64,000 bases of DNA. Source: Sulfuricellaceae bacterium (lineage in GTDB: Bacteria > Pseudomonadota > Gammaproteobacteria > Burkholderiales > Sulfuricellaceae). A program made the position numbers and the translations under genes. Location: positions 1 to 64,000 of the forward strand of contig JAUYFQ010000158.1 of the NCBI GenBank assembly GCA_030690895.1. Reading direction: 5' to 3'. The notes under the pieces were generated by a model. That model was not told where the DNA came from and searched no databases. It saw nothing but the letters and a program-made list of their open reading frames with translations. Below are positions 1 through 64,000 of the stretch, one piece after another. The first letter of the stretch is position 1, and each line of letters begins with the position of its first letter.

Positions 1-95
1 TTCTTCCTCGCCAATGGCCTCACTCTCCGAACGTGCGGTTGACGCCAAACCTCAAAACCTTACAATCCCCATAGGTTCCGCTCTCCGGTGGTTCA
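1..95 (+). other. left-edge DNA, possible tail of a gene cassette
   Basis: All three forward frames are open for a while from the window edge; one runs about 40 codons into the attC-like site that follows. In an integron the cassette gene would lie here, on the plus strand, just upstream of the site. I cannot tell which frame, if any, is coding, and I recognise no product. Confidence 0.2.
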
Positions 96-179
96 GTCCA
101 ACAAGGTTTATCTGCCGCCAATAAGGTCGCGGGTTTAACAGCTTTGGGCGGGGCGGTAGATAAACGCTATTCGTTAGGT
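96..179 (+). other. integron attC-like recombination site
   Basis: The segment opens with GTCCAAC, matching the RYYYAAC core (R''), and closes with GTTAGGT, matching GTTRRRY (R'). Between them, TTTATCTGCCGCC pairs with GGCGGTAGATAAA (one mismatch), giving the inner L''/L' arms of a foldable site about 84 bp long. This layout is that of integron attC sites. The inferred cassette direction is plus. No IntI gene is visible in the window, and the recombinase fragment further on belongs to another family. The call rests on layout only. Confidence 0.5.
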
Positions 180-250
180 TTTGGACTCTAATCATTGTTT
201 GGACGGGAGCATTTGTGGAAACGGCCAGCGATGTTCGTGGATATATTGCC

Positions 251-368
251 GGAAAAGGGCGGAAAAGGGGGCGGAAAAGGGGACGGAAAAGGGGACAGAT
301 TTATTTTCCATGCCCCCGCATCCTTTATTGGTCGAAATTTGGGGAATAAATAAATCCGTCCCCTTTTT
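251..368. repeat. REP-like palindromic repeat, copy 1
   Basis: Several short GGAAAAGGG-type direct repeats lead into GGGGACAGATTTATTTTCC, then about 35 bp, then the inverse arm GGAATAAATAAATCCGTCCC. The two arms form a long imperfect hairpin. Closely related copies occur at 1777-1870 and 2089-2170. Repeats with this core are commonly seen near REP-associated (RAYT-type) Y1 transposases, but no such transposase gene is in the window. Confidence 0.75.
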
Positions 369-418
369 AATCCCAAGCATGATTAAAGAGAATGACAGGT
401 AAAGCATCCGATTGGCGG

Positions 419-934
419 TCATAGTGATTTCCCATTTTGTGTATTTGTCTGATCTTGGCAACCCTGCTGCTCCCAAATTAGGTTAAGAAGCTCTGACATT
501 TGAAGGTTTTGATTGACTGGACACTGTGGGCATCCTTTTCTAGTTGGCGGATTAGTACAATGAAAACAGCCCTCCACGGTGGCCGAGGCGAATGACAACT
601 CCGATTCTAAACTAGCAAGCGACACGATTTGATTCTTAACTTGCGAGATCAATCGGTGGATAACCGCATGGACTTTGTGGCTGCTCTCCTCGCCGGTAGT
701 GCATTCACTTCTAATTGAGGCGAGTTCTTTGATGAGGCTAATCGGCAGACCCGAATGAGCCAATCGCAGAACGGCCTTGAACCGGGCAATGTCTTCCGTC
801 GAGTAGAGGCGCGTGCCGCCGGGTGTGCGGCACGCGGCGACCAACCCTTCTTCTTCGTAATAACGTAAGGCTCTTGGTGTGGTGCCCAGTAGGTCGGCGA
901 CCTCTCCGATTTTTTTTAGGTTATCCGCATCCAT
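419..934 (-). CDS. MerR-family regulator with C-terminal four-cysteine motif
   Basis: The 171-residue protein has an N-terminal winged-helix MerR DNA-binding domain (residues 7-75, with the typical RALRYYEEEGL segment), a dimerisation helix, and a cysteine-rich tail. The tail has C123-x2-C126 and C135-x2-C138, suggesting bound zinc, another metal or a cluster. This spacing differs from the SoxR iron-sulfur motif. Its ATG lies 5 nt after the stop of the small HMA-fold gene at 940-1167, so the two form an operon. The palindrome 1214-1227 in the upstream promoter is the likely operator, implying autoregulation. The effector is unknown; a metal or redox signal is inference. Confidence 0.85.
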   Translation of the reverse strand: MDADNLKKIGEVADLLGTTPRALRYYEEEGLVAACRTPGGTRLYSTEDIARFKAVLRLAHSGLPISLIKELASIRSECTTGEESSHKVHAVIHRLISQVKNQIVSLASLESELSFASATVEGCFHCTNPPTRKGCPQCPVNQNLQMSELLNLIWEQQGCQDQTNTQNGKSL

Positions 935-939
935 GTTGA

Positions 940-1167
940 CTAGCCGCCAATCAATTGTGCGTTGTAGCCGAAGGATTGAACCTTGGTCAGTAGTGTTGCT
1001 GTGCTGGCAACGTCGGGGTTGAAAGCGACAAGTAACAGGTGCTCTTTTCCTGGATTAAATCGAGGTGCAACCACCCCTTCGATTTGACGGACTGCTTCTT
1101 CCAAGGCGCTTCGCTGTTGTTCGTTTAGGGATTCGTTGATGTGAATCAAAATGTCGCTGATGTTCAT
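940..1167 (-). CDS. small HMA-fold-like protein without CxxC
   Basis: This 75-residue protein starts at ATG 1167, preceded by AAAGGAG at good spacing; an upstream in-frame ATG at 1203 lacks such a site. Its pattern (short strand, helix with LNEQQRSALEEAVRQIEGV, strand ending in LLLVAFNP, second helix, GYNAQLIGG end) resembles the ferredoxin-like fold of heavy-metal-associated domains. The metal-binding CxxC is absent, so it probably does not carry copper in the usual way. It is the first gene of a two-gene operon with the MerR regulator and may modulate or be controlled by it. Function unknown. Confidence 0.7.
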   Translation of the reverse strand: MNISDILIHINESLNEQQRSALEEAVRQIEGVVAPRFNPGKEHLLLVAFNPDVASTATLLTKVQSFGYNAQLIGG

Positions 1168-1207
1168 GATATTGCTCCTTTGTCGGTTTGCCGGTACGGG
1201 CAATATC

Positions 1208-1236
1208 TTTATATTACGTTAACGTAAGATAGTCAA
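1208..1236 (-). promoter_or_regulatory. MerR-type promoter with operator palindrome in spacer
   Basis: On the minus strand TTGACT (1231-1236) and TATAAA (1208-1213) are 17 bp apart. The spacer is filled by the perfect 14-bp palindrome TTACGTTAACGTAA (1214-1227). Operators between -35 and -10 are typical of MerR-family control. It drives the HMA-like gene and merR. The 17-bp spacing is shorter than the 19-20 bp of classical MerR-activated promoters. Confidence 0.7.
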
Positions 1237-1421
1237 GTGTGCGCGAATGCCTAGTGGAGCTAAGGGGCGCCGCGCTTTTGCGGCGTCCCGCTTGAGCGCA
1301 GGGTTGGACGAAGCCGCTACGCGGAGGAGTCGCCTTACCGAGCCACACGACATATTCTGCACCTTCATTCCCTCGTTGCTGAGGGGTTTGATTGTGCAAT
1401 ATTTCGTGAGGATAAACCAGC

Positions 1422-1803
1422 ATGACCACCACCCCCTGCCGAGCACTTCGACCGGCAATACCAAACCCATCTCAAGCACCTCAAGCTCAAGGGGCTGCAA
1501 CCCAAGACCATCGACGCCTACGCCCGCGCCATCCGGCGCCTGGGCGGATACTTCGCCCACCAGATCGACGACCTCACCGAAGCCCAACTGACCGACTATT
1601 TCAGCGACCTGATCGAGAGCCACTCCTGGAGCGCGGTCAAACTTGACCTGTATGGCCTGAAGTTCTACACCACCCACGTCCTGCACAAACCCTGGGCAAT
1701 GCCCCACCTGATCAAACCGCCCAAGACCCAGCGGCTGCCCGACATTGTCACGGTCGACGAAGCCCAGCAACTCTTTGAAAAGGGGACAGATTTATTTTCG
1801 TGA
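1422..1803 (+). pseudogene. truncated, frameshifted tyrosine recombinase of IS91-type element
   Basis: From 1441 the reading frame encodes EHFDRQYQTHLKHLKLKGLQ and then a SAM-like core-binding domain (THLKHLKLKGLQPKT, YFSDLIESHSWSAV, RLPDIVTVDEAQQLF). This is the N-terminal part of the integrase-like protein that accompanies some IS91-family transposases. The matching start ATG at 1422 is in another frame, so about one base was gained or lost near 1440. The frame runs directly into a REP-like repeat at 1777 and stops at 1801-1803. The catalytic domain with the R-H-R-Y residues is missing entirely, so the gene is dead. Confidence 0.75.
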
Positions 1804-1870
1804 AAAGGCGTGAAAAGGGGACAGATTTATTTTCCATGCCCCCGCATCTTAATTGGTCGAACCAATAAAG
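1777..1870. repeat. REP-like palindromic repeat, copy 2 (two tandem arms)
   Basis: GAAAAGGGGACAGATTTATT occurs twice here (1777 and 1812), separated by TGAAAAGGCG, followed by the CATGCCCCCGCAT stretch shared with copies 1 and 3 and a short GGTCGAACC ending. The repeat replaces the rest of the recombinase gene. From 1871 to 2088 there is no gene: AT-rich DNA and a (CTTGTT)n/T-rich low-complexity stretch at 2038-2085. Confidence 0.75.
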
Positions 1871-2088
1871 TCAGACTCGATTGATCGTATCAGATTGATT
1901 ACAAAACTTTTTTGTCAGTTTTGGCTGCTATATGATTTATTAAAGACTATTGCATTAACCATGAATAATCAAGCCGACTGTTAAAGCTTGAAAATTCAGT
2001 TCAACCACGGGACGTGCGGGAAAATTCACTCCACAGTTCTTCTTGTTCTTGTTCTTGTTTTTTGTTGTTTTTTTGTTTTTTTTGTATT

Positions 2089-2170
2089 AAAAGGGGACGG
2101 ATTTATTTTCCATGCCCCCGCATCCTTTATTGGTCTAAATTTGGGGAATAAATAAATCCGTCCCCTTTTT
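2089..2170. repeat. REP-like palindromic repeat, copy 3
   Basis: AAAAGGGGACGGATTTATTT at the left end and AAATAAATCCGTCCCCTTTT at the right end are inverse arms flanking the same CATGCCCCCGCATCCTTTAT core as copy 1. It directly follows the T-rich stretch and ends about 130 bp before the toxin-antitoxin promoter. The stretch 2171-2296 carries an open frame continuous with the antitoxin, but with no good start, so I do not call it coding. Confidence 0.75.
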
Positions 2171-2296
2171 CAGCAGCTGATGGCAGCGCCCGCCCACGGC
2201 AATCAGCCGACGAAATCGCCGCCATATACAGGGATATTTAGATTCACGCCTGACGAGGCAGTGCCAGGGGCTGTCACTTTAATTTTTTTCGACCAC

Positions 2297-2325
2297 TTGC
2301 ATCCATTTCCGTACTCGACGATAAT
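2297..2325 (+). promoter_or_regulatory. sigma-70-type promoter of toxin-antitoxin operon
   Basis: TTGCAT (2297-2302) and GATAAT (2320-2325) are exactly 17 bp apart and lie about 30 bp before the antitoxin ATG. RHH-type antitoxins usually repress their own promoter, so this is the expected control point. Confidence 0.55.
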
Positions 2326-2356
2326 TGCATCGCATCTGCAACGCAAAGGGGCATAC

Positions 2357-2617
2357 ATGAAAACAGCTACCATCCCATCGCTTCGCGTCGATCCAGCACT
2401 CAGATTGGCGGCAGAAAGCGTGTTGCAACAGGGCGAGAGTCTATCGAGCTTCGTAGAACAATCTCTACGGGTCAATATCCAGCGTCGTCATGTTCAACAG
2501 GAATTTCTTGCGCGCGGGCTAGCTTCACGCGACGAAGCCAGACAAAGCGGAGAGTATTTTTCCGCCGAAGATGTCTTGCTGGCGCTCGATGGCATACCCG
2601 TCAAGCCAAGTGAATGA
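2357..2617 (+). CDS. antitoxin of RelE/ParE-type system, RHH-like
   Basis: The 86-residue protein begins MKTATIPSLRVDPALR, typical of small ribbon-helix-helix or YlcI/YnfO-like antitoxins. A short beta strand comes first, then two helices (LRLAAESVLQQGESLSSFVEQSLR) for operator binding, and a C-terminal arm that would cover the toxin. The ATG at 2357 follows AAAGGGG; the open frame continues upstream but without a convincing start. Its last codon overlaps the toxin start (ATGA), which couples their translation. Confidence 0.8.
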   Translation: MKTATIPSLRVDPALRLAAESVLQQGESLSSFVEQSLRVNIQRRHVQQEFLARGLASRDEARQSGEYFSAEDVLLALDGIPVKPSE

Positions 2618-2913
2618 GTTACCAAATTCGCTTCACCCGTGCTGCCAAGAAAGACTTGTTGCGGCTGTACGGTTTTCTGCTGAAACGTGACCCGGAATCC
2701 GCCAAGAGGGCGCGAGTTGCGATAGAAAAAGGTATAGGACTGCTGCGTGACTTTCCCTTCACCTGCCGCAAGGCCACGCCGGATGACCCTTTTCTGCGTG
2801 AACTGGTTATCCAGTTTGGGTCTGCCGGTTATATCGCCCTATTTGAAATAGAGGGTAGTGAAATGCTTACGATTCTGGCGGTACGCCACCAGAGGGAAGA
2901 TGACTATCACTGA
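2614..2913 (+). CDS. RelE/ParE-family toxin
   Basis: The 99-residue protein has the RelE/ParE layout: YQIRFTRAAKKDLLRLYGFL helix pair, middle strand with LLRDFPFTCRK, LRELVIQFGSAGYIALFEIE, and the C-terminal ILAVRHQREDDYH strand. Members either cleave ribosome-bound mRNA or poison gyrase. The AVRHQREDDY ending is closer to ParE-type sequences, but the target cannot be decided from sequence. It overlaps the antitoxin by 4 nt. 2914-3124 downstream holds no gene. Confidence 0.85.
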   Translation: MSYQIRFTRAAKKDLLRLYGFLLKRDPESAKRARVAIEKGIGLLRDFPFTCRKATPDDPFLRELVIQFGSAGYIALFEIEGSEMLTILAVRHQREDDYH

Positions 2914-3124
2914 TTTGGATTCAACGCAGATATAAGTAATCAAGGGGTAAGGTGGAGAACAGACATACCATGGCAGGACGACACAGGATGCCTGCGCACC
3001 CGACAAATACCCCATTCTGGCTTTTTATAGTGGCGATTGTGGTCGGGGCTCCATTGAGCCCCTCACCTCGCAGCCTGATCGATAATCTGGGATAATCTCC
3101 CGCTTTCCCTTGCACCGCTTCGCC

Positions 3125-6100
3125 ATGCTGCCTCACCTGTCTCTCCCTTTACCAGGCCAACGCACTCGCCTTTCCGGCTTGTACGGTTCCAGCGATGCGC
3201 TGACGCTTGCTCGCCTGGCGAAACAACACCGACCACTGGTGATCCTGACCGTGTCTGCCGGGGATGCGCAGCGTTTGCGTGACGAGATTCCCTGGTTTGC
3301 GCCGGACTTGTCGGTGCATTTGCTGCCGGATTGGGAAACCTTGCCCTATGACCAGTTTTCACCGCATCAGGATCTGGTGTCGGAGCGGCTGGCAACTTTG
3401 TATGAGGTTTCGCATAAATCCTGCGATGTGCTGATTGTGCCGATCACGACGGCCTTGTGCCGCTTGCCGCCACGCGAGTTTTTGGCGGCGCATACGTTTT
3501 TCCTCAAGCAGGGCGCCAACCTGGATCTGGATGCCTTGCGCCAGCAAATGACGCTGGCCGGTTATCAGCATGTCACGCAGGTGCTCTCGCCGGGCGAATA
3601 CTCGGTGCGCGGCGGGCTGGTGGATTTGTTCCCGATGGGGAGCGCGGTGCCTTATCGTCTGGATTTGTTCGACCAGGAGATCGAGGGGATTCGCACCTTT
3701 GACGTGGACACGCAGCGGAGCATTTACCCGGTCAAAGAAGTTCGTCTGCTCCCGGCACGTGAATTTCCACTGGATGAGGCCGGGATAAAACTGTTCCGGC
3801 AGAATTTCCGTGACCAGTTTGAAGGCGACCCCTCCCGTAGCCCCCTTTACAAGGATGTCAGCCACGGGCTCGCACCGCTGGGGATCGAGTATTACCTGCC
3901 GCTATTTTTCGAGCAGACGGCCACGCTGCTGGATTATCTGCCGGAATCGGCCTTGCTTTGCCTGCACCAGGACATTGAAGGCGCGGCACAGCACTTCTGG
4001 CTGGAGACACGCTCGCGCTACCGACTGCTGAGCGGCGACCCCAAACGGCCTTTATTGCCGCCGGAAAATCTGTTTCTCCCTGTGGATGCCTTTTTTGGCG
4101 CGATTCGTCCTTTTGCACGACTGGAAATTCGTGCCGAGCCAGAAACGGCGCCTGCGACAACCGCTATCCCGCCAGTGCAGGTGGATAGACGCGCCGAGCG
4201 GCCTATCGAAAAACTGGCGCAATTTGTGCAGGCATTCGATGGTCGCATCCTGTTGCTGGCCGAGAGTCTGGGTCGGCGCGAAACCATGCTGCAATATCTG
4301 GCGGAACACGGCCTCAAACCTGCCTTGTGCGACAATTTCGCGCAATTCGAATCCGCTCCGGATCGACTCATGCTGGGCGCGGCACCCTTGCATAATGGCT
4401 TCGTATTTGAGTCCTCGCTGGCAATCATTACCGAAACCGAGCTTTACGCCTCCCAGGTTCGTCAGGCGCGCCGGCGCGATAACGCGCGCAAGAGCAATGT
4501 CGAAAACATGCTGCGCGACTTGTCCGAGTTGCGGATTGGCGATCCGGTCGTGCATGAGCAGCACGGTATCGGACGTTACCGTGGCTTGGTCAATCTCGAT
4601 CTGGGCGAAGGCGATACCGAATTTTTGCTGCTGGAATATGCGGGGGAAGACAAGCTGTATGTCCCGGTTTCCGATCTTCATGTCATCAGCCGCTACAGCG
4701 GGGCGAATCCAGACTCCGCGCCGCTGCACAAGCTGGGCGGAGGACAGTGGGAGAAAGCCAAACGCCGTGCCCGCCAGCAGGCGCGCGACACGGCAGCCGA
4801 GCTGCTGAATCTCTACGCGCAACGCGCGGCGCGAACGGGGCATTCGTTCAAGCTATCGCCGCAGGATTACGAAGCCTTCGCAGCCGGATTTGCTTTTGAA
4901 GAAACGCCGGATCAGGCCAGCGCCATTCAGGCTGTCATCGAAGACATGATTTCCGGCAAACCGATGGACAGGCTGGTTTGTGGCGATGTCGGTTTTGGCA
5001 AGACGGAAGTCGCCCTGCGTGCGGCCTTCGTGGCCGTGGCCGATGGCAAGCAGGTGGCGATTCTGGTGCCGACCACCCTGCTGGCGGAACAGCATTTCAA
5101 CAACTTTACCGACCGCTTTGCCGACTGGCCGATCAAAATCGCCGAACTCTCGCGCTTTCGTACCGCCAAGGAGCAAACCCTGTCGCTCAAGGAACTGGGC
5201 GCGGGCAGCATCGACATCGTGATCGGCACCCACAAGCTGATTCAGAAAGATGTCAAATTCAAGAATCTCGGCCTGGTCATCGTGGATGAGGAGCACCGTT
5301 TCGGCGTGCGCCAGAAAGAACAGCTCAAGGCTCTGCGCGCCGAGGTGGACGTGCTGACGCTGACCGCCACGCCGATCCCACGCACGCTTTCCTTGTCTTT
5401 GGAAGGACTGCGCGACTTTTCCGTCATTGCCACTGCGCCGCAGAAGCGCCTGGCGATCAAGACCTTTGTCGCGCCTTACTCTGACGGCGTGATCCGCGAG
5501 GCAGTGTTGCGCGAACTGAAACGCGGCGGGCAGATCTATTTTCTGCACAACGAGGTGGAAACCATCCTCAACATGCAGGAAAAGCTCGTAAAACTCCTGC
5601 CCGAAGCGCGCATCGAGGTCGCACACGGCCAGTTGCGCGAGCGTGAGCTCGAACATGTGATGCGCGATTTTTATCACCAGCGTTTCAATGTCCTGCTCTG
5701 CACGACCATCATTGAAACCGGCATCGACATCCCGACCGCCAACACCATCATCATGAACCGTGCGGACAAGTTTGGCCTGGCGCAACTCCACCAGTTGCGC
5801 GGACGGGTCGGGCGCTCGCACCATCAGGCCTACGCCTATCTGCTCACCCCCGGTGACGTGGAAGCCCTCACGCCGCAGGCCAAGAAACGCCTGGATGCCA
5901 TCCAGATGATGGAAGAACTGGGCTCAGGGTTTTATCTCTCCATGCATGATCTGGAGATTCGGGGGGCGGGCGAAATTCTCGGCGATTCGCAAAGCGGCGA
6001 GATGCTGGAGATTGGTTTTTCCCTCTACTCCGACATGCTCAATCAGGCGATCAAAGCGCTCAAGGACGGCACAGAACCCGATCTCGTGCAACCACTGGCG

Positions 6101-6532
6101 GTGACGACCGAGATCAATCTGCACACCCCCGCCCTGCTGCCCAAGGACTATTGCGGCGACATCAACCAGCGCTTGACGCTTTACAAGCGTCTGGCCAACT
6201 GCGCCTCGCTGGACGATCTGGATCATTTGCACGAAGAGCTGATCGACCGCTTCGGCCTGCTGCCGGAAGCGGCCAGCGCCTTGCTGGAATCCCACCGCCT
6301 GCGCATTCTTGCCAAGCCGCTTGGGATACTGAAAATCGATGCCAGCAGTGAAGCCATCGTGGTGCAGTTCGTCCCCAACCCGCCGATCGAGCCTGCTAAA
6401 ATCATCGAATTCATCCAGAAGCAGCCTGGCTGCAAACTGGCTGGGCAGGACAAGCTGCGCGTCAGCGCCCCCTTTCCGGATATCGAACAGCGCGCCGTTT
6501 TCCTCAAACAATTTTTCAAAAAACTGCAATAA
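3125..6532 (+). CDS. mfd: transcription-repair coupling factor Mfd
   Basis: Mfd removes RNA polymerase stalled at DNA lesions and recruits UvrA. The 1135-residue protein has the full order: UvrB-like N-terminal region, CarD-like RNA-polymerase-interacting domain (about 472-565, beginning GDPVVHEQHGIGRYRG), RecG-type translocase with Walker A GDVGFGKTE near residue 620 and DEEH box, TRG motif, and C-terminal TRCF domain. Start ATG 3125 gives MLPHLSLPLPGQRT; a TTG at 3110 in frame is less likely. Length is normal for the family. A DUF1015 gene follows 9 nt later and is probably co-transcribed. Confidence 0.97.
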   Translation: MLPHLSLPLPGQRTRLSGLYGSSDALTLARLAKQHRPLVILTVSAGDAQRLRDEIPWFAPDLSVHLLPDWETLPYDQFSPHQDLVSERLATLYEVSHKSCDVLIVPITTALCRLPPREFLAAHTFFLKQGANLDLDALRQQMTLAGYQHVTQVLSPGEYSVRGGLVDLFPMGSAVPYRLDLFDQEIEGIRTFDVDTQRSIYPVKEVRLLPAREFPLDEAGIKLFRQNFRDQFEGDPSRSPLYKDVSHGLAPLGIEYYLPLFFEQTATLLDYLPESALLCLHQDIEGAAQHFWLETRSRYRLLSGDPKRPLLPPENLFLPVDAFFGAIRPFARLEIRAEPETAPATTAIPPVQVDRRAERPIEKLAQFVQAFDGRILLLAESLGRRETMLQYLAEHGLKPALCDNFAQFESAPDRLMLGAAPLHNGFVFESSLAIITETELYASQVRQARRRDNARKSNVENMLRDLSELRIGDPVVHEQHGIGRYRGLVNLDLGEGDTEFLLLEYAGEDKLYVPVSDLHVISRYSGANPDSAPLHKLGGGQWEKAKRRARQQARDTAAELLNLYAQRAARTGHSFKLSPQDYEAFAAGFAFEETPDQASAIQAVIEDMISGKPMDRLVCGDVGFGKTEVALRAAFVAVADGKQVAILVPTTLLAEQHFNNFTDRFADWPIKIAELSRFRTAKEQTLSLKELGAGSIDIVIGTHKLIQKDVKFKNLGLVIVDEEHRFGVRQKEQLKALRAEVDVLTLTATPIPRTLSLSLEGLRDFSVIATAPQKRLAIKTFVAPYSDGVIREAVLRELKRGGQIYFLHNEVETILNMQEKLVKLLPEARIEVAHGQLRERELEHVMRDFYHQRFNVLLCTTIIETGIDIPTANTIIMNRADKFGLAQLHQLRGRVGRSHHQAYAYLLTPGDVEALTPQAKKRLDAIQMMEELGSGFYLSMHDLEIRGAGEILGDSQSGEMLEIGFSLYSDMLNQAIKALKDGTEPDLVQPLAVTTEINLHTPALLPKDYCGDINQRLTLYKRLANCASLDDLDHLHEELIDRFGLLPEAASALLESHRLRILAKPLGILKIDASSEAIVVQFVPNPPIEPAKIIEFIQKQPGCKLAGQDKLRVSAPFPDIEQRAVFLKQFFKKLQ

Positions 6533-6541
6533 GGAACCCTC

Positions 6542-7783
6542 ATGCCCCACCTGATCCGCCCTTTTCCCGGCTTGCGCCCCGCGCCTGGACGCGAGACAGA
6601 AATCGCCGCCCCGCCCTACGACGTGCTCTCCACCCGCGAAGCACGCGAGCGTGTGACGGGAAAACCGTGGAGCTTTCTGCATATTTCCAAACCAGAAATT
6701 GATTTACCGCCAGAGACCGATCCCTACGCACCTGAAGTGTATGCCAAGGGAGCCGAAAATCTGGCCAAAATGCTGACTGCCGGACTGTTGTCGCAAGACG
6801 ACGCGCCCTGCTACTACGCCTACCGCATCATCATGGGCGCGCACAGCCAGACCGGTTTGGTGGCAGCGGCATCGGTAGCGGACTACGACACCAACCGCAT
6901 CCGCAAACACGAATTCACCCGCCCGGACAAGGAAGATGACCGGGTGCGCCAGATCGATGCACTGAACGCCCAGACCGGCCCGGTATTGCTGGCTTACCCC
7001 ACCGCGCCAGAAGTCGACGCCATCCTCGCGCAAGCGGGCGCAGGCAAACCTGATGCCGATGTCACGGCGGATGACGGCATTCGCCATCAGATCTGGGTGA
7101 TTCGGGATAGCGACGCCATCCATCAATTGACCGCAGCATTCGACAATATGAAAGCCATCTACATCGCGGATGGACACCATCGCTCGGCATCCGCTTCCCG
7201 CATTGCGGCGGCTCGCAAGGCTGTCAATCCTGCGCATACGGGCGATGAAAACTACAATTATTTTTTGAGCGTGATTTTTCCGCATCATGAAATGAAAATC
7301 ATGGATTACAACCGCGTCATGACCGATCTGAATGGGCTGGACAAGGCGCAGTTTCTGGGGAAGATTGCCGAGAATTTTGCTGTTGAAAAGCAGGTGGGAC
7401 AATTCAAGCCCGCTCAAACGGGTGAGTTTGGCATGTATCTGGACAAGCAGTGGTATCGACTGACCGTCCCAAAAAACCTGATCCCGTCGAACGACCCAGT
7501 GGCCAGACTGGATGTCAGTTTGCTACAAAATCACCTGATCGCACCCATTCTGGGCATCAACGACCCGCGACGCGACAAGCGAATTGATTTCGTGGGGGGA
7601 ATTCGCGGCCTGGCAGAACTGGAAAAGCGCGTGGATAGCGGGGAAATGGCGCTTGCCTTCGCGCTCTTTGCCACGCGGATGGAAGACCTGATGGCCGTGG
7701 CGGATGCAGGAGAAGTCATGCCGCCAAAATCCACCTGGTTCGAGCCAAAACTGGCGGATGGACTGGTTTCACATCAGTTGTGA
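6542..7783 (+). CDS. DUF1015 family protein
   Basis: The 413-residue protein has the conserved DUF1015 features: N-terminal IRPFPGLRPAPGRETEIAAPPYDVLS, a central IADGHHRSASA motif near residue 218, and the RIDFVGGIRG motif. The family is widespread and has been linked by genomic context to serine or small-molecule phosphate metabolism, but its reaction is not settled in my knowledge. The HH pair in the DGHHR motif suggests a metal or phosphate site. It lies 9 nt after mfd, and a hairpin terminator shared with the convergent ppiD follows. Confidence 0.85.
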   Translation: MPHLIRPFPGLRPAPGRETEIAAPPYDVLSTREARERVTGKPWSFLHISKPEIDLPPETDPYAPEVYAKGAENLAKMLTAGLLSQDDAPCYYAYRIIMGAHSQTGLVAAASVADYDTNRIRKHEFTRPDKEDDRVRQIDALNAQTGPVLLAYPTAPEVDAILAQAGAGKPDADVTADDGIRHQIWVIRDSDAIHQLTAAFDNMKAIYIADGHHRSASASRIAAARKAVNPAHTGDENYNYFLSVIFPHHEMKIMDYNRVMTDLNGLDKAQFLGKIAENFAVEKQVGQFKPAQTGEFGMYLDKQWYRLTVPKNLIPSNDPVARLDVSLLQNHLIAPILGINDPRRDKRIDFVGGIRGLAELEKRVDSGEMALAFALFATRMEDLMAVADAGEVMPPKSTWFEPKLADGLVSHQL

Positions 7784-7789
7784 TGCCGC

Positions 7790-7823
7790 GTGAAGGGTGA
7801 AATTTTTTCACTTCACCCTTCAC
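7790..7823. terminator. bidirectional hairpin between DUF1015 gene and ppiD
   Basis: GTGAAGGGTGAA (7790-7801) and TTCACCCTTCAC (7812-7823) form a perfect 12-bp stem with a T-rich loop, located exactly between two convergent genes. Confidence 0.65.
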
Positions 7824-7834
7824 ATTTTACGATC

Positions 7835-9745
7835 TCAACGCTCAGCCGCTTTTTCTACCAATTCAGCCTTGATGCTGACCTTGGTTTTCTGCTTCAGGCT
7901 GGCCAGATAGGCTGACATATATTCCTGAGACAAGGCATTCGCGAAACGCTGCCGGTAGGCTTGGCGCTGCGAATCCTCGATCTTTCCTGCCTCGGTAACG
8001 GCGGTGAGGCGGATCAGCGTGAAGCCGCCCTGATTGTTCTCGATACCGGCATAGGACGGGAACTTGTCAGTTTTTGCCTTGAAGGACTCCCTGACAGTAG
8101 GCATATCGACATCAGCCGGTTTGGAACGGCTGACTGATTTCTTGTCGCTCCAGCGCAATCCGGGCGCGTCCTTGCCTTGCTGCAACTGGCCCAGCATTTC
8201 CTTGCCGAAGTTGACTGCCATGGCGGAGGCTTGCTGACGCTGCAAGCGCTGTTGAATGCTGCTTTGAACTTCGCTCAACGGCCTGATGCTGGCCGGTTTG
8301 TGCGCCAGCAATCTGGCAGATACCAGCGTGTTGGGCGCGACTTCAACGGATTCCGAATTACGTTTGTTTTTCAGCACTTCTTCTGAAAATACGGCTTCAA
8401 GCAATTTGGGATTGTTGAGGATGGCGACATCGCTGGCACGGCGACTCAGCCAGTCGCTTTGTTCGACCTTGAGGCCGAACTGCTTGGCGGCAAGCGCGAG
8501 GCTGTCGTTCTGTTCATACACCATGTTATTGAATTGCTCGACATTTTCGGTGAATTTCCGGGTCGCTTTTTGCTTGCGTACTTCCTGAGCCAGCGTTTCT
8601 TTCACTTCCGCCAGACTTTGAATTTTGGCGGGTTTGATATCGGTCAGCTTGATGATGTGGTAGCCAAACTCAGACTCCACCGGCTCGCTGATCTCTCCCG
8701 TCTTCAGGCCGAAAACGGCATCCTCGAAGGGTTTGACCATTGCGCCGCGCGCGAACATGCCCAAATCACCGCCCTGCGCGGCAGAACCGGTGTCCTGGGA
8801 ATGCTGCCTGGCAAGTGCGGCAAACCCGGACGGATTCTTGCGGGCATCGCTGCTGATGGTTTTGGCTTTTTCAAGCAGCGCGGCCTTGTCTGCCGCCGAT
8901 GCGCCTGCGCCCAGATTCAACAGGATATGGCTGACTTGCCGCTCCTCTGCCTGGGTGTACTGCGCGACATGTTCCTTGTAATACTGCGCGACTTCATCTT
9001 CGCTGGCTTCCTGCCCGGACTGGAGACTGTCAACCGAGAAAACCAGATATTCGATTCGCGCCTGTTCCGGCAATTTGAATTCTTCCTGATTTTTTTCATA
9101 GTGGGCTTTAACCGCCGCCGCATCGATTTTTACTTGCGTCATGAACTGTTCGATGGCAACCGGCGCCACGGCAATTTCCCTTTGCTGCTCGCTAATTCTA
9201 ATCAAGCGGTCGAGCACGGCATCGGGCATGGAGGCTGACAGGACAATACCTTCTTGAGCCGCCTGTATGGTCAAATCCTGGCGCAGACGTTGTTCGAACA
9301 TGGCCGGAGACATATTTTGCTGACGCAAGGCCAACTCATATTTTGACGGGGAGAATTTCCCGTTTTCATGAAAAGCGTCGATCCCGGCGATCAGGGAGAC
9401 CATCTGGGAATCAGATACCTGGATGCCGCGCGTCTGAGCATCGCCTTCAAGCAATTTCTGGCTGACTAGGCTGTCCAGAATGGATCTTCTGACCTCGGGG
9501 CGATCAAGCATGCTGGCATCGAAGTTTTTGCCCATGCTTGAACGCAAGCGCTCCTGCTGGGTTTTCAAAGCTTGCTGAAATTCCCTTTGCGTCACTTCCA
9601 GATTACCCACTTTTGCAACCATGGGATCATTACCTGTATTGGTAATGTAGGAATCGATACCCCATAACGCAAAAGGAATCGTAATGATAGCAAGGATGAC
9701 TTTTGCTATTTTTCCCTGTGCACGTTCACGAATGGCTTCCAGCAT
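7835..9745 (-). CDS. ppiD: periplasmic folding chaperone/PPIase PpiD
   Basis: PpiD is an inner-membrane-anchored periplasmic chaperone that helps newly exported outer-membrane proteins fold. The protein (636 residues from ATG 9745) has one N-terminal membrane anchor (about residues 14-33, [19 protein letters not shown]), a SurA-N-type chaperone region, and a parvulin domain near residues 260-355 with QVSHILL, GGDLGMF and FGYHIIKL. A further in-frame ATG at 9760 is less likely because homologues begin [11 protein letters not shown]. It lies downstream of hupB and two tRNA genes, the usual position beside lon. Confidence 0.95.
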
Positions 9746-9862
9746 TTTTATTTGCCCCATGGGTTATAAAACCCGGTAACGGTCGAATCAATAACGCGAC
9801 CTGTTGAAATAACAAAAAGACGCGAGAACGAAAAAAGGGTGAACCGATGGTTCACCCTTGTT

Positions 9863-9939
9863 TGGCGGAGTGGACGGGACTCGAACCCGCGACCCCCGGC
9901 GTGACAGGCCGGTATTCTAACCAACTGAACTACCACTCC
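9863..9939 (-). tRNA. tRNA-Asp (GTC)
   Basis: The minus strand reads GGAGTGGTAGTTCAGTTGG at the 5' end, an anticodon loop CCTGTCACG with anticodon GTC, the T-loop GGTTCGAGTCC, and ends CCACTCCGCCA with CCA encoded. The acceptor stem GGAGTGG/CCACTCC is perfect. It follows tRNA-Val by about 30 nt and is probably processed from the same transcript. Confidence 0.97.
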
Positions 9940-9970
9940 TAAACTGGTGCTCTCAAAAAATGAGCCTTAC

Positions 9971-10046
9971 TGGTGGGTGCTGACGGGGTCGAACCGCCGA
10001 CATTCGCCTTGTAAGGGCGACGCTCTACCAACTGAGCTAAGCACCC
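9971..10046 (-). tRNA. tRNA-Val (TAC)
   Basis: The minus strand begins GGGTGCTTAGCTCAGTTGG, carries anticodon TAC in the loop CCTTACAAG, has T-loop GGTTCGACCCC and ends GCACCCACCA with CCA encoded. All four stems can be drawn. It lies just downstream of hupB. Confidence 0.97.
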
Positions 10047-10089
10047 GTTTTTATGGTCAGAATTTAACTTCCCTAACCATTAAAGTCCG

Positions 10090-10362
10090 CTAGTTTACAG
10101 CATCTTTTAGCGCTTTGCCAGCCCTAAATTTGGGTGATTTTGCAGCTTTGATCTTGATCGTCGCGCCGGTACGCGGATTGCGGCCATTACGCGCAGCGCG
10201 CGCGCCAACATAAAACGTGCCAAAGCCCACCAAGGTAACCATGTCACCTTTTTTTAGTGCACCTTTGACTGCAGAAACAGCCGCATCCAAAGCCCTGCCT
10301 GCTGCGGCTTTGGAAATATCGGCATCTTTTGAAATTGCATCAATCAACTCGGATTTATTCAC
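10090..10362 (-). CDS. hupB: DNA-binding protein HU-beta
   Basis: HU is a nucleoid architectural protein that bends DNA without sequence specificity. The 90-residue protein is full-length, with the helical dimer base ([20 protein letters not shown]), the [21 protein letters not shown] beta arm carrying the intercalating proline, and the C-terminal helix ending KALKDAVN. It follows lon on the minus strand, the order found in many proteobacteria. Confidence 0.97.
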
Positions 10363-10472
10363 GCGAACTCCCCTTATTCCGTTAAATGAAGACTCAACCT
10401 GACCAGCAATCGCTTTTATAACAAGCCCGAAAACCTTGTGTCAAGCGATTCTGTATCGGATTGTTTCAGCAA

Positions 10473-12893
10473 TTAGTGTTTTACCGCTGGCCTCTCGATT
10501 TTTTCTTCCGATACGGCAGCAAGGGGGGCTACTTCTTCCACTTTCTCAGGCAGGGGTTCCGGCTTCCGTTCAAGCGCCATTTCCAGCACCTGATCGATCC
10601 ACTTGACTGGATGAATATCCAGTTTGCCTTTGATGTTATCCGGTATTTCGGACAGATCCTTGACGTTTTCCTGCGGGATCAACACCGTTTTAATGCCACC
10701 TCGATGCGCCGCCAGCAATTTTTCCTTGAGTCCACCGATTGGGAGCACCTCGCCGCGCAAGGTAATTTCTCCGGTCATGGCCACATCTGCCCGAACCGGA
10801 ATGTTGGTCAGAATCGAAACCATGGCCGTTGTCAGGGCGATACCCGCGCTGGGGCCATCCTTGGGCGTCGCGCCTTCTGGCAAGTGAATATGAATATCGT
10901 TCTTCTGGTAGAAATCCTCTGGTATCCCAAGCACTCTTGCCCGGCTACGCACCACGGAAAGAGCCGCCTGTATGGATTCCTGCATCACTTCACCCAGCTT
11001 TCCGGTCGTCGTCATCTTGCCCTTGCCTGGCAGGGCGACCCCTTCAATGGTCAACAACTCGCCACCAACCTCTGTCCAGGCCAGACCAGTAACTTGCCCC
11101 ACCTGGTTATGCGGCTCGGCGACACCAAAAGTGAAACGTTTGACGCCCAGGTATTTCTCGATAGTGCGCGAACTGACAGCAACTTTTTTCCCGCCCTTTT
11201 TGAGCAGCAATTCCTTTACTACCTTGCGACATATCTTCGCGATCTCACGCTCCAGGTTCCGCACACCCGCTTCGCGGGTGTAATAGCGGACGATGTCGCG
11301 GATCACGCTTTCCTGCACGCTGATTTCGCTCACATCAAGGCCATGCGTTTTCAACTGCTTCGGCAACAAATAACGCATGGCGATACTGATTTTTTCATCT
11401 TCGGTATAACCAGACAGTCGAATGACTTCCATCCGGTCCAGAAGTGGCGCCGGGATGTTCATGGTATTGGAGGTCGCGACAAACATGACGTCAGACAGGT
11501 CATACTCGACTTCAACGTAATGATCCACGAAGGTATGGTTCTGCTCGGGATCAAGCACTTCCAGCAGAGCCGAAGAGGGGTCACCGCGAAAATCCATACC
11601 CATCTTGTCGACTTCATCCAGCAGGAAAAGCGGATTGCGCACACCGACCTTGGTCATGCCCTGAAGGATTTTTCCTGGCATGGAGCCGATGTAGGTACGC
11701 CGATGGCCGCGAATTTCGGATTCGTCGCGCACGCCACCCAAGGCCATGCGAATGAATTTCCGGTTGGTCGCGCGGGCGATGGATTGCCCCAGTGAAGTTT
11801 TTCCCACGCCAGGAGGCCCGACCAGGCAAAGGATCGGCGCTTTCAGCTTGTCCACTCGCTGTTGCACGGCCAGATATTCGACGATCCGCTCCTTGACCTT
11901 GTCCAGGCCATAATGATCTTCATCCAGGATGGCTTCGGCACTGGACAGATCCTTGCTGATTTTGGTTTTCTTCCGCCAAGGAAGGCTCACCAGCACATCG
12001 ATAAAGTTGCGCACCACTGTCGCCTCGGCGGACATGGGCGACATCAGCTTGAGTTTTTTCAGCTCGGATTCAGCCTTGGCTTTGGCTTCCTTGGGCATAT
12101 GCGCTGCGTTGATCTTCTTCTCGAGCTCGTCCAGGTCGGCGCCTTCTTCCGTATCACCGAGTTCCTTCTGGATCGCCTTGACCTGCTCATTGAGGTAGTA
12201 CTCGCGCTGGCTCTTTTCCATCTGGCGCTTCACGCGCCCGCGAATGCGTTTTTCGACCTGAAGAATATCAATTTCCGCATCCAGTTGCCCGAGCAGATGC
12301 TCCAGACGCTCCTTGACGGGAAACATTTCCAGGACAAGCTGCTTCTGCTCCAATTTCAATGGAAGGTGTGCGGCGATGGTGTCGGCCAAACGTCCTGCTT
12401 CATCAATGCTGCCCAGCGAGGTCAGTATTTCCGGCGGGATTTTCTTGTTCAGCTTGACGTATTGGTCAAACTGGGAAAACACGCTGCGCATCATGGCTTC
12501 GATCTCATTGTCGCCATCAGGATCGGCAGGGATCACGTTGGCCGTTGCCGAATAATGGCTCTTTTCATCGAAAAACTCGGTCACTTCCGCGCGCTGGTTG
12601 CCTTCAACCAGAACCTTGACAGTTCCATCCGGGAGCTTGAGCATCTGAAGAATACTCGCCACGCTGCCGATCCGGTACAGGTCGTCCAGCGCGGGCTCAT
12701 CCTTGGCAGCCGACTTCTGGGCGACCAGCAGAATATGCTTGCCAGACTCCATTGCCGCTTCCAGCGCCTTGATGGACTTCGGGCGCCCAACAAATAGTGG
12801 AATGACCATGTGCGGAAAAACCACCACATCCCTGAGGGGCAGAAGAGGCAGGGTCAACTTGTCAGCAAGCGGTTCGTGTGATTTATGTGGCAT
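10473..12893 (-). CDS. lon: ATP-dependent protease Lon
   Basis: Lon is a cytoplasmic AAA+ protease that degrades misfolded and regulatory proteins. The 806-residue chain shows the N-terminal substrate domain ([23 protein letters not shown]), a long coiled region, the AAA+ module with Walker [10 protein letters not shown] near residue 359 and FLLDEVDKM, and the C-terminal protease domain with the catalytic serine in DGPSAGIAL (near 681) and the later lysine in [10 protein letters not shown]. Length is normal. It lies between clpX and hupB; a terminator after clpX suggests it has its own promoter. Confidence 0.98.
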
Positions 12894-13006
12894 GAAATTT
12901 TCGCCTTGATGAATGAAACATATCTGTAGAAATTAAGGAGAAACCCGCCATTTTCAAGCAGCGCAGGAGAATAAATTACCGCAGAACTGCGGAACACGCA
13001 AAAGAA

Positions 13007-13035
13007 ATGCGGGAAGTGCGACGCACTTCCCGCAT
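13007..13035 (-). terminator. terminator after clpX
   Basis: ATGCGGGAAGTGCG and CGCACTTCCCGCAT form an almost perfect inverted repeat starting 9 nt after the clpX stop. On the minus strand it is followed by TTTCTTTTG, a T-rich tail. It separates clpX from lon. Confidence 0.75.
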
Positions 13036-13043
13036 GAGGTCGA

Positions 13044-14300
13044 TCAGGCAGCCTGAGGTTGATCAGCGTAAATCATGAGCGGCTTGGTTTCGCCATTGAT
13101 GACGCCACCATCTACCACAACCTTGACGACGTTGGACATCGAAGGCAAATCGTACATGGTATCGAGCAGTGCGTGCTCCATGATGGAGCGCAATCCGCGC
13201 GCACCCGTCTTGCGAACCAGCGCCTTCTTTGCAATCGCATCCAGCGCATTTTCGCGGAACTCCAATTCGGCGCCTTCCATGCCAAACAGTTTCTGATACT
13301 GCTTGGTCAGCGCATTCTTGGGCTCGGTCAAAATCCGGATCATGGCCGACTCATCAAGTTCTTCCAGCGTAGCCACGACTGGCAAACGGCCAACAAATTC
13401 TGGAATCAGGCCAAACTTGATCAGATCTTCCGGCTCGACTTCACGCAGCACTTCACCGATATCCTTGCGATTGTCCTTGCTCTTGACCTCGGCGCCGAAC
13501 CCGATCCCGCCCTTTTCGGAGCGACTCCGGATCAGTTTTTCCAGGCCGCTGAACGCGCCACCGCAGACGAACAGAATATTGGTGGTATCAACCTGTACGA
13601 ATTCCTGATTGGGATGCTTTCTCCCTCCCTGCGGCGGGACGGAAGCAGTTGTACCTTCGATGAGTTTCAGCAATGCCTGCTGCACACCTTCACCGGAGAC
13701 ATCGCGTGTAATGGATGGATTGTCAGATTTGCGCGAAATCTTGTCGATTTCATCAATGTAAACGATCCCGCGTTGCGCCTTTTCAATGTCATAGTCGCAT
13801 TTCTGAAGCAATTTCTGGATGATGTTTTCAACATCTTCGCCAACATAACCGGCTTCTGTCAGCGTCGTTGCATCCGCCATGACAAACGGCACATTCAGCA
13901 GGCGCGCAAGCGTTTGCGCCAGCAGCGTCTTGCCCGAGCCGGTCGGGCCGATCAGCAGAATATTGCTCTTTGCCAGTTCGACTTCGTCATCTTTCTTGAA
14001 GTGCTTCAGGCGCTTGTAGTGGTTATGTACCGCCACGGAGAGTATCCGCTTGGCCTTCGCCTGACCAATGACATATTCGTCAAGTGACTGGCATATGTCC
14101 TGGGGTGAGGGCAAATCCGAGACGCCATCCTTGCCATCCGGATTGCTGCGAACCTCTTCGCGAATGATGTCATTACACAGATCGACACATTCATCGCAAA
14201 TAAAGACGGAGGGCCCCGCAATCAGCTTGCGAACCTCATGCTGACTCTTCCCGCAAAATGAGCAGTAGAGCAACTTTTCTGCGCCTGAATCTTTAGACAT
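13044..14300 (-). CDS. clpX: ATP-dependent Clp protease ATPase subunit ClpX
   Basis: ClpX recognises and unfolds tagged proteins and feeds them to ClpP. The 418-residue protein has the N-terminal zinc-binding dimer domain (C13, C16, C35, C38), the AAA+ module with Walker A GPTGSGKT and Walker [10 protein letters not shown], and the [15 protein letters not shown] region preceding the pore and sensor elements. It follows clpP after 33 nt on the minus strand in the usual tig-clpP-clpX order. Confidence 0.98.
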
Positions 14301-14333
14301 CGTTATTTCCCAAAATTGTTATATTCAACGTGA

Positions 14334-14963
14334 TCAGTCCGCCGCCTCTTCTCGACTGGCCAGCACCTTGTCGACCAGGCCATACTTGACCGACTGTTCC
14401 GCGCTCATGAAATTGTCACGGTCCGTGTCTTTTTCAATCGCCTTGATTGTCTGGCCGGTATGTTTGGCCAGTATTTCATTCAGGCGATCACGCAGGAACA
14501 AAATCTCCTTGGCGTGAATTTCAATATCCGAGGCTTGCCCCTGAAAACCGCCCAGCGGCTGATGGATCATCATGCGCGAATTCGGCAGGGTATAGCGTTT
14601 GCCTTTCGCGCCCGCCGTCAGCAACAGCGCGCCCATGCTGGCTGCCTGGCCAATGCAAAGGGTGGAGACATCCGGCTTGATAAACTGCATGGTATCGTAA
14701 ATCGCCATGCCGGCTGTAACCGAACCGCCGGGCGAATTGATATAGAGATGAATATCCTTGTCAGGATTTTCGGACTCCAGGAAAAGTAGCTGAGCCACCA
14801 CGACATTAGCGCTCATTTCATTCACCGGGCCGACCAGGAACACCACGCGTTCCTTGAGCAAGCGGGAATAAATATCATAGGCGCGCTCGCCCCGCCCGCT
14901 TTGCTCGATTACCATCGGGATATACCCGAGATTCTGTGGGTCCCAGCTACTTGCCTGATTCAT
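14334..14963 (-). CDS. clpP: ATP-dependent Clp protease proteolytic subunit ClpP
   Basis: ClpP forms the tetradecameric serine-protease chamber for ClpX and ClpA. The 209-residue sequence has the catalytic triad S109 (GQAASMGA), H134 (MMIHQP) and D183 (DTDRDNF). The N-terminal [22 protein letters not shown] is conserved and is processed in homologues. Its ATG directly abuts the tig stop codon, indicating translational coupling. Confidence 0.98.
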
Positions 14964-16259
14964 TTATTTTTTCCCCATCAATTCATCAAAAACGGTCGGC
15001 TTGTCTTCGACTGCGGCATTTTTCAAGGCCCATTCGACCACATTGCCTTCCAGCACCACCGACTCGATCTCAGCCATCTGCTGCGGGTTCGAGTAAAAAT
15101 GTCGAACAACCGAATCCGGATCCTCATAGCTCTCGGCAACGTCCTCAATCTGAGCCCTGACCTGGTCTGGATTGGCATGCAATTGGTTAGATTTGACCAC
15201 TTCCGCCAAAATCAAGCCCAGCGCAACACGGCGTTTGGCCTGATCACGGTGCAATTCGGGTGAAGCCATGTTATCGAGCATCTGCATGCCATGCTGAGTC
15301 ATGCTCTGGCGCATCTGCTCCATCAGACGTTCGATTTCCATATCGACCAATGCTGTCGGCAACGCAAGCTGATTCATCTCCAGCAGCACATCCATGACCT
15401 GCGATTTGACTCTTTCCTGAACACGTTTTTTGACTTCACGCTCCAGGCTCGCCAGGATTTCTTCACGCATCTTGCCCATATCGCCATCATCCACACCCAG
15501 GCTTTGCGCAAAAGCAGCATCGACTTCGGGCAATTTCGGTGCGGCAACTTCATTGACCGTCACCTCAAACGTCACCGTCTTGGCAGCCAGGTCTTTTGAG
15601 TGGTAGTCCTCAGGGAAAGTCAGATCGAAGCTCTTGCTCTCCCCTGCCTTCATGCCGACAAAGTTTTTCTCGAAATCCGGCAAAGTACGCCCTTCTCCCA
15701 ATACCAGATTGAAGCCCTTTGCCTGACCACCCGCAAATTCCACGCCATCCTGCATGCCGCAGTAATCGACAATCACCTTGTCGCCATCGGCAGCTGCGCG
15801 ATCAACTATTTCATAAGTGACCCGCTGCTTGCGCAGGATATCAATAGTCTTGTCGACCTCGGCATCGCCAATCGTCACGACGGGGCGCTCGATTTTTGCA
15901 GTCGCAATGCTGCCGACAACCACTTCAGGATAAACTTCAAATGTCGCCGTAAACGCCATGGCGCCTTCGGCCTGATCGGACTTGGGCTCAATGCGGGGAT
16001 AGCCCGCAACCTTGAATTGCCCCTGTTGAACGGCATCGGCAAAACTGCGCTGTACCGAATCACCCAGAACCTCCTGCCGAATCTGACCGCCGTATTGCTG
16101 AGCGACCATCTTCATCGGCACCTTGCCTGGCCGGAAGCCTTGCATTTTGACGGTGCGCGCCATTTTCTTGAGGCGATTCTCCACCTCGGACTCAAATTGA
16201 GACAGAGAAACAGCCAGATCCAGCGTTCTTTCGAGCGGGTTTACATTTTCCGTTTGCAT
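14964..16259 (-). CDS. tig: trigger factor
   Basis: Trigger factor is the ribosome-bound chaperone that meets nascent chains at the exit tunnel. The 431-residue protein has the N-terminal ribosome-binding domain with the signature GFRPGKVPMK, the central FKBP-type PPIase domain (about 160-245, DGDKVIVDYCG and GEGRTLPDFEKNFVGMKAGE), and the helical C-terminal arms. It is first in the tig-clpP-clpX transcription unit; 16260-16434 upstream is AT-rich and would hold its promoter. Confidence 0.97.
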   Translation of the reverse strand: MQTENVNPLERTLDLAVSLSQFESEVENRLKKMARTVKMQGFRPGKVPMKMVAQQYGGQIRQEVLGDSVQRSFADAVQQGQFKVAGYPRIEPKSDQAEGAMAFTATFEVYPEVVVGSIATAKIERPVVTIGDAEVDKTIDILRKQRVTYEIVDRAAADGDKVIVDYCGMQDGVEFAGGQAKGFNLVLGEGRTLPDFEKNFVGMKAGESKSFDLTFPEDYHSKDLAAKTVTFEVTVNEVAAPKLPEVDAAFAQSLGVDDGDMGKMREEILASLEREVKKRVQERVKSQVMDVLLEMNQLALPTALVDMEIERLMEQMRQSMTQHGMQMLDNMASPELHRDQAKRRVALGLILAEVVKSNQLHANPDQVRAQIEDVAESYEDPDSVVRHFYSNPQQMAEIESVVLEGNVVEWALKNAAVEDKPTVFDELMGKK

Positions 16260-16434
16260 TACTTGATTCCTTGAAATTTGCCTTATAATTCAGCAACGTT
16301 AACAATTTGATTGATATTACAAAACCTTCATTGTAACACAGTGCTTTTTTCGAGGCCGCACATCGCTTGGCAGTCCGCAGCACTCCTTTGCAAGCATGTT
16401 TGAACAAATTCAATGTCACTCCAAACATAAGTCT

Positions 16435-16463
16435 TTCATAAACTAGCAATTAATTGTTATAAT
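16435..16463 (+). promoter_or_regulatory. promoter of the rpsF ribosomal operon
   Basis: TTCATA (16435-16440) and a perfect TATAAT (16458-16463) are 17 bp apart, about 70 nt before the rpsF start. The long leader contains CACCGCCCTCGCATGGCGGG, which could fold; S6-S18 leader autoregulation is known elsewhere, but I see no clear match. Confidence 0.6.
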
Positions 16464-16532
16464 CTGCGGTTTTTCAACCTTGCTTCACCGCCCTCGCATG
16501 GCGGGAGGCTCAATAATCCAAAAGGAGTATGC

Positions 16533-16919
16533 ATGCGACATTACGAGATCGTTTTTATCGTTCACCCGGACCAGAGCGAACAAGTTCCTGGCATGGTCGA
16601 GCGCTACCGCAGCCTGGTGACAGCCAAAAATGGCCTGATCCACCGCCTTGAAGACTGGGGACGCCGCCAACTGGCCTACCCAATCCAGAAAATCCACAAA
16701 GCACACTACGTGCTGATGAACATCGAATGCGATCAGGACATCCTGGACGAGATGGAGCACGCTTTCCGTTTCAACGATGCCGTCCTTCGCCATCTGGTGG
16801 TTAGCATGAAAGAAGCCGTGACGACACCTTCCGCAATGATGCGGGAAGAGAAGTCCCGTTCCTTGCAGCCACAGACAGAAACGCAAGCAGCGCCTGACGC
16901 CGCTCCAGTTGCTGCCTAG
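16533..16919 (+). CDS. rpsF: 30S ribosomal protein bS6
   Basis: bS6 sits on the platform of the 30S subunit beside bS18. The 128-residue protein starts [21 protein letters not shown] and contains the conserved [17 protein letters not shown] core, with a low-complexity Gln/Ala/Pro-rich tail typical of the family. AAAGGAG precedes the ATG. Its TAG stop overlaps the GTG start of priB by one base. Confidence 0.97.
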
Positions 16920-17218
16920 TGCCAGAAAATCGGTTTGTTGTTGACGGGAAAATAGTCGCTATTGACGCACTGCGTTTCACTCCAGCGGGGATTCCCGCGC
17001 TGAATTTCTCACTGGGACACAGTTCCAGGCAAGAGGAAGCAGGGACTGAGCGTGAAGTGGAATGTGAAATAGCCGTTCTTGCGCTGGGCGAAGTGGCGCG
17101 GCAAGCATCGCTCCAAGTGGGTGACGCCTTGCTGGTCAAGGGATTCCTGGCAAAAAAGAGCCGCAATAGCACCGCACTGGTACTGCACGCAAACGAAATT
17201 GAATCAACCAAAATTTAA
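16919..17218 (+). CDS. priB: primosomal replication protein PriB
   Basis: PriB is a small OB-fold protein of the replication-restart primosome that bridges PriA and DnaT or single-stranded DNA. The 99-residue chain has a single OB fold (FVVDGKIVAIDALRFTPAGIPALNFSLGHSS, VECEIAVLALGEVA, DALLVKGFLAKKSRNS). It uses a GTG start overlapping the rpsF stop. The position between rpsF and rpsR is diagnostic in beta- and gammaproteobacteria. Confidence 0.93.
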   Translation: MPENRFVVDGKIVAIDALRFTPAGIPALNFSLGHSSRQEEAGTEREVECEIAVLALGEVARQASLQVGDALLVKGFLAKKSRNSTALVLHANEIESTKI

Positions 17219-17230
17219 GAGGTATACAAA

Positions 17231-17458
17231 ATGGCTCGTCAAATGTTCCGGCGCAAGCGCTTCTGCCGCTTCACCGTTGAAGGTATCAAGGAAGTCGATT
17301 ACAAGGATGTGGAAATTCTCAAGGATTTCGTTTCCGAAAATGGCAAGATCATTCCGGCTCGCATTACCGGCACCAAAGCGCGCTACCAGCGTCAATTGGG
17401 CACCGCGATCAAGCGCGCCCGTTTCCTGGCTCTGATGCCTTACACTGATCAGCACTAA
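17231..17458 (+). CDS. rpsR: 30S ribosomal protein bS18
   Basis: The 75-residue protein has the canonical sequence: [20 protein letters not shown] at the N-terminus and the conserved [20 protein letters not shown] stretch. It pairs with bS6 on the 30S platform. AGAGG precedes the ATG. It lies 12 nt after priB and 15 nt before rplI. Confidence 0.98.
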
Positions 17459-17473
17459 GAAAAGAGAGCCACC

Positions 17474-17923
17474 ATGCAAATTATTCTTCTGGAAAAACTG
17501 GCCAACCTGGGTCAACTGGGCGACGTCGTCAAGGTCAAGGACGGTTACGGCCGTAACTTTCTGATCCCGCAAAAGAAAGCCAAGCGTGCCACACCGGCAA
17601 ACCTGGCTGAATTTCAGGCCAAACGTGCTGAACTGGAAAAAGCACAAGCTGAAGTGCTGGCACAATCCCAGGCACGCGGCGAAAAACTGAATGGCATTAG
17701 CGTTCGGATCGCTCAGAAAGCCGGCGTTGATGGCCGTCTTTTCGGTTCTGTCACCACTGCCGACATTGCCGATGCAATCAAGGCCAGCGGCCAGGATGTC
17801 GTCAAGGCTGAAGTGCGCCTGCCCAATGGCCCGCTCAAGACAATCGGCGAGTTCCCTGTTGATCTGTCCCTGCACACTGACGTCACTGTCAGCATCACGG
17901 TTTCAGTCGTCGCAGAAGCCTAA
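17474..17923 (+). CDS. rplI: 50S ribosomal protein bL9
   Basis: bL9 is the elongated protein that projects from the base of the L1 stalk. The 149-residue sequence has the N-terminal domain ([33 protein letters not shown]), a long connecting helix and the C-terminal domain ([29 protein letters not shown]). It is last in the operon and is followed by a strong terminator. Confidence 0.98.
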
Positions 17924-17940
17924 GCCACATCCGCTTCAGA

Positions 17941-17967
17941 AAAGGGCTGGCAACAGCCCTTTTTTTA
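17941..17967 (+). terminator. rho-independent terminator after rplI
   Basis: AAAGGGCTG and CAGCCCTTT form a perfect 9-bp stem with loop GCAA, followed directly by a run of T. It ends the rpsF-priB-rpsR-rplI operon. Confidence 0.9.
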
Positions 17968-18034
17968 TTTCTTCATTGCCTGAATTTAGGCTATTGTTCC
18001 GGTTCCTGAAATCCATCCAACATCCCCGAACACC

Positions 18035-19399
18035 ATGAGTGACGCACAGCTCGACGCCATCAAACTCCCCCCTCATTCCATCGAGGCCGAACAGTCGGTT
18101 CTGGGCGGGCTATTGCTTGAAAACAACGCCTGGGATCGGATTGCGGATGTCATCGCCGAGAGCGATTTTTACCGGCATGATCACCGGCTGATTTTCCGGC
18201 ATATCTTCCGCTTGCTGGAAAACGGCAAGCCGGCCGATGTCATCACGGTTTCCGAAACGCTTGAACTCAGCGCGGAACTCAACAACGTTGGCGGCCTGGC
18301 CTACCTGGGCGCGTTGGTCCAGAACACCCCGAGCGCCGCGAATATCAAGCGCTACGCCGAAATTGTGCGCGACCGGGGCGTCATGCGTAAGCTGGCCGAA
18401 GTCGGCACGGCGATTGCGGACAGCGCCTACAACCCGCTGGGACGTCACGCCGGACAATTACTGGACGAAGCCGAGGGCAAAGTGCTTGAAATTGCGGAGG
18501 CCAATGCGCGCGGCAAGCAAGGCTTTGTCGAAATCCAGCCACTGCTGATCGAAGTCGTGGAGCGGATTGACGAGCTATTCCAACGCGACAACCCAGGCGA
18601 AGTCACCGGCATCCCGACCGGTTTCCATGATCTCGATCAGAAAACAGCGGGTCTTCAGCCTGGCGATCTGATCATCGTGGCAGGCCGCCCGAGTATGGGG
18701 AAAACGGCCTTTTCCATCAATATCGGCGAAAACGTTGCGCTACAGACCGGCTTGCCAGTCGCCATCTTCAGTATGGAAATGGGCGGTGCCCAGTTGGCGA
18801 TGCGTATGATCGGTTCGGTGGGTCGGCTCGATCAGGGAAAAATCCGCACCGGCAAGCTGCAGGATGAGGACTGGATCCGCCTGACCAATGCCGTCGGCAA
18901 ACTCAACGACGCGCCCATTCACATTGACGAAAGCGGCGCATTGACCGCCCTCGAACTGCGCGCCCGGGCGCGACGCCTGCACCGTCAATGCGGCAAGTTG
19001 GGCCTGATCATCATTGACTACATCCAGCTCATGAGCGGATCCGGCGGCGGAGAGAACCGCGCCACCGAAATTTCGGAAATTTCCCGTTCGCTCAAGGCGC
19101 TGGCCAAAGAACTCCATGTACCGGTGATTGCCCTGTCACAGCTCAACCGCAGCCTGGAACAAAGGCCAAACAAGCGCCCGGTGATGTCCGACCTGCGCGA
19201 GTCGGGTGCAATTGAGCAGGATGCCGATGTAATCCTGTTCATTTACCGCGATGAGGTGTACAACCCCGACACACCGGAAAAAGGTTCGGCCGAGATTATT
19301 ATCGGCAAACAGCGTAACGGCCCGATCGGCATGGTGCGCATGACCTTCCTGGGCGAATACACCCGCTTCGAAAATTATGCGCACGGCGGCGAGTATTAA
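18035..19399 (+). CDS. dnaB: replicative DNA helicase DnaB
   Basis: DnaB is the hexameric 5'-3' helicase at the replication fork. The 454-residue protein has the N-terminal collar domain (LPPHSIEAEQSVLGGLLLEN), a linker and the RecA-like domain with Walker A GRPSMGKTAF near residue 229, IIIDYIQLMSG and the C-terminal arginine-finger region (DADVILFIYRDEVY). Its last 23 nt overlap alr, an overlap that suggests co-transcription. Confidence 0.98.
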   Translation: MSDAQLDAIKLPPHSIEAEQSVLGGLLLENNAWDRIADVIAESDFYRHDHRLIFRHIFRLLENGKPADVITVSETLELSAELNNVGGLAYLGALVQNTPSAANIKRYAEIVRDRGVMRKLAEVGTAIADSAYNPLGRHAGQLLDEAEGKVLEIAEANARGKQGFVEIQPLLIEVVERIDELFQRDNPGEVTGIPTGFHDLDQKTAGLQPGDLIIVAGRPSMGKTAFSINIGENVALQTGLPVAIFSMEMGGAQLAMRMIGSVGRLDQGKIRTGKLQDEDWIRLTNAVGKLNDAPIHIDESGALTALELRARARRLHRQCGKLGLIIIDYIQLMSGSGGGENRATEISEISRSLKALAKELHVPVIALSQLNRSLEQRPNKRPVMSDLRESGAIEQDADVILFIYRDEVYNPDTPEKGSAEIIIGKQRNGPIGMVRMTFLGEYTRFENYAHGGEY

Positions 19400-20522
19400 G
19401 TCTCGCCCTCTCCGCGCCACCCTCCACCTGTCGGCGCTGCGGCATAATTTGGCGATCGCGCGACAGCACGCGCCCAACTCGCGAATTTTGGCTGTCATCA
19501 AGGCCAATGCCTATGGCCACGGCATGCTGCGTGCAGCTCGCGCGCTGGAGACGGCAGACGGATTTGCCGTCCTGAATCTTTCTGAAGCCATCCATTTGCG
19601 TGAAAGCGGCTTCAGGCAATTCATACTGTTGCTGGAAGGTATTTTTAGCGCCGACGAACTGCCCGAACTAGCCAGACATCAGATCGGATGCGTAATCCAC
19701 GCTACTTGGCAAGCCGACGCCATACTGGATGCCGGCCTCGCGCCTGAGATTCCTGTCTGGCTCAAACTCAATACCGGCATGAATCGATTGGGCCTGCAAG
19801 TTGGTGACTTCGAGTCTGTGCTTGGCCGCTTGCAAAACGCAGGGGCTCGCCTCACGCTGATGACCCATTTCTCCCGCGCCGACGAACCAGGTGGAACCTG
19901 TGCCCAGTTAGCGCGATTCGAAGGCATGACCAGCGCGCTGGCCCTGCCGCGCAGCATGGCCAATTCCGCCGCTTTGTTGAGCGCACCAACAACCCATGCC
20001 GACTGGGTTCGCCCAGGCATCATGCTGTATGGCGCATCCCCGCTGGACGCGCCAAAATACCTGAACCTGCTCAAACCAGCCATGACACTGAGCAGCGAAA
20101 TCATATCTATCCAGTCCATCCAGGCGGGTGAAACCGTCGGTTACGGCGACACCTTCATCGCACCCTGCGAAATGCGGGTCGGCACGGTCGCCTGCGGCTA
20201 TGCTGATGGCTACCCTAGGCATGCCCCCAGCGGCACCCCGGTGCTGGTCTACCCGCAAGGGGCAGGCCGTGGTTGTAAAGCCGATAAATCGGCAACAACC
20301 ACGCTCGGTGGCCAGCGCACTCGCCTGATTGGCCGGGTCTCCATGGATATGTTATCGGTCGATCTCACAAATCTGCCTGATGCCAGAATCGGTAGCCCCG
20401 TGACGCTGTGGGGGCAGGGATTGCCGGTTGAGGAAGTGGCGCAGGCCGCCGGCACGATCAGCTATGAATTGCTGTGCGCACTCGCCGCCAGAGTGCCCGT
20501 GGTCGAGGATGAAGATGGCTAA
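19377..20522 (+). CDS. alr: alanine racemase
   Basis: This PLP enzyme interconverts L- and D-alanine to supply peptidoglycan precursors. The 381-residue protein has the PLP-binding lysine in AVIKANAYGHG, the TIM-barrel segment with LMTHFSRAD and NSAALLS, and the catalytic tyrosine in ETVGYGDTFIA, with the C-terminal beta domain ending LAARVPVVED. The ATG at 19377 overlaps the end of dnaB by 23 nt. Its stop overlaps the radA start by 8 nt. Confidence 0.95.
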   Translation: MRTAASIKSRPLRATLHLSALRHNLAIARQHAPNSRILAVIKANAYGHGMLRAARALETADGFAVLNLSEAIHLRESGFRQFILLLEGIFSADELPELARHQIGCVIHATWQADAILDAGLAPEIPVWLKLNTGMNRLGLQVGDFESVLGRLQNAGARLTLMTHFSRADEPGGTCAQLARFEGMTSALALPRSMANSAALLSAPTTHADWVRPGIMLYGASPLDAPKYLNLLKPAMTLSSEIISIQSIQAGETVGYGDTFIAPCEMRVGTVACGYADGYPRHAPSGTPVLVYPQGAGRGCKADKSATTTLGGQRTRLIGRVSMDMLSVDLTNLPDARIGSPVTLWGQGLPVEEVAQAAGTISYELLCALAARVPVVEDEDG

Positions 20523-21870
20523 ATCCAAATCACTCTATACCTGCACCGAATGCGGCGGGCAGATGCCAAAATGGCAAGGCCAGTGCCCCCATTGCATGGC
20601 CTGGAACACACTGGTGGAAACGGTCGCGGAAACCAGCGCCGGAAGCCGTTATAACGCGCTTTCCGTCACCAGCAAGGTGCAAAGCCTGGCCGAAGTCGAA
20701 GCTCAGGAAGTACCGCGTGAGCCAACCGGCATAGCGGAGTTCGACCGCGTGCTGGGAGGAGGGTTGGTGCAGGGAGCGGTCATTTTGATCGGCGGCGATC
20801 CAGGCATAGGAAAATCGACGTTGCTGCTCCAGGCGCTCAGCCATTTAAGCCAGCGCCACAATGTGTTGTATGTAAGCGGGGAAGAATCGGCGCAACAAAT
20901 CGCCTCGCGCGCAAAACGGCTGGCGCTGGAAGCGCGAGCCGTACATTTACTGGCCGAGATCAGCCTGGAAAGAATACTTGCCACCCTGTCCAGTCAAAAA
21001 CCCGAAGTAGCGGTTATCGATTCAATCCAGACGCTCTATTCCGAAGCCTTGCAGTCCGCCCCCGGCAGCGTGGCGCAGGTGCGTGAATGCGCCGCACAAT
21101 TGACGCGCTTCGCCAAGCAGTCCGGCACCATTATTATCCTGGTTGGCCATGTCACCAAGGAGGGCGCACTGGCAGGGCCGCGCGTTCTGGAGCATATTGT
21201 GGACACCGTCCTCTATTTTGAGGGGGACAGCAATTCCAGCTTCCGGCTGGTGCGCGCTTTCAAGAACCGCTTCGGTGCAGTCAATGAGCTCGGCGTGTTT
21301 GCCATGACCGAAAAGGGTCTGCGAGAAGTCAGCAACCCCTCTGCGCTGTTTCTTTCCCACCACGGACAGGATGTGGCCGGTTCCTGCATCATGGTCACTC
21401 AGGAAGGCACCCGGCCACTACTGGTGGAGATTCAGGCGCTGGTCGATGAAGCGCACGCGCCGAACCCGCGCCGTTTGTCGGTTGGGCTGGAACAAAACCG
21501 CCTGGCCATGTTGCTGGCTGTGCTGCATCGCCATGCGGGGGTCGCCTGCTTCGATCAGGACGTGTTCGTCAATGCCGTGGGCGGCGTCAAGATCACCGAA
21601 CCGGCAGCCGACCTTTCCGTGTTGCTGGCCATCGTATCTTCACTCAGGAATAAACCACTGCCCTCAAAACTGGTAGTATTTGGCGAAGTCGGTTTGGCAG
21701 GTGAAATCAGACCGGTTCAACGCGGACTTGAGCGGCTGAGGGAAGCAGCAAAACTGGGGTTCACCCACGCGATCGTTCCTCACGCCAATCAACCCAAACA
21801 TGCAATTTCCGGCATGGAGATCACGCCGGTGGAAAGACTGGAGCAGGCAATTGCCTTCTGTAGGGGATAA
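20515..21870 (+). CDS. radA: DNA repair protein RadA
   Basis: RadA is a DnaB-like helicase that aids branch migration in homologous recombination. The 451-residue protein has an N-terminal zinc finger (CTECGG, CPHC), a RecA-like core with Walker A GGDPGIGKST, the RadA-specific KNRFG motif (FKNRFGAVNE), and a Lon-like C-terminal domain (PRRLSVGLEQNRLAMLLAVL, EVGLAGEIRPVQRG). Start ATG 20515 overlaps the alr stop; the frame is open further upstream but only in alr shadow. It completes the dnaB-alr-radA unit. Confidence 0.97.
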   Translation: MAKSKSLYTCTECGGQMPKWQGQCPHCMAWNTLVETVAETSAGSRYNALSVTSKVQSLAEVEAQEVPREPTGIAEFDRVLGGGLVQGAVILIGGDPGIGKSTLLLQALSHLSQRHNVLYVSGEESAQQIASRAKRLALEARAVHLLAEISLERILATLSSQKPEVAVIDSIQTLYSEALQSAPGSVAQVRECAAQLTRFAKQSGTIIILVGHVTKEGALAGPRVLEHIVDTVLYFEGDSNSSFRLVRAFKNRFGAVNELGVFAMTEKGLREVSNPSALFLSHHGQDVAGSCIMVTQEGTRPLLVEIQALVDEAHAPNPRRLSVGLEQNRLAMLLAVLHRHAGVACFDQDVFVNAVGGVKITEPAADLSVLLAIVSSLRNKPLPSKLVVFGEVGLAGEIRPVQRGLERLREAAKLGFTHAIVPHANQPKHAISGMEITPVERLEQAIAFCRG

Positions 21871-21892
21871 AACGCATGAAAAAATATCTACC

Positions 21893-22654
21893 ATGAAGTG
21901 GAAAATCAATGGCTTGAGTGATATCGGCCGGGTGCGCGCCGGGAATGAAGATTCCATCCTGTGGGACGAGCCGCTGGGTTTCGTGTTGCTGGCGGATGGA
22001 ATGGGCGGCCACGAGGGCGGCGAGATCGCCAGCCGGATCGCGGTTCAAAGCACCATGGAACACTTCAAAAAACCGCTCGAAAACCATTGGCGCGAACTGG
22101 AGTGGACCAGGAACATCAGCGATAACGTGCTCAAGCTTTATGCCGCAGTCAGCCATGCCAATCAGGCGGTTTATGAAATGGCGCAAGAACACCCCGAGCT
22201 GGAAGGCATGGGCACGACCTTGTTGGCAGCCCATTTTCATGGAAACCGTGCCACCCTCGCCCATATTGGCGATAGCCGAATCTATTTGTGGCGCAACGAA
22301 AAACTAACCCAACTCACCGTCGACCACACGCTGGAACAGCAGCAACTAAAATCCGATGAGCCTCTGCCTATTCTCGCCGACAATCCTGCCATGCACGGGA
22401 TACTGACCCGCGCGCTCGGGGTTGATCCGGTCGTGGAAGTCGATATGCGCGAGGTAGGCCTGGCTGACGGCGACCTGATTCTGCTCTGCTCGGACGGCTG
22501 TTACGATATGCTGCCCGCAGACGAAATGCCTATGACCCTGAAACAGCACCAGAACGATCCAGAAGCGCTGGCACAACAGTTGATTCGCCATGCAAACGAC
22601 AATGGGGGTTACGACAACCTCTCGGTTATCACGATCAAAATTCAGGCGGAATGA
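21893..22654 (+). CDS. PP2C-family Ser/Thr phosphatase (first copy)
   Basis: This 253-residue cytoplasmic protein removes phosphate from Ser/Thr residues with two metal ions. The metal-binding acidic motifs are intact: AGNEDSI, LADGMGGHEGG, AHIGDSRIYL, LCSDGCYDML and YDNLSV. It resembles the stand-alone PppA/Stp type. It begins 22 nt after radA and ends 3 nt before an FHA gene; the pair is duplicated at 25826-27352. The likely partner kinase is encoded at 24375-25688. Confidence 0.92.
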   Translation: MKWKINGLSDIGRVRAGNEDSILWDEPLGFVLLADGMGGHEGGEIASRIAVQSTMEHFKKPLENHWRELEWTRNISDNVLKLYAAVSHANQAVYEMAQEHPELEGMGTTLLAAHFHGNRATLAHIGDSRIYLWRNEKLTQLTVDHTLEQQQLKSDEPLPILADNPAMHGILTRALGVDPVVEVDMREVGLADGDLILLCSDGCYDMLPADEMPMTLKQHQNDPEALAQQLIRHANDNGGYDNLSVITIKIQAE

Positions 22655-22657
22655 TTC

Positions 22658-23410
22658 ATGTCCAAGCTGATCATACGTGGTGAAGATGGGAAAAAGAGCG
22701 AATTCGTTCTCGACAAGGAGCGGGTTACAATCGGACGTAAACCCAGCAACGACATCGTCGTGAACGATTCGGCGGTGAGCGGTCTGCATGCCACCATTAT
22801 CACGCTGGGCAAGGATTCGTTTCTCGAAGATCAGAACAGCACCAACGGCACCCAGGTTAATCGGGTGGATATTACCCGCTGCGTTCTGCACAACGAAGAC
22901 GAAATCAAAATCGCCCATGTCCGGATCACCTTCATCGCCGATCGGGTCAATCCGCCAGTCCCGCCGTCGCCATCGGACGAAACTCAAATCCATCCTTCAG
23001 GTTCCGGCCAGCAGGAGCAAGCCGATCCAATTACGCTGCTACCCGAGCTGACAGGTATAGATTCGGCCATGCTGCAGTCCGGTTCACAAACTAGGATGCA
23101 GGAACAGGAACCTGCAAGCATGCAGCGCACCCAATCCGGAACCAGGGGCACGGTTGGCAGGTTGCGCATCAAGTCCGGGCCAGGTTCCAGCCAGCTACTG
23201 GAACTGACACGCCCCAGCATCACGCTAGGCAAGCCTGGCATTCAGGTGGTCGCGATCACACAGCGCGAAGGTATTTATTACCTGGGAATGATTGAAGGTG
23301 ACGAATTACCTCTGATAAATGAAGCTGACATGAAATCCATGCCCTGCCGCCTGCACCATGGCGACACCATCCGCGTTGCCGGAATCCTGCTCGAATTTAC
23401 AATGAAATAA
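22658..23410 (+). CDS. FHA-domain protein with degenerate second FHA-like domain
   Basis: FHA domains bind phosphothreonine. The 250-residue protein has an intact N-terminal FHA (about 1-90) with GRKPSND, the SxxH signature in SGLHATI and NSTNGTQVN. A Pro/Ser/Gln-rich linker follows, then a C-terminal region (about 165-250, GRLRIKSGPGSSQLLEL to GDTIRVAGILLEF) with the FHA beta pattern but without the G-R-S-H residues, so it probably cannot bind phosphopeptide. It is the likely reader of kinase output. Its stop abuts the next gene. Confidence 0.9.
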   Translation: MSKLIIRGEDGKKSEFVLDKERVTIGRKPSNDIVVNDSAVSGLHATIITLGKDSFLEDQNSTNGTQVNRVDITRCVLHNEDEIKIAHVRITFIADRVNPPVPPSPSDETQIHPSGSGQQEQADPITLLPELTGIDSAMLQSGSQTRMQEQEPASMQRTQSGTRGTVGRLRIKSGPGSSQLLELTRPSITLGKPGIQVVAITQREGIYYLGMIEGDELPLINEADMKSMPCRLHHGDTIRVAGILLEFTMK

Positions 23411-23425
23411 GTGGTAATAATTTCC

Positions 23426-23893
23426 ATGACACCATCCCCTTTGCTAATCCTGATCAGCTTGGTCACCGCACTCGCACTGACAGGCTGTAGCGAACCAAAA
23501 GACACGCATCCGAATCAGCCCGTTACCAAGCGCAAGGCCGTTTTCAAGGAAATACTGCGCACCTTCGAGCCGCTCGGACAAGTGGTCCGGGAACGGGAAG
23601 ACTATCAACCACAAGCTTTCCTAGCCGGGGCAAAAGAACTGGATAGACTGGCCTCGCATCCTTGGCAATTTTTTACGCCGGACAGTAACTATCCGCCGAC
23701 CCGCGCAAAAACGGAGGTGTGGGACAAGCCACAGGAATTCAAACAGGCACAGGAACAGTTTCAGGCAAAAATAGCGAGTCTCGCCAAAGTAGCCGAGAGC
23801 GGCAAGATCGAGCTGATTCGGCCAGCGTTTGACGAGGTGGAGAAAAGCTGTAAATCCTGCCACCAGCAGTTCAGAGGTAACGGCAAAAAATAA
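23426..23893 (+). CDS. cytochrome c'-type lipoprotein
   Basis: The 155-residue protein starts with a lipoprotein signal peptide whose lipobox is ALTGC, so the mature protein would be lipid-anchored at the periplasmic side. The mature part looks like a four-helix bundle with a single C-terminal haem site CKSCH, the cytochrome c' (class II) arrangement. A GTG at 23411 in frame is an alternative start. Such proteins bind NO or other small ligands, or act in electron transfer. Its placement at the end of a PP2C-FHA unit is unusual. It is convergent with the next gene, only 7 nt apart. Confidence 0.8.
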   Translation: MTPSPLLILISLVTALALTGCSEPKDTHPNQPVTKRKAVFKEILRTFEPLGQVVREREDYQPQAFLAGAKELDRLASHPWQFFTPDSNYPPTRAKTEVWDKPQEFKQAQEQFQAKIASLAKVAESGKIELIRPAFDEVEKSCKSCHQQFRGNGKK

Positions 23894-23900
23894 AAGCCGT

Positions 23901-24368
23901 TTACTTCTTTATTCGAACTGCGTCCCGCTCCTCGCGATAAATCGGCTCCCAGGCAGGATGCCCTTCTTCTGAGGCGGAAAGCCTGAACTGTGGGTTCAGA
24001 CTGAAAATCTTCCTGAACTCCACCCTGCACGCAGCTTTCTCTCCCGACGTACAGTAAATAAACGCGAGATACTTGCGTGCCGTCACTTGATTGCCGGTAG
24101 AAAGCGAGCCGGCATTCAGGGCGTTCCGCAGCTGAGTGCTTGCATCGGCGTACTGTCCCTCGTCATAACGACTGATCCCCGCCTTCAATGCCTGCTCGGC
24201 CCCTGCCGCCGCCGAGGGCTCCGGCTTTTTTACCGTCTCTTCACTGTTTTTACGGACAGGCTGCGTTTCGACACTTTTTTTGGGGACGGGTTTCTTTTCC
24301 GGATTGCTATTGCAACCCGACATCAGAAGAGAAAACAGCAAAACTGCAAATAGGGATGTGTAATTCAA
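23901..24368 (-). CDS. TPR-like lipoprotein (TssQ-like)
   Basis: The 155-residue protein has a lipoprotein signal peptide (lipobox LMSGC), a Lys/Pro/Glu-rich linker, and a short TPR-like helical region (AGISRYDEGQYADASTQLRNAL, ARKYLAFIYCTSGEKAACR). The end, LNPQFRLSASEEGHPAWEPIY, resembles the small lipoproteins annotated as TssQ, which accompany some type VI secretion regulatory kinases. No T6SS structural gene is in this window, so the T6SS link is only a suggestion. It lies 6 nt downstream of the kinase gene and is co-transcribed with it. Confidence 0.6.
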   Translation of the reverse strand: MNYTSLFAVLLFSLLMSGCNSNPEKKPVPKKSVETQPVRKNSEETVKKPEPSAAAGAEQALKAGISRYDEGQYADASTQLRNALNAGSLSTGNQVTARKYLAFIYCTSGEKAACRVEFRKIFSLNPQFRLSASEEGHPAWEPIYREERDAVRIKK

Positions 24369-24374
24369 AATCGC

Positions 24375-25688
24375 TCAATCAAATTTGTGACGGATTTTTA
24401 TTTGGCCACCTGGCGGAATATCAACCGTTGAAATAACGCTGTGGTGCCCCGGGTTCCGGATTTCCACCTTATGCTTACCCGCAGCCAGGTTTAATGTATT
24501 CAGGGGAGGCGAGATCCCCTCGTTCTTGCCATCCACGATTATCTCACCCCAAGGTGAAATGGCAATGGATAGATCTCCCGTCGCCACCGGGACAGTCTGC
24601 GCAGCTTGCGGGGATGGGCTGGTCCGTTCGACGCCAGTGTCGTCAGGCTGATGAAAAAGCAGCCAACCCGCCATCGCCATTACCAGCACTGACAATGCCA
24701 CTATTTTCTTCCAGAAACCCGACGACCGGATGTGCGTGGAGAGCGGCTCGCTTCGGGCCATGATGGCCGTCTGCTCATCCTCATGAATCAATTTTTCGCT
24801 CAGCGATTGCGGTTTGCTGTGGTCCAGCGCATTTTTCCGTTCACCCATCGGGCTGGTTTGAGCATTGAATTCAAGTTCCTTGTAATTCAATAAATCTTCA
24901 GCCATCTCGGCCGCCGTCTGATAACGGTCATCAGGCAATTTGGCCAGCGCTCTGCTCACGATATGGTCAAACGCCGCAGGCAACCCGGCGCGCAAGCTTC
25001 CGGGCAGAGCGGGGGTATCATTCAGAATACGGTACATCAAGGCGCTGATATTCTCACCATCAAAAGGTGTTTGTCCTGTCAGCATTTCAAAAAGCACGAC
25101 CCCCAGTGAAAAAATGTCCGCCCGACCGTCTACATCTTTCCCTATGACCTGCTCAGGAGACATGTATTTCGGGGACCCCAAAATCATGCCAGCCATCGTT
25201 CTCGACGCAGCAGGGATCAGGGCAATGCCAAAATCGGTAATTTTGACTACCCCGTTTTTCAGGATCATGACGTTGGATGGCTTGATATCACGGTGCACAA
25301 CGCCGTGTTCGTGTGCAAAAGCCAAGCCCCGCGCAACGCCTGCCGCAATCTCAACAACCCGCTCCAGCGGCAAGGGCTTTCCGCTGTCCAGCAAGTCGCG
25401 CAATTCCTCCCCTTCGAGAAACTCCATTGCCATGTAGGCCAGTTCGCCCGTATCGCCCACATCGTAAATCGTGACAATATTGGGATGATTTAGCCGCCCG
25501 GCCGAGCCAGCCTCCCGATAAAAACGGCTTTCGAAGTCAATACGCTCATCCTTGGAAAGCGCCAGATTGATGGTTTTGATCGCCACAACCCGCTGCAACA
25601 TCGGGTCCCGCGCCCGATACACCACCCCCATCGCGCCACGCCCGATCTCGGAAAGAATTTCGTACCGACCAATTTTAGAATTTCCCAT
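24375..25688 (-). CDS. membrane Ser/Thr protein kinase with PEGA-like C-terminus
   Basis: This 437-residue Hanks-type kinase has the glycine loop GRGAMG (16-21), K38, HRDIKPSN (H132, D134, K136), DFG (152-154) and SPEQ. After a juxtamembrane stretch comes one membrane helix near residues 325-345 (VALSVLVMAMAGWLLF) and an extracytoplasmic PEGA-type domain ending DIPPGGQIKIRHKFD. It would phosphorylate cytoplasmic targets in response to an envelope signal. PP2C-FHA pairs lie on both sides, giving a writer-eraser-reader set. All catalytic residues are present. Confidence 0.95.
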   Translation of the reverse strand: MGNSKIGRYEILSEIGRGAMGVVYRARDPMLQRVVAIKTINLALSKDERIDFESRFYREAGSAGRLNHPNIVTIYDVGDTGELAYMAMEFLEGEELRDLLDSGKPLPLERVVEIAAGVARGLAFAHEHGVVHRDIKPSNVMILKNGVVKITDFGIALIPAASRTMAGMILGSPKYMSPEQVIGKDVDGRADIFSLGVVLFEMLTGQTPFDGENISALMYRILNDTPALPGSLRAGLPAAFDHIVSRALAKLPDDRYQTAAEMAEDLLNYKELEFNAQTSPMGERKNALDHSKPQSLSEKLIHEDEQTAIMARSEPLSTHIRSSGFWKKIVALSVLVMAMAGWLLFHQPDDTGVERTSPSPQAAQTVPVATGDLSIAISPWGEIIVDGKNEGISPPLNTLNLAAGKHKVEIRNPGHHSVISTVDIPPGGQIKIRHKFD

Positions 25689-25825
25689 AATAGTGAAATT
25701 ATAAAAGCAAATTGGCCTCTTACATCAAAGTCTCTCACAAACAACCTTGCCTACACCTTGGCAGGATGCGAGAATGACAAGAAAATAGACGCCAGTAGCG
25801 CGCACCAAGGGAGAGACACATCATC

Positions 25826-26641
25826 ATGAGTTTAAGAAGTGCGCTGGAAATTGCAACGCTGACCGACACCGGGGTTGTGCGTTCATTTAACGAAGATGCC
25901 GTTGCCACCGAATTTGATCTCGGCCTGGTGCTGGTGGCAGATGGAATGGGTGGCTACAAGGCTGGAGATGTCGCCAGCGGGCTGGCATCATCCGTCATCA
26001 TGAGCGAAATCAAGCATCAGATGAACGCGTCCACACCAGACAGCGGGGCGATTGGCGCCATCCTGGTGAACGCGATCAAGTTGACCAACCAGAAGATATT
26101 TCGGGCGGCACAGTCCAACCTCCAATATCAGGGCATGGGAACAACAGTCGTTGTCGCCATGTTTCACGACAACCAGATTTTTTTCGCTCATGTCGGAGAC
26201 TCGCGCCTTTACCGCTTGCGGAGAGGAAAACTGACTGTTCTGACGCAGGATCACTCAATTCTGCATGACCAGGTGGCCGCTGGCCTGATTTCTGCTGACG
26301 ACGCAAAAACTTCCCATAACCGAAATCTGGTCACCCAAGCACTGGGCATTGAAGCGGATCTCGAGTGTCGTGCGGAGAGCAAGACCGTCGAACTTGGAGA
26401 CATTTACATTCTATGTTCGGACGGATTGAATGACATGGTCGACGATGCGGATATTGAACTGGCCGCTGACGCACTCAATGCAAACATGCAGCTCATGGTA
26501 AGCCAAATGATCATGATGGCGAATGACAACGGGGGACACGACAATATCTCCGTCTCAGCGATCAAGGTCCTCAAGCCATTCCCGGCAGGCGAAGATGCGC
26601 CAAAAGGCTTTCTGAGCCGCATGTTTGGCTGGCTAAAGTAA
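25826..26641 (+). CDS. PP2C-family Ser/Thr phosphatase (second copy)
   Basis: The 271-residue protein is a paralogue of the phosphatase at 21893. Metal-binding motifs are intact: FNEDAV, VADGMGGYKAGD, AHVGDSRLYRL, LCSDGLNDM and HDNISV. It is divergent from the kinase gene across a 137-bp gap that should contain both promoters. It ends 9 nt before the second FHA gene. It should counteract the kinase. Confidence 0.93.
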   Translation: MSLRSALEIATLTDTGVVRSFNEDAVATEFDLGLVLVADGMGGYKAGDVASGLASSVIMSEIKHQMNASTPDSGAIGAILVNAIKLTNQKIFRAAQSNLQYQGMGTTVVVAMFHDNQIFFAHVGDSRLYRLRRGKLTVLTQDHSILHDQVAAGLISADDAKTSHNRNLVTQALGIEADLECRAESKTVELGDIYILCSDGLNDMVDDADIELAADALNANMQLMVSQMIMMANDNGGHDNISVSAIKVLKPFPAGEDAPKGFLSRMFGWLK

Positions 26642-26650
26642 GGAAAAATC

Positions 26651-27352
26651 ATGGCAAAACTGGTTCTGAGTCTGGGCGACGACATACTGGGCTATCACTT
26701 CCTCGAAAAGGATCGCTTCACGATCGGGCGCAAGCCGAGTAACGATATGCATATCGATGACGCCTCCGTCAGCAAGGAGCACGCCGCTATCATAACCGTC
26801 GGCAATGACCAGATTCTCGAAGACTTGGGCAGCACCAACGGTACCCTGGTCAATGGCAGAAAAATCGGCAAACACATTCTGCAGAATAACGACACCATAG
26901 ATATCGGCCGCTATCAGCTTAGGTATATCAACCAGAAGGCCAAGCCAGGCATGGACTTCGACCGCACCATCATGATGATGCCGGTCATCAACCTGAAAAA
27001 AGGTGAGGGGTCGGGCGATACCGTAACCAATGTCGAGGTGCCTGCAGATCGAGCAGTATCGGTCGCTCGTGCTGCGAATATCAATTCACCTCTCGGCGGA
27101 GTCAACGGGGTTTCAGGCACGCATGCCGGGCAAACGCTGGAACTGAAAAGACCGCTGGCCACATTCGGGAAACCGGGCGTTCAGGTTGCCGTCATCAACC
27201 GCCGCCCGCACGGCTACACAATCACCCATGTCGAGGGCAAAAAATTCCCTCAGGTAAACAACAAGACCATTGGGGAAGTTGCCTGCCCGCTAGCAGATGG
27301 GGACGAAATCGAGGTTGGCGGTGAAAAATTGAAATTTTTCATGAGCAAGTAA
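26651..27352 (+). CDS. FHA-domain protein (second copy)
   Basis: The 233-residue protein is a paralogue of the one at 22658. The N-terminal FHA (about 1-92) has GRKPSND, the SxxH signature in SKEHAAI and GSTNGTLVN. The C-terminal part (about 150-233, GTHAGQTLELKRPLATFGKP to EIEVGGEKLKFFMSK) again looks like a second FHA-type sandwich without the phosphopeptide-binding residues. GGAAAAATC precedes the ATG. It converges with the SDR gene after only 11 nt. Confidence 0.92.
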   Translation: MAKLVLSLGDDILGYHFLEKDRFTIGRKPSNDMHIDDASVSKEHAAIITVGNDQILEDLGSTNGTLVNGRKIGKHILQNNDTIDIGRYQLRYINQKAKPGMDFDRTIMMMPVINLKKGEGSGDTVTNVEVPADRAVSVARAANINSPLGGVNGVSGTHAGQTLELKRPLATFGKPGVQVAVINRRPHGYTITHVEGKKFPQVNNKTIGEVACPLADGDEIEVGGEKLKFFMSK

Positions 27353-27363
27353 GCCCGCCAGGC

Positions 27364-28101
27364 TCAGCACTCCACAACCTGCCCCGAAACTCCCAGACTA
27401 TCCTTGCCCATCAGGTACAGGTAGAAAGGCATCAGACTCTCTGCTTCCGGCAGGGATTCCTTCACTTCACCGGGGTGCGTTTTGACGCGTTGTGGCGATT
27501 GGACCGGCCCAGGCACAATCGCATTGATGCGCATCCCGGGATACATCTCCAGTTCCTGCGACCAGATCCGGACCAGCGACTCTCCGGCTGATCTGGATAC
27601 AGAAAAACTACCCCAATACGCTGCCGGGTGATGCCCATGCGTTTCCGAAGTCCACAGGATGGAAGCGTCCGGGGCAGCTTTGAGCAGAGGCAGGCAAGCA
27701 CGCGTCATGGCAAACGGCGCCATCAGGTTGACACGCATGGAAACTTGCCATTGCTCCAGGGTATGCTCTTCCAGCCTTTTCAAAGTATCGAGATGGGAAG
27801 CGTTGTGCAACACGCCATCCAGGCGCCCAAGCTGCCGTTTGATCCCGCCGGCAAAGGACTCGAAGTCCTTGTCTTCCGCAGAAAACAGATCCAGAGGAAA
27901 AATGACCGCTTCCGGAAAGCCCGCCGCTTCAATTTCGTCGTAGACCGCCTCCAGTTTTTCGGTCTTTCGGCCGTGCAGGATAACGGTCGCGCCATGGGCA
28001 GCGAAACTCAGCGCGGCGGTTCGCCCTATCCCCTGACCCGCGCCCGTCACAAGAATGACACGTCCCTGCAGCAAATCTTTTGGAGCCTGATAATTTTTCA
28101 T
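27364..28101 (-). CDS. YciK-like short-chain dehydrogenase with altered catalytic site
   Basis: The 245-residue protein keeps the Rossmann features of classical SDRs: TGAGQGIG (19-26), HNAS near 100, VNLMAPF with N125, and the INAIVPGPVQSPQR loop. The usual active-site YxxxK of the YciK group (YAASK) reads FSVSR here (F166, R170), so both the catalytic tyrosine and lysine are replaced; S152 is present. It may bind nucleotide without acting as a normal dehydrogenase. Start ATG 28101 is chosen over 28110 because of the upstream GGAA. Confidence 0.85.
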   Translation of the reverse strand: MKNYQAPKDLLQGRVILVTGAGQGIGRTAALSFAAHGATVILHGRKTEKLEAVYDEIEAAGFPEAVIFPLDLFSAEDKDFESFAGGIKRQLGRLDGVLHNASHLDTLKRLEEHTLEQWQVSMRVNLMAPFAMTRACLPLLKAAPDASILWTSETHGHHPAAYWGSFSVSRSAGESLVRIWSQELEMYPGMRINAIVPGPVQSPQRVKTHPGEVKESLPEAESLMPFYLYLMGKDSLGVSGQVVEC

Positions 28102-28259
28102 AATTTCCATCCAGTCTGATGGGTGGAATTATAGCGAAGAATGGTGCAATTTCACCTTGGTATTACTGGACAAATAGGGGATTCCCCTATTTACAAACCG
28201 TTTGATTAGAGATGATCATACCTGTATCCAACAAAGTCGCGTTAACAGAGGGTTGCAGC

Positions 28260-31046
<2,787 letters not shown>

Positions 31047-31081
31047 AACATGAACAATGCAGTGATCCTGGGAGATTGATG

Positions 31082-32308
31082 ATGAACGAATTATTTGACA
31101 CAACGCACACAGAAACCAAAGCTGCGCCCGGTGGTCGCATTCTGATTGTCGATGATGACCCTATCGTTGCAGGCATGCTCGGCGTCTCGCTCTCGGCGGC
31201 AGGCCACGAAATTCTGGAAGCAAACTCTGGTGAAGAGGCTCTGGCCAGGCTGGCCGAGTCAAGAAACGCGGGAACGCTACCCGATCTCGTGATACTCGAC
31301 ATTGAAATGCCAGATGGCATGGATAGCTATGAAACCTGCCGCAAACTACGCGTAGCAGACGCGAATCTGCCTGTCATTTTCCTCTCTGGGCACGATGAAC
31401 TGGATGACCGCTTGCGCGCCTACGACGCTGGCGGCGACGATTTTATGGCAAAACCCTTCATGCCGGATGAAGTGCTACGCAAAGCCGGACTGGCGATCGA
31501 GCACAAGCGGCGGCGAGAAGCTGCATCAGAAGACAAACGCACCTCCTTCGATACGGCCATGATGGCGCTAACCAGTCTGGGCGAATCGGGTGTCACGCTC
31601 AAATTCAGCCGTAGCGCGCTCGGTTGTCGTACGCAGCACGCACTGGCAACGCTGACTATCGAAGCCATGGGCGCTTTCGGCATCAACTGCCACGTCCAGT
31701 TAAGAGCCCCCACCGAGACACTGACCTGGACGCAGCATGGACCCGCCTCGCCGCTGGAGGAGTCGGTCATCGACAAATCGAGATTGATGGATCGCATTTT
31801 CAGTTTCCGTAACCGTCTCATCATCAACTACGACACGGTCTCGCTGCTAGTGACCAATATGCCCATTGAAAACGATGATCTCTGCGGCCGCATCCGGGAT
31901 CATGCCGCCATGATAATCGAGGCCACCGAACTGGCCGTCGATAACATTAACCTGCGTACCGAAGCAATCATGCGTTCTGACGAGTTGCACCAACTGGCAA
32001 TAGCCAGTCGCAAAGCGGTGGAAGATTTGCGCAAGGATTACCGCGACCTGCAAATCGCGACCCGCCTGGAGCTTAACAGCATGGCCAATACCATTGAGGA
32101 CATGTACATCCATCTCGGCCTGAGTGATAGCCAGGAACTCACTGTCAGCAACACTGTGCGCGCCTCAACCGACCGGGTTTTGGCACTATTTGATAGAAGC
32201 AGCGACCTTGATAAAAATTTTGCCGGAATCGTCGAAGAACTGACGAAAGTCGGCGAACACACAGTAAAGCAGGAAAGTGAAACTGCGCCGGAAGTGGAGC
32301 TCTGGTAG
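31082..32308 (+). CDS. response regulator with uncharacterised C-terminal domain
   Basis: From ATG 31082 (GGAG upstream) the protein has 408 residues. The N-terminal receiver has the acidic pair in ILIVDDDP and the phospho-acceptor in LVILDIEMPDGMDSYE. The rest (about 150-408) has no DNA-binding, GGDEF, EAL or HD-GYP motif. It is mostly helical, with KDYRDLQIATRLELNSMANT suggesting a coiled coil, followed by a helical tail. It is probably the partner of the upstream hybrid kinase and acts through protein contacts. Confidence 0.85.
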   Translation: MNELFDTTHTETKAAPGGRILIVDDDPIVAGMLGVSLSAAGHEILEANSGEEALARLAESRNAGTLPDLVILDIEMPDGMDSYETCRKLRVADANLPVIFLSGHDELDDRLRAYDAGGDDFMAKPFMPDEVLRKAGLAIEHKRRREAASEDKRTSFDTAMMALTSLGESGVTLKFSRSALGCRTQHALATLTIEAMGAFGINCHVQLRAPTETLTWTQHGPASPLEESVIDKSRLMDRIFSFRNRLIINYDTVSLLVTNMPIENDDLCGRIRDHAAMIIEATELAVDNINLRTEAIMRSDELHQLAIASRKAVEDLRKDYRDLQIATRLELNSMANTIEDMYIHLGLSDSQELTVSNTVRASTDRVLALFDRSSDLDKNFAGIVEELTKVGEHTVKQESETAPEVELW

Positions 32309-32395
32309 CGTCAATTCATCGTGCGATAGGGCACATTGCAGGCCGGTCTTCTACCCGACCTGCACACCACACCTATATGACGAACCAACAGTCAG

Positions 32396-33592
32396 CTACA
32401 ACTCACCCTCAGGCGTTGCCGAAATCTTGTGTATCGACAAGTCGGCGCCGTTGAACTCATCCTCGGGGTCGAGGCGGATGCCGACCAGTTTTCTGAGCAC
32501 ACCATAAACCAGCGTGCCGCCGACCAGGGCAATGACTACGCCCAGCAACGTCCCAGCCAGTTGCGAGGCAAAGCTGACACCGCCAAGCCCGCCCAACGCC
32601 TTCAAACCAAAAATTCCCGCTGCAATGCCGCCCCACGCACCGCACAGGCCATGCAAAGGCCAGACCCCCAGCACATCATCGATTTTCCACTTGTTCTGGG
32701 TCATCATGAACATCCAGACGAACATGGCGCCAGCAACCAGCCCTGTTGCCAGAGCGCCCAGCGGGTGCATCAAATCGGAGCCTGCGCAGACTGCGACCAG
32801 TCCGGCCAGCGGACCGTTATGGACAAAGCCAGGGTCGTTTTTACCGACCACCAGTGCGGCCAGGGTGCCGCCGACCATCGCCATCAGGGAATTCACTGCG
32901 ACCAGTCCGCTGATTTTTCCTATTTCCTGAGCGGACATGACATTGAAGCCGAACCAGCCCACGGTCAGAATCCATGCTCCCAGCGCCAAAAAGGGAATAT
33001 TTGAAGGCGGATGAGCGGCGACCAGGCCGTCCTTGGTGTAACGCCCGCGACGCGCACCCAGCAAAATGACGGCAGGCAAGGCAATCCAGCCGCCCATGGC
33101 ATGCACCACGACCGATCCGGCAAAATCGTGAAACTCTTCGCCGAACAGGGACTTGAGCGCATCCTGTATGCCGTAGTGGTGGTTCCAGGCAATGCCTTCA
33201 AAGAAGGGGTAGACGAAGCCCACCAGAAGGAAGGTGGCAGCCAACTGAGGATTAAAGCGGGCGCGTTCGGCAATGCCGCCGGAAACAATCGCCGGGATGG
33301 CTGCGGCGAAGGTCAGCAGGAAAAAGAATTTGACCAGATCGTAACCGCCCTTCTGTATTAGCGTTTCTGCTCCCTGCATGAACTGAATGCCGTAAGCGAT
33401 CGAGTAGCCAATAAAGAAATAGGCGATGGTCGAGACGGCAAAGTCGCTCAGAATCTTGACCAGCGCATTGACCTGATTCTTTTTGCGCACGGTGCCCAGT
33501 TCCAGAAAGGCAAACCCGGCGTGCATGGCCAGCACCATGATGGCGCCCAGCAAGATAAAAAGGACATCACTCCCTGTTTTCAACTCGTTCAT
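32396..33592 (-). CDS. amt: ammonium transporter, Amt family
   Basis: The 398-residue protein has about 11 membrane helices and Amt signatures: FAFLELGTVRKKNQVN, DFAGSVVVHAMGGWIALPAVILLG with the D-F-A-G-S-x-V-H segment, and the late histidine region VWPLHGLCGAWGGIAAG. It conducts ammonium across the inner membrane. Unlike AmtB it has no cleavable signal peptide and no adjacent glnK. Start ATG 33592 gives MNELKTGSDVLFILLGAIMV; the longer frame has no ribosome site. Confidence 0.93.
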   Translation of the reverse strand: MNELKTGSDVLFILLGAIMVLAMHAGFAFLELGTVRKKNQVNALVKILSDFAVSTIAYFFIGYSIAYGIQFMQGAETLIQKGGYDLVKFFFLLTFAAAIPAIVSGGIAERARFNPQLAATFLLVGFVYPFFEGIAWNHHYGIQDALKSLFGEEFHDFAGSVVVHAMGGWIALPAVILLGARRGRYTKDGLVAAHPPSNIPFLALGAWILTVGWFGFNVMSAQEIGKISGLVAVNSLMAMVGGTLAALVVGKNDPGFVHNGPLAGLVAVCAGSDLMHPLGALATGLVAGAMFVWMFMMTQNKWKIDDVLGVWPLHGLCGAWGGIAAGIFGLKALGGLGGVSFASQLAGTLLGVVIALVGGTLVYGVLRKLVGIRLDPEDEFNGADLSIHKISATPEGEL

Positions 33593-33836
33593 AGACCCAG
33601 CTCTCCATAAAAATATCGGGCGCAACGAATGCAATTTTCGTTCCACATTGTTTACTTACTGTTTTATAAGGATATTCATAACAATACAAAAAATTACAGG
33701 CAATTTTCGCACCACTTTTGTGCGCCATCGTTAAACCATGCACCAGATCAAGACGAGGATCATGTCTATCATCGTCATAAACTTGTCATTCCCCGCACGC
33801 TTCACCATACTGCTCGAATCATCAAATGGAAATTTG

Positions 33837-33983
33837 AGTTTAACCACGGGGTACACGGGGGGCACGGGGAAAACAAAGGCTTGGAAGTGGTTTTTTTTGG
33901 GGAGGACACCCATTGGGTGATAGGCCGTACTTTTATAGCCCATTGAATTCCCCCGTGATCCCCGTGTACCCCGTGGTTAAACT
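33837..33983. mobile_element. MITE-like element, copy 1 (147 bp)
   Basis: The ends are long inverted repeats starting AGTTTAACCACGGGGTACAC and continuing with few mismatches for about 33 bp. The core contains CCCATTGGGTGATA and a T-rich stretch. A second copy in reverse orientation is at 60667-60808. No transposase is encoded. The rest of the gap 33593-34009 shows no gene; it holds the amt upstream region and the pyrD leader. Confidence 0.75.
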
Positions 33984-34009
33984 GCTTTTTTAAGGATAAA
34001 GATTCGCTC

Positions 34010-35026
34010 ATGCTGCCCTACTCCCTGCTGCGCTCGATATTCTTCCGCATGGACGCGGAATCCGCCCATCACCTCGGGATGGAGTCCATGAAAATTGCCC
34101 ATCGCCTCGGCATGTTGGGGCTACTGGCGCACTCAGCCCCGGCCAGCCCCAGAACGGTCATGGGGATCACCTTCCCCAACCCGGTCGGCCTGGCCGCCGG
34201 ACTGGACAAGAATGGCGACTATATCGATGCACTGGCCGCGCTGGGGTTCGGTTTCATTGAAATCGGCACGGTCACGCCCCGCCCGCAACCCGGCAATCCC
34301 AAACCACGCCTGTTCAGGCTGCCACCGGCCAGAGCCATCATCAATCGCATGGGGTTCAACAACGATGGGGTGGACAAGCTGATAGAGAATGTCAACAAGG
34401 CGCGTTTCCGTGGCGTGCTGGGCATCAACATCGGCAAGAATTTCGACACCCCGATCGAGCGTGCCGCCGATGATTACCTGATCTGCCTGCGCAAGGTGTA
34501 TCCACACGCCAGCTACGCCACCGTCAACATCTCCTCACCCAACACCAAAAACCTGCGTCAACTGCAACAAGCCAGCGAACTGGATGCCCTGCTGGATGCG
34601 CTCAAGAACGAACAGGCTCAGTTGGCTCAGACGCACGGCAAGTACGTTCCGGTGACTTTGAAAATCGCCCCCGACCTGGGCACCGAAGAAGTCCTGCAGA
34701 TTGCCGACCTGCTGCTGAAATATCAGTTCGACGGCGTCATCGCAACCAACACCACCCTGTCGCGCGAGGGCGTCGAAGGTCTGCCCAACAGTGATGAAGC
34801 AGGCGGCCTGAGCGGCGCACCCGTCCGCCTCAAGTCAACCTCAGTCATCAAGCAACTCAGCCTGGCGCTTCAGAACAAACTGCCCATCATCGGGGTAGGC
34901 GGCATCATGGACGGGCTGGATGCCAAGGAAAAAATACTGGCCGGTGCCAGCCTGGTCCAGTTTTACAGTGGCTTCATCTACCGTGGCCCGGAACTGATCC
35001 GCGAGGCCTGCGAGGAAATTCAATGA
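34010..35026 (+). CDS. pyrD: dihydroorotate dehydrogenase (quinone), class 2
   Basis: This membrane-associated flavoenzyme oxidises dihydroorotate in pyrimidine synthesis and passes electrons to quinone. The 338-residue protein has the N-terminal helix pair typical of class 2 ([20 protein letters not shown]), the FMN site motifs [35 protein letters not shown] and NRMGFNN, the base serine in VNISSPNT and the C-terminal GVGGI. It stands alone between repeat elements. Confidence 0.96.
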
Positions 35027-35043
35027 GACTTAACGTGAAACGC

Positions 35044-35208
35044 AACTGTTCAGGTGGTCATTACCCATTGAAAAATAACGACAAACCCGTTCGGCCTGAG
35101 CTTGTCGAAGGCTATTATCGGTGTGAAAATTGCGGTTCGACAAGCTCACCGCGAACGGTGGTTTTTTTGAAACAATGCCTTACAAGAAAAATGCCTACCT
35201 GAACAGTT
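35044..35208. repeat. repeat element with 12-bp terminal inverted repeats and inner REP
   Basis: AACTGTTCAGGT at 35044-35055 and its perfect inverse ACCTGAACAGTT at 35197-35208 bound a 165-bp segment. Inside lies a REP-type hairpin, CCTGAGCTTGTCGAAGG pairing with GGTTCGACAAGCTCACCG (about 35096-35159), of the same family as 58932-58993. No coding content is visible. Confidence 0.65.
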
Positions 35209-35229
35209 ACCGTGAAACAACGCAAAGCG

Positions 35230-35356
35230 TTGCCATCAGACCCCCTCTCCCATTGGGGGAGGGCTGGGGTGGGGGAGACTTTCATGGTGAAGTGCTGTCG
35301 CTTGGAAGCGCCTACTTTTGGTTCATAATTTGGGGCGGTACTTCACCATGAAAGTT
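35230..35356. repeat. CTCTCCC hairpin plus 80-bp inverted-repeat element, copy 1
   Basis: A CCCTCTCCCATTGGGGGAGG hairpin precedes an 80-bp element (35277-35356). Its ends ACTTTCATGGTGAAGT and ACTTCACCATGAAAGT are perfect inverse arms, with the core CGCCTACTTTTGGTTCATAA. The same combination occurs at 38682-38793. The right end of this copy lies 3 nt before the ald start chosen here. Together with the preceding repeat, it explains the gap 35027-35359. Confidence 0.7.
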
Positions 35357-35359
35357 AGA

Positions 35360-36475
35360 ATGAAAATTGGCATCCCCAAGGAAATCAAGGATCACGAATT
35401 CCGGGTCGGTTTGACGCCATCCGGCGCACGCGCCTTGAGCGAAGCCGGGCATGAGGTTCATGTGCAATCCGGTGCGGGCGAGGCTATCGGCTTCAGCGAC
35501 GCACAATATGCAGAAGCAGGCGCAAGACTGACGGCCGATGCAGAAGAAGTCTGGCGCTGCCCGCTCATGATCAAGGTCAAGGAACCTCAGGCCAGCGAAA
35601 TCAGCCTGCTCCAGGAAGGCCAGATCGTATTTTCCTACCTGCACCTGGCGGCTGACCCCACGCTGACGCGCCAACTGCTCGAACTCAAGATCATCGGCAT
35701 CGCCTATGAAACAGTCAGCGATTCACGAGGCAGGCTACCCCTGCTCACCCCGATGTCTGAAGTCGCTGGGCGCATCGCCGTACAGGTCGGCGCAAATGCG
35801 CTGCAAATGGCCAATGGCGGGCGCGGCGTGCTGCTGGGCGGGGTGCCGGGCGTCTCACCGGGCAAGGTGCTGATCCTCGGCGCAGGCACGGTGGGTACAG
35901 AGGCCGCAAAAATGGCCATCGGCTTGGGCGCGGACGTCACCATCCTGAACACCAGCCTGCCACGCCTGCGGGAACTGGATAATTACTTCGGCGGACGCAT
36001 CAAAACGCAATTCTCCGAACCCGCTGCCATCGAGAGGCTGACCCGATCCGCCGATCTGGTGATCGGTTCAGTCCTGATTCCCGGCAAACGCGCGCCCAAA
36101 CTCCTGTCACGCAAACTGGTCAGTGAAATGCATCCAGGCTCCGTGCTGGTGGATGTCGCCATCGATCAGGGCGGATGCGCCGAAACCTCCCGCCCGACCA
36201 CCCACTCCGCACCCACCTATATCGAAGAAGGCGTCGTGCATTACTGCGTCACCAACATGCCCGCCGCCTGTGCGCGCACCTCAACCCAGGCGCTGACCCA
36301 CGCCACCCTGCCCTATATCCTGAGCATCGCGAACCAGGGTTACCGCCAGGCGATGCAGGAAAATAGCGGCTTAAGAAACGGACTCAACCTCCATCTGGGA
36401 AAAATAACCCATCCAGGGGTAGCGGAGGATATGGGCTACACCCTCACGCCCGCAGAGCAAATCATTAGCGCCTGA
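35360..36475 (+). CDS. ald: alanine dehydrogenase
   Basis: Ald converts L-alanine, NAD+ and water to pyruvate, ammonium and NADH reversibly. The 371-residue protein has the family start MKIGIPKEIKDHEFRVGLTP, the substrate lysine region (MIKVKEP), the NAD fold ILGAGTVGTEAAKMAIGLGA and the DVAIDQGGCAETSRPTTHSA motif. Start ATG 35360 lies just outside the repeat element; an in-frame ATG at 35348 lies inside it. No strong ribosome site is seen. Insertion of the repeat may have changed its expression. Confidence 0.95.
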   Translation: MKIGIPKEIKDHEFRVGLTPSGARALSEAGHEVHVQSGAGEAIGFSDAQYAEAGARLTADAEEVWRCPLMIKVKEPQASEISLLQEGQIVFSYLHLAADPTLTRQLLELKIIGIAYETVSDSRGRLPLLTPMSEVAGRIAVQVGANALQMANGGRGVLLGGVPGVSPGKVLILGAGTVGTEAAKMAIGLGADVTILNTSLPRLRELDNYFGGRIKTQFSEPAAIERLTRSADLVIGSVLIPGKRAPKLLSRKLVSEMHPGSVLVDVAIDQGGCAETSRPTTHSAPTYIEEGVVHYCVTNMPAACARTSTQALTHATLPYILSIANQGYRQAMQENSGLRNGLNLHLGKITHPGVAEDMGYTLTPAEQIISA

Positions 36476-36633
36476 CTGCCATGTTCCGTTGTTCAATTAT
36501 CCCTAAACTTGCATCTAGGGCTGGTCACGCACCCCCTGTGTGGAGTCGGATTTAGAGTACGAACACACCCTTTCCACCCATAACAACGAAAGCTTTGTTT
36601 GCTTTCATCTGTATATTTTCATAACATACAAAT

Positions 36634-36933
36634 ATGATTGATTTGGCGAAAATCACTGGCTTCGACTGGGATAGTGGAAATATCCGCAAGAACGACAAAC
36701 ATGGCGTATCAATGGCCGAAGCGGAACAACTTTTTTTCAATGATCCGCTCCTCCTGCTTGCCGACGCAAAACACAGCCGGAATGAACCCCGCTTTCACGC
36801 CTTGGGCAAAACAGACGAGGGAAGAACGCTGCACATTACCTTCACGCTACGTAATAGCGACGAAAAAATTCGCGTCATCTCGGCTAGAGACATGCATCGA
36901 AAGGAGCGCACAATTTATGAACAAACAGCTTAA
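36634..36933 (+). CDS. brnT: BrnT-family toxin
   Basis: BrnT is a RelE-fold ribonuclease toxin. The 99-residue protein has the family pattern FDWDSGNIRKNDKHGVSMAEAEQLF, then FHALGKTDEGRTLHITFTLR and the C-terminal IRVISARDMHRKERTIYE. It overlaps the antitoxin gene by 17 nt, the usual BrnTA order with the toxin first. 36476-36633 upstream has no gene and should hold the promoter. Confidence 0.9.
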   Translation: MIDLAKITGFDWDSGNIRKNDKHGVSMAEAEQLFFNDPLLLLADAKHSRNEPRFHALGKTDEGRTLHITFTLRNSDEKIRVISARDMHRKERTIYEQTA

Positions 36934-37183
36934 AGAAATCCCCAAGTTCAAAAACGAAGCAGAAGAACGCGCCTTCTGGGAAAGTTGCGACTCCACTGAC
37001 TACCTCGATTGGGCAAAAGCCCGGCGGGCTGCGCTGCCCAACCTGAAGCCATCGACAAAGACCATTTCACTGCGCCTGCCACAGCATCTTCTGGATTCGA
37101 TCAAGGCCGCCGCCAATTCGCGTGATGTGCCATATCAATCGCTCATTAAAGTGTGGCTGCAGGAGAAGCTGCATAATCATTGA
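36917..37183 (+). CDS. brnA: BrnA-type antitoxin, RHH
   Basis: The 88-residue protein starts at ATG 36917 with AAGGAG 10 nt upstream, inside the end of brnT. Residues 15-35 contain the conserved FKNEAEERAFWESCDSTDYL; residues 50-88 form a ribbon-helix-helix (TKTISLRLPQHLLDSIKAAA, VPYQSLIKVWLQEKL). It should bind BrnT and repress the operon. Confidence 0.9.
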   Translation: MNKQLKEIPKFKNEAEERAFWESCDSTDYLDWAKARRAALPNLKPSTKTISLRLPQHLLDSIKAAANSRDVPYQSLIKVWLQEKLHNH

Positions 37184-37217
37184 GGCAGTCACGGCGTTTT
37201 CCCTCACTGAGTTAGCC

Positions 37218-38612
37218 CTACTCCCCTTCCAGCACCTCCAGCACATCCTGCTGAGGATGATCCAGCTCGACCGCTTCGATCTTGCGGAAGCGGTCGCTGA
37301 TTTTCTTGCTGGTGGTATGCACTTCCAGCGCGTCGTCGTGGGCCAGGCGGATGTGGTCGGCGAGTTTTTTCATGCGCGTGTCGAAGCGTTCGAATTCCTT
37401 GCCCAGCTTGTTGAGTGCATCCTTGATGATATGCACTTGCTTGCGGGTTTCCACGTCTTTCATTACCGCCCTGGCGGTATTCAGCACTGCCATCATGGTG
37501 GTGGGTGAGACGATCCATACCCGTTTGCTCATGGCGTAATCCACGACGTCGCCATGGTAGGCATGGATTTCGGCAAACACCGCCTCGGCGGGGATGAACA
37601 TCACCGCGCCGTCAGAGGTTTCGTTGGCAATGATGTATTTGCCTGCGATGTCGTCCACGTGCTTCCTGACGTCCGCCTTGAACTGTTTCTGCGCCACGGC
37701 GCGGTCGAGTTCGCTGACGCCCGGCGTGAACATCCTGTGATAATTTTCGAGCGGAAATTTGGAATCCACCGCCACCGTGCCGGTGGGTTCGGGCAGGAAC
37801 AGGGCGCAATCCACGCGACTACCAGTGGACAGGGTGTACTGCATGGCATACATGGTGGGCGGCAGGATATTGCGTATTAGATTCTCCAGTTGCACCTCGC
37901 CGAACGCGCCGCGCGAGCGCTTGTCGCCGAGCAGTTCCTGCAAGCTGACGACATTGGTGGTGAGGCCGTCGATTTTTTTCTGCGCTTCGTCGATGGTGGC
38001 CAGGCGCGCCATTACGTTGGCGAAGGTTTCATTGGTTTTCTTGAAGCCCTCGTCCAAGCGCTCCGTCACTTTGCCGGAAATTTCTTCCAGACGGCCATCC
38101 ACGGTCTTGCTCAGGCCTTCGATGGTCGTCACCAGTTGCTGGGTGCTGTGCTTCATGGTGATCTGGATGAGTTCCTGGTCGGCCCTGCCCTGCTCCGCCA
38201 GCGTCTGCATGGTTTTGGTGATGACCTCGACGCGCATGGCGTCCTGCTTGCCTTGCAAGGCAGCGCTCAGCTCGGCAAGCTGCTTCAGCATCGCCTCGCG
38301 GGTTTGGGCCAGATTATCGTTCTGTGCCAGTTGCAGGGATTGCATGGCATCTCGCGTCTGCTTCAACTCCTGCGCCACGCTGTCGCGCAAGCGTTCCGAA
38401 CTCTGGCTCAAGGCCTGATTGATGCGGTCGCCCTGTTTGGTCAGGCCTTCATGCAGATCGCTCAGCATGGCGCGGTGTTTTTCTTCCAGAACACGGGAAA
38501 GGTAATCGGGTAAGGCATGTTGAGAATGGGTCAACCCGCCAAGCTTGATTCCGACCCAGAGCGCGGCCAGCAGAATGGCAAATATCAGTATGGCAATCAG
38601 AATTTCGAGCAT
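37218..38612 (-). CDS. rmuC: DNA recombination protein RmuC
   Basis: RmuC limits inverted-repeat-linked recombination in E. coli and has a nuclease-like fold. The 464-residue protein has an N-terminal membrane helix (LIAILIFAILLAALWVGI), a long coiled coil (about 45-215), and the conserved RmuC domain (LGDKRSRGAFGEVQLENLI, VDSKFPLENYHRM, GDVVDYAMSKRVWIVSPTT). The length is typical. Its gene stands between BrnTA and a repeat element. A link to the many inverted repeats nearby is tempting but unsupported. Confidence 0.95.
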   Translation of the reverse strand: MLEILIAILIFAILLAALWVGIKLGGLTHSQHALPDYLSRVLEEKHRAMLSDLHEGLTKQGDRINQALSQSSERLRDSVAQELKQTRDAMQSLQLAQNDNLAQTREAMLKQLAELSAALQGKQDAMRVEVITKTMQTLAEQGRADQELIQITMKHSTQQLVTTIEGLSKTVDGRLEEISGKVTERLDEGFKKTNETFANVMARLATIDEAQKKIDGLTTNVVSLQELLGDKRSRGAFGEVQLENLIRNILPPTMYAMQYTLSTGSRVDCALFLPEPTGTVAVDSKFPLENYHRMFTPGVSELDRAVAQKQFKADVRKHVDDIAGKYIIANETSDGAVMFIPAEAVFAEIHAYHGDVVDYAMSKRVWIVSPTTMMAVLNTARAVMKDVETRKQVHIIKDALNKLGKEFERFDTRMKKLADHIRLAHDDALEVHTTSKKISDRFRKIEAVELDHPQQDVLEVLEGE

Positions 38613-38681
38613 ATTTTTCTCCCGGCGGGGAGTATACCCCGGCAGTTAGCGTAAAACTCGCGAAGCGAGCCTGCGTCCCTC

Positions 38682-38793
38682 TCTCCCTATGGGAGAGAGT
38701 AAGGAGAGAGGGAAACTGGCATGACGAAGCGCTGTCGCTTAGAAGCGCCTACTTTTGGTTCATAATTCGGGGCGGCGCTTCGCCATGACAGTT
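38682..38793. repeat. CTCTCCC hairpin plus 80-bp inverted-repeat element, copy 2
   Basis: CCCTCTCTCCCTATGGGAGA starts the hairpin part, followed by an 80-bp element (38714-38793) with the same core CGCCTACTTTTGGTTCATAA as the copy at 35277-35356. Its arms are diverged (AACTGGCATGACGAAGC / GCTTCGCCATGACAGTT). Its right end meets the stop codon of the small gene at 38792. Confidence 0.7.
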
Positions 38794-38986
38794 AGGCGAA
38801 ATCGTCGATCTGATGGTCTGGGTCGTGCGGCTTTTCTGGAGGGGGTGGTGGCTTTTTCTTGCCGGGTTTACGTTTGTTGATTTGCTCTTCCCAGTATTCA
38901 AAGGGCCTGGCGCTCCCATTGTCGGGGTGGATAGGTAAAGGATGATCCAGACCGCCAACCGGGTCGGTAGCAGCAGACAAAGGCAT
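38792..38986 (-). CDS. small proline-rich hypothetical protein
   Basis: The 64-residue frame starts with ATG 38986 after AAGGGA at good spacing. It encodes a hydrophilic protein with PFEYWEEQINKRKPGKKK followed by five prolines and a charged tail ending HQIDDFA. There is no signal peptide or known motif. The stop codon lies at the edge of a repeat element, so the natural C-terminus may have been altered. A longer frame through the repeat on the same strand is less plausible. Confidence 0.5.
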   Translation of the reverse strand: MPLSAATDPVGGLDHPLPIHPDNGSARPFEYWEEQINKRKPGKKKPPPPPEKPHDPDHQIDDFA

Positions 38987-39100
38987 TGCATTTCCCTTGA
39001 TGAAGCTTAACTGTGCGGAAGATTTTACTCGTCCCGGTAAAATTGATCATCCAATTGTTTTAGCCGGGATTGGCTTTCTATTGAACCCAGGTCGAATGGA

Positions 39101-39913
39101 CTACAAGCCAAACAAACTGATTACAGGGCCATATTCTTCCATGTCGGTGGCGACAAATCCATCCTTGCGCCCGAGCTTTTCCAGCATCGCCTGGCCCTCA
39201 GGGGTATTGGCGGCATTCAACAAAACACTTTGCACTCGCGCTGTCTCAGCTTTTCCAAAGTCCTCGCTTACTGCCAGCGTGAATTGTGGCGCCTCTCCGG
39301 TTTCTTCCAGTATGCGTGCACCTGGATTATCCTTCATCCACTTTTTGGCGAATCCCGCAGTCACTACGGCGACTTCGACGCGGCCGATCTTGAGCGCATT
39401 CAGCGTGGAATCCTGGAAACGCTGGTAAAACACTTCTGAATAGTAATTATCCGGATTGATTTTGCTCGATCTGAACCTGGCCTGTGCCAAGTGGGAAGCC
39501 AGTGACTCCTTATCCGGCAGGCACAGACGCTTGCCTCGCGTCTCGGCCATGGTCTTGATTCCGCTGCTGTCCATTACCACGAAAGCCGCCTTGATTTTGC
39601 CGGGATAACGGGCAATCGGCACATAGTTGGCCGACTTTATCGCCTGCGCAACCACTTGGGGTGGCCCAAAAAACAGGTCGAAGGCATCCTTCTTCAGTCG
39701 TTTCTCGGCTGCACTGATATTCTGGCTCACATCCAGCTTGACCGGACGTTTCAGCATGCTGGCCAGATAATCCGCCAGCGGTTTGTATTTATCAGCCAAG
39801 TCCCGTTGTTCATCCTGTGCAGGTACGCCGGTATTGACACCAAGCAGCAGACGCTCACTTGCTCCGGCAGTCAACGGCAGCATGCTCACCAGTAATATCG
39901 CTATCCAATTCAT
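39101..39913 (-). CDS. PhnD-like periplasmic phosphate/phosphonate-type binding protein
   Basis: The 270-residue protein starts at ATG 39913 (GGAGG upstream) with a signal peptide (MNWIAILLVSMLPLTAGA-SE). The mature part has the PhnD-like type II binding-protein layout: LLLGVNTGVPAQDEQRDLADKYKPLADYLASML, FDLFFGPPQVVAQAI, and DSTLNALKIGRVEVAVVTAG. No permease or ATPase gene is adjacent, so it may feed a sensor rather than an ABC transporter. A terminator separates it from the upstream rhodanese operon. The substrate is unknown; oxyanions such as phosphite or sulfur compounds are possible. Confidence 0.8.
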   Translation of the reverse strand: MNWIAILLVSMLPLTAGASERLLLGVNTGVPAQDEQRDLADKYKPLADYLASMLKRPVKLDVSQNISAAEKRLKKDAFDLFFGPPQVVAQAIKSANYVPIARYPGKIKAAFVVMDSSGIKTMAETRGKRLCLPDKESLASHLAQARFRSSKINPDNYYSEVFYQRFQDSTLNALKIGRVEVAVVTAGFAKKWMKDNPGARILEETGEAPQFTLAVSEDFGKAETARVQSVLLNAANTPEGQAMLEKLGRKDGFVATDMEEYGPVISLFGL

Positions 39914-39963
39914 CTTGATCGCTCCTCCATCCATACCCAGATTAACACGACAACATATCCGTT

Positions 39964-39990
39964 AAAAAAAAGGCGACCTTGCGGCCGCCC
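39964..39990 (-). terminator. terminator of the sqr-rhodanese operon
   Basis: On the minus strand GGCGGCC-GCAA-GGTCGCC forms a stem with one G-T pair, followed by a run of eight T. It lies 26 nt after the rhodanese stop codon. Confidence 0.8.
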
Positions 39991-40015
39991 TTAACGGGGA
40001 CACATCAACTACAAA

Positions 40016-40669
40016 CTATTTCGCAGGCTTGACGGTGGTCAAGCCGAGGACTTCCCAGTCCTGCATGCCGCCGCGATACCATTTCAGCTTATGTGCTGGG
40101 TAACCAATTTTCAGCAAGCCCTTGATATTGGTAGGCGACTGGCCGCACCATGGGCCATTGCAGTACATGACCAGGGTTTTGGCATCATCAAAGTTCCAGA
40201 AGCCGTCCATCTGTTTGGCGCCCAGATGTTTTTCGAGAATTTCCGTTACCGTCAGCGGGTCGGATTTACCGATATTGAGCTTGTCCCATGGAATGCTGAC
40301 AGAGCCAGGGATCACACCTTTTTCGAGCCAGTCCGGAGTACGTGAATCAATAACCAGGATGGTCTTGTCGCCATCGCTCGCTTTTTTAATGTAATGGATC
40401 ATTTCCAGTTCTGCGATGGTCTGCACACCGGTTGCCAATTCACCAGGCTGTATGCAGAATGGCGGACATTTGCGCGAAGTTTTTGCAAATGCTGGATTAA
40501 TTGTATTTTCCTGATTCTGGTTACGTTCGATCACGACTGGCTGGCCGTTGTGCATAACGGTCACAGACGGCATATCCGCAGTAATTTTGACTTCTGTTGC
40601 CGACGACATCCCTGGCAGCATAACGGTAGCCAGCAGCGCGCTTGAAGCGATCCATTTGTTGAGTGTCAT
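40016..40669 (-). CDS. periplasmic rhodanese-domain protein
   Basis: The 217-residue protein has a signal peptide (about 1-24, ending MSSA) and one rhodanese domain (about 100-215, ILVIDSRTPDWLEKGVIPGSV) with the catalytic cysteine C170 in YCNGPWCGQS and a nearby C175. An extra CPPFC pair (C68, C72) precedes the domain. It would handle sulfane sulfur in the periplasm, fitting its place downstream of sqr with a small secreted protein between. The operon ends in a terminator just after it. Confidence 0.88.
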   Translation of the reverse strand: MTLNKWIASSALLATVMLPGMSSATEVKITADMPSVTVMHNGQPVVIERNQNQENTINPAFAKTSRKCPPFCIQPGELATGVQTIAELEMIHYIKKASDGDKTILVIDSRTPDWLEKGVIPGSVSIPWDKLNIGKSDPLTVTEILEKHLGAKQMDGFWNFDDAKTLVMYCNGPWCGQSPTNIKGLLKIGYPAHKLKWYRGGMQDWEVLGLTTVKPAK

Positions 40670-40727
40670 TTTCCATCCTCCTGGTTTTATATAAAAAATA
40701 GGTACTGCACTACCAACAAGTCAAAAC

Positions 40728-40955
40728 TTACTGGCAATCTGGTTCGGAGCCTTTGGCTCCATCTTTTTTTTCAGCACCGGACTTGTCATCCGCTGCCTTC
40801 TTATCCTGCTTGTCTGCACCCGCTTTCTGTTCGGCCTGCTGAGCATTTTTCTTGTCGCCAGTCGGCTCATCAGCGGCGAGCACCGACTGTGAAACCGTCA
40901 TTACAGCCAGAAAACTCAACACAGCTACCCATAACACCATCAACCGTTTTAACAT
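40728..40955 (-). CDS. small secreted Lys/Ala/Asp-rich protein
   Basis: The 75-residue protein has a clear signal peptide (MLKRLMVLWVAVLSFLAVMT, cleavage after VLAA) and a mature part composed almost only of K, A, D, E, Q and G, ending GSEPDCQ with a single cysteine near the C-terminus. It lies between sqr and the rhodanese gene on the same transcript. Function unknown; a persulfide carrier through the terminal cysteine is speculation. Confidence 0.7.
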   Translation of the reverse strand: MLKRLMVLWVAVLSFLAVMTVSQSVLAADEPTGDKKNAQQAEQKAGADKQDKKAADDKSGAEKKDGAKGSEPDCQ

Positions 40956-40981
40956 TTAGCCCCCTATTAAAATTCCAGAAT

Positions 40982-42253
40982 TTAGTCTTTGAGTTTTTTG
41001 ATGCCCAGCGCGCCCAACACATACTTCTCATAAAGCGGCTCGGTCGTACCCTTTTTCATCTTGCGGATAAAGTACTTCTCGAATGCGATTTTGGCCAGAT
41101 GCACCCACTTCCCTTCCTTGAACCAATTGACATTGCGTGGTGGCATCTGCGGTAGTGCAACAAATGCTGCGCCGGTATCACCCATATCAGCCAAGCAGAT
41201 TGCATTCCATGTCGCCTTCTCGTCCGGTTCCTTACCATCCAGCACATTACGAATATTGTGAGCGGCGGCAGTCACCATGGTTTCGATCATGTAACCGGTT
41301 TTAGGTGCGCCGGTAGGAACAGGCGTGACCTCAACAGGCGGAATGGCCACACACACACCTACCGCATAGATATTGTTGAATTTTGGATTGCGCTGGTAGG
41401 CGTCGATCAGAATGAAGCCACGTGGATTCGTCAGACCCTCGATACCGAACACTGCATCCACACCTTTGAAGGCTGGCAGCATCATGCTGTATTTGAACGG
41501 TAATTCATGTTCTTTCTTGAAGTTTCCCATGTCATCATGCTCGGCCACGATGGCTTTACCGGCTTCCATGCGCACAATCTTGGCATTGGTGATCCACTTG
41601 ATGTTACGGTCACGCATGGATGACTCGAGTAAACCCTTGGAATCGCCTACGCCGCCCAGTCCGAGATGGCCGATATAAGGCTCGGCAGTCACAAAGGTCA
41701 TGGGCACCCGGTCGCGAATTTTGCGGCGACGCAAGTCCGTATCCATGATGAAAGCGAATTCATACGCCGGACCATAGCAGGATGCGCCCTGAACAGCACC
41801 CACCACGACCGAGCCTGGATCCTTGATGAACTTGCTCCAGGCTTCACCTGCCTTTACAGCATGATCTACATGGCAGACCGATTGGGTATGACCATCCGGC
41901 CCCAAACCCTCCACCTCTTCAAAGGCCAGCTTCGGACCCGTTGCAATGATCAGGAAGTCATAATTGATCTTTCTGCCATCGACCAGTTCCAGTTGATTAT
42001 TCTCTGGGTGTACTCGCTTGGCGGCAGTCGGAATGAACGCGATATCCTTCTTTTTGAAGTAGGGCTCGATTGGAAACTGAATGTCTTCCCTGGTGCGCCA
42101 GTTCACGGCTACCCAGGGATTTGACGGAACAAAATGAAAGCTGTCTGTATTCGAGACTACGGTCACACGATCTTCCGAGCGTAATTTCTCGCGCATTTCG
42201 TACGCCATGGGCATTCCGCCAATTCCCGATCCCAGGATAACGATGTGAGCCAT
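40982..42253 (-). CDS. sqr: sulfide:quinone oxidoreductase
   Basis: SQR oxidises sulfide to sulfane sulfur or polysulfide at the membrane and reduces quinone. The 423-residue flavoprotein starts MAHIVILGSGIGG (FAD-binding) and has all three redox cysteines: C127 (SVCHVD), C159 (GASCYGPAYEF) and C353 (NAICLADMGD). It closely resembles the Acidithiobacillus-type enzyme, including EPYIGHLGLGGVGDSKG and PVPTGAPKTGYMIE. The C-terminal amphipathic part (VHLAKIAFEKYFIRKMKKG) fits membrane attachment. ATG 42253 is preferred over 42268. A sigma-54 promoter lies 40 bp upstream. Confidence 0.93.
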   Translation of the reverse strand: MAHIVILGSGIGGMPMAYEMREKLRSEDRVTVVSNTDSFHFVPSNPWVAVNWRTREDIQFPIEPYFKKKDIAFIPTAAKRVHPENNQLELVDGRKINYDFLIIATGPKLAFEEVEGLGPDGHTQSVCHVDHAVKAGEAWSKFIKDPGSVVVGAVQGASCYGPAYEFAFIMDTDLRRRKIRDRVPMTFVTAEPYIGHLGLGGVGDSKGLLESSMRDRNIKWITNAKIVRMEAGKAIVAEHDDMGNFKKEHELPFKYSMMLPAFKGVDAVFGIEGLTNPRGFILIDAYQRNPKFNNIYAVGVCVAIPPVEVTPVPTGAPKTGYMIETMVTAAAHNIRNVLDGKEPDEKATWNAICLADMGDTGAAFVALPQMPPRNVNWFKEGKWVHLAKIAFEKYFIRKMKKGTTEPLYEKYVLGALGIKKLKD

Positions 42254-42292
42254 TTTCGTAATCTCCAAATTTTTTTGATATCATGTAGCCTT

Positions 42293-42308
42293 AGCAATAG
42301 GCGTGCCA
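42293..42308 (-). promoter_or_regulatory. sigma-54 (-24/-12) promoter of sqr
   Basis: The minus strand reads TGGCACGCCTATTGCT: a perfect TGGCAC -24 element (42303-42308), 5 bp, then TTGCT (42293-42297) as the -12 element. The invariant GG and GC are 10 bp apart as required. Transcription would start near 42282, leaving a leader of about 30 nt before the sqr ATG. Confidence 0.85.
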
Positions 42309-42369
42309 ATTGCTATATAACTGATATATATAGATAATATTAAAAGCGTGCAGCCGCCGCATGTCAGTT

Positions 42370-42379
42370 TGTCATGACA
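42370..42379. promoter_or_regulatory. palindromic candidate activator site 1
   Basis: TGTCATGACA is a perfect 10-bp palindrome 62 bp upstream of the sqr -24 element. The identical sequence recurs at 42528-42537, next to the activator gene. It is a candidate upstream activator sequence. Confidence 0.55.
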
Positions 42380-42527
42380 CGCCTGCCACGCACCACATCT
42401 TATTGATTTAATTAGGTAATTATTGCTAACAACCAAAGTCATATTATTAACAAAATGCAATAACCCGAATGAAAACAACATTTTTTTGATTTCACACATT
42501 GCAAACTCACCCAAAGCACACCATACT

Positions 42528-42552
42528 TGTCATGACATATTGTCATGAGACA
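42528..42552. promoter_or_regulatory. candidate activator sites 2 and 3 beside the regulator start
   Basis: A second perfect TGTCATGACA (42528-42537) is followed 3 bp later by TGTCATGAGACA (42541-42552), an imperfect version. They lie about 220 bp upstream of the sqr -24 element and directly before the regulator start at 42557. That position fits both remote activation of sqr and autoregulation. Between 42309 and 42527 I see no gene, only AT-rich DNA. Confidence 0.55.
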
Positions 42553-42556
42553 AAGT

Positions 42557-43885
42557 ATGAGCCAAGTTCCTGTTCAAATACAGTCCCTGATCGACACCCA
42601 GGAGAATCCATTTGTTCTGATCGACAAGGACTACCGCATCGTCGCCGCCAACCATGCCTACTGCATGCGTTATGGAACCACCGAAGAACAAGTGGTGGGG
42701 CGGGCCTGCCACGAAATATCCCACCATTCCTCGGCACCGTGCCATCTGAATGGCGAGACCTGCCCCCACCAGCAGGTCTTTGAGGAAGCGCGGGCGCAAC
42801 AGGTCATGCACACCCATTACGACCACCACAATAGGCCGGAGCATGTGCGCATCCAGGGGCACCCCGTACAAGGGCTTAATGGCGAGCTTTATCTTGGCGA
42901 GGCCATTTATCCCTTTGCGCCATCAACCGCTATGGACTGCGACGAAATGCGCATGATCGGAAAATCCAGCGCCTTTCTTAACTGCGTCGATAATCTCACG
43001 CGGGTTGCCGAATCCGAAGCATCCATCCTGCTGTACGGCCCGAGCGGAGTGGGCAAGGAACTGGCTGCACAATATGTGCATCGCCGCTCCAGTCGCACGG
43101 GAAAAGCTTTCGTCGCCGTTGACTGCGCCTCCATTGCCGAATCGGTATTTGAAAGCGAAATGTTCGGCCACGAAAAGGGCGCATTTACTGGCTGTGTCGG
43201 CAGAAAACTCGGCCTCTTCGAACTGGCTGACGGCGGAACGCTTTTTCTCGACGAAATTGGCGAAGTTCCTCTGTCCATGCAGGCCAAGCTGTTACGAGTA
43301 CTGGAGAGCGGGGAATATCGCCGGGTAGGTGGCACTGAAACCCTGCGTTGCGATGCGCGCATCGTCAGCGCCACTAATAGAGATCTGCTGGAAATGGTGG
43401 ACAAGGGGCAATTCCGGCTCGACCTGTATTACCGGATCGCAGGAATCGACATCACCCTGCCCACCCTCAAGGAACGCAGACAGGACATACCGGCCATGTC
43501 CAACGCTCTGCTCCACCGCCTGAGCGGCGACGGTCGCTTTGACCTAGGGAAGGATGCCATCGTCAAACTGATGGATTATGACTTTCCCGGAAACATTCGC
43601 GAATTGCGCAATATCCTGCAAAAAGCACTTGTGCTCAGCAACGACGGCATGATTCATGCGGAGCATATCCGATTCGACAACGCCACCAGTCTGCCGCCTG
43701 TGCAGAAGGCTGGCAGAAAATCGGCAAAATCCGAAACTTCAGATACATCGATTGCCGAACTTGAAGTTGCGCATATCACCCGACTGCTGGAAATCCATGG
43801 GGGACACCGCCGCAAGGTGGCTGAAATTCTGGGGATCAGCGAGCGGACGCTCTATCGGAAGCTGATTCTTTATGGGCTGAGATAA
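42557..43885 (+). CDS. PAS-containing sigma-54-dependent activator with GAFTGC loop
   Basis: From ATG 42557 the protein has 442 residues: a Cys-rich PAS domain (about 5-120; C36, C51, C62, C69), an AAA+ domain with Walker A GPSGVGKE and FLDEIGEV, and a Fis-type HTH (HRRKVAEILGISERTLYRKL). The sigma-54-contacting loop reads GAFTGC (208-213) instead of GAFTGA. The gene is divergent from sqr, and paired palindromes and a sigma-54 promoter lie between them. It is therefore the likely activator of the sulfide-oxidation operon. An ATG at 42545 is an alternative start but overlaps a palindrome. Confidence 0.92.
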   Translation: MSQVPVQIQSLIDTQENPFVLIDKDYRIVAANHAYCMRYGTTEEQVVGRACHEISHHSSAPCHLNGETCPHQQVFEEARAQQVMHTHYDHHNRPEHVRIQGHPVQGLNGELYLGEAIYPFAPSTAMDCDEMRMIGKSSAFLNCVDNLTRVAESEASILLYGPSGVGKELAAQYVHRRSSRTGKAFVAVDCASIAESVFESEMFGHEKGAFTGCVGRKLGLFELADGGTLFLDEIGEVPLSMQAKLLRVLESGEYRRVGGTETLRCDARIVSATNRDLLEMVDKGQFRLDLYYRIAGIDITLPTLKERRQDIPAMSNALLHRLSGDGRFDLGKDAIVKLMDYDFPGNIRELRNILQKALVLSNDGMIHAEHIRFDNATSLPPVQKAGRKSAKSETSDTSIAELEVAHITRLLEIHGGHRRKVAEILGISERTLYRKLILYGLR

Positions 43886-43891
43886 CTACGC

Positions 43892-43928
43892 GGGAAAAAC
43901 AATCAGGGCCCCGGGAAGCCTCCCGGAG
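43892..43928 (-). terminator. terminator after dps
   Basis: CCCCGGGA-AGCC-TCCCGGAG forms an 8-bp stem with one wobble; on the minus strand it is followed by TTGTTTTTCCC. It lies between the convergent sigma-54 regulator and dps genes. Confidence 0.65.
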
Positions 43929-43947
43929 TGCCTGAAATAGACAAAAT

Positions 43948-44442
43948 TTAGTCTTCCAGCAGACTGCGCAGCATCCAGGCTGTTTTCTCGTGGATTTCCA
44001 GACGTTGCGTCAGCAAATCCGCTGTCGGCTGGTCGTCGGCAGCATTGACCACCGGAAACAGTTTGCGGGCAGTTCGAGCAGTCGCTTCCTGAGCCGCCAC
44101 CAGGTGACGGATCATGTCGTTGGCCTTGGGCACGCCCTCCACCTCCTGAATGGAAGCCAGCTTGACGAACTCCTGGTAAGTGCCCGGCGCGGGGTGGCCC
44201 AAGGCACGGATGCGCTCGGCGATGATGTCGAGCGCATTCCACTGCTCGGTGTATTGCCCCATGAACATCAGATGCAAGCTGTTGAACTGCGGCCCGGTCA
44301 CATTCCAGTGGAAGTTGTGGGTCATCAGATACAGGGTGTAGCTGTCGGCGAGCAGCGCGGATAGACCTTTTACGATTTTTTCGCGGTCAGCGCCGCTGAT
44401 GCCGATGTCGATGCTTGCGGCTTTGGATTTTTTAGTTGCCAT
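43948..44442 (-). CDS. dps: Dps-family ferritin-like DNA-protection protein
   Basis: Dps dodecamers oxidise and store iron with H2O2 and protect DNA in stress. The 164-residue protein has a lysine-bearing N-terminus ([10 protein letters not shown]), and the ferroxidase residues of the inter-subunit site in [20 protein letters not shown] and [23 protein letters not shown] precedes the ATG. It belongs with katA, ahpF and ahpC on the far side of the defence island in an oxidative-stress group. Confidence 0.95.
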
Positions 44443-44487
44443 GATCGTTTACTCCTTAATCAGGTTGGACTGCAAATTTGGCGCTCC

Positions 44488-44568
44488 TTACTTGGACGCC
44501 GGACTACGAATCAAATGATCGAAAGCTGAGAGACTGGCCTTGGCGCCATCGCCCATGGCGACGATATG
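44488..44568 (-). pseudogene. 3' remnant of an AhpF/TrxB-like gene
   Basis: The minus strand encodes [20 protein letters not shown] ending PASK and a stop. This matches the last residues of the intact ahpF at 59053 ([20 protein letters not shown]), roughly 80% identical at DNA level with aligned stop codons. The frame breaks off upstream and the rest of the gene is absent. It lies just before dps at the left edge of the restriction island, in the same orientation as ahpF. Confidence 0.8.
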
Positions 44569-44598
44569 CTATTGATCCTGAACGCTATTGTCTTAACT

Positions 44599-44644
44599 GT
44601 GGGTCGGCCTTCAGGCCGACATGACGGCCTGAAGGCCGACCCAC
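44599..44644. repeat. perfect 20-bp-stem hairpin
   Basis: GTGGGTCGGCCTTCAGGCCG and its exact inverse flank the loop ACATGA. It lies between the ahpF remnant and the end of hsdR. It may act as a terminator for hsdR (no T run) or be another REP-type repeat. Confidence 0.75.
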
Positions 44645-44669
44645 ACTTCAAACTTCACTTGGCCGGCGC

Positions 44670-47600
44670 TCACGCCGTCGCCCACATCGCCGACAACAAC
44701 TCAGCCTGCGCCAGCACAGTTTTCGTCGCTTCTTCCTGCAAATCCGGCGGGAAGCCATGTTTTTTGAGGATGCGCTTCACCATCACCTTGATTCTGGCTC
44801 TGGCACTTTCGCGGACGGACCAGTCGATGGTCACGCTCTTGCGGACTTGGGTCACGAGTTCGGCAGCGATGACTTTTAGCTCGTCATTCCCCATGGCTTG
44901 CACTGCACTCTCGTTGGCAGCAAGGGCGTCGTAGAAGGCGATCTCATCGTCGTTCAGGCCGAGATCCTGGCCGCGCTTGGTAGCGGCATCCATTTCCTTG
45001 GCCAGATTAATGAGCTCCTCGATCACTTCCTGCGTGGCGATAGCGCGGTTGTGGTAGGCGTTGAGCGTGCTCTTGAGCATCTCGCTGAACTGGCGACTTT
45101 GGACAAGGTTCCTCACTGAACGCAGCTTGATCTCGTCCTTAAGCAGCTTGGCCAGCAGTTCGGCGGCAACGTTCTTGTGCTTCAGGCCGCGCACTTCGGC
45201 GAGGAACTGCTCCGAGAGAATCGAGATATCTGGTTTCTTCAAACCTGCGGCGGTAAAGACGTCGATGATGCCTTCGTTGGCCATGATGGCCGTAGACACG
45301 AGCTGACGTATTGCAGCGTCGATTTCTTCCGGCGGACGTTGCGTGCCGGAGGTTTTTGCGAGCTGCGCCTTGATGGCCTGGAAGAAGGCGATGTCATCAC
45401 GTAGCTCAATGGCTTCATCCGTCGCGGCGCAGAGGGCAAAAGTGCGGGAAAGGTCGGTCACTACTTGCACAAAGCGTTGCTTCCCGTCTTCCTGCTGCAA
45501 CACATGCTCTTGTCCGGCGGGAATCAAGCCGAGGCGTTCGGCGGAAGTGCCGGTCGTCCACTTGTCCCAGTTGAAGCCGTGCATGATGGCGCAGGCCACA
45601 TCGTGCTTCTCCTGTATCACCGCAATGGCCTGGGCGGTATCAATGCTCGGACTGCCTTGGCCGCCGCTCTCGGTATAGGTGGCAAGGGCATGTTTCAATT
45701 GATCGGCAAGGCCGAGGTAATCCACCACCAGGCCGCCGGGCTTGTCACGGAACACGCGGTTCACTCGCGCAATCGCCTGCATCAGGCCATGGCCGCGCAT
45801 CGGCTTGTCGGCATACATCGTGTGCAGGCAGGGTGCGTCGAAGCCCGTCAGCCACATATCGCGCACGATCACGATGCGGAACGGGTCTTTACTGTCCTTG
45901 AATCGGGTCGCCAGTTCACGGCGGCGCGGCTTGTTGCGGATGTGTGGTTGCCAGTCAGGGCCATCGTCGGCACTGCCGGTCATCACGATTTTCACCACGC
46001 ACGCCTGCTTTTTTTCAGCCTCGATATCGTCATCCTTGGCGCTGGCCCAGTCGGGGCGAAGCTTGATGATGGCTTTATAGAGGTCTACGCAGATGCGACG
46101 GCTCATGCACACCACCATCGCCTTGCCATCCATGGCTTCAAGGCGGCGCTCGTAGTGCTGCACGAGATCCTCGGCAATGATCGCGACACGTTTGGGGTCG
46201 CCAACCAGCGCCTCCAGTGCGGCCCATTTGGTTTTGAGCTTCTGCTTCTTGTCTTCCTCCTCGCCCTCGGTGATCTCGTCGAATTCCTCGTCAATCTTCG
46301 GCAGCGCGGCCTGGTTCAGCGACAGCTTGGCGATGCGGCTCTCGTAGTAGATCGGCACCGTCGCCTTGTCTGCCACGGCGCGCTGGATGTCATAGATGCT
46401 GATGTAATCGCCAAAGATCGCTCGCGTATTAGCGTCATTCTTTTCGATGGGTGTGCCGGTAAAGCCGATGAAGGACGCATTCGGCAGCGCATCACGGAGG
46501 TTGCGCGCCAAGCCGTCGATCAGGTCGTATTGGCTGCGGTGGGCCTCGTCGGCAATCACCACGATGTTCCGTCGTGGCGACAGCTCGGGCATCTTCTCGC
46601 CCTTGTCCGGCATGAATTTCTGGATCGTGGTGAAGACCACGCCGCCGCTGGCCACTTGCAGCAGCTCGCGCAACTGCTCGCGGCTCTCTGCCTGCACCGG
46701 CATCTGGCGCAGCAGTTCATGGCAGCGCTGAAACTGGCCGAAAAGCTGGTCGTCCAGATCGTTGCGGTCGGTGAGCACGACTAATGTAGGGTTCTGCATC
46801 ACCGGATGCCGCACGACGCGCGCAGCGTAAAACAGCATGGAGAAGCTTTTGCCAGAACCCTGTGTATGCCACACCACTCCAGCGCGGCGGTCGCCCGGTT
46901 TGCCGCCGTGCATTCTGCCCGCCCAGTAGGCGCCGAGTTCTTGGTGCAGGTGTTGATCGTCTGCCATGCCGCTTGCGCGCACCGTTTCCTCCACGGCAGC
47001 GTTCACGGCGTGGAACTGGTGATAGCCCGCGATGATCTTGTGCAGGCGGTCACTGTCCGTGTCCTCTTCGAAGACGATGAAATGCTGAAGCAGATCGAGG
47101 AAACGGCGCGGCTCGAATACGCCTCGCACCAGCACGTCCAGCTCAAGCGCCGCCTTCGGTGCATCGCCCTCACCAACTATCGTGCGCCACACCTTGAACC
47201 ATTCCTGGTTGGCTGTGAGCGAGCCGATACGCGCACTCGTGCCGTCGGATACTACCAGCACTTCGTTATAGTGAAACAAGCTGCCGATTTGCTGCTTGTA
47301 GGTTTGCAGTTGGTTGAACGCCGACCAGATCGTCGCATCTTCATCCGCTGCGTTCTTCAGTTCGATCACTGCTAGCGGCAGGCCGTTGACGAAAACTACG
47401 ATATCAGGCCGACGATTATTTTGACCTTCGATCACCGTGAACTGGTTTACCGCCAGCCAGTCGTTGGCTTTGGCGTTATCGAAATCTATCAGCCGCGCAT
47501 GATCGCCCGCGATGCTGCCATCTGCGCGCTGGTATTCCACCGGCACCCCATCGCGCAGCATGGCGTGAAAGTTCCGGTTGGTCTGCGTGGGTGAAGGCGT

Positions 47601-47834
47601 TCCGACACGCAGCACCTTACGTAGTGCATCTTCGCGTGCTTCTTCCGGGATAGTCGGATTTAACCGCCAGATGGCCTCGCGCAACCGTCCCATCAGCACC
47701 ACATCGCTAAACGAATCCCGCTCCGCCGCAGGTTCGCCGGGTGCCATATGCGGCCCGTGGCCGATGGTATAGCCCAATTCCCCGAACCAGGTCAGGGCGG
47801 CGTCTTCTACGATGGATTCGTTGAGTGTGGGCAT
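44670..47834 (-). CDS. hsdR: type I restriction enzyme subunit HsdR
   Basis: HsdR translocates DNA and cuts unmodified DNA as part of the HsdR2M2S complex. The 1054-residue protein has an N-terminal PD-(D/E)xK nuclease (D144, E158, K160 in IELKN), an SF2 translocase with [10 protein letters not shown] near residue 325, DEAH in [16 protein letters not shown] and later helicase motifs, and a C-terminal HsdM-binding helical region. It is intact. It is the last gene of the island, 293 bp after the gene at 48128, so it may have its own promoter. Confidence 0.96.
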
Positions 47835-48127
47835 TGGCGATTTGCGTCTAAATGAAAAAATTTAGGGAAATTAGTGGGTTGGGTAGCATGTCAAAGATTC
47901 AGTCGGTTTGCGTCTAAATAAGCTCAGGCTCATGGCGTTTTACGTTTAAAGAGAAAAACACCTTAAAAATAATATGTTATGCGGAACGCAGTAGATTGTA
48001 CCGGTTTGAGTTTAATAAAATCCTTTACGGTGGATTCACCTGGCCATATACTTCGCTTCGCTCATCTACCAATCGCGGTAGAAGGAACTCGGAACCCGCT
48101 TTGTTATGCAAGGCGGGTTCTGTCATT
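47835..48127. other. hsdR upstream region
   Basis: No gene is seen. The sequence TTTGCGTCTAAAT occurs twice (near 47846 and 47908), and GAACCCGC/GCGGGTTC form an 8-bp stem near 48091-48119, which may end the transcript of the preceding gene. AT-rich DNA around 47955-47990 could carry an hsdR promoter. Confidence 0.4.
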
Positions 48128-48634
48128 TCAGGGAATGCACTTGCGTTTTTTGCTTTCCAACTCTCTTCGCTTCCAGTCGCTATCCACATAAAATCCGGTG
48201 ACCAAGAAAAAGCTCTTCGGGCTTTCTTCTAAAATCACCAGATAGTCCACCGCCTTGGCGTAGAGGTAGTATCGCACCCGCCCGTTGCCCTCAAGATACC
48301 GCCAACAATCCATACCGGTCGTCGAATAATTTTCGATGAGCGGCCTTGCCCATGTAATGCGCTCAGCGCGTGGAAAATCGGGCAGGCGCTCTTTGAATTT
48401 CTTGTCATCGCGGGTAATGAGATGCCAGAAGCCTTCTTCCATAGAGCTCCCATCCTTCTTGCTTCGATTGACGCTCACATACTGGCCGTGAAAGCGTGGC
48501 GACGAATCCAGAAAGCCCTCCTTAAACACACGATAAGCGAGTGCGACAAATGTATCCCAATCACCGGTGAACCGGATTATCTCAGGCAGAAAAGAAAATG
48601 GGTGGGCACTCAAGAGATGCTCCGGGGCTGCCAT
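48128..48634 (-). CDS. hypothetical island protein, possible RNase-like toxin fold
   Basis: The 168-residue protein is not firmly recognised. It has a conserved-looking centre, GFWHLITRDDKKFKERLPDF, then RITWARPLIENY, RVRYYLYAKAVDYLVILEE and FFLVTGFYV. The H, R, W and aromatic spacing and the final ILEE/FFLVTGFYV strands recall small barnase/RelE-like nuclease toxins, but this is a weak resemblance. It overlaps the DUF3800 gene by 25 nt and is probably translated with it. There is no membrane segment. Confidence 0.65.
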   Translation of the reverse strand: MAAPEHLLSAHPFSFLPEIIRFTGDWDTFVALAYRVFKEGFLDSSPRFHGQYVSVNRSKKDGSSMEEGFWHLITRDDKKFKERLPDFPRAERITWARPLIENYSTTGMDCWRYLEGNGRVRYYLYAKAVDYLVILEESPKSFFLVTGFYVDSDWKRRELESKKRKCIP

Positions 48635-49311
48635 ACGAATATATTGAATTTCGACTCATCACGTGGAGTCGAGTAAAGCAAATTAGGGCGATGCCTTTCA
48701 ATGGCTTTAATTACAGCGAGCTTCGCTCCGCTCTTGTCCAGCCCCCTATGTTTATAGGCTAAAGCCCCCAGCAAGAAATCGCCCAGTTGTAGCAACTCCG
48801 ATTCATGCGAACGAATCTGCTGCACATGGCGGATCATGCTATGCGTAAAGTCATACTGGTCATTGCACAGAACATCATGCAACTTCTTAACCTTGAGATT
48901 GCTGCGCGTATCCTTGATGTCCAAATAAATGTCATAGCAACAATCCGGGCTGAGAATTTTGTTCAACAGCGAAAAATACATCTTGTAATAGAAGGTGTCA
49001 TGCGAGCCATTATTAAAGCGGTCGTGATCCAACACCGACTTATTTGGAACAATCAGAGAACGAAAATGCAATGGTTCTTCGGCAAAAAACCACTCCACAA
49101 CTTCTAAAAAGAAGTGCTGTCGAGACCTGGAAACCTTGCTCCACTTCAATTCACCCTCGGCATGATGCCGCGCTTTAATATCGCGCAGCCCAATGGCCAA
49201 TCGTTTCACCTGTGTCTTGGAAGCCCATACCGCGCCAAGCAGCATAACGGGAATATGGTCATGCTCAAGATGGCAGGATTCATCACAATAAACATTGATT
49301 AAATCACCCAT
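48610..49311 (-). CDS. DUF3800 domain protein
   Basis: The 233-residue protein starts at ATG 49311 and shows the DUF3800 pattern: INVYCDESCHLEHD with the D-E-S triad, WSKVSRSRQHFFLEVVEWFF, and DIYLDIKDTRSN. The family is thought to have an RNase H-like fold and is frequent in defence islands and mobile elements. It overlaps the chimeric hsdR/hsdS ORF by 8 nt (ATGGGTGA) and the next gene by 25 nt. The acidic residues look intact. The role is unknown. Confidence 0.8.
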   Translation of the reverse strand: MGDLINVYCDESCHLEHDHIPVMLLGAVWASKTQVKRLAIGLRDIKARHHAEGELKWSKVSRSRQHFFLEVVEWFFAEEPLHFRSLIVPNKSVLDHDRFNNGSHDTFYYKMYFSLLNKILSPDCCYDIYLDIKDTRSNLKVKKLHDVLCNDQYDFTHSMIRHVQQIRSHESELLQLGDFLLGALAYKHRGLDKSGAKLAVIKAIERHRPNLLYSTPRDESKFNIFVWQPRSIS

Positions 49312-49507
49312 GAGTAAGCTCCAAAATTTTGTTTTCTTCATCGAGAATGCGCAGCTTGTCGGACATCAGGCGAGGCAGCAACGTGTCGCGCAGGGTGGCG
49401 AGGGAAGGAATGTCCAAGTGCGGCCCGTGGCCGATGGCATAGCCCAGTTCCCCGAGCCAACTCAGACTAGCGCCTTCGACGATAGATTCGTGAGGCTCAT
49501 CGTTCAT
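49304..49507 (-). pseudogene. chimeric remnant: hsdR start fused to hsdS end
   Basis: The 67-residue frame begins like HsdR (ESIVEGASLSWLGELGYAIG against [20 protein letters not shown]) and after GHGPHL switches to the end of an HsdS (LATLRDTLLPRLMSDKLRI). At DNA level 49380-49402 shares a 23-bp identical stretch with the real hsdS end (52373-52395), and 19 bp are shared with the start of hsdR. It is a scar of recombination between duplicated hsdS-hsdR junctions. The frame is open, starts right at the DUF2290 stop and overlaps DUF3800, so it may still be translated. Confidence 0.8.
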
Positions 49508-50173
49508 TCAAACGCCGCACAAAACATGTGGAATCATCCGTTCGTTTGCTGTAATTGTGTTGGCGAAGGCCAGCTTGCTCGCCGGAATTTTTTCGGAGTA
49601 TTTGCGGAAAGCGGTGTTATAGAAGTTCCTTAAAATAAAACCTCCGAACGCGAGTGGCCCAAGGGGAGAACCGACCGGTATACGGCAATTCTCATACTGA
49701 CCAAGCGTTAAGTGGGAGTATGGATGATGAACATCTACGAACTTTGCCGTGTCGTCGCTAAAGTCGAAACGAACCGGGAAAGGAACAATATTTCTAGCGA
49801 TGACATCGGCGTAAATCTCATCCTCGAGATAAATCTCTGGCTCGTTCTGAAAATGCTCAAGGTCTGGGGATGGGAAGTATGAAAGGGAATGTTCGCAGAT
49901 GACTCCAGCCCTAAACCGGTAGCGGAGTGAAATCAATGCGCCATCCAGCATCTTAATATTGAAACACCGCGCCTTCTCCAGTTCCCCATAGATGTCACGG
50001 TAAGCCACATTCTTTAATGCAACGCTCATGCCTGCGGCGGTGCTCACCGTAATTTCGAACGCCGTATTGGTGTTGCCGTGAGTAGCTGGGAAATTCTGCT
50101 CGTTCGAAAGACTCAGTCCTACGAGCGCTTCCGTGAGTTCATTTACCTGCCTGAGCGTTTGCTGGGGTGTCAT
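49508..50173 (-). CDS. DUF2290 family protein
   Basis: The 221-residue protein matches my memory of DUF2290, with GALISLRYRFRAGVICEHSLSYFPSPD, FPVRFDFS, VDVHHPYSHLTLGQYENCRI and FGGFILRNFYNTAF. The conserved His-Pro-x-x-His (HHPYSH) and Asp residues could form a metal site. It overlaps the helicase gene by 4 nt (ATGA), so the two products probably work together. A helicase-DUF2290 pairing has been listed as a candidate anti-phage system; the mechanism is unknown to me. Confidence 0.75.
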   Translation of the reverse strand: MTPQQTLRQVNELTEALVGLSLSNEQNFPATHGNTNTAFEITVSTAAGMSVALKNVAYRDIYGELEKARCFNIKMLDGALISLRYRFRAGVICEHSLSYFPSPDLEHFQNEPEIYLEDEIYADVIARNIVPFPVRFDFSDDTAKFVDVHHPYSHLTLGQYENCRIPVGSPLGPLAFGGFILRNFYNTAFRKYSEKIPASKLAFANTITANERMIPHVLCGV

Positions 50174-52314
50174 TTCCGCCTACGCTTTGTTTTCTTGGCG
50201 AGTAGAGCCTGGAGCTTCTCTACGAGACTATCAGGATAGTCCTCGATGAAACTCTCACCCGACTCGAGCGACGCAATAATGTCGGCGAAGTTGTTTCTCC
50301 GCTTAGCACTTCGATCTTGCTCCGCTTTCGACATGTCACGGTTTACGGTCGTCATTGTCTTCCGCTCCTCTTCGGTCGGGTAGCGGAAGTGTAGCGCGAA
50401 ATTCTCTGCCTTCGCCTTCTCAAATTCTCCCTTCAGGGCAGACATAGACCTCCCTACTCCGAGAACCCGAACCCATGCTTTGGAGCGAGTGATTGCCGTA
50501 AAAAGGCGATTTCTGGCGCGGGCAGCATCCCGTGGCAATAGAGCCCCAAAACAGTCTTGTGCATTGATTATATAGACCATGGCTGCCTCATTACCCTTAG
50601 CGCGGAAAATACCAGTAAAGGTCACCGTTCCCGGCTCGGTGAAGACGTCGGCGATTGTCGTTACACCCGCAAGATTCGAGTTGATTCCCATCTGCATCAG
50701 GGTCTGCCGAGCAACTCCGACTGCATCCTTCGTTGTTAGCGGGTCGGGATTTATGACAACGATATCGTCTGGAATCAGCTCATCTTCAGTCAGATTTCGC
50801 TTAATTTCTGCAACAAGCCATGCGGTTTGTGCTTCGAGCGTCGCGAAGACCTCAAACTGAATCAAGTCTTCCACCTGCGAATGTTTCTCCAGGAATTCCG
50901 GGCTGGATTTTGGTGTGCGATTGAGAGTGACAAGTTCGCCGTCCTCGATTTCTCCATCGTTCTCTTGATAACCGATATCGAACCAGAGGTTCTTGTTCTC
51001 AAAGATTTGAACAAGGCCCTTGTCGCGATAAATCCCAAATCCAAGTGCATGGGCTGTGGACAAAACAGGTCTGGAGTTGCGATAGCAAGTGTCGAGAATG
51101 ATGTCTTGCTTGGGTTTTCCTGCCTCAGGGGAGTGAATAATGACACGGGCCGTTCCATCCGTGTTCTTACCAAAGATTTCTTCGACGGGTGGGAGCGATC
51201 TGTTCCCGAGGTTCTGCAACTCGTCATATGCGTAGACTAGGCGCTTTGGCTCCTTGAGGTATTCGTAACAGAGCAACAAGAAATTGGGCGAGAAATCCTG
51301 CGCCTCATCAACCAGGACCGCATCGTATTTCGGCACGAATTGTTTGGCGCCTTGAAGGGCGATGTCACATGCACCCTCAAATGCCTTGTCGGATCCAAAG
51401 CGATCCTTTGCCGTTCCAAAATCCAAATACTCGACACCATGGTCACGGCAGAACTCGTAGTAGATGCCTGTGCGGTCTGTTCCACCAGGAGCACCCCAAG
51501 CATTCAGGATTCTGATTTTGTCCCAGTCAGGTTCTTCGTTTGCCTGTTCCAGCACGAACGTAGTGATGAGGTTCTCGAACTGCTTCTTCAGTGACCGGGT
51601 GTTGAATGTCACCGCGATGAACCAGTCACGATGGCGTGCGTGCAAGTAGGCAACCTTCAACGCCAGAACGATAGTCTTACCACATCCGGCAAGCCCACGA
51701 ATGCGCTGAACGCCTTCAAACGTTTCCACCACGGCCGCGCTCTGCTGACTATCGAGATTGGCAATCGAATCCTCCAGCGCCTTGATCTTGGTGCCTCGCG
51801 AATTCTGATTGTGGAGTTCCCGCTTTTTACGGCCCCTACGCAGCGTGGAAATTGCCTGAATAACCGAAACCAGTGATGGGAAGACCTCCGGGTCGAAAGC
51901 ATCCAATTCTTCGATAGCCGACACCAGATTGTCGGCATTGCAGAGGAGATGCTCCTCGTCGCCATCAAGTTGTGCGATGGCCGGCGCAAATGTGACAGTG
52001 TGAATATTGACGAGGAGCTTTCGCTTCCGAATCAAGGTCTGATGCTGGAACAGTTTTGCCTGCATCTTATTGAACCCCTCGTCCTGCACCTCGGCGTAAT
52101 CCGGGAGGGTCTTGCCTTCAACGACACTAAACAAGACCAGGCCTTTGGTCGGCGATACCAGCAACGCATCTATCGGAAAGGAGCCTTCGGGCGTGCCAAT
52201 GATTGGATAGCCAATATAGAGGGTGCCTTCAAGGTTCGCTTCCGCGCTGAGAAGTTCAGCGAGCCACTTGCTCGAAACGGGCTTATCTGTGCTGCCCCAT
52301 ACGGTGTTAATCAT
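50170..52314 (-). CDS. SF1 UvrD-like helicase with N-terminal NERD-like nuclease
   Basis: The 714-residue protein starts with a nuclease-like domain (about 25-110) holding PIDALLVSPTKGLVLFSVVEGK, in which D49, E66 and K68 fit the PD-(D/E)xK pattern of NERD domains. A UvrD-type helicase follows: GLAGCGKT (Walker A), VLVDEAQDFS (Walker B), and NRLFTAITRSKAWVRVLG (motif VI). It overlaps hsdS by 8 nt and DUF2290 by 4 nt, an operon arrangement. A role in DNA degradation during phage attack is inference from context. Confidence 0.88.
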   Translation of the reverse strand: MINTVWGSTDKPVSSKWLAELLSAEANLEGTLYIGYPIIGTPEGSFPIDALLVSPTKGLVLFSVVEGKTLPDYAEVQDEGFNKMQAKLFQHQTLIRKRKLLVNIHTVTFAPAIAQLDGDEEHLLCNADNLVSAIEELDAFDPEVFPSLVSVIQAISTLRRGRKKRELHNQNSRGTKIKALEDSIANLDSQQSAAVVETFEGVQRIRGLAGCGKTIVLALKVAYLHARHRDWFIAVTFNTRSLKKQFENLITTFVLEQANEEPDWDKIRILNAWGAPGGTDRTGIYYEFCRDHGVEYLDFGTAKDRFGSDKAFEGACDIALQGAKQFVPKYDAVLVDEAQDFSPNFLLLCYEYLKEPKRLVYAYDELQNLGNRSLPPVEEIFGKNTDGTARVIIHSPEAGKPKQDIILDTCYRNSRPVLSTAHALGFGIYRDKGLVQIFENKNLWFDIGYQENDGEIEDGELVTLNRTPKSSPEFLEKHSQVEDLIQFEVFATLEAQTAWLVAEIKRNLTEDELIPDDIVVINPDPLTTKDAVGVARQTLMQMGINSNLAGVTTIADVFTEPGTVTFTGIFRAKGNEAAMVYIINAQDCFGALLPRDAARARNRLFTAITRSKAWVRVLGVGRSMSALKGEFEKAKAENFALHFRYPTEEERKTMTTVNRDMSKAEQDRSAKRRNNFADIIASLESGESFIEDYPDSLVEKLQALLAKKTKRRRK

Positions 52315-53578
52315 GGCGTAGTCCGATTTGATTGTTGATTTGCAGAGTGCCGCTCAGAAGTTGCGGAAGCAGCGTGTCGCGCAGGGTGGCGAGGGTGCGA
52401 GACTGGTGTTCAAGCGTTCGAATTTGCTCGTCGAGTGGCTTTGCTAGGTGCTCGTAGGCCGCAACTATTTCTGGTGGTGGAATCACGAAACGAAGGTTCT
52501 CAAAATTTTGTTTGTTGATGGAGCCAAATACCGTTCCCTCACCCTCAAAGAGGGCGAAGTCGGGCGAAAGGTTCTCCATCGCATGGTAGGTAAACGAAAC
52601 TGCGCCGCTTTTGTGGCGCACTGCTGCCACTCCTCGCCCAATGCAGCATTCCTCGTCCGCCATGTTGATGTCGCCAACGGGAGCACGGACGCTGACGAGC
52701 GTATCGCCGGACTTGGCATAGCGTGTTGGCGCGGTGCAATAGATTCGGCGCGTCGGAAATCGAAAGCCGAAGTCTGTTCGTCCTTGATAGAAAGGAATGC
52801 CGTTGCCGTCTTCGTTGTAGGTTTCGCCGGGCGGCGATTGGCCCATCGTGAGATTGAAACCTTCTCTGACTGTGCCTGCTGTCCATCCCTGCGGGATATG
52901 GCCGAGGGGTGATTCTTGGAAGTGGGTGGGAAAGAGCGCGGCGGTGGCGGCGTCAAGGCCAGCAGGTTTTCGCCCATCGAGTTTGGCGCGGACGGGGGCG
53001 AAATCCACGAACCAGCTCTGGAACAGAGCCCGTGCCATCGCCTCCAGCGTCGCGTTCATTCGCCGGTTCAACTCGATCTTGTCGTCCAGCGTGCCGAGGA
53101 TGTGCGCGATGGCTTTTTGTTCGGTGAGGGGTGGGAGCGTGATTTCAAGGCGCGAGAAATCGCCCTTGTTCAGGATAGGCTGCGCTGAGCCGCCCGCCGC
53201 TTGGTGACGAATCTCGTCCTTACGAGTGCTGAGGTTGTAATAGACGAACTCGTTACTGAAGCGGTCATCCACGACAATTGAATTGATTTGCTGGTTGGTG
53301 ACGCAATCGCGGCCAGCGATGACGGCTTTCCCCATGTCGGAGCCGATGCATGACACCATCACGGAGCCTGCGGGAATTTTCGCCCCTTTGATGGACGCTG
53401 CGCCGGCCTCGGTGAGATTCCGGGCGGTAGTGCTGATTGCTTTTCTACCGTCCATGTCCGACGGAGTGACGAACGGAATCTGCCCGCCGAAGTTTCCTTC
53501 GACCGCAGTCAGCGGTGTCTTGCCTGTCACGACTCGACCTAAGTCACCGAGGGTCAAGTCTTCCCAATCACCCGCCAT
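52307..53578 (-). CDS. hsdS: type I restriction specificity subunit HsdS
   Basis: HsdS carries two target-recognition domains that set the methylation and cutting site. The 423-residue protein has TRD1 (DWEDLTLGDLGRVVTGKTPL, IPFVTPSDMD), a conserved helix (LPPLTEQKAIAHILGTLDDK), TRD2 (FNLTMGQSPPGETYNEDGNG) and a second helix ending TLATLRDTLLPQLLSGTLQI. Both halves look intact. It lies downstream of DUF1016, separated by a REP element, instead of directly after hsdM. Its stop overlaps the helicase start. Confidence 0.95.
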   Translation of the reverse strand: MAGDWEDLTLGDLGRVVTGKTPLTAVEGNFGGQIPFVTPSDMDGRKAISTTARNLTEAGAASIKGAKIPAGSVMVSCIGSDMGKAVIAGRDCVTNQQINSIVVDDRFSNEFVYYNLSTRKDEIRHQAAGGSAQPILNKGDFSRLEITLPPLTEQKAIAHILGTLDDKIELNRRMNATLEAMARALFQSWFVDFAPVRAKLDGRKPAGLDAATAALFPTHFQESPLGHIPQGWTAGTVREGFNLTMGQSPPGETYNEDGNGIPFYQGRTDFGFRFPTRRIYCTAPTRYAKSGDTLVSVRAPVGDINMADEECCIGRGVAAVRHKSGAVSFTYHAMENLSPDFALFEGEGTVFGSINKQNFENLRFVIPPPEIVAAYEHLAKPLDEQIRTLEHQSRTLATLRDTLLPQLLSGTLQINNQIGLRHD

Positions 53579-53620
53579 AACCCAGCCCCCTCAGGTTTGC
53601 TTTGATCGCCGCTTCCAGTA

Positions 53621-53709
53621 CGTAGGTCGGGTTAGCGCAGCGTAACCCGACATCGGCGGTGGATTCGGGCGCGGTTTGTCGGGTTACGCTGACGCTAATC
53701 CGACCTACG
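53621..53709. repeat. CGTAGGTCGG-type palindromic repeat
   Basis: CGTAGGTCGGGTTAGCG at the left and CGCTAATCCGACCTACG at the right are inverse arms around an inner pair GTAACCCGACA/TGTCGGGTTAC, total 89 bp. Repeats of this sequence are common in proteobacterial intergenic DNA. It sits between the DUF1016 gene and hsdS, inside the restriction operon. Confidence 0.75.
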
Positions 53710-53721
53710 GTTTTTGGGCTT

Positions 53722-54849
53722 TTACGCATCCCCGCCCCCCAACTCATCCACCGCCTGGTGCAGGAAGGCCGCCATCTCTTCCTTGCCCGGCAGTTGCACC
53801 TGATAGCGTGAAACGAACAAGGTATTGCTCATGCCCGCCAGCGCGTACTCGACCAGTTCGTGGTTCTTGCGGGTGCAGAGCAGGATGCCGATGGGCGGCT
53901 GGTCGTCCGCGCTCATTTCGTGCTGCTGGTAATAGCCGACGTAGCTGTTGAGCTGGCCCAGGTGTTGGTGTTTGAAGGCGTCGTTCTTGAGTTCGATCAG
54001 CACGTGGCATTTGAGGATGCGGTGGTAGAAAACCAGATCGACGAAAAAGTGTTCGCCACCGATGAGCAGGCGTTTTTGCCGCGCCTCGAAGCAGAAGCCG
54101 TGGCCGAGTTCGAGCAGGAAGGCTTGCAGCTTGTCGAGCAGCGCGTCTTCGAGATGGCCTTCGCTCATCACTTCCTGCGGCTTGAGGCCGAGGAATTCGA
54201 AGACGTAGGGATCGCGGATCACCTGTCGGCTTTGTTGCGGTTCGGCTTGGGCATGGGCGAGACGGGCCAGCGCTTCCTTGTCGGTGGAGAGGCCGCTGCG
54301 CTGAAAATACTGGGTGGCGATCTGGCGCTTGAGCTCGCGCACCGACCAGTTGCCGCGCAGGGCTTCGGCTTCGTAGAAGCGGCGCTGGAGAGGATCGTCG
54401 AGTTCCACCAGTTGTTCGAAATGGCTGTAGGAAAGGCGGTTAATCAGCTTTTCCGCGTCCATTGTTGGGACATCCGGGAATTGTGCGGACAGTGTCCGCA
54501 CTTTTTCTTCCAGCAGTATGGGGGATACGACTTGGGCAGATAGTGCGGACGGTGCCCGCACTATCTGGGGATAGGTGCGATAAAAGGCCAGGTAGCCATA
54601 AAGCTGGCGTCGTCCGGTATTGCTGACGGACTGATCGCGCAGTGCTCTGGATAACTCGGCAAGCAGTTTGTCGCCATAGCTGGCGCGATCCGCGCCTTGC
54701 AACTCGAATTCGGCGATGTAGTAGCCGATGAACCAGTTGCGCAGGGTCAGGCTGAGATTAACGGCCTTGCTGGCTTGCTCCGCCAAGGCGGAATGAGTCC
54801 GCTCAATGGCAGCGACCAGACTATCGAAATTCAGCGCTTCAGAGGTCAT
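53722..54849 (-). CDS. DUF1016/YhcG-family PD-(D/E)xK nuclease
   Basis: The 375-residue protein has the N-terminal DUF1016-N helical domain (LVAAIERTHSALAEQASKAV, NWFIGYYIAEFELQGADRAS) and a C-terminal nuclease domain with FVDLVFYHR and VLIELKND, the D...E-x-K motif. The linker around 100-125 (SALSAQVVSPILLEEKVRTL) is encoded by short GC-rich palindromes at 54483-54503 and 54541-54561. It overlaps the truncated paralogue upstream. The family often rides in type I restriction operons; its target is unknown. Confidence 0.9.
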   Translation of the reverse strand: MTSEALNFDSLVAAIERTHSALAEQASKAVNLSLTLRNWFIGYYIAEFELQGADRASYGDKLLAELSRALRDQSVSNTGRRQLYGYLAFYRTYPQIVRAPSALSAQVVSPILLEEKVRTLSAQFPDVPTMDAEKLINRLSYSHFEQLVELDDPLQRRFYEAEALRGNWSVRELKRQIATQYFQRSGLSTDKEALARLAHAQAEPQQSRQVIRDPYVFEFLGLKPQEVMSEGHLEDALLDKLQAFLLELGHGFCFEARQKRLLIGGEHFFVDLVFYHRILKCHVLIELKNDAFKHQHLGQLNSYVGYYQQHEMSADDQPPIGILLCTRKNHELVEYALAGMSNTLFVSRYQVQLPGKEEMAAFLHQAVDELGGGDA

Positions 54850-55348
54850 AACCCATCCTCAGCATGTGCCGATGCTTTGCTCGTCGGGCGGGTATCAGGA
54901 AGACATATTGCGACCAACCGAGGCGGAAGGGCATTTGTGCAACGGGCCGTTGCACAATTGGCACGGCCTCGGGCAATATGCCAGATAGCATCTGGGATTT
55001 GTGCGGTGGTGCGGGTTGGGATTTCCCAGACGGCATCTGGGATTTTTCAGGCAGGCGATCGCGGTAGATTAAGAAAAACTTGCGCATGTACTCCAGATTG
55101 CTGCGAGAAAAGCCACGCCCAAATTCGCCGGTAAGCTGATGAGCCAATTCCTTGAGTACCTGCTTGCCGTATTCCGCGCGTTGCGCCCCCTGTTGTTCGT
55201 GTTCGACGATATGCCGCCCGATTTCAAAACTCGCCATGACTTGGCAGGTATCCACCGCGCGGCTGACCGCTTGGCGCGCATCCAGAACCAGTTGGCGAAT
55301 ATGGGCATACAGCTGGGTATATGCGGTGTCTTGTGGAGATTGGCTCAT
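54839..55348 (-). CDS. truncated DUF1016-N protein
   Basis: The 169-residue frame (start MSQSPQDTAYTQLY) contains the DUF1016-N domain (LVLDARQAVSRAVDTCQVMA, GRGFSRSNLEYMRKFFLIY) and the linker, which repeats KSQMPSGKSQ and KSQMLSGILPE. It reaches FRLGWSQYVFL, where normal members continue into the nuclease, and then ends after about 20 unrelated residues. No nuclease domain remains. It overlaps the complete DUF1016 gene by 11 nt. It is either a degraded paralogue or a nuclease-free partner. Confidence 0.7.
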   Translation of the reverse strand: MSQSPQDTAYTQLYAHIRQLVLDARQAVSRAVDTCQVMASFEIGRHIVEHEQQGAQRAEYGKQVLKELAHQLTGEFGRGFSRSNLEYMRKFFLIYRDRLPEKSQMPSGKSQPAPPHKSQMLSGILPEAVPIVQRPVAQMPFRLGWSQYVFLIPARRAKHRHMLRMGYDL

Positions 55349-55506
55349 GGTTGATACCACATCATGTGATTCATGCTGGCAAACAAAGCGTATTCGAATC
55401 TGATCATTTTTGCCCCCACCATCCAATTGTGCAAGCGTCCCTTGCACAAGTTACCGCTTCGATAATTTGCCAGCCAGTGTGGCAATCATCTGGAATGATG
55501 GATTTT

Positions 55507-57123
55507 CTAGAAGGCATGGCCGAGCCCTTTCAAATTTTTCCGAATCGCCTGCTCCAGTTTTGCGGACTCGGCGAATTGCCCATTCAATTCGGCCACCAGG
55601 CGAGTCATTTTTTCCTCGAAGGGTTCGCCGTCGTTTTCGAATTCTTCCGCGCCGACGTAGCGGCCAGGCGTGAGGACGTAGCCGTGTTGTTTGATCAGGT
55701 CGAGGTCGGCGGATTTGCAGAAGCCGGGGGTGTCTTGAAACGCCCCCTCTCCCCAGCCCTCTCCCGCGAGGGGAGAGGGAGTTAATGGGTCGCCGCGCCA
55801 GGCATGGTAGGTGCTGACGATTTTGGCAATATCGGTATCGGTCAATTCGCGATGGACACGGTCGATCAGCGTGCCGAGTTTGCGGGCATCAATGAACAAC
55901 GTCTGTTTGCGGCGATCACGGCGTTTGCCGTCATGTTTGTTTTTCGTGAGGAACCACAGGCAAACCGGAATCTGCGTGCTGTAGAAGAGCTGGCCAGGTA
56001 GCGCGACCATACAGTCCACGAGGTCGGCCTCGATAATGGCTTTGCGGATGTCGCCTTCGCCGGACTGGTTGGAGGACATGCTGCCGTTGGCCAGCACAAA
56101 ACCAGCGAAGCCATCGGCTGCGAGGTGGTGAATGAAGTGCTGCACCCAGGCGAAGTTGGCGTTGCCCTTGGGCGGCACGCCATATTGCCAGCGCACGTCG
56201 TCGTCCACGCGATGCCAGTCGGAGTCGTTGAAGGGCGGGTTGGCGATGACGAACTGCGCCTTGAGATCTTTGTGCAGGTCGCGTCGGAAGGTGTCGGCCT
56301 GCTCGGGGCCGAAATCGGCTTCAATCCCACGAATGGCGAGGTTCATGATGGCCAGGCGGCGGGTGGTGGCGTTGCTCTCCTGGCCGTAGATACTGAGGTC
56401 GCCGATGCGACCGCCGTGTTCGACGACGAATTTTTCCGACTGGACGAACATTCCACCAGAGCCGCAGGCGGGGTCATAAACGCGGCCTTTGTAGGGGGCG
56501 AGCATTTCAACGATGGTGCGAACGATACAACTGGGGGTGTAAAACTGGCCGCCGTTCTTGCCTTCGGCACTGGCGAAGCGGGTGAGGAAATATTCATAAA
56601 CCCGGCCAAGCAGATCAACCGAGCGGTGGGATTTGGCCTCCTCGCCCTCTGTGGCGGTGGCGATAAGCGTGATGGTGCCGATGAGGTCGATGAGTTCGCC
56701 AAGGCGGTGCTTGTCGAGCGCAGGGCGGGCGTAGTCTTTCGGGAGCACGCCTTTGAGGCGGGAGTTGTCGCGTTCGAGGGCGACCATGGCATCGTCCACG
56801 ACCTTGCCGATGGTAGGCTGCTTGGCTGCCGCCTGAAGCTCGGACCAGCGTGCTTCCTTGGGCACCCAGAAGACGTTTTCGGCTTTGTATTCGTCAGCGT
56901 CCTCGGGGTCGGCGCCTTCGTAGTCGCCTTTGCCCTCAAGCAGCCTGACGCGCATTTCCTCGAAAGCGTCGGAGATGTATTTGATGAAAATGAGGCCAAG
57001 GACGACGTGCTTGTATTCCGCCGCGTCCATGTTATTCCGGAGCTTGTCAGCAGCGAGCCAGAGTTTGGCCTCGAAGCCGAGGTTTGCAGCGCTGTCGGTG
57101 TTTTTTGCGGCCTTCTTCGCCAT
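55507..57123 (-). CDS. hsdM: type I DNA methyltransferase subunit HsdM
   Basis: HsdM methylates adenine at the HsdS target with S-adenosylmethionine. The 538-residue protein has the N-terminal helical domain ([20 protein letters not shown]), SAM-binding [10 protein letters not shown] and catalytic NPPF ([13 protein letters not shown]). At about residues 445-461 it has [15 protein letters not shown] between HAWRG and DTPGFCKSA, encoded by a palindromic repeat and absent in the HsdM proteins I know. The reading frame is kept. It is 33 nt downstream of the XRE gene. Confidence 0.95.
55744..55779. repeat. CTCTCCC hairpin repeat inside hsdM
   Basis: CCCTCTCCC-GCGAG-GGGAGAGGG (55757-55779), preceded by CCCCTCTCCCC, is the same class of GC-rich hairpin as at 35230 and 38682. 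Here it lies within the hsdM reading frame and is translated as [12 protein letters not shown]. Confidence 0.75.
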
Positions 57124-57156
57124 CCGTTTTCCTATGGGTAGTGCTTGGTGTGAAAA

Positions 57157-57363
57157 TCACTCTGGCGTGACGTGCTCGAACAGATCACCTACCTTGCAAT
57201 TGAATAACTGGCAGAGCTTATCTATCGCTTCAATCTCGACTCGCGCAGCATTTTCCTGATACAGCGCCGTGATGGTGCTCCTGTTAAGCCCCGTCTGTCG
57301 GGCTACGTCAGAAATTTTCATCTTGTGTTCCCCCATGATTCGGGAGAGGTGGCATCGGATCAT
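57157..57363 (-). CDS. XRE-family small regulator
   Basis: The 68-residue protein is a single Cro/CI-type HTH: MIRCHLSRIMGEHKMKISDV, then ARQTGLNRSTITALYQENAA and the closing IDKLCQLFNCKVGDLFEHV, as in short stand-alone regulators. GGAGG precedes the ATG. It is the first gene of the island, 33 nt before hsdM, and probably controls expression of the restriction operon. The AT-rich upstream region has two TTATTC repeats that could be operator parts. Confidence 0.85.
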   Translation of the reverse strand: MIRCHLSRIMGEHKMKISDVARQTGLNRSTITALYQENAARVEIEAIDKLCQLFNCKVGDLFEHVTPE

Positions 57364-57436
57364 TCTTCCTCCAACTATTGATCCTGAATAATACTATGTT
57401 ATGCAGAATAATAAAATAACTTATAAAAAAACTAAT

Positions 57437-58873
57437 TCAGTTAATACCCAGCGCTTTTTCAACCCCTGCGCCATAGGCTGGATCAGCCTTGCTGCAGTTG
57501 CCAATATGGCGACGCTTGACCTCTTCCGATGCATCGCCCATGGCGCGACCGGTATTCTCGAACAACACCTGCTGCTGCGCGGGCGTCATCAGACGGAACA
57601 GGGCGCCGGGCTGGGAGTAATAATCCGTATCCTCGCGGTGGTTCCAGTGATCTGCCGCCCCCTCCAGAGACAGCGGCGGCTCGCGAAATTCCGGCTGCTC
57701 CTGCCACTCTCCACTGCTGTTCGGCTCATATCCCAGGGTGCTGCCATGATTGCCATCCACCCGCATCGCGCCGTCGCGGTGCGAGCTATGGAAAGGACAA
57801 CGCGCGGCATTGACCGGAATCTGGTGGTTATTGACGCCCAGGCGGTAACGCTGCGCGTCCCCATAGGAAAACAGGCGTCCCTGCAGCATCTTGTCTGGCG
57901 AAAAGCTGATGCCGGGCACGACATTAGCTGGATTGAATGCAGCCTGTTCGACGTCTGCGTGATAATTGGCCGGATTGCGGTTGAGTTCCAACACGCCGAC
58001 TTCGATCAGCGGGTAATCCTTGTGCGGCCAGACCTTGGTGAGGTCGAAGGGGTGGTAGGGCACTTTCGATGCTTCCGCTTCCGGCATGATCTGGATGGCG
58101 AACTGCCATTTCGGAAAATCGCCGCGCTCGATGGCGTTGTACAGGTCACGCTGGTGGCTTTCCCTATCCTTGCCGACGATGGCCTCGGCTTCTGCATCGC
58201 TGAGGTTCTTGATGCCCTGCATCGACTTCATGTGGAACTTGACCCAGTAACGCTCATTCTTTGCGTTGATGAAGCTGAAGGTATGACTGCCGAAACCGTG
58301 CATATGGCGGTAAGTGGCGGGGATGCCTCGTTCTGACATCACCACGGTAATCTGGTGCAACGCCTCGGGCAGCAGCGTCCAGAAATCCCAGTTGTTTTGC
58401 GCGCTGCGCAGGTTGGTGCGGGGGTCGCGCTTGACGGCGTGATTGAGGTCGGGAAACTTGAGCGGATCACGCAGAAAGAATACCGGCGTGTTGTTGCCGA
58501 CCAGATCCCAATTGCCTTCCTCGGTATAGAACTTGACGGCAAAGCCGCGAATATCGCGTTCGGCATCCGCCGCGCCACGTTCTCCGGCCACAGTGGAAAA
58601 ACGCACGAAAAGATCGGTCTTCTTGCCGACCTGGGAAAAGATTTTGGCGCGCGTATACCGAGTGATGTCATGCGTCACGGTAAAAGTGCCGAAAGCACCG
58701 CTCCCCTTGGCGTGCATGCGCCGCTCGGGAATCACTTCACGGTCGAAGTGGGCCAGCTTTTCCAGAAACCAGACATCCTGCAACAGCATCGGGCCACGCG
58801 GCCCCGCTGTCATGGCATTCTGATTATCGACAACCGGGCAACCGGCGTTGGTGGTAAGTTTCTTGTCGCTCAT
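57437..58873 (-). CDS. katA: haem catalase
   Basis: Catalase splits H2O2 to water and oxygen. The 478-residue small-subunit enzyme has the distal histidine in [13 protein letters not shown], the asparagine region VGNNTPVFF, and the proximal tyrosine in [14 protein letters not shown]. There is no signal peptide, so it acts in the cytoplasm. AAGGAG precedes the ATG. It lies downstream of ahpF, separated by a REP hairpin, and next to the right edge of the restriction island. Confidence 0.96.
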
Positions 58874-58931
58874 GATCCTGCTCCTTCATCAAAGTTGGAC
58901 AGCTTGAACCCAGATTGTCCATTAGCCCCAA

Positions 58932-58993
58932 ATCCGTTCGCCCTGAGCCTGTCGAAGGGTTGTTCATGGTTCGACAAGCTCACCACGAACGGG
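58932..58993. repeat. GAGCCTGTCGAAGG REP hairpin
   Basis: CCGTTCGCCCTGAGCCTGTC and the inverse GGTTCGACAAGCTCACCACG form a REP-type hairpin in the gap between ahpF and katA. The same family occurs inside the element at 35044-35208. It may attenuate read-through from ahpF. Confidence 0.75.
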
Positions 58994-59052
58994 CTTTTGC
59001 GCCGCACGATTTCACCTAATGGATAATCTCGGTTGAACACTACTCGCACCGC

Positions 59053-60630
59053 TTATTTTGGCGCCGAGCTACGAATCAAATGGTCGAAGGCAGAGAGGCT
59101 GGCCTTGGCGCCCTCGCCCATGGCGATCACGATCTGCTTGTATGGCACGGTGGTCACGTCACCGGCGGCGAAAATACCGGGCACGGAGGTCTGGCAGCGG
59201 GCATCAATCTCGATTTCACCAAAGCGGCTCAACGCCAGCGTTCCTTTCAGCCAGTCAGTGTTGGGCAATAGACCGATCTGTACAAAAATGCCTTCCAGTT
59301 CAATGCGCTGGATTGCGCTGCTACTGCGGTCAGTCGTACCGCTACTGCGGTCAGTATAGACCAGGCCATCGACCTTGTTACCATCGCCGGTGACTTCGGT
59401 GGTCATGGCGTTGCGGATGATGCTCACGTTGGGCAGGCTGTTGAGCTTGTTCTGCAAAACGGCATCAGCGCGCAAGGTGTCGCTGAACTCAAGTAGGGTG
59501 ACGTGGGAAACGATATTCGCCAGATCAATGGCCGCTTCGACACCGGAATTGCCGCCACCAATGACCGCCACGCGCTTGCCCCGGAACAGGGGGCCATCGC
59601 AATGCGGGCAGTAAGCCACGCCCTTGCCACGGTATTCCTTTTCGCCCGGCACGTTCATTTCGCGCCAGCGCGCGCCGGTGGCCAGGATCACACTCTTCGC
59701 CTTGAGCACCGCTCCATTGGCGAGGCGCACCTGATGGTGCTCTGCACCCGGAATCAGCGCTTCGGCGCGTTGCAGATTCAGAATATCCACGTCGTATTCA
59801 CGCACGTGCTGCTCCAGCGCCATGGCCAGTTTTGGGCCTTCGGTATGCTGCACCGAGATGAAATTCTCGATCGCCAACGTATCCAGCACTTGGCCGCCAA
59901 AGCGCTCTGCCACTACACCCGTGCGGATGCCCTTGCGTGCGGCGTAGATCGCCGCTGCTGCTCCCGCTGGCCCACCACCCACCACCAGCATATCAAAGGG
60001 TTCCATGGCATTCAGCTTCTCGGCATCGCGTGTGGACGAACCGGTATCCAGCTTGGCGACGATCTCTTCGATCGTCATGCGTCCCTGTCCAAAAGGCTCG
60101 CCATTGAGCAAGACAGTCGGCACAGCCATGATCTGGCGTGCACTGACTTCATCCTGGAACAGGGCGCCGTCTATCATCACGCTTTCAACGCCGGGGTTGA
60201 GCACGGCCATGAGATTGAGCGCCTGCACGACATCCGGGCAATTGTGGCAGGACAGTGAAATGTAGGTCTCGAAGCGGAAAATTCCCGGAATAGCCTTGAT
60301 CTGCTCGATCAGCTCGGCTTCGACTTTGGGCGGGTGGCCGCCACTTTGCAGCAGCGCCAGCACCAGCGAGGTGAATTCGTGCCCCATGGGGATACCGGCA
60401 AAACGAATGCGCGCAGCATCCCCTGCGCGGCCAACCGTGAAGGAGGGCTTGCGAGCGTCGCTGCCATCTTCACGCACGCTGACCAGGGGCGAAAGCGCGG
60501 CGATATCGGAGAGCAGGGCGCGCATCTGGCCAGCAGCCTCGCTCGCATCCAGCGAAGCCACCAGTTCGATCGGCTGCTGCAATTTTCCGAGGTAGGCGGC
60601 GAGTTGGGTCTGGATAGCCTGGTCAAGCAT
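59053..60630 (-). CDS. ahpF: alkyl hydroperoxide reductase subunit F
   Basis: AhpF passes electrons from NADH to AhpC. The 525-residue protein has the N-terminal double thioredoxin-like domain with CHNC, FAD-binding [10 protein letters not shown], the redox pair CPHC and NADH-binding [10 protein letters not shown], ending [17 protein letters not shown]. Near residue 435 it carries [13 protein letters not shown], an internal duplication from two tandem GCTACTGCGGTCAGT units (59328-59362). It follows ahpC, with a MITE-like element between them. A diverged 3' remnant lies at 44488. Confidence 0.95.
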
Positions 60631-60666
60631 GGTGTTTTCCTTCGTTTCAGTGATTCTTAAAAAGCA

Positions 60667-60808
60667 GGTTAACCACGGAGTACACGGGGGGCACGGGGAA
60701 ATTCAATGGGCTATGAAAGTACGGCTTATCACCCAATGGGGATTGCCCAAAAAACACTTCTAAGCCTTCGCCTTCCCCCGTGCCCCCCGTGTACCCCGTG
60801 GTTCAACC
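60667..60808. mobile_element. MITE-like element, copy 2 (142 bp)
   Basis: GGTTAACCACGGAGTACACG at the left and its near-inverse CCCCGTGTACCCCGTGGTTC at the right bound the element. Its reverse complement matches 33837-33983 along the whole length, including CCATTGGGTGATA and CCGTACTTT. It separates ahpC from ahpF and may reduce read-through. Confidence 0.75.
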
Positions 60809-60856
60809 AGGGTTTTTAGCAACTGTTCCGAAACTTGTCCGGGGACGAGGTATGGA

Positions 60857-61426
60857 TCAGATCTTGCCGACCAGATCCAGCGATGGCGCCAGGGTGGCCG
60901 CGCCTTCTTTCCACTTGGCCGGGCAAACTTCACCTGGGTGGGTGGCCACATACTGTGCAGCCTTGATCTTGCGGATCAATTCAGAGGCATCGCGACCCAC
61001 GCCACCGGCATTGATTTCGATGATCTGGATCTTGCCTGCAGGGTCTATCACGAAGGTGCCGCGCTCTGCCAGACCCGCTTCCTCGATCATCACACCGAAG
61101 TTACGGCTGATCTTGCCTGTTGGGTCGCCGATCATCGGGTACTGGATTTTGCCGATGGTGTCAGAAGTGTCGTGCCAGGCCTTGTGGGTGAAGTGGGTAT
61201 CGGTCGAAACCGCGAAAATCTCTACACCCATCTTCTGAAACTCGGCGTAGTTGTCGGCCAGATCACCCAGCTCGGTCGGGCAGACGAAAGTGAAATCGGC
61301 GGGGTAGAAGAACGCCACCGACCACTTGCCCTTGAGCGTGGCTTCAGTGACATCGACAAACTTGCCGTTATGAAACGCGGTGGCCTTGAAAGGCTGGACT
61401 TCAGTGTTGATCATGGTTGCATTCAT
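60857..61426 (-). CDS. ahpC: alkyl hydroperoxide reductase subunit C (peroxiredoxin)
   Basis: AhpC reduces H2O2, organic peroxides and peroxynitrite. The 189-residue 2-Cys peroxiredoxin has the peroxidatic cysteine in [20 protein letters not shown] and the resolving cysteine in [10 protein letters not shown], with the [12 protein letters not shown] segment. ATG 61426 follows AAGGAG at 8-nt spacing; the frame is open upstream to 61471 without a ribosome site. An OxyR-like site lies about 75-110 bp upstream. Confidence 0.97.
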
Positions 61427-61500
61427 TGCGAATTCTCCTTTTGCGGGTTTGGAAATTTTGCTACGAGACAAATCGTAATGCAGACAGATTTATAAATCTA

Positions 61501-61537
61501 ATTGATTGTTACGATTGATGCGATAGCTAAAACCTAT
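61501..61537 (-). promoter_or_regulatory. OxyR-like binding site upstream of ahpC
   Basis: ATAGCTAAAACCTAT (61523-61537) matches the OxyR half-site ATAGnTnnnAnCTAT at every fixed position. Seven bp away, the 15-mer at 61501-61515 (ATTGATTGTTACGAT) matches 7 of 10 fixed positions, giving the tandem layout of an OxyR tetramer site. The oxyR gene is not in the window. The remaining gap to 61666 shows no gene. Confidence 0.65.
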
Positions 61538-61666
61538 AAATTCGCGGGAACCGCCTTAAGGCAATTTAGTTTAGAAGCCCCCAAGGCCTGGACAGGGGTA
61601 ACAGGGATATTCAGCTGGTGTTTGCGCTCTATCTGAATACAAGTGAATCGACCATGCAGACCCTTA

Positions 61667-63535
61667 TCAATTTGGCGCACACATGACTACGCCCTCATTG
61701 CTCCAGCCGCGAGTTATGACCTCCTGTATGGCAGTCGGATTGCTGGTGATGCGGTGGTTGCTATCGACGCCTCTGGCAAATCCGTTGTTATAGGCGCGGT
61801 AAACCGGCACCGTCCCGCCAGGGCAGGCGCCGTTGGTCGCTGGGGTCGAGGCGAAATCCAGACTTTCGAAATTCCAGCGTTTCTGCGTGGTCGGCGTGCC
61901 AGCCTGCAACTGCTTAAGGAAGTCGCACTCGCCGGGATCGGCTGTATAAAAATGCGAGTTGGGCCCAGGCGACTGGCTGCCGTAGAAACGGCAGACGAAA
62001 GTGTTGCCGCCCGATCTGAAGCTGTTGCCCGTGCGGCTCCAGCCCGGCCCCGCGCTGCCGCCATCAATCTGCGCCGCCTCGATTGAGTCGGCGGTGATGA
62101 AGTAGTGGTCGAGGTTGGTGTTATAGAACTCGACTACAGGGACGCTGTCCAGATACTCACCGTTGTAGCGCTCGACCAAGCCGCCGGTGTTCAGGTCGGA
62201 CAATGTCGTTTCGCTAATCAAGAGCCAGTGATACTCGACATCGCGCAAAAATCCCGTCAAGGGACTCGCTCCGAACGCGCTGCGCGCAATGCCATTGACG
62301 CCAAACGCAGTGTCCGCCTGGCCGTCTTGCGTTACCTTGAGCAGTGCGGTGCGATACTGCTGCGGGCTATCGAAGGGCGGTGAAGGGTATTCGTAGCCAG
62401 CGGCAACAATGCCGCCATCCCGGGCAAACGTAAAATCAACAAACCAGTAAGAGTCCGCTACTGGGAAAAACCAGGCGCCACCGTGGCCATAAGCCGCATC
62501 AAGCACGCCGTTCGCGGCGTAGCGCGCGGCGATGACTCCCGATTCGTAGTTGTACTGCGTAGGCGAGTCTGTTACACGGATGCCCCGCCCCACCGCAAGG
62601 AACTTTCCATCGGGCAATGCTGTTAGCGAGGCGAGCGAAACATTGATCCCGAAATTCGTACGCAGCGAGCCCTGATTGAAGTCAAGGTCATGGCTGCCAT
62701 TCGAAAGCAGCCGTTCAATGCAAACCCCCGGATTCACCGCCGAGTCGGCATAAAACACTCCATCGTCGCCCCCGACGACGATGCCGCCATCCGGCTGGGC
62801 CAGCACAGAATAGCCGAATGCTTCACAGCGTGACGATACGGTCTGGCCGCCATTGAAACCGGCATCGCGCGCGCCATCGGTATTAAAACGTGCAAGCCTC
62901 CAGTTAAAGATGTGGGCACGGGCAACACTGGTCGAGCCGAGCAGCAGCAGCTTGCCATCAGGTTGTACAGCAACTGCATAGCCCCCATAAAAGTCGGTTG
63001 CTTCGACAAAACCCTTGCCGCCAAACGTGGTGTCCAGTGACCCGTCGGTCCGCAACCGGACGATTGCACTGACCAGCGCTACGGTTTGTCCGGCGTTGTT
63101 GATGCAGCCTGCGAATGGGGATGAAGAGAGCGTGCAGGGCTCCTGCGCCGAGACCGCAAGCACGATCTTGCCATCGGCCTGTAGCGTAATCATGTTGATA
63201 GCATCGTTGCCGCGCACCGAAAAGCGCGACTCGCCGTTCGCGCCGAAGCTGGCATCCGGCATGCCATCGACGTTGAAGCGAAACGCGAACAACTCGGCGC
63301 CGGGCAGGCCTCCGATTTGCATGGCACGCGAGCCAGTGACGATCAGCTTGCCGTCGGACTGTAGAACGGAGCGTCCAATCAGCGCCTGCTGTTGTCCGGT
63401 GCTGAATGTGACGCGCCCATGCACCCCGAAGCTCGGGTCGAGATCAAAAGACGCTGCACTGACCGCCCCCGTAACAAGGCACAATACGCTTGTCCACGCC
63501 GTGGTTATACTGGCCAGCCATTTCAGTCTACGCAT
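61667..63535 (-). CDS. secreted delta-60 repeat protein with DUF5648-like C-terminus
   Basis: The 622-residue protein has a signal peptide (about 1-28, ending AVSA). It then has at least six delta-60-type repeats of the form D-x-x-F-G-x-x-G, such as DPSFGVHGRV, DASFGANGES, DTTFGGKGFV and DTAFGVNGIA, each paired with a QxDGK strand. They would build a beta-propeller-like or solenoid fold. The C-terminus (about 465-622: VVEFYNTNLDHYFITADSIE, HFYTADPGECDFLKQ, GWSNEGVVMCAPN) matches the DUF5648 pattern seen on secreted proteins. Function unknown; surface or extracellular binding is likely. Confidence 0.85.
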   Translation of the reverse strand: MRRLKWLASITTAWTSVLCLVTGAVSAASFDLDPSFGVHGRVTFSTGQQQALIGRSVLQSDGKLIVTGSRAMQIGGLPGAELFAFRFNVDGMPDASFGANGESRFSVRGNDAINMITLQADGKIVLAVSAQEPCTLSSSPFAGCINNAGQTVALVSAIVRLRTDGSLDTTFGGKGFVEATDFYGGYAVAVQPDGKLLLLGSTSVARAHIFNWRLARFNTDGARDAGFNGGQTVSSRCEAFGYSVLAQPDGGIVVGGDDGVFYADSAVNPGVCIERLLSNGSHDLDFNQGSLRTNFGINVSLASLTALPDGKFLAVGRGIRVTDSPTQYNYESGVIAARYAANGVLDAAYGHGGAWFFPVADSYWFVDFTFARDGGIVAAGYEYPSPPFDSPQQYRTALLKVTQDGQADTAFGVNGIARSAFGASPLTGFLRDVEYHWLLISETTLSDLNTGGLVERYNGEYLDSVPVVEFYNTNLDHYFITADSIEAAQIDGGSAGPGWSRTGNSFRSGGNTFVCRFYGSQSPGPNSHFYTADPGECDFLKQLQAGTPTTQKRWNFESLDFASTPATNGACPGGTVPVYRAYNNGFARGVDSNHRITSNPTAIQEVITRGWSNEGVVMCAPN

Positions 63536-63773
63536 CGTGTATATTCATATATGATTACCCGGTCGGCCTCCAGCCAATGTCGGAATGACGTAAGTGTAAA
63601 GCAAGGCGCCTTAGCTTCTGGCAACCCTGTTTTGAGTTGCCAGTACCGGCACGCATAACCTTCCACGTTTCAGCGTGTCCGCTGATTCCCAATACAATCC
63701 GAGCATCCTGCCCCAGCCTGCTGCCAGCGGTACGAGATCGGCTTTGTCACTGAAACGCTCCGCTCTTACCCTA
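63536..63773. other. spacer between two paralogous secreted-protein genes
   Basis: No gene or strong repeat is seen. It should hold the promoter of the upstream-facing gene at 61667-63535 and the 3' region of the partial gene that follows. Confidence 0.4.
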
Positions 63774-64000
63774 TCAATTCGGCGCACACATGACCACGCC
63801 CTCGTTGCTCCAGCCGCGAGTTACGACCTCCTGTATGGCAGTCGAATTACTGGTGATGCGGTGGTTGCTGTCGACGCCTCGGGCGTAACCGTTATTATAG
63901 GCGCGGTAAACTGGCACCGTCCCGCCGAGGCAGGCGCCGTTGGTCGCTGGGGTCGAGGCGAAATCCAGGCTTTCGAAATTCCATCGCTTCTGCGTGGCTG
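63774..64000 (-). CDS. partial secreted protein, DUF5648-like C-terminus
   Basis: Only the last 74 residues are in the window; the gene continues beyond position 64000. They run QKRWNFESLDFASTPATNGA to GWSNEGVVMCAPN and differ from the C-terminus of the preceding protein at about four positions. The stop codon context is also alike. This is a tandem paralogue, or at least a copy of the C-terminal module, and probably a recent duplication. Confidence 0.85.
   Translation of the reverse strand, partial: ATQKRWNFESLDFASTPATNGACLGGTVPVYRAYNNGYARGVDSNHRITSNSTAIQEVVTRGWSNEGVVMCAPN

Follow-up and report, generated by a model that had tools for sequence, protein, structure and literature searches.

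Rickettsia palindromic elements (RPE) are in-frame insertions that encode a peptide, and both inteins and free-standing homing endonuclease genes place a nuclease within a host gene. We know of no settled mechanism by which palindromic repeats spread without a RAYT. REPINs and RAYTs themselves have been described (accessible parts of PMC3116915 and PMC8266576), and GTAG and CGTC REPs have been found inside genes, including a near-identical site in recB of two Xanthomonas species (accessible part of PMC3733652). The ShiLan insertion in a phage DNA methylase is, according to the available part of its description, kept open, with no self-splicing recognised and with a homing-type endonuclease (PMC11855218). 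The CTCTCCC motif considered here is absent from the main text of PMC3733652 and from the RepRanger paper (PMC12306157), as far as the accessible portions of these sources extend.

The window, that is, the whole 64,000-nt stretch of Sulfuricellaceae DNA analysed here, carries on the minus strand at 55507..57123 the hsdM gene for the 538-aa methyltransferase subunit of a type I restriction-modification system. The type I assignment follows from the HsdM_N (1.2e-26) and N6_Mtase (8.1e-106) Pfam domains and from the presence in the same cluster, likewise on the minus strand, of hsdS for the specificity subunit (52307..53578; Methylase_S) and hsdR for the restriction subunit (44670..47834; HSDR_N, SWI2_SNF2 and T1RH-like_C). 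A pattern search places within hsdM a palindromic element of 37 bp (55743..55779, minus strand) which, on the coding strand from 55779 down to 55743, consists of the hairpin CCCTCTCCC-CTCGC-GGGAGAGGG, with a 9-bp perfect stem and a 5-nt loop (together the 23-bp perfect hairpin at 55757-55779), followed by the tail CTGGGGAGAGGGGG. By translation and in the modelled structure, the corresponding codons 448-460 (55744..55782, minus strand) specify a 13-residue peptide in a loop that we denote loop C, and six-frame translation shows every frame of the element to be open. The sequence-only reading of this DNA, which had reported an in-frame palindrome in hsdM, is confirmed on this point, with the frame kept; its estimate of about 15 extra residues was too high, the net gain being 11 residues over the modal loop. 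The intergenic relatives that it had announced near 35230 and 38682 were recovered by pattern search on the plus strand, at 35241..35277, with the identical hairpin-plus-tail design and 3 mismatches, and at 38677..38713, a more diverged sequence (CCCTCTCTCCC type) with 2 mismatches and another tail.

With up to 3 mismatches, the 23-bp hairpin pattern has 4 matches at 3 places in the window, compared with a mean of 0.02 in 100 shuffles, and the window's genome contains 71 CTCTCCC(3-8)GGGAGAG hairpins, compared with 1 match to a reversed-pattern control. Folding energy of the 61-nt stretch as a lone strand gave no separation from shuffled sequence (z -1.08; 32/200 shuffles equally stable), so that we call the element real because of its exact inverted repeat and the repetition thereof. 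An Rfam search returned 3 matches up to E 1, all well under the gathering scores. As in the case of RPE, the palindrome lies in frame in a conserved ORF and is missing from most homologues. We conclude that the hsdM palindrome is a member of a genomic palindromic repeat family located in frame inside an HsdM loop.

Other repeats were seen in the window. Two DUF1016 (YhcG-type) ORFs beside hsdM each contain a near-perfect short coding palindrome (54537-54567 and 54932-54960), so that HsdM is not alone among the protein families of the cluster in having palindromes in coding sequence, and similar hairpins are present in hsdM-adjacent ORFs of L002 and L071. A 202-aa ORF at 54839-55447, in which only the N-terminal part of DUF1016 is matched, adjoins the fuller DUF1016 gene at 53722-54849 and is possibly a truncated duplicate. 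Another palindromic repeat (GGTTCGACAAGCTCACCNCGAACGG type) has copies at 35083-35158 and 58968-58996, the latter being read as FDKLTTNG in a mechanical ORF that may be no gene. Two inverted copies of an 82-nt repeat, which itself has inverted arms (AACCACGG.GTACACGGGGGGCACGGGGAAA type), are separated by 26.7 kb (33837-33990 and 60659-60807), and repeats with AAAAGGGGACAGATTTATTTTC lie at 285-368, 1776-1848 and 2087-2170, including one 82-nt pair with 98% identity.

In the AlphaFold model of the window HsdM (mean pLDDT 74.8, pTM 0.67), no secondary structure is present between a helix at residues 429-443 and a strand at 469-473, and pLDDT drops below 50 at 453-459, as it does in five other segments. 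The best solved structural match, and also the best PDB match of the gene product, is HsdM 3khk (Z 33.2), in which this loop is short. The suggestion that the insert occupies a tolerated surface loop thus holds in part: judging from the model, the insert probably sits in a tolerated, floppy loop that is unstructured and of low pLDDT, surface exposure being a prediction. We infer that the loop is functionally neutral.

To place this insert among its homologues, we used a sample of 279 hsdM loci representing 254 distinct genes, 238 of them close, in 232 of which loop C was measured between the LFIDAR and LTPGRY blocks; part of the sample consists of the best 80 of 586 homologues, with no random draw. 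The 6 unmeasured cases (L164, L179, L270, L272, L294 and L304) include one with a long, repeat-bearing loop (L272) and one that ends early (L179). The usual loop C is short (WRGDKGAGxYxD), as in 177/232 homologues, and exceeds the mode by at least 8 residues in the other 55. Perfect hairpins (stem of at least 9, loop of 3-8) reach a density of 1.62/kb in loop C (20 in 12.3 kb, from 15 genes), compared with 0.54/kb in a second HsdM loop, loop B (6 in 11.0 kb), and 0.037/kb in the remaining hsdM sequence (13 in 348 kb), so that loop C is ~43 times denser than the latter; the values for flanking ORFs of at least 250 aa and for other flanking DNA are 0.069/kb (18 in 262 kb) and 0.285/kb (62 in 218 kb), respectively. 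Inverted repeats are significant against shuffles (p<=0.01) in 23 of the 55 long loops and in 4 of the 177 short ones, which offer less power.

The long loops contain peptides that we take to be translated repeats of several kinds, namely, PSPLAGEG (from CTCTCCC), RHSREGGNP/VIPAKAGI, VRPEPVEG, HCEEQSDAAIQ, PPFEKGG, VGAPLVGAQ and GIGFQPV, in some cases in tandem (VGAGLVPA x4 in L156, GIGFQPV x3 in L051). In addition, L012 has a CGTC palindrome in a loop extended by fewer than 8 residues. Hosts of repeat-bearing loops include Gallionellaceae (L031), Burkholderiales (L033), Rhodanobacter (L049), Deltaproteobacteria (L068), Nitrospira (L085), Planctomycetota (L051 and L079) and Omnitrophota (L104), with the proviso that most HsdM hosts are metagenome-assembled, so that contigs might be wrongly binned and single host assignments may be wrong. 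On the gene tree (FastTree, built with the loops left out and with no support test), 42 changes are required between extended and short loops, and at least 13 for the CTCTCCC inserts; the CTCTCCC loops number 17 with L068, the tree classification, which considered sense-orientation peptides only, having counted 16 (L068 under "other"). Inspected by eye, the 15 aligned CTCTCCC loops always carry the unit in one orientation, none of the 55 extended loops has a reversed solo unit, and L034 and L174 each have two units, the first of them tailless. Thus, across several phyla, repeat families unrelated to one another have entered HsdM loop C time and again, and the initial description of a curiosity in a single gene, correct as to the in-frame palindrome, was too narrow. 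Similar repeat peptides were also observed in two separate HsdM loops of L183 (GATGRSPL), L101 (SEAGSVP), L174 and L034, which look as if one genome's repeat reached both tolerant loops.

Long loops that are unrelated to the window's insert might make the latter unremarkable, and among six relatives at 84-92% identity (L002, L003, L031, L034, L004 and L032) four indeed have loops that are long. However, three of these four carry repeat-family sequence (CTCTCCC in L002 and L034, VRPEPVEG type in L031); by the inverted-repeat test only L034 passes p<=0.01, with values of 0.04 for L002, 0.27 for L031 and 0.95 for L004. Given that three of the four long loops are repeat-derived and that 177/232 loops are short overall, the comparison with homologues does not overturn the insertion reading. 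The recurrence on the tree, along with the Gly-rich reading frames seen by eye in most CTCTCCC cases, would also be compatible with a recruited segment that tunes HsdM, through subunit contacts or anti-restriction escape, with selection for loop variation. We consider such recruitment highly improbable, because sequence and length of the segment are arbitrary between lineages, because most homologues do without it, and because the segment is modelled at low confidence.

The copy numbers of the repeats bear on how the insert reached hsdM. The strict hairpin is found inside the hsdM ORF in 11 of 17 genomes and in none of the other 6. In four genomes, a large part of the copies falls within hsdM (3/4 in L034, 2/3 in L295, 3/6 in L174 and 1/2 in L146), compared with 0 to 3 out of totals of 4 to 251 in the remaining thirteen. 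The sole match to a strict CGTC-type pattern falls within hsdM in both G050 and G454; elsewhere, this pattern has 1 match in the L104 genome, 2 in the L049 genome, 5 in G716 and none in G664, and the VRPEPVEG-type pattern has 2 matches each in the L031 and L085 genomes and 7 in G630. The scarcity of copies outside hsdM implies that, in some genomes, the unit is present without a large resident repeat source. Probably, hsdM moves between genomes with the insert aboard, which would explain the genomes with few copies. In L003 (85% DNA identity), a left flank like that of the window (ATTAAC) is followed directly by AGAGGGG, 7 bases that match the element tail. Going by sequence comparison, this site is possibly a scar, which in-frame loss of ~30 bases plus small changes would yield, or else possibly a site that was never hit by an earlier insertion.

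In two homologues, L228 and L295, loop C holds in frame a DUF559 domain (PF04480, Vsr/homing-type), a family in the same nuclease superfamily as E. coli Vsr. In L228, the Pfam match covers positions 3-108 of the 109-position profile; in L295 it covers 27-108, as the piece scanned began inside the domain and the alignment shows the remaining part. At the left end of both copies lies a hairpin-plus-tail unit, and the right end, when reverse-complemented, is the same kind of unit (flank match inverted vs direct, 27 vs 13 in L228 and 18 vs 15 in L295). The 15 aligned CTCTCCC loops have the orientation of the left end of these DUF559 copies, and the alignment shows that the solo unit in the window shares the hairpin and tail architecture with the units beside DUF559. 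The two genes are 74% identical in the DUF559 part and 70% in the HsdM part, and the two copies may share one ancestral insertion. In the L228 model, which has a mean pLDDT of 65.8 and is poor outside the DUF559 part, including the methylase part, residues 501-600 are predicted to form a separate domain (block means 63-87) beside stretches below 50.

HsdM is not the only host. At six loci, Pfam matches place DUF559 within a single ORF, between domains of the host protein: two MmeI-type methyltransferases, L330, located on contig 87 of the window's own genome (flank match inverted/direct 46/8), and L379 (18/12); a type ISP enzyme, L323 (31/21); an asparagine synthase, L322 (22/16); and two YgiQ radical SAM proteins, L326, where the direct match is the better (21/31), and L329, which has no matching pair (7/7). 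In L322, L323, L326, L329 and L379, a host domain is matched in two stretches, and a further comparison gave the YgiQ name for L326 and the asparagine synthase name for L322 as well. The long DUF559 ORFs of L348, L375 and L381, which by their composition resemble spurious alternative frames, and that of L380, apparently a run-on into a neighbouring gene, were taken off this list; L319 (YgiQ-like on the right side), in which the left side is cut off, and the C-terminal fusions L331 (TatD) and L332 (DnaG) were left uncounted as in-frame insertions. By eye, the L330 ORF also displays further repeat-like peptides, LSPRGRAGEGE, SSPSPLGGGVGEG and LPNPPPEGEG. Profile comparison links DUF559 to 3hrl and, at low strength (E 0.005), to the mobile-intron protein 3r3p; PADLOC and PHROGs gave weak partial matches for two DUF559 domains, and a Pfam scan of eight ORFs returned no splicing domain.

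The association of DUF559 with palindromic units extends beyond these in-frame cases. In 61 related genomes, PF04480 matches 62 places, of which we used the 50 scoring at least 78 bits. A CTC motif of the CCCTCnCCC type is present on both sides of DUF559 at 21/50 loci compared with 0/1017 random placements, and any perfect hairpin on both sides at 22/50 (28/50 being without) compared with 0.7%; in a Planctomycetota set of 22 DUF559 loci, one per genome, the values are 7/22 vs 1.7% for the motif and 6/22 vs 1.4% for the hairpin, the random placements overlapping one another and being drawn from the same loci as DUF559. When the 50 DUF559 domains are clustered at 70% identity, 28 groups result, and in 12 of these at least one locus has the motif on each flank. 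The flank repeats belong to several sequence families, beyond CTCTCCC. Strong DUF559 matches are found in 26/29 genomes with at least 5 CTC hairpins and in 5/32 others, leaving 3/29 CTC-rich genomes without a strong match and 5/32 CTC-poor genomes with one; outside the window's own family, the association persists (7/8 vs 5/31 genomes, p 3.6e-4).

We therefore favour, at a probability of roughly 0.5, the reading that a mobile repeat family, the larger form of which is a DUF559 nuclease between two hairpin-plus-tail units, is represented in hsdM by a solo unit. A simpler account would dispense with a dedicated mover: slippage or template switching would spread the units, a near-unconstrained loop C would collect any sequence, and DUF559 genes would be passengers among repeats. 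Consistent with this account are the many families in one loop, the 32/55 extended loops that fail the inverted-repeat test at p<=0.01, the tandem peptide repeats of L156 and L051, and the finding that DUF559 flank units are direct as often as inverted: inverted matches are better at 15, direct matches at 16 and both are equal at 1 of the 32 matching loci, where the stem, being self-complementary, says nothing on orientation. Matching units, inverted or direct, are nevertheless present at 32/49 DUF559 loci (one of the 50 lacking enough flank) and at 0/119 controls, or, counting inverted matches alone, at 27/49 and 0/101, and DUF559 occurs together with its units inside host ORFs of several kinds, so that we regard spread without a mover as improbable.

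The other account to be weighed is that of a plain REP or REPIN, a palindrome moved in trans by a RAYT (Y1_Tnp) in the manner of GTAG REPs, which happened to land in a permissive loop. Precedents for GTAG and CGTC REPs inside genes have been published (accessible part of PMC3733652), Y1_Tnp matches are present in 42/61 relatives, with 4 in the window's own genome, and Y1_Tnp presence tracks the number of CTC hairpins across all 61 genomes (25/29 vs 17/32, p 0.006), a relationship that fades outside the own family (6/8 vs 16/31, p 0.43) and is broken by G040 and G056, which lack a Y1_Tnp match in spite of their 14 and 26 CTC hairpins. The CTC hairpins of G058, in the part of the matches listed, are often paired ~90 bp apart, resembling a REPIN doublet. 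However, the CTC motif lies within 200 bp of 0/27 Y1_Tnp ORFs on either side (at most one ORF per genome, 3/30 loci having given no ORF), and the window's element, with 15 bp on each side, is devoid of GTAG and CGTC in either sense, while some other hosts' loops contain CTAC or CGTC somewhere. On balance, movement by a RAYT seems an unlikely source of the hsdM insert.

Returning to the DUF559-linked reading, we infer that DUF559 moves the units and that solo units derive from DUF559-bearing forms. Under this scenario, DUF559, as a PD-(D/E)XK nuclease, would cut DNA, and repair would copy the element, thereby spreading the units; solo units could arise by losing the middle or by copying one end. 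With a stop-free unit, frame-keeping insertions would persist wherever a floppy Gly/Glu/Pro stretch is tolerated by the protein, and the HsdM loop that precedes the conserved CKS...LTPGRYVG block would be such a place. In the material analysed, no movement was observed, no target duplication was seen and no pair of strains with and without the element was found. Because the units occur in mixed orientation, the picture of one element bounded by inverted ends is weakened, and a composite, in which units of other origin surround a passenger gene, is a possible alternative that would look alike; furthermore, loop C also takes repeat families beyond those examined for a DUF559 partner. Going one step further, we tentatively propose, as a possibility, that DUF559 and its hairpin-plus-tail units form a separate class of prokaryotic mobile elements that insert in frame without splicing, add a domain to the host protein on floppy linkers encoded by the repeats, and are the source of solo CTCTCCC-type palindromes, with restriction-modification methyltransferases, HsdM loop C above all, as a safe harbour across phyla.

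Intragenic REPs are known, and, within the literature covered, which is mostly without subscription journals, the HsdM hotspot and the DUF559 link are new: neither a link between DUF559 and palindromic repeats nor the hotspot was found among the papers listed, as judged by titles and the opening parts of abstracts, and the PSPLAGEG peptide was not found in the literature searched. A DUF559 nuclease flanked by the same palindromes, and read in the frame of host enzymes, is a concrete candidate carrier and open to testing in vitro. The HsdM homologues further provide a natural catalogue of loops into which segments, and even a whole domain, can be added. They also call for caution in annotation, in that peptides of the kind seen here, for example one of 12 residues, are translated repeats and not protein motifs.

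How, then, does this system relate to those already described? With REPs and REPINs and their RAYTs (TnpA-REP), which lie mainly in intergenic DNA and occasionally within genes, it shares palindromes that are short, GC-rich and present in many copies, either alone or paired (accessible parts of PMC3733652 and PMC3116915); it differs in having no GTAG/CGTC tag and no CTC motif by the 27 Y1_Tnp ORFs, the recurrent partner being DUF559. A DUF559 protein of Caulobacter, VsrA, is described as a Vsr-like repair-type nuclease in a paper whose text does not contain the string "palindrom" (PMC12907096). The weak 3r3p match is a point of likeness with inteins and homing endonuclease genes, from which the present elements are set apart by the lack of a splicing domain in the ORFs scanned and by the flanking hairpin units. 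The nuclease of ShiLan is of the HNH type and lies in another frame, according to the accessible part of PMC11855218, whereas DUF559 is read in the host frame, has palindromic unit ends and is found in several kinds of bacterial genes. RPE resemble the hsdM insert in being palindromes that lie in frame and encode peptides, and they are discussed alongside coding REPs beyond Rickettsia in the accessible part of PMC3733652. What distinguishes the present case from RPE is the other sequence and lineages, the recurrence, across several phyla, at a single loop of a single protein, and the existence of nuclease-bearing forms.
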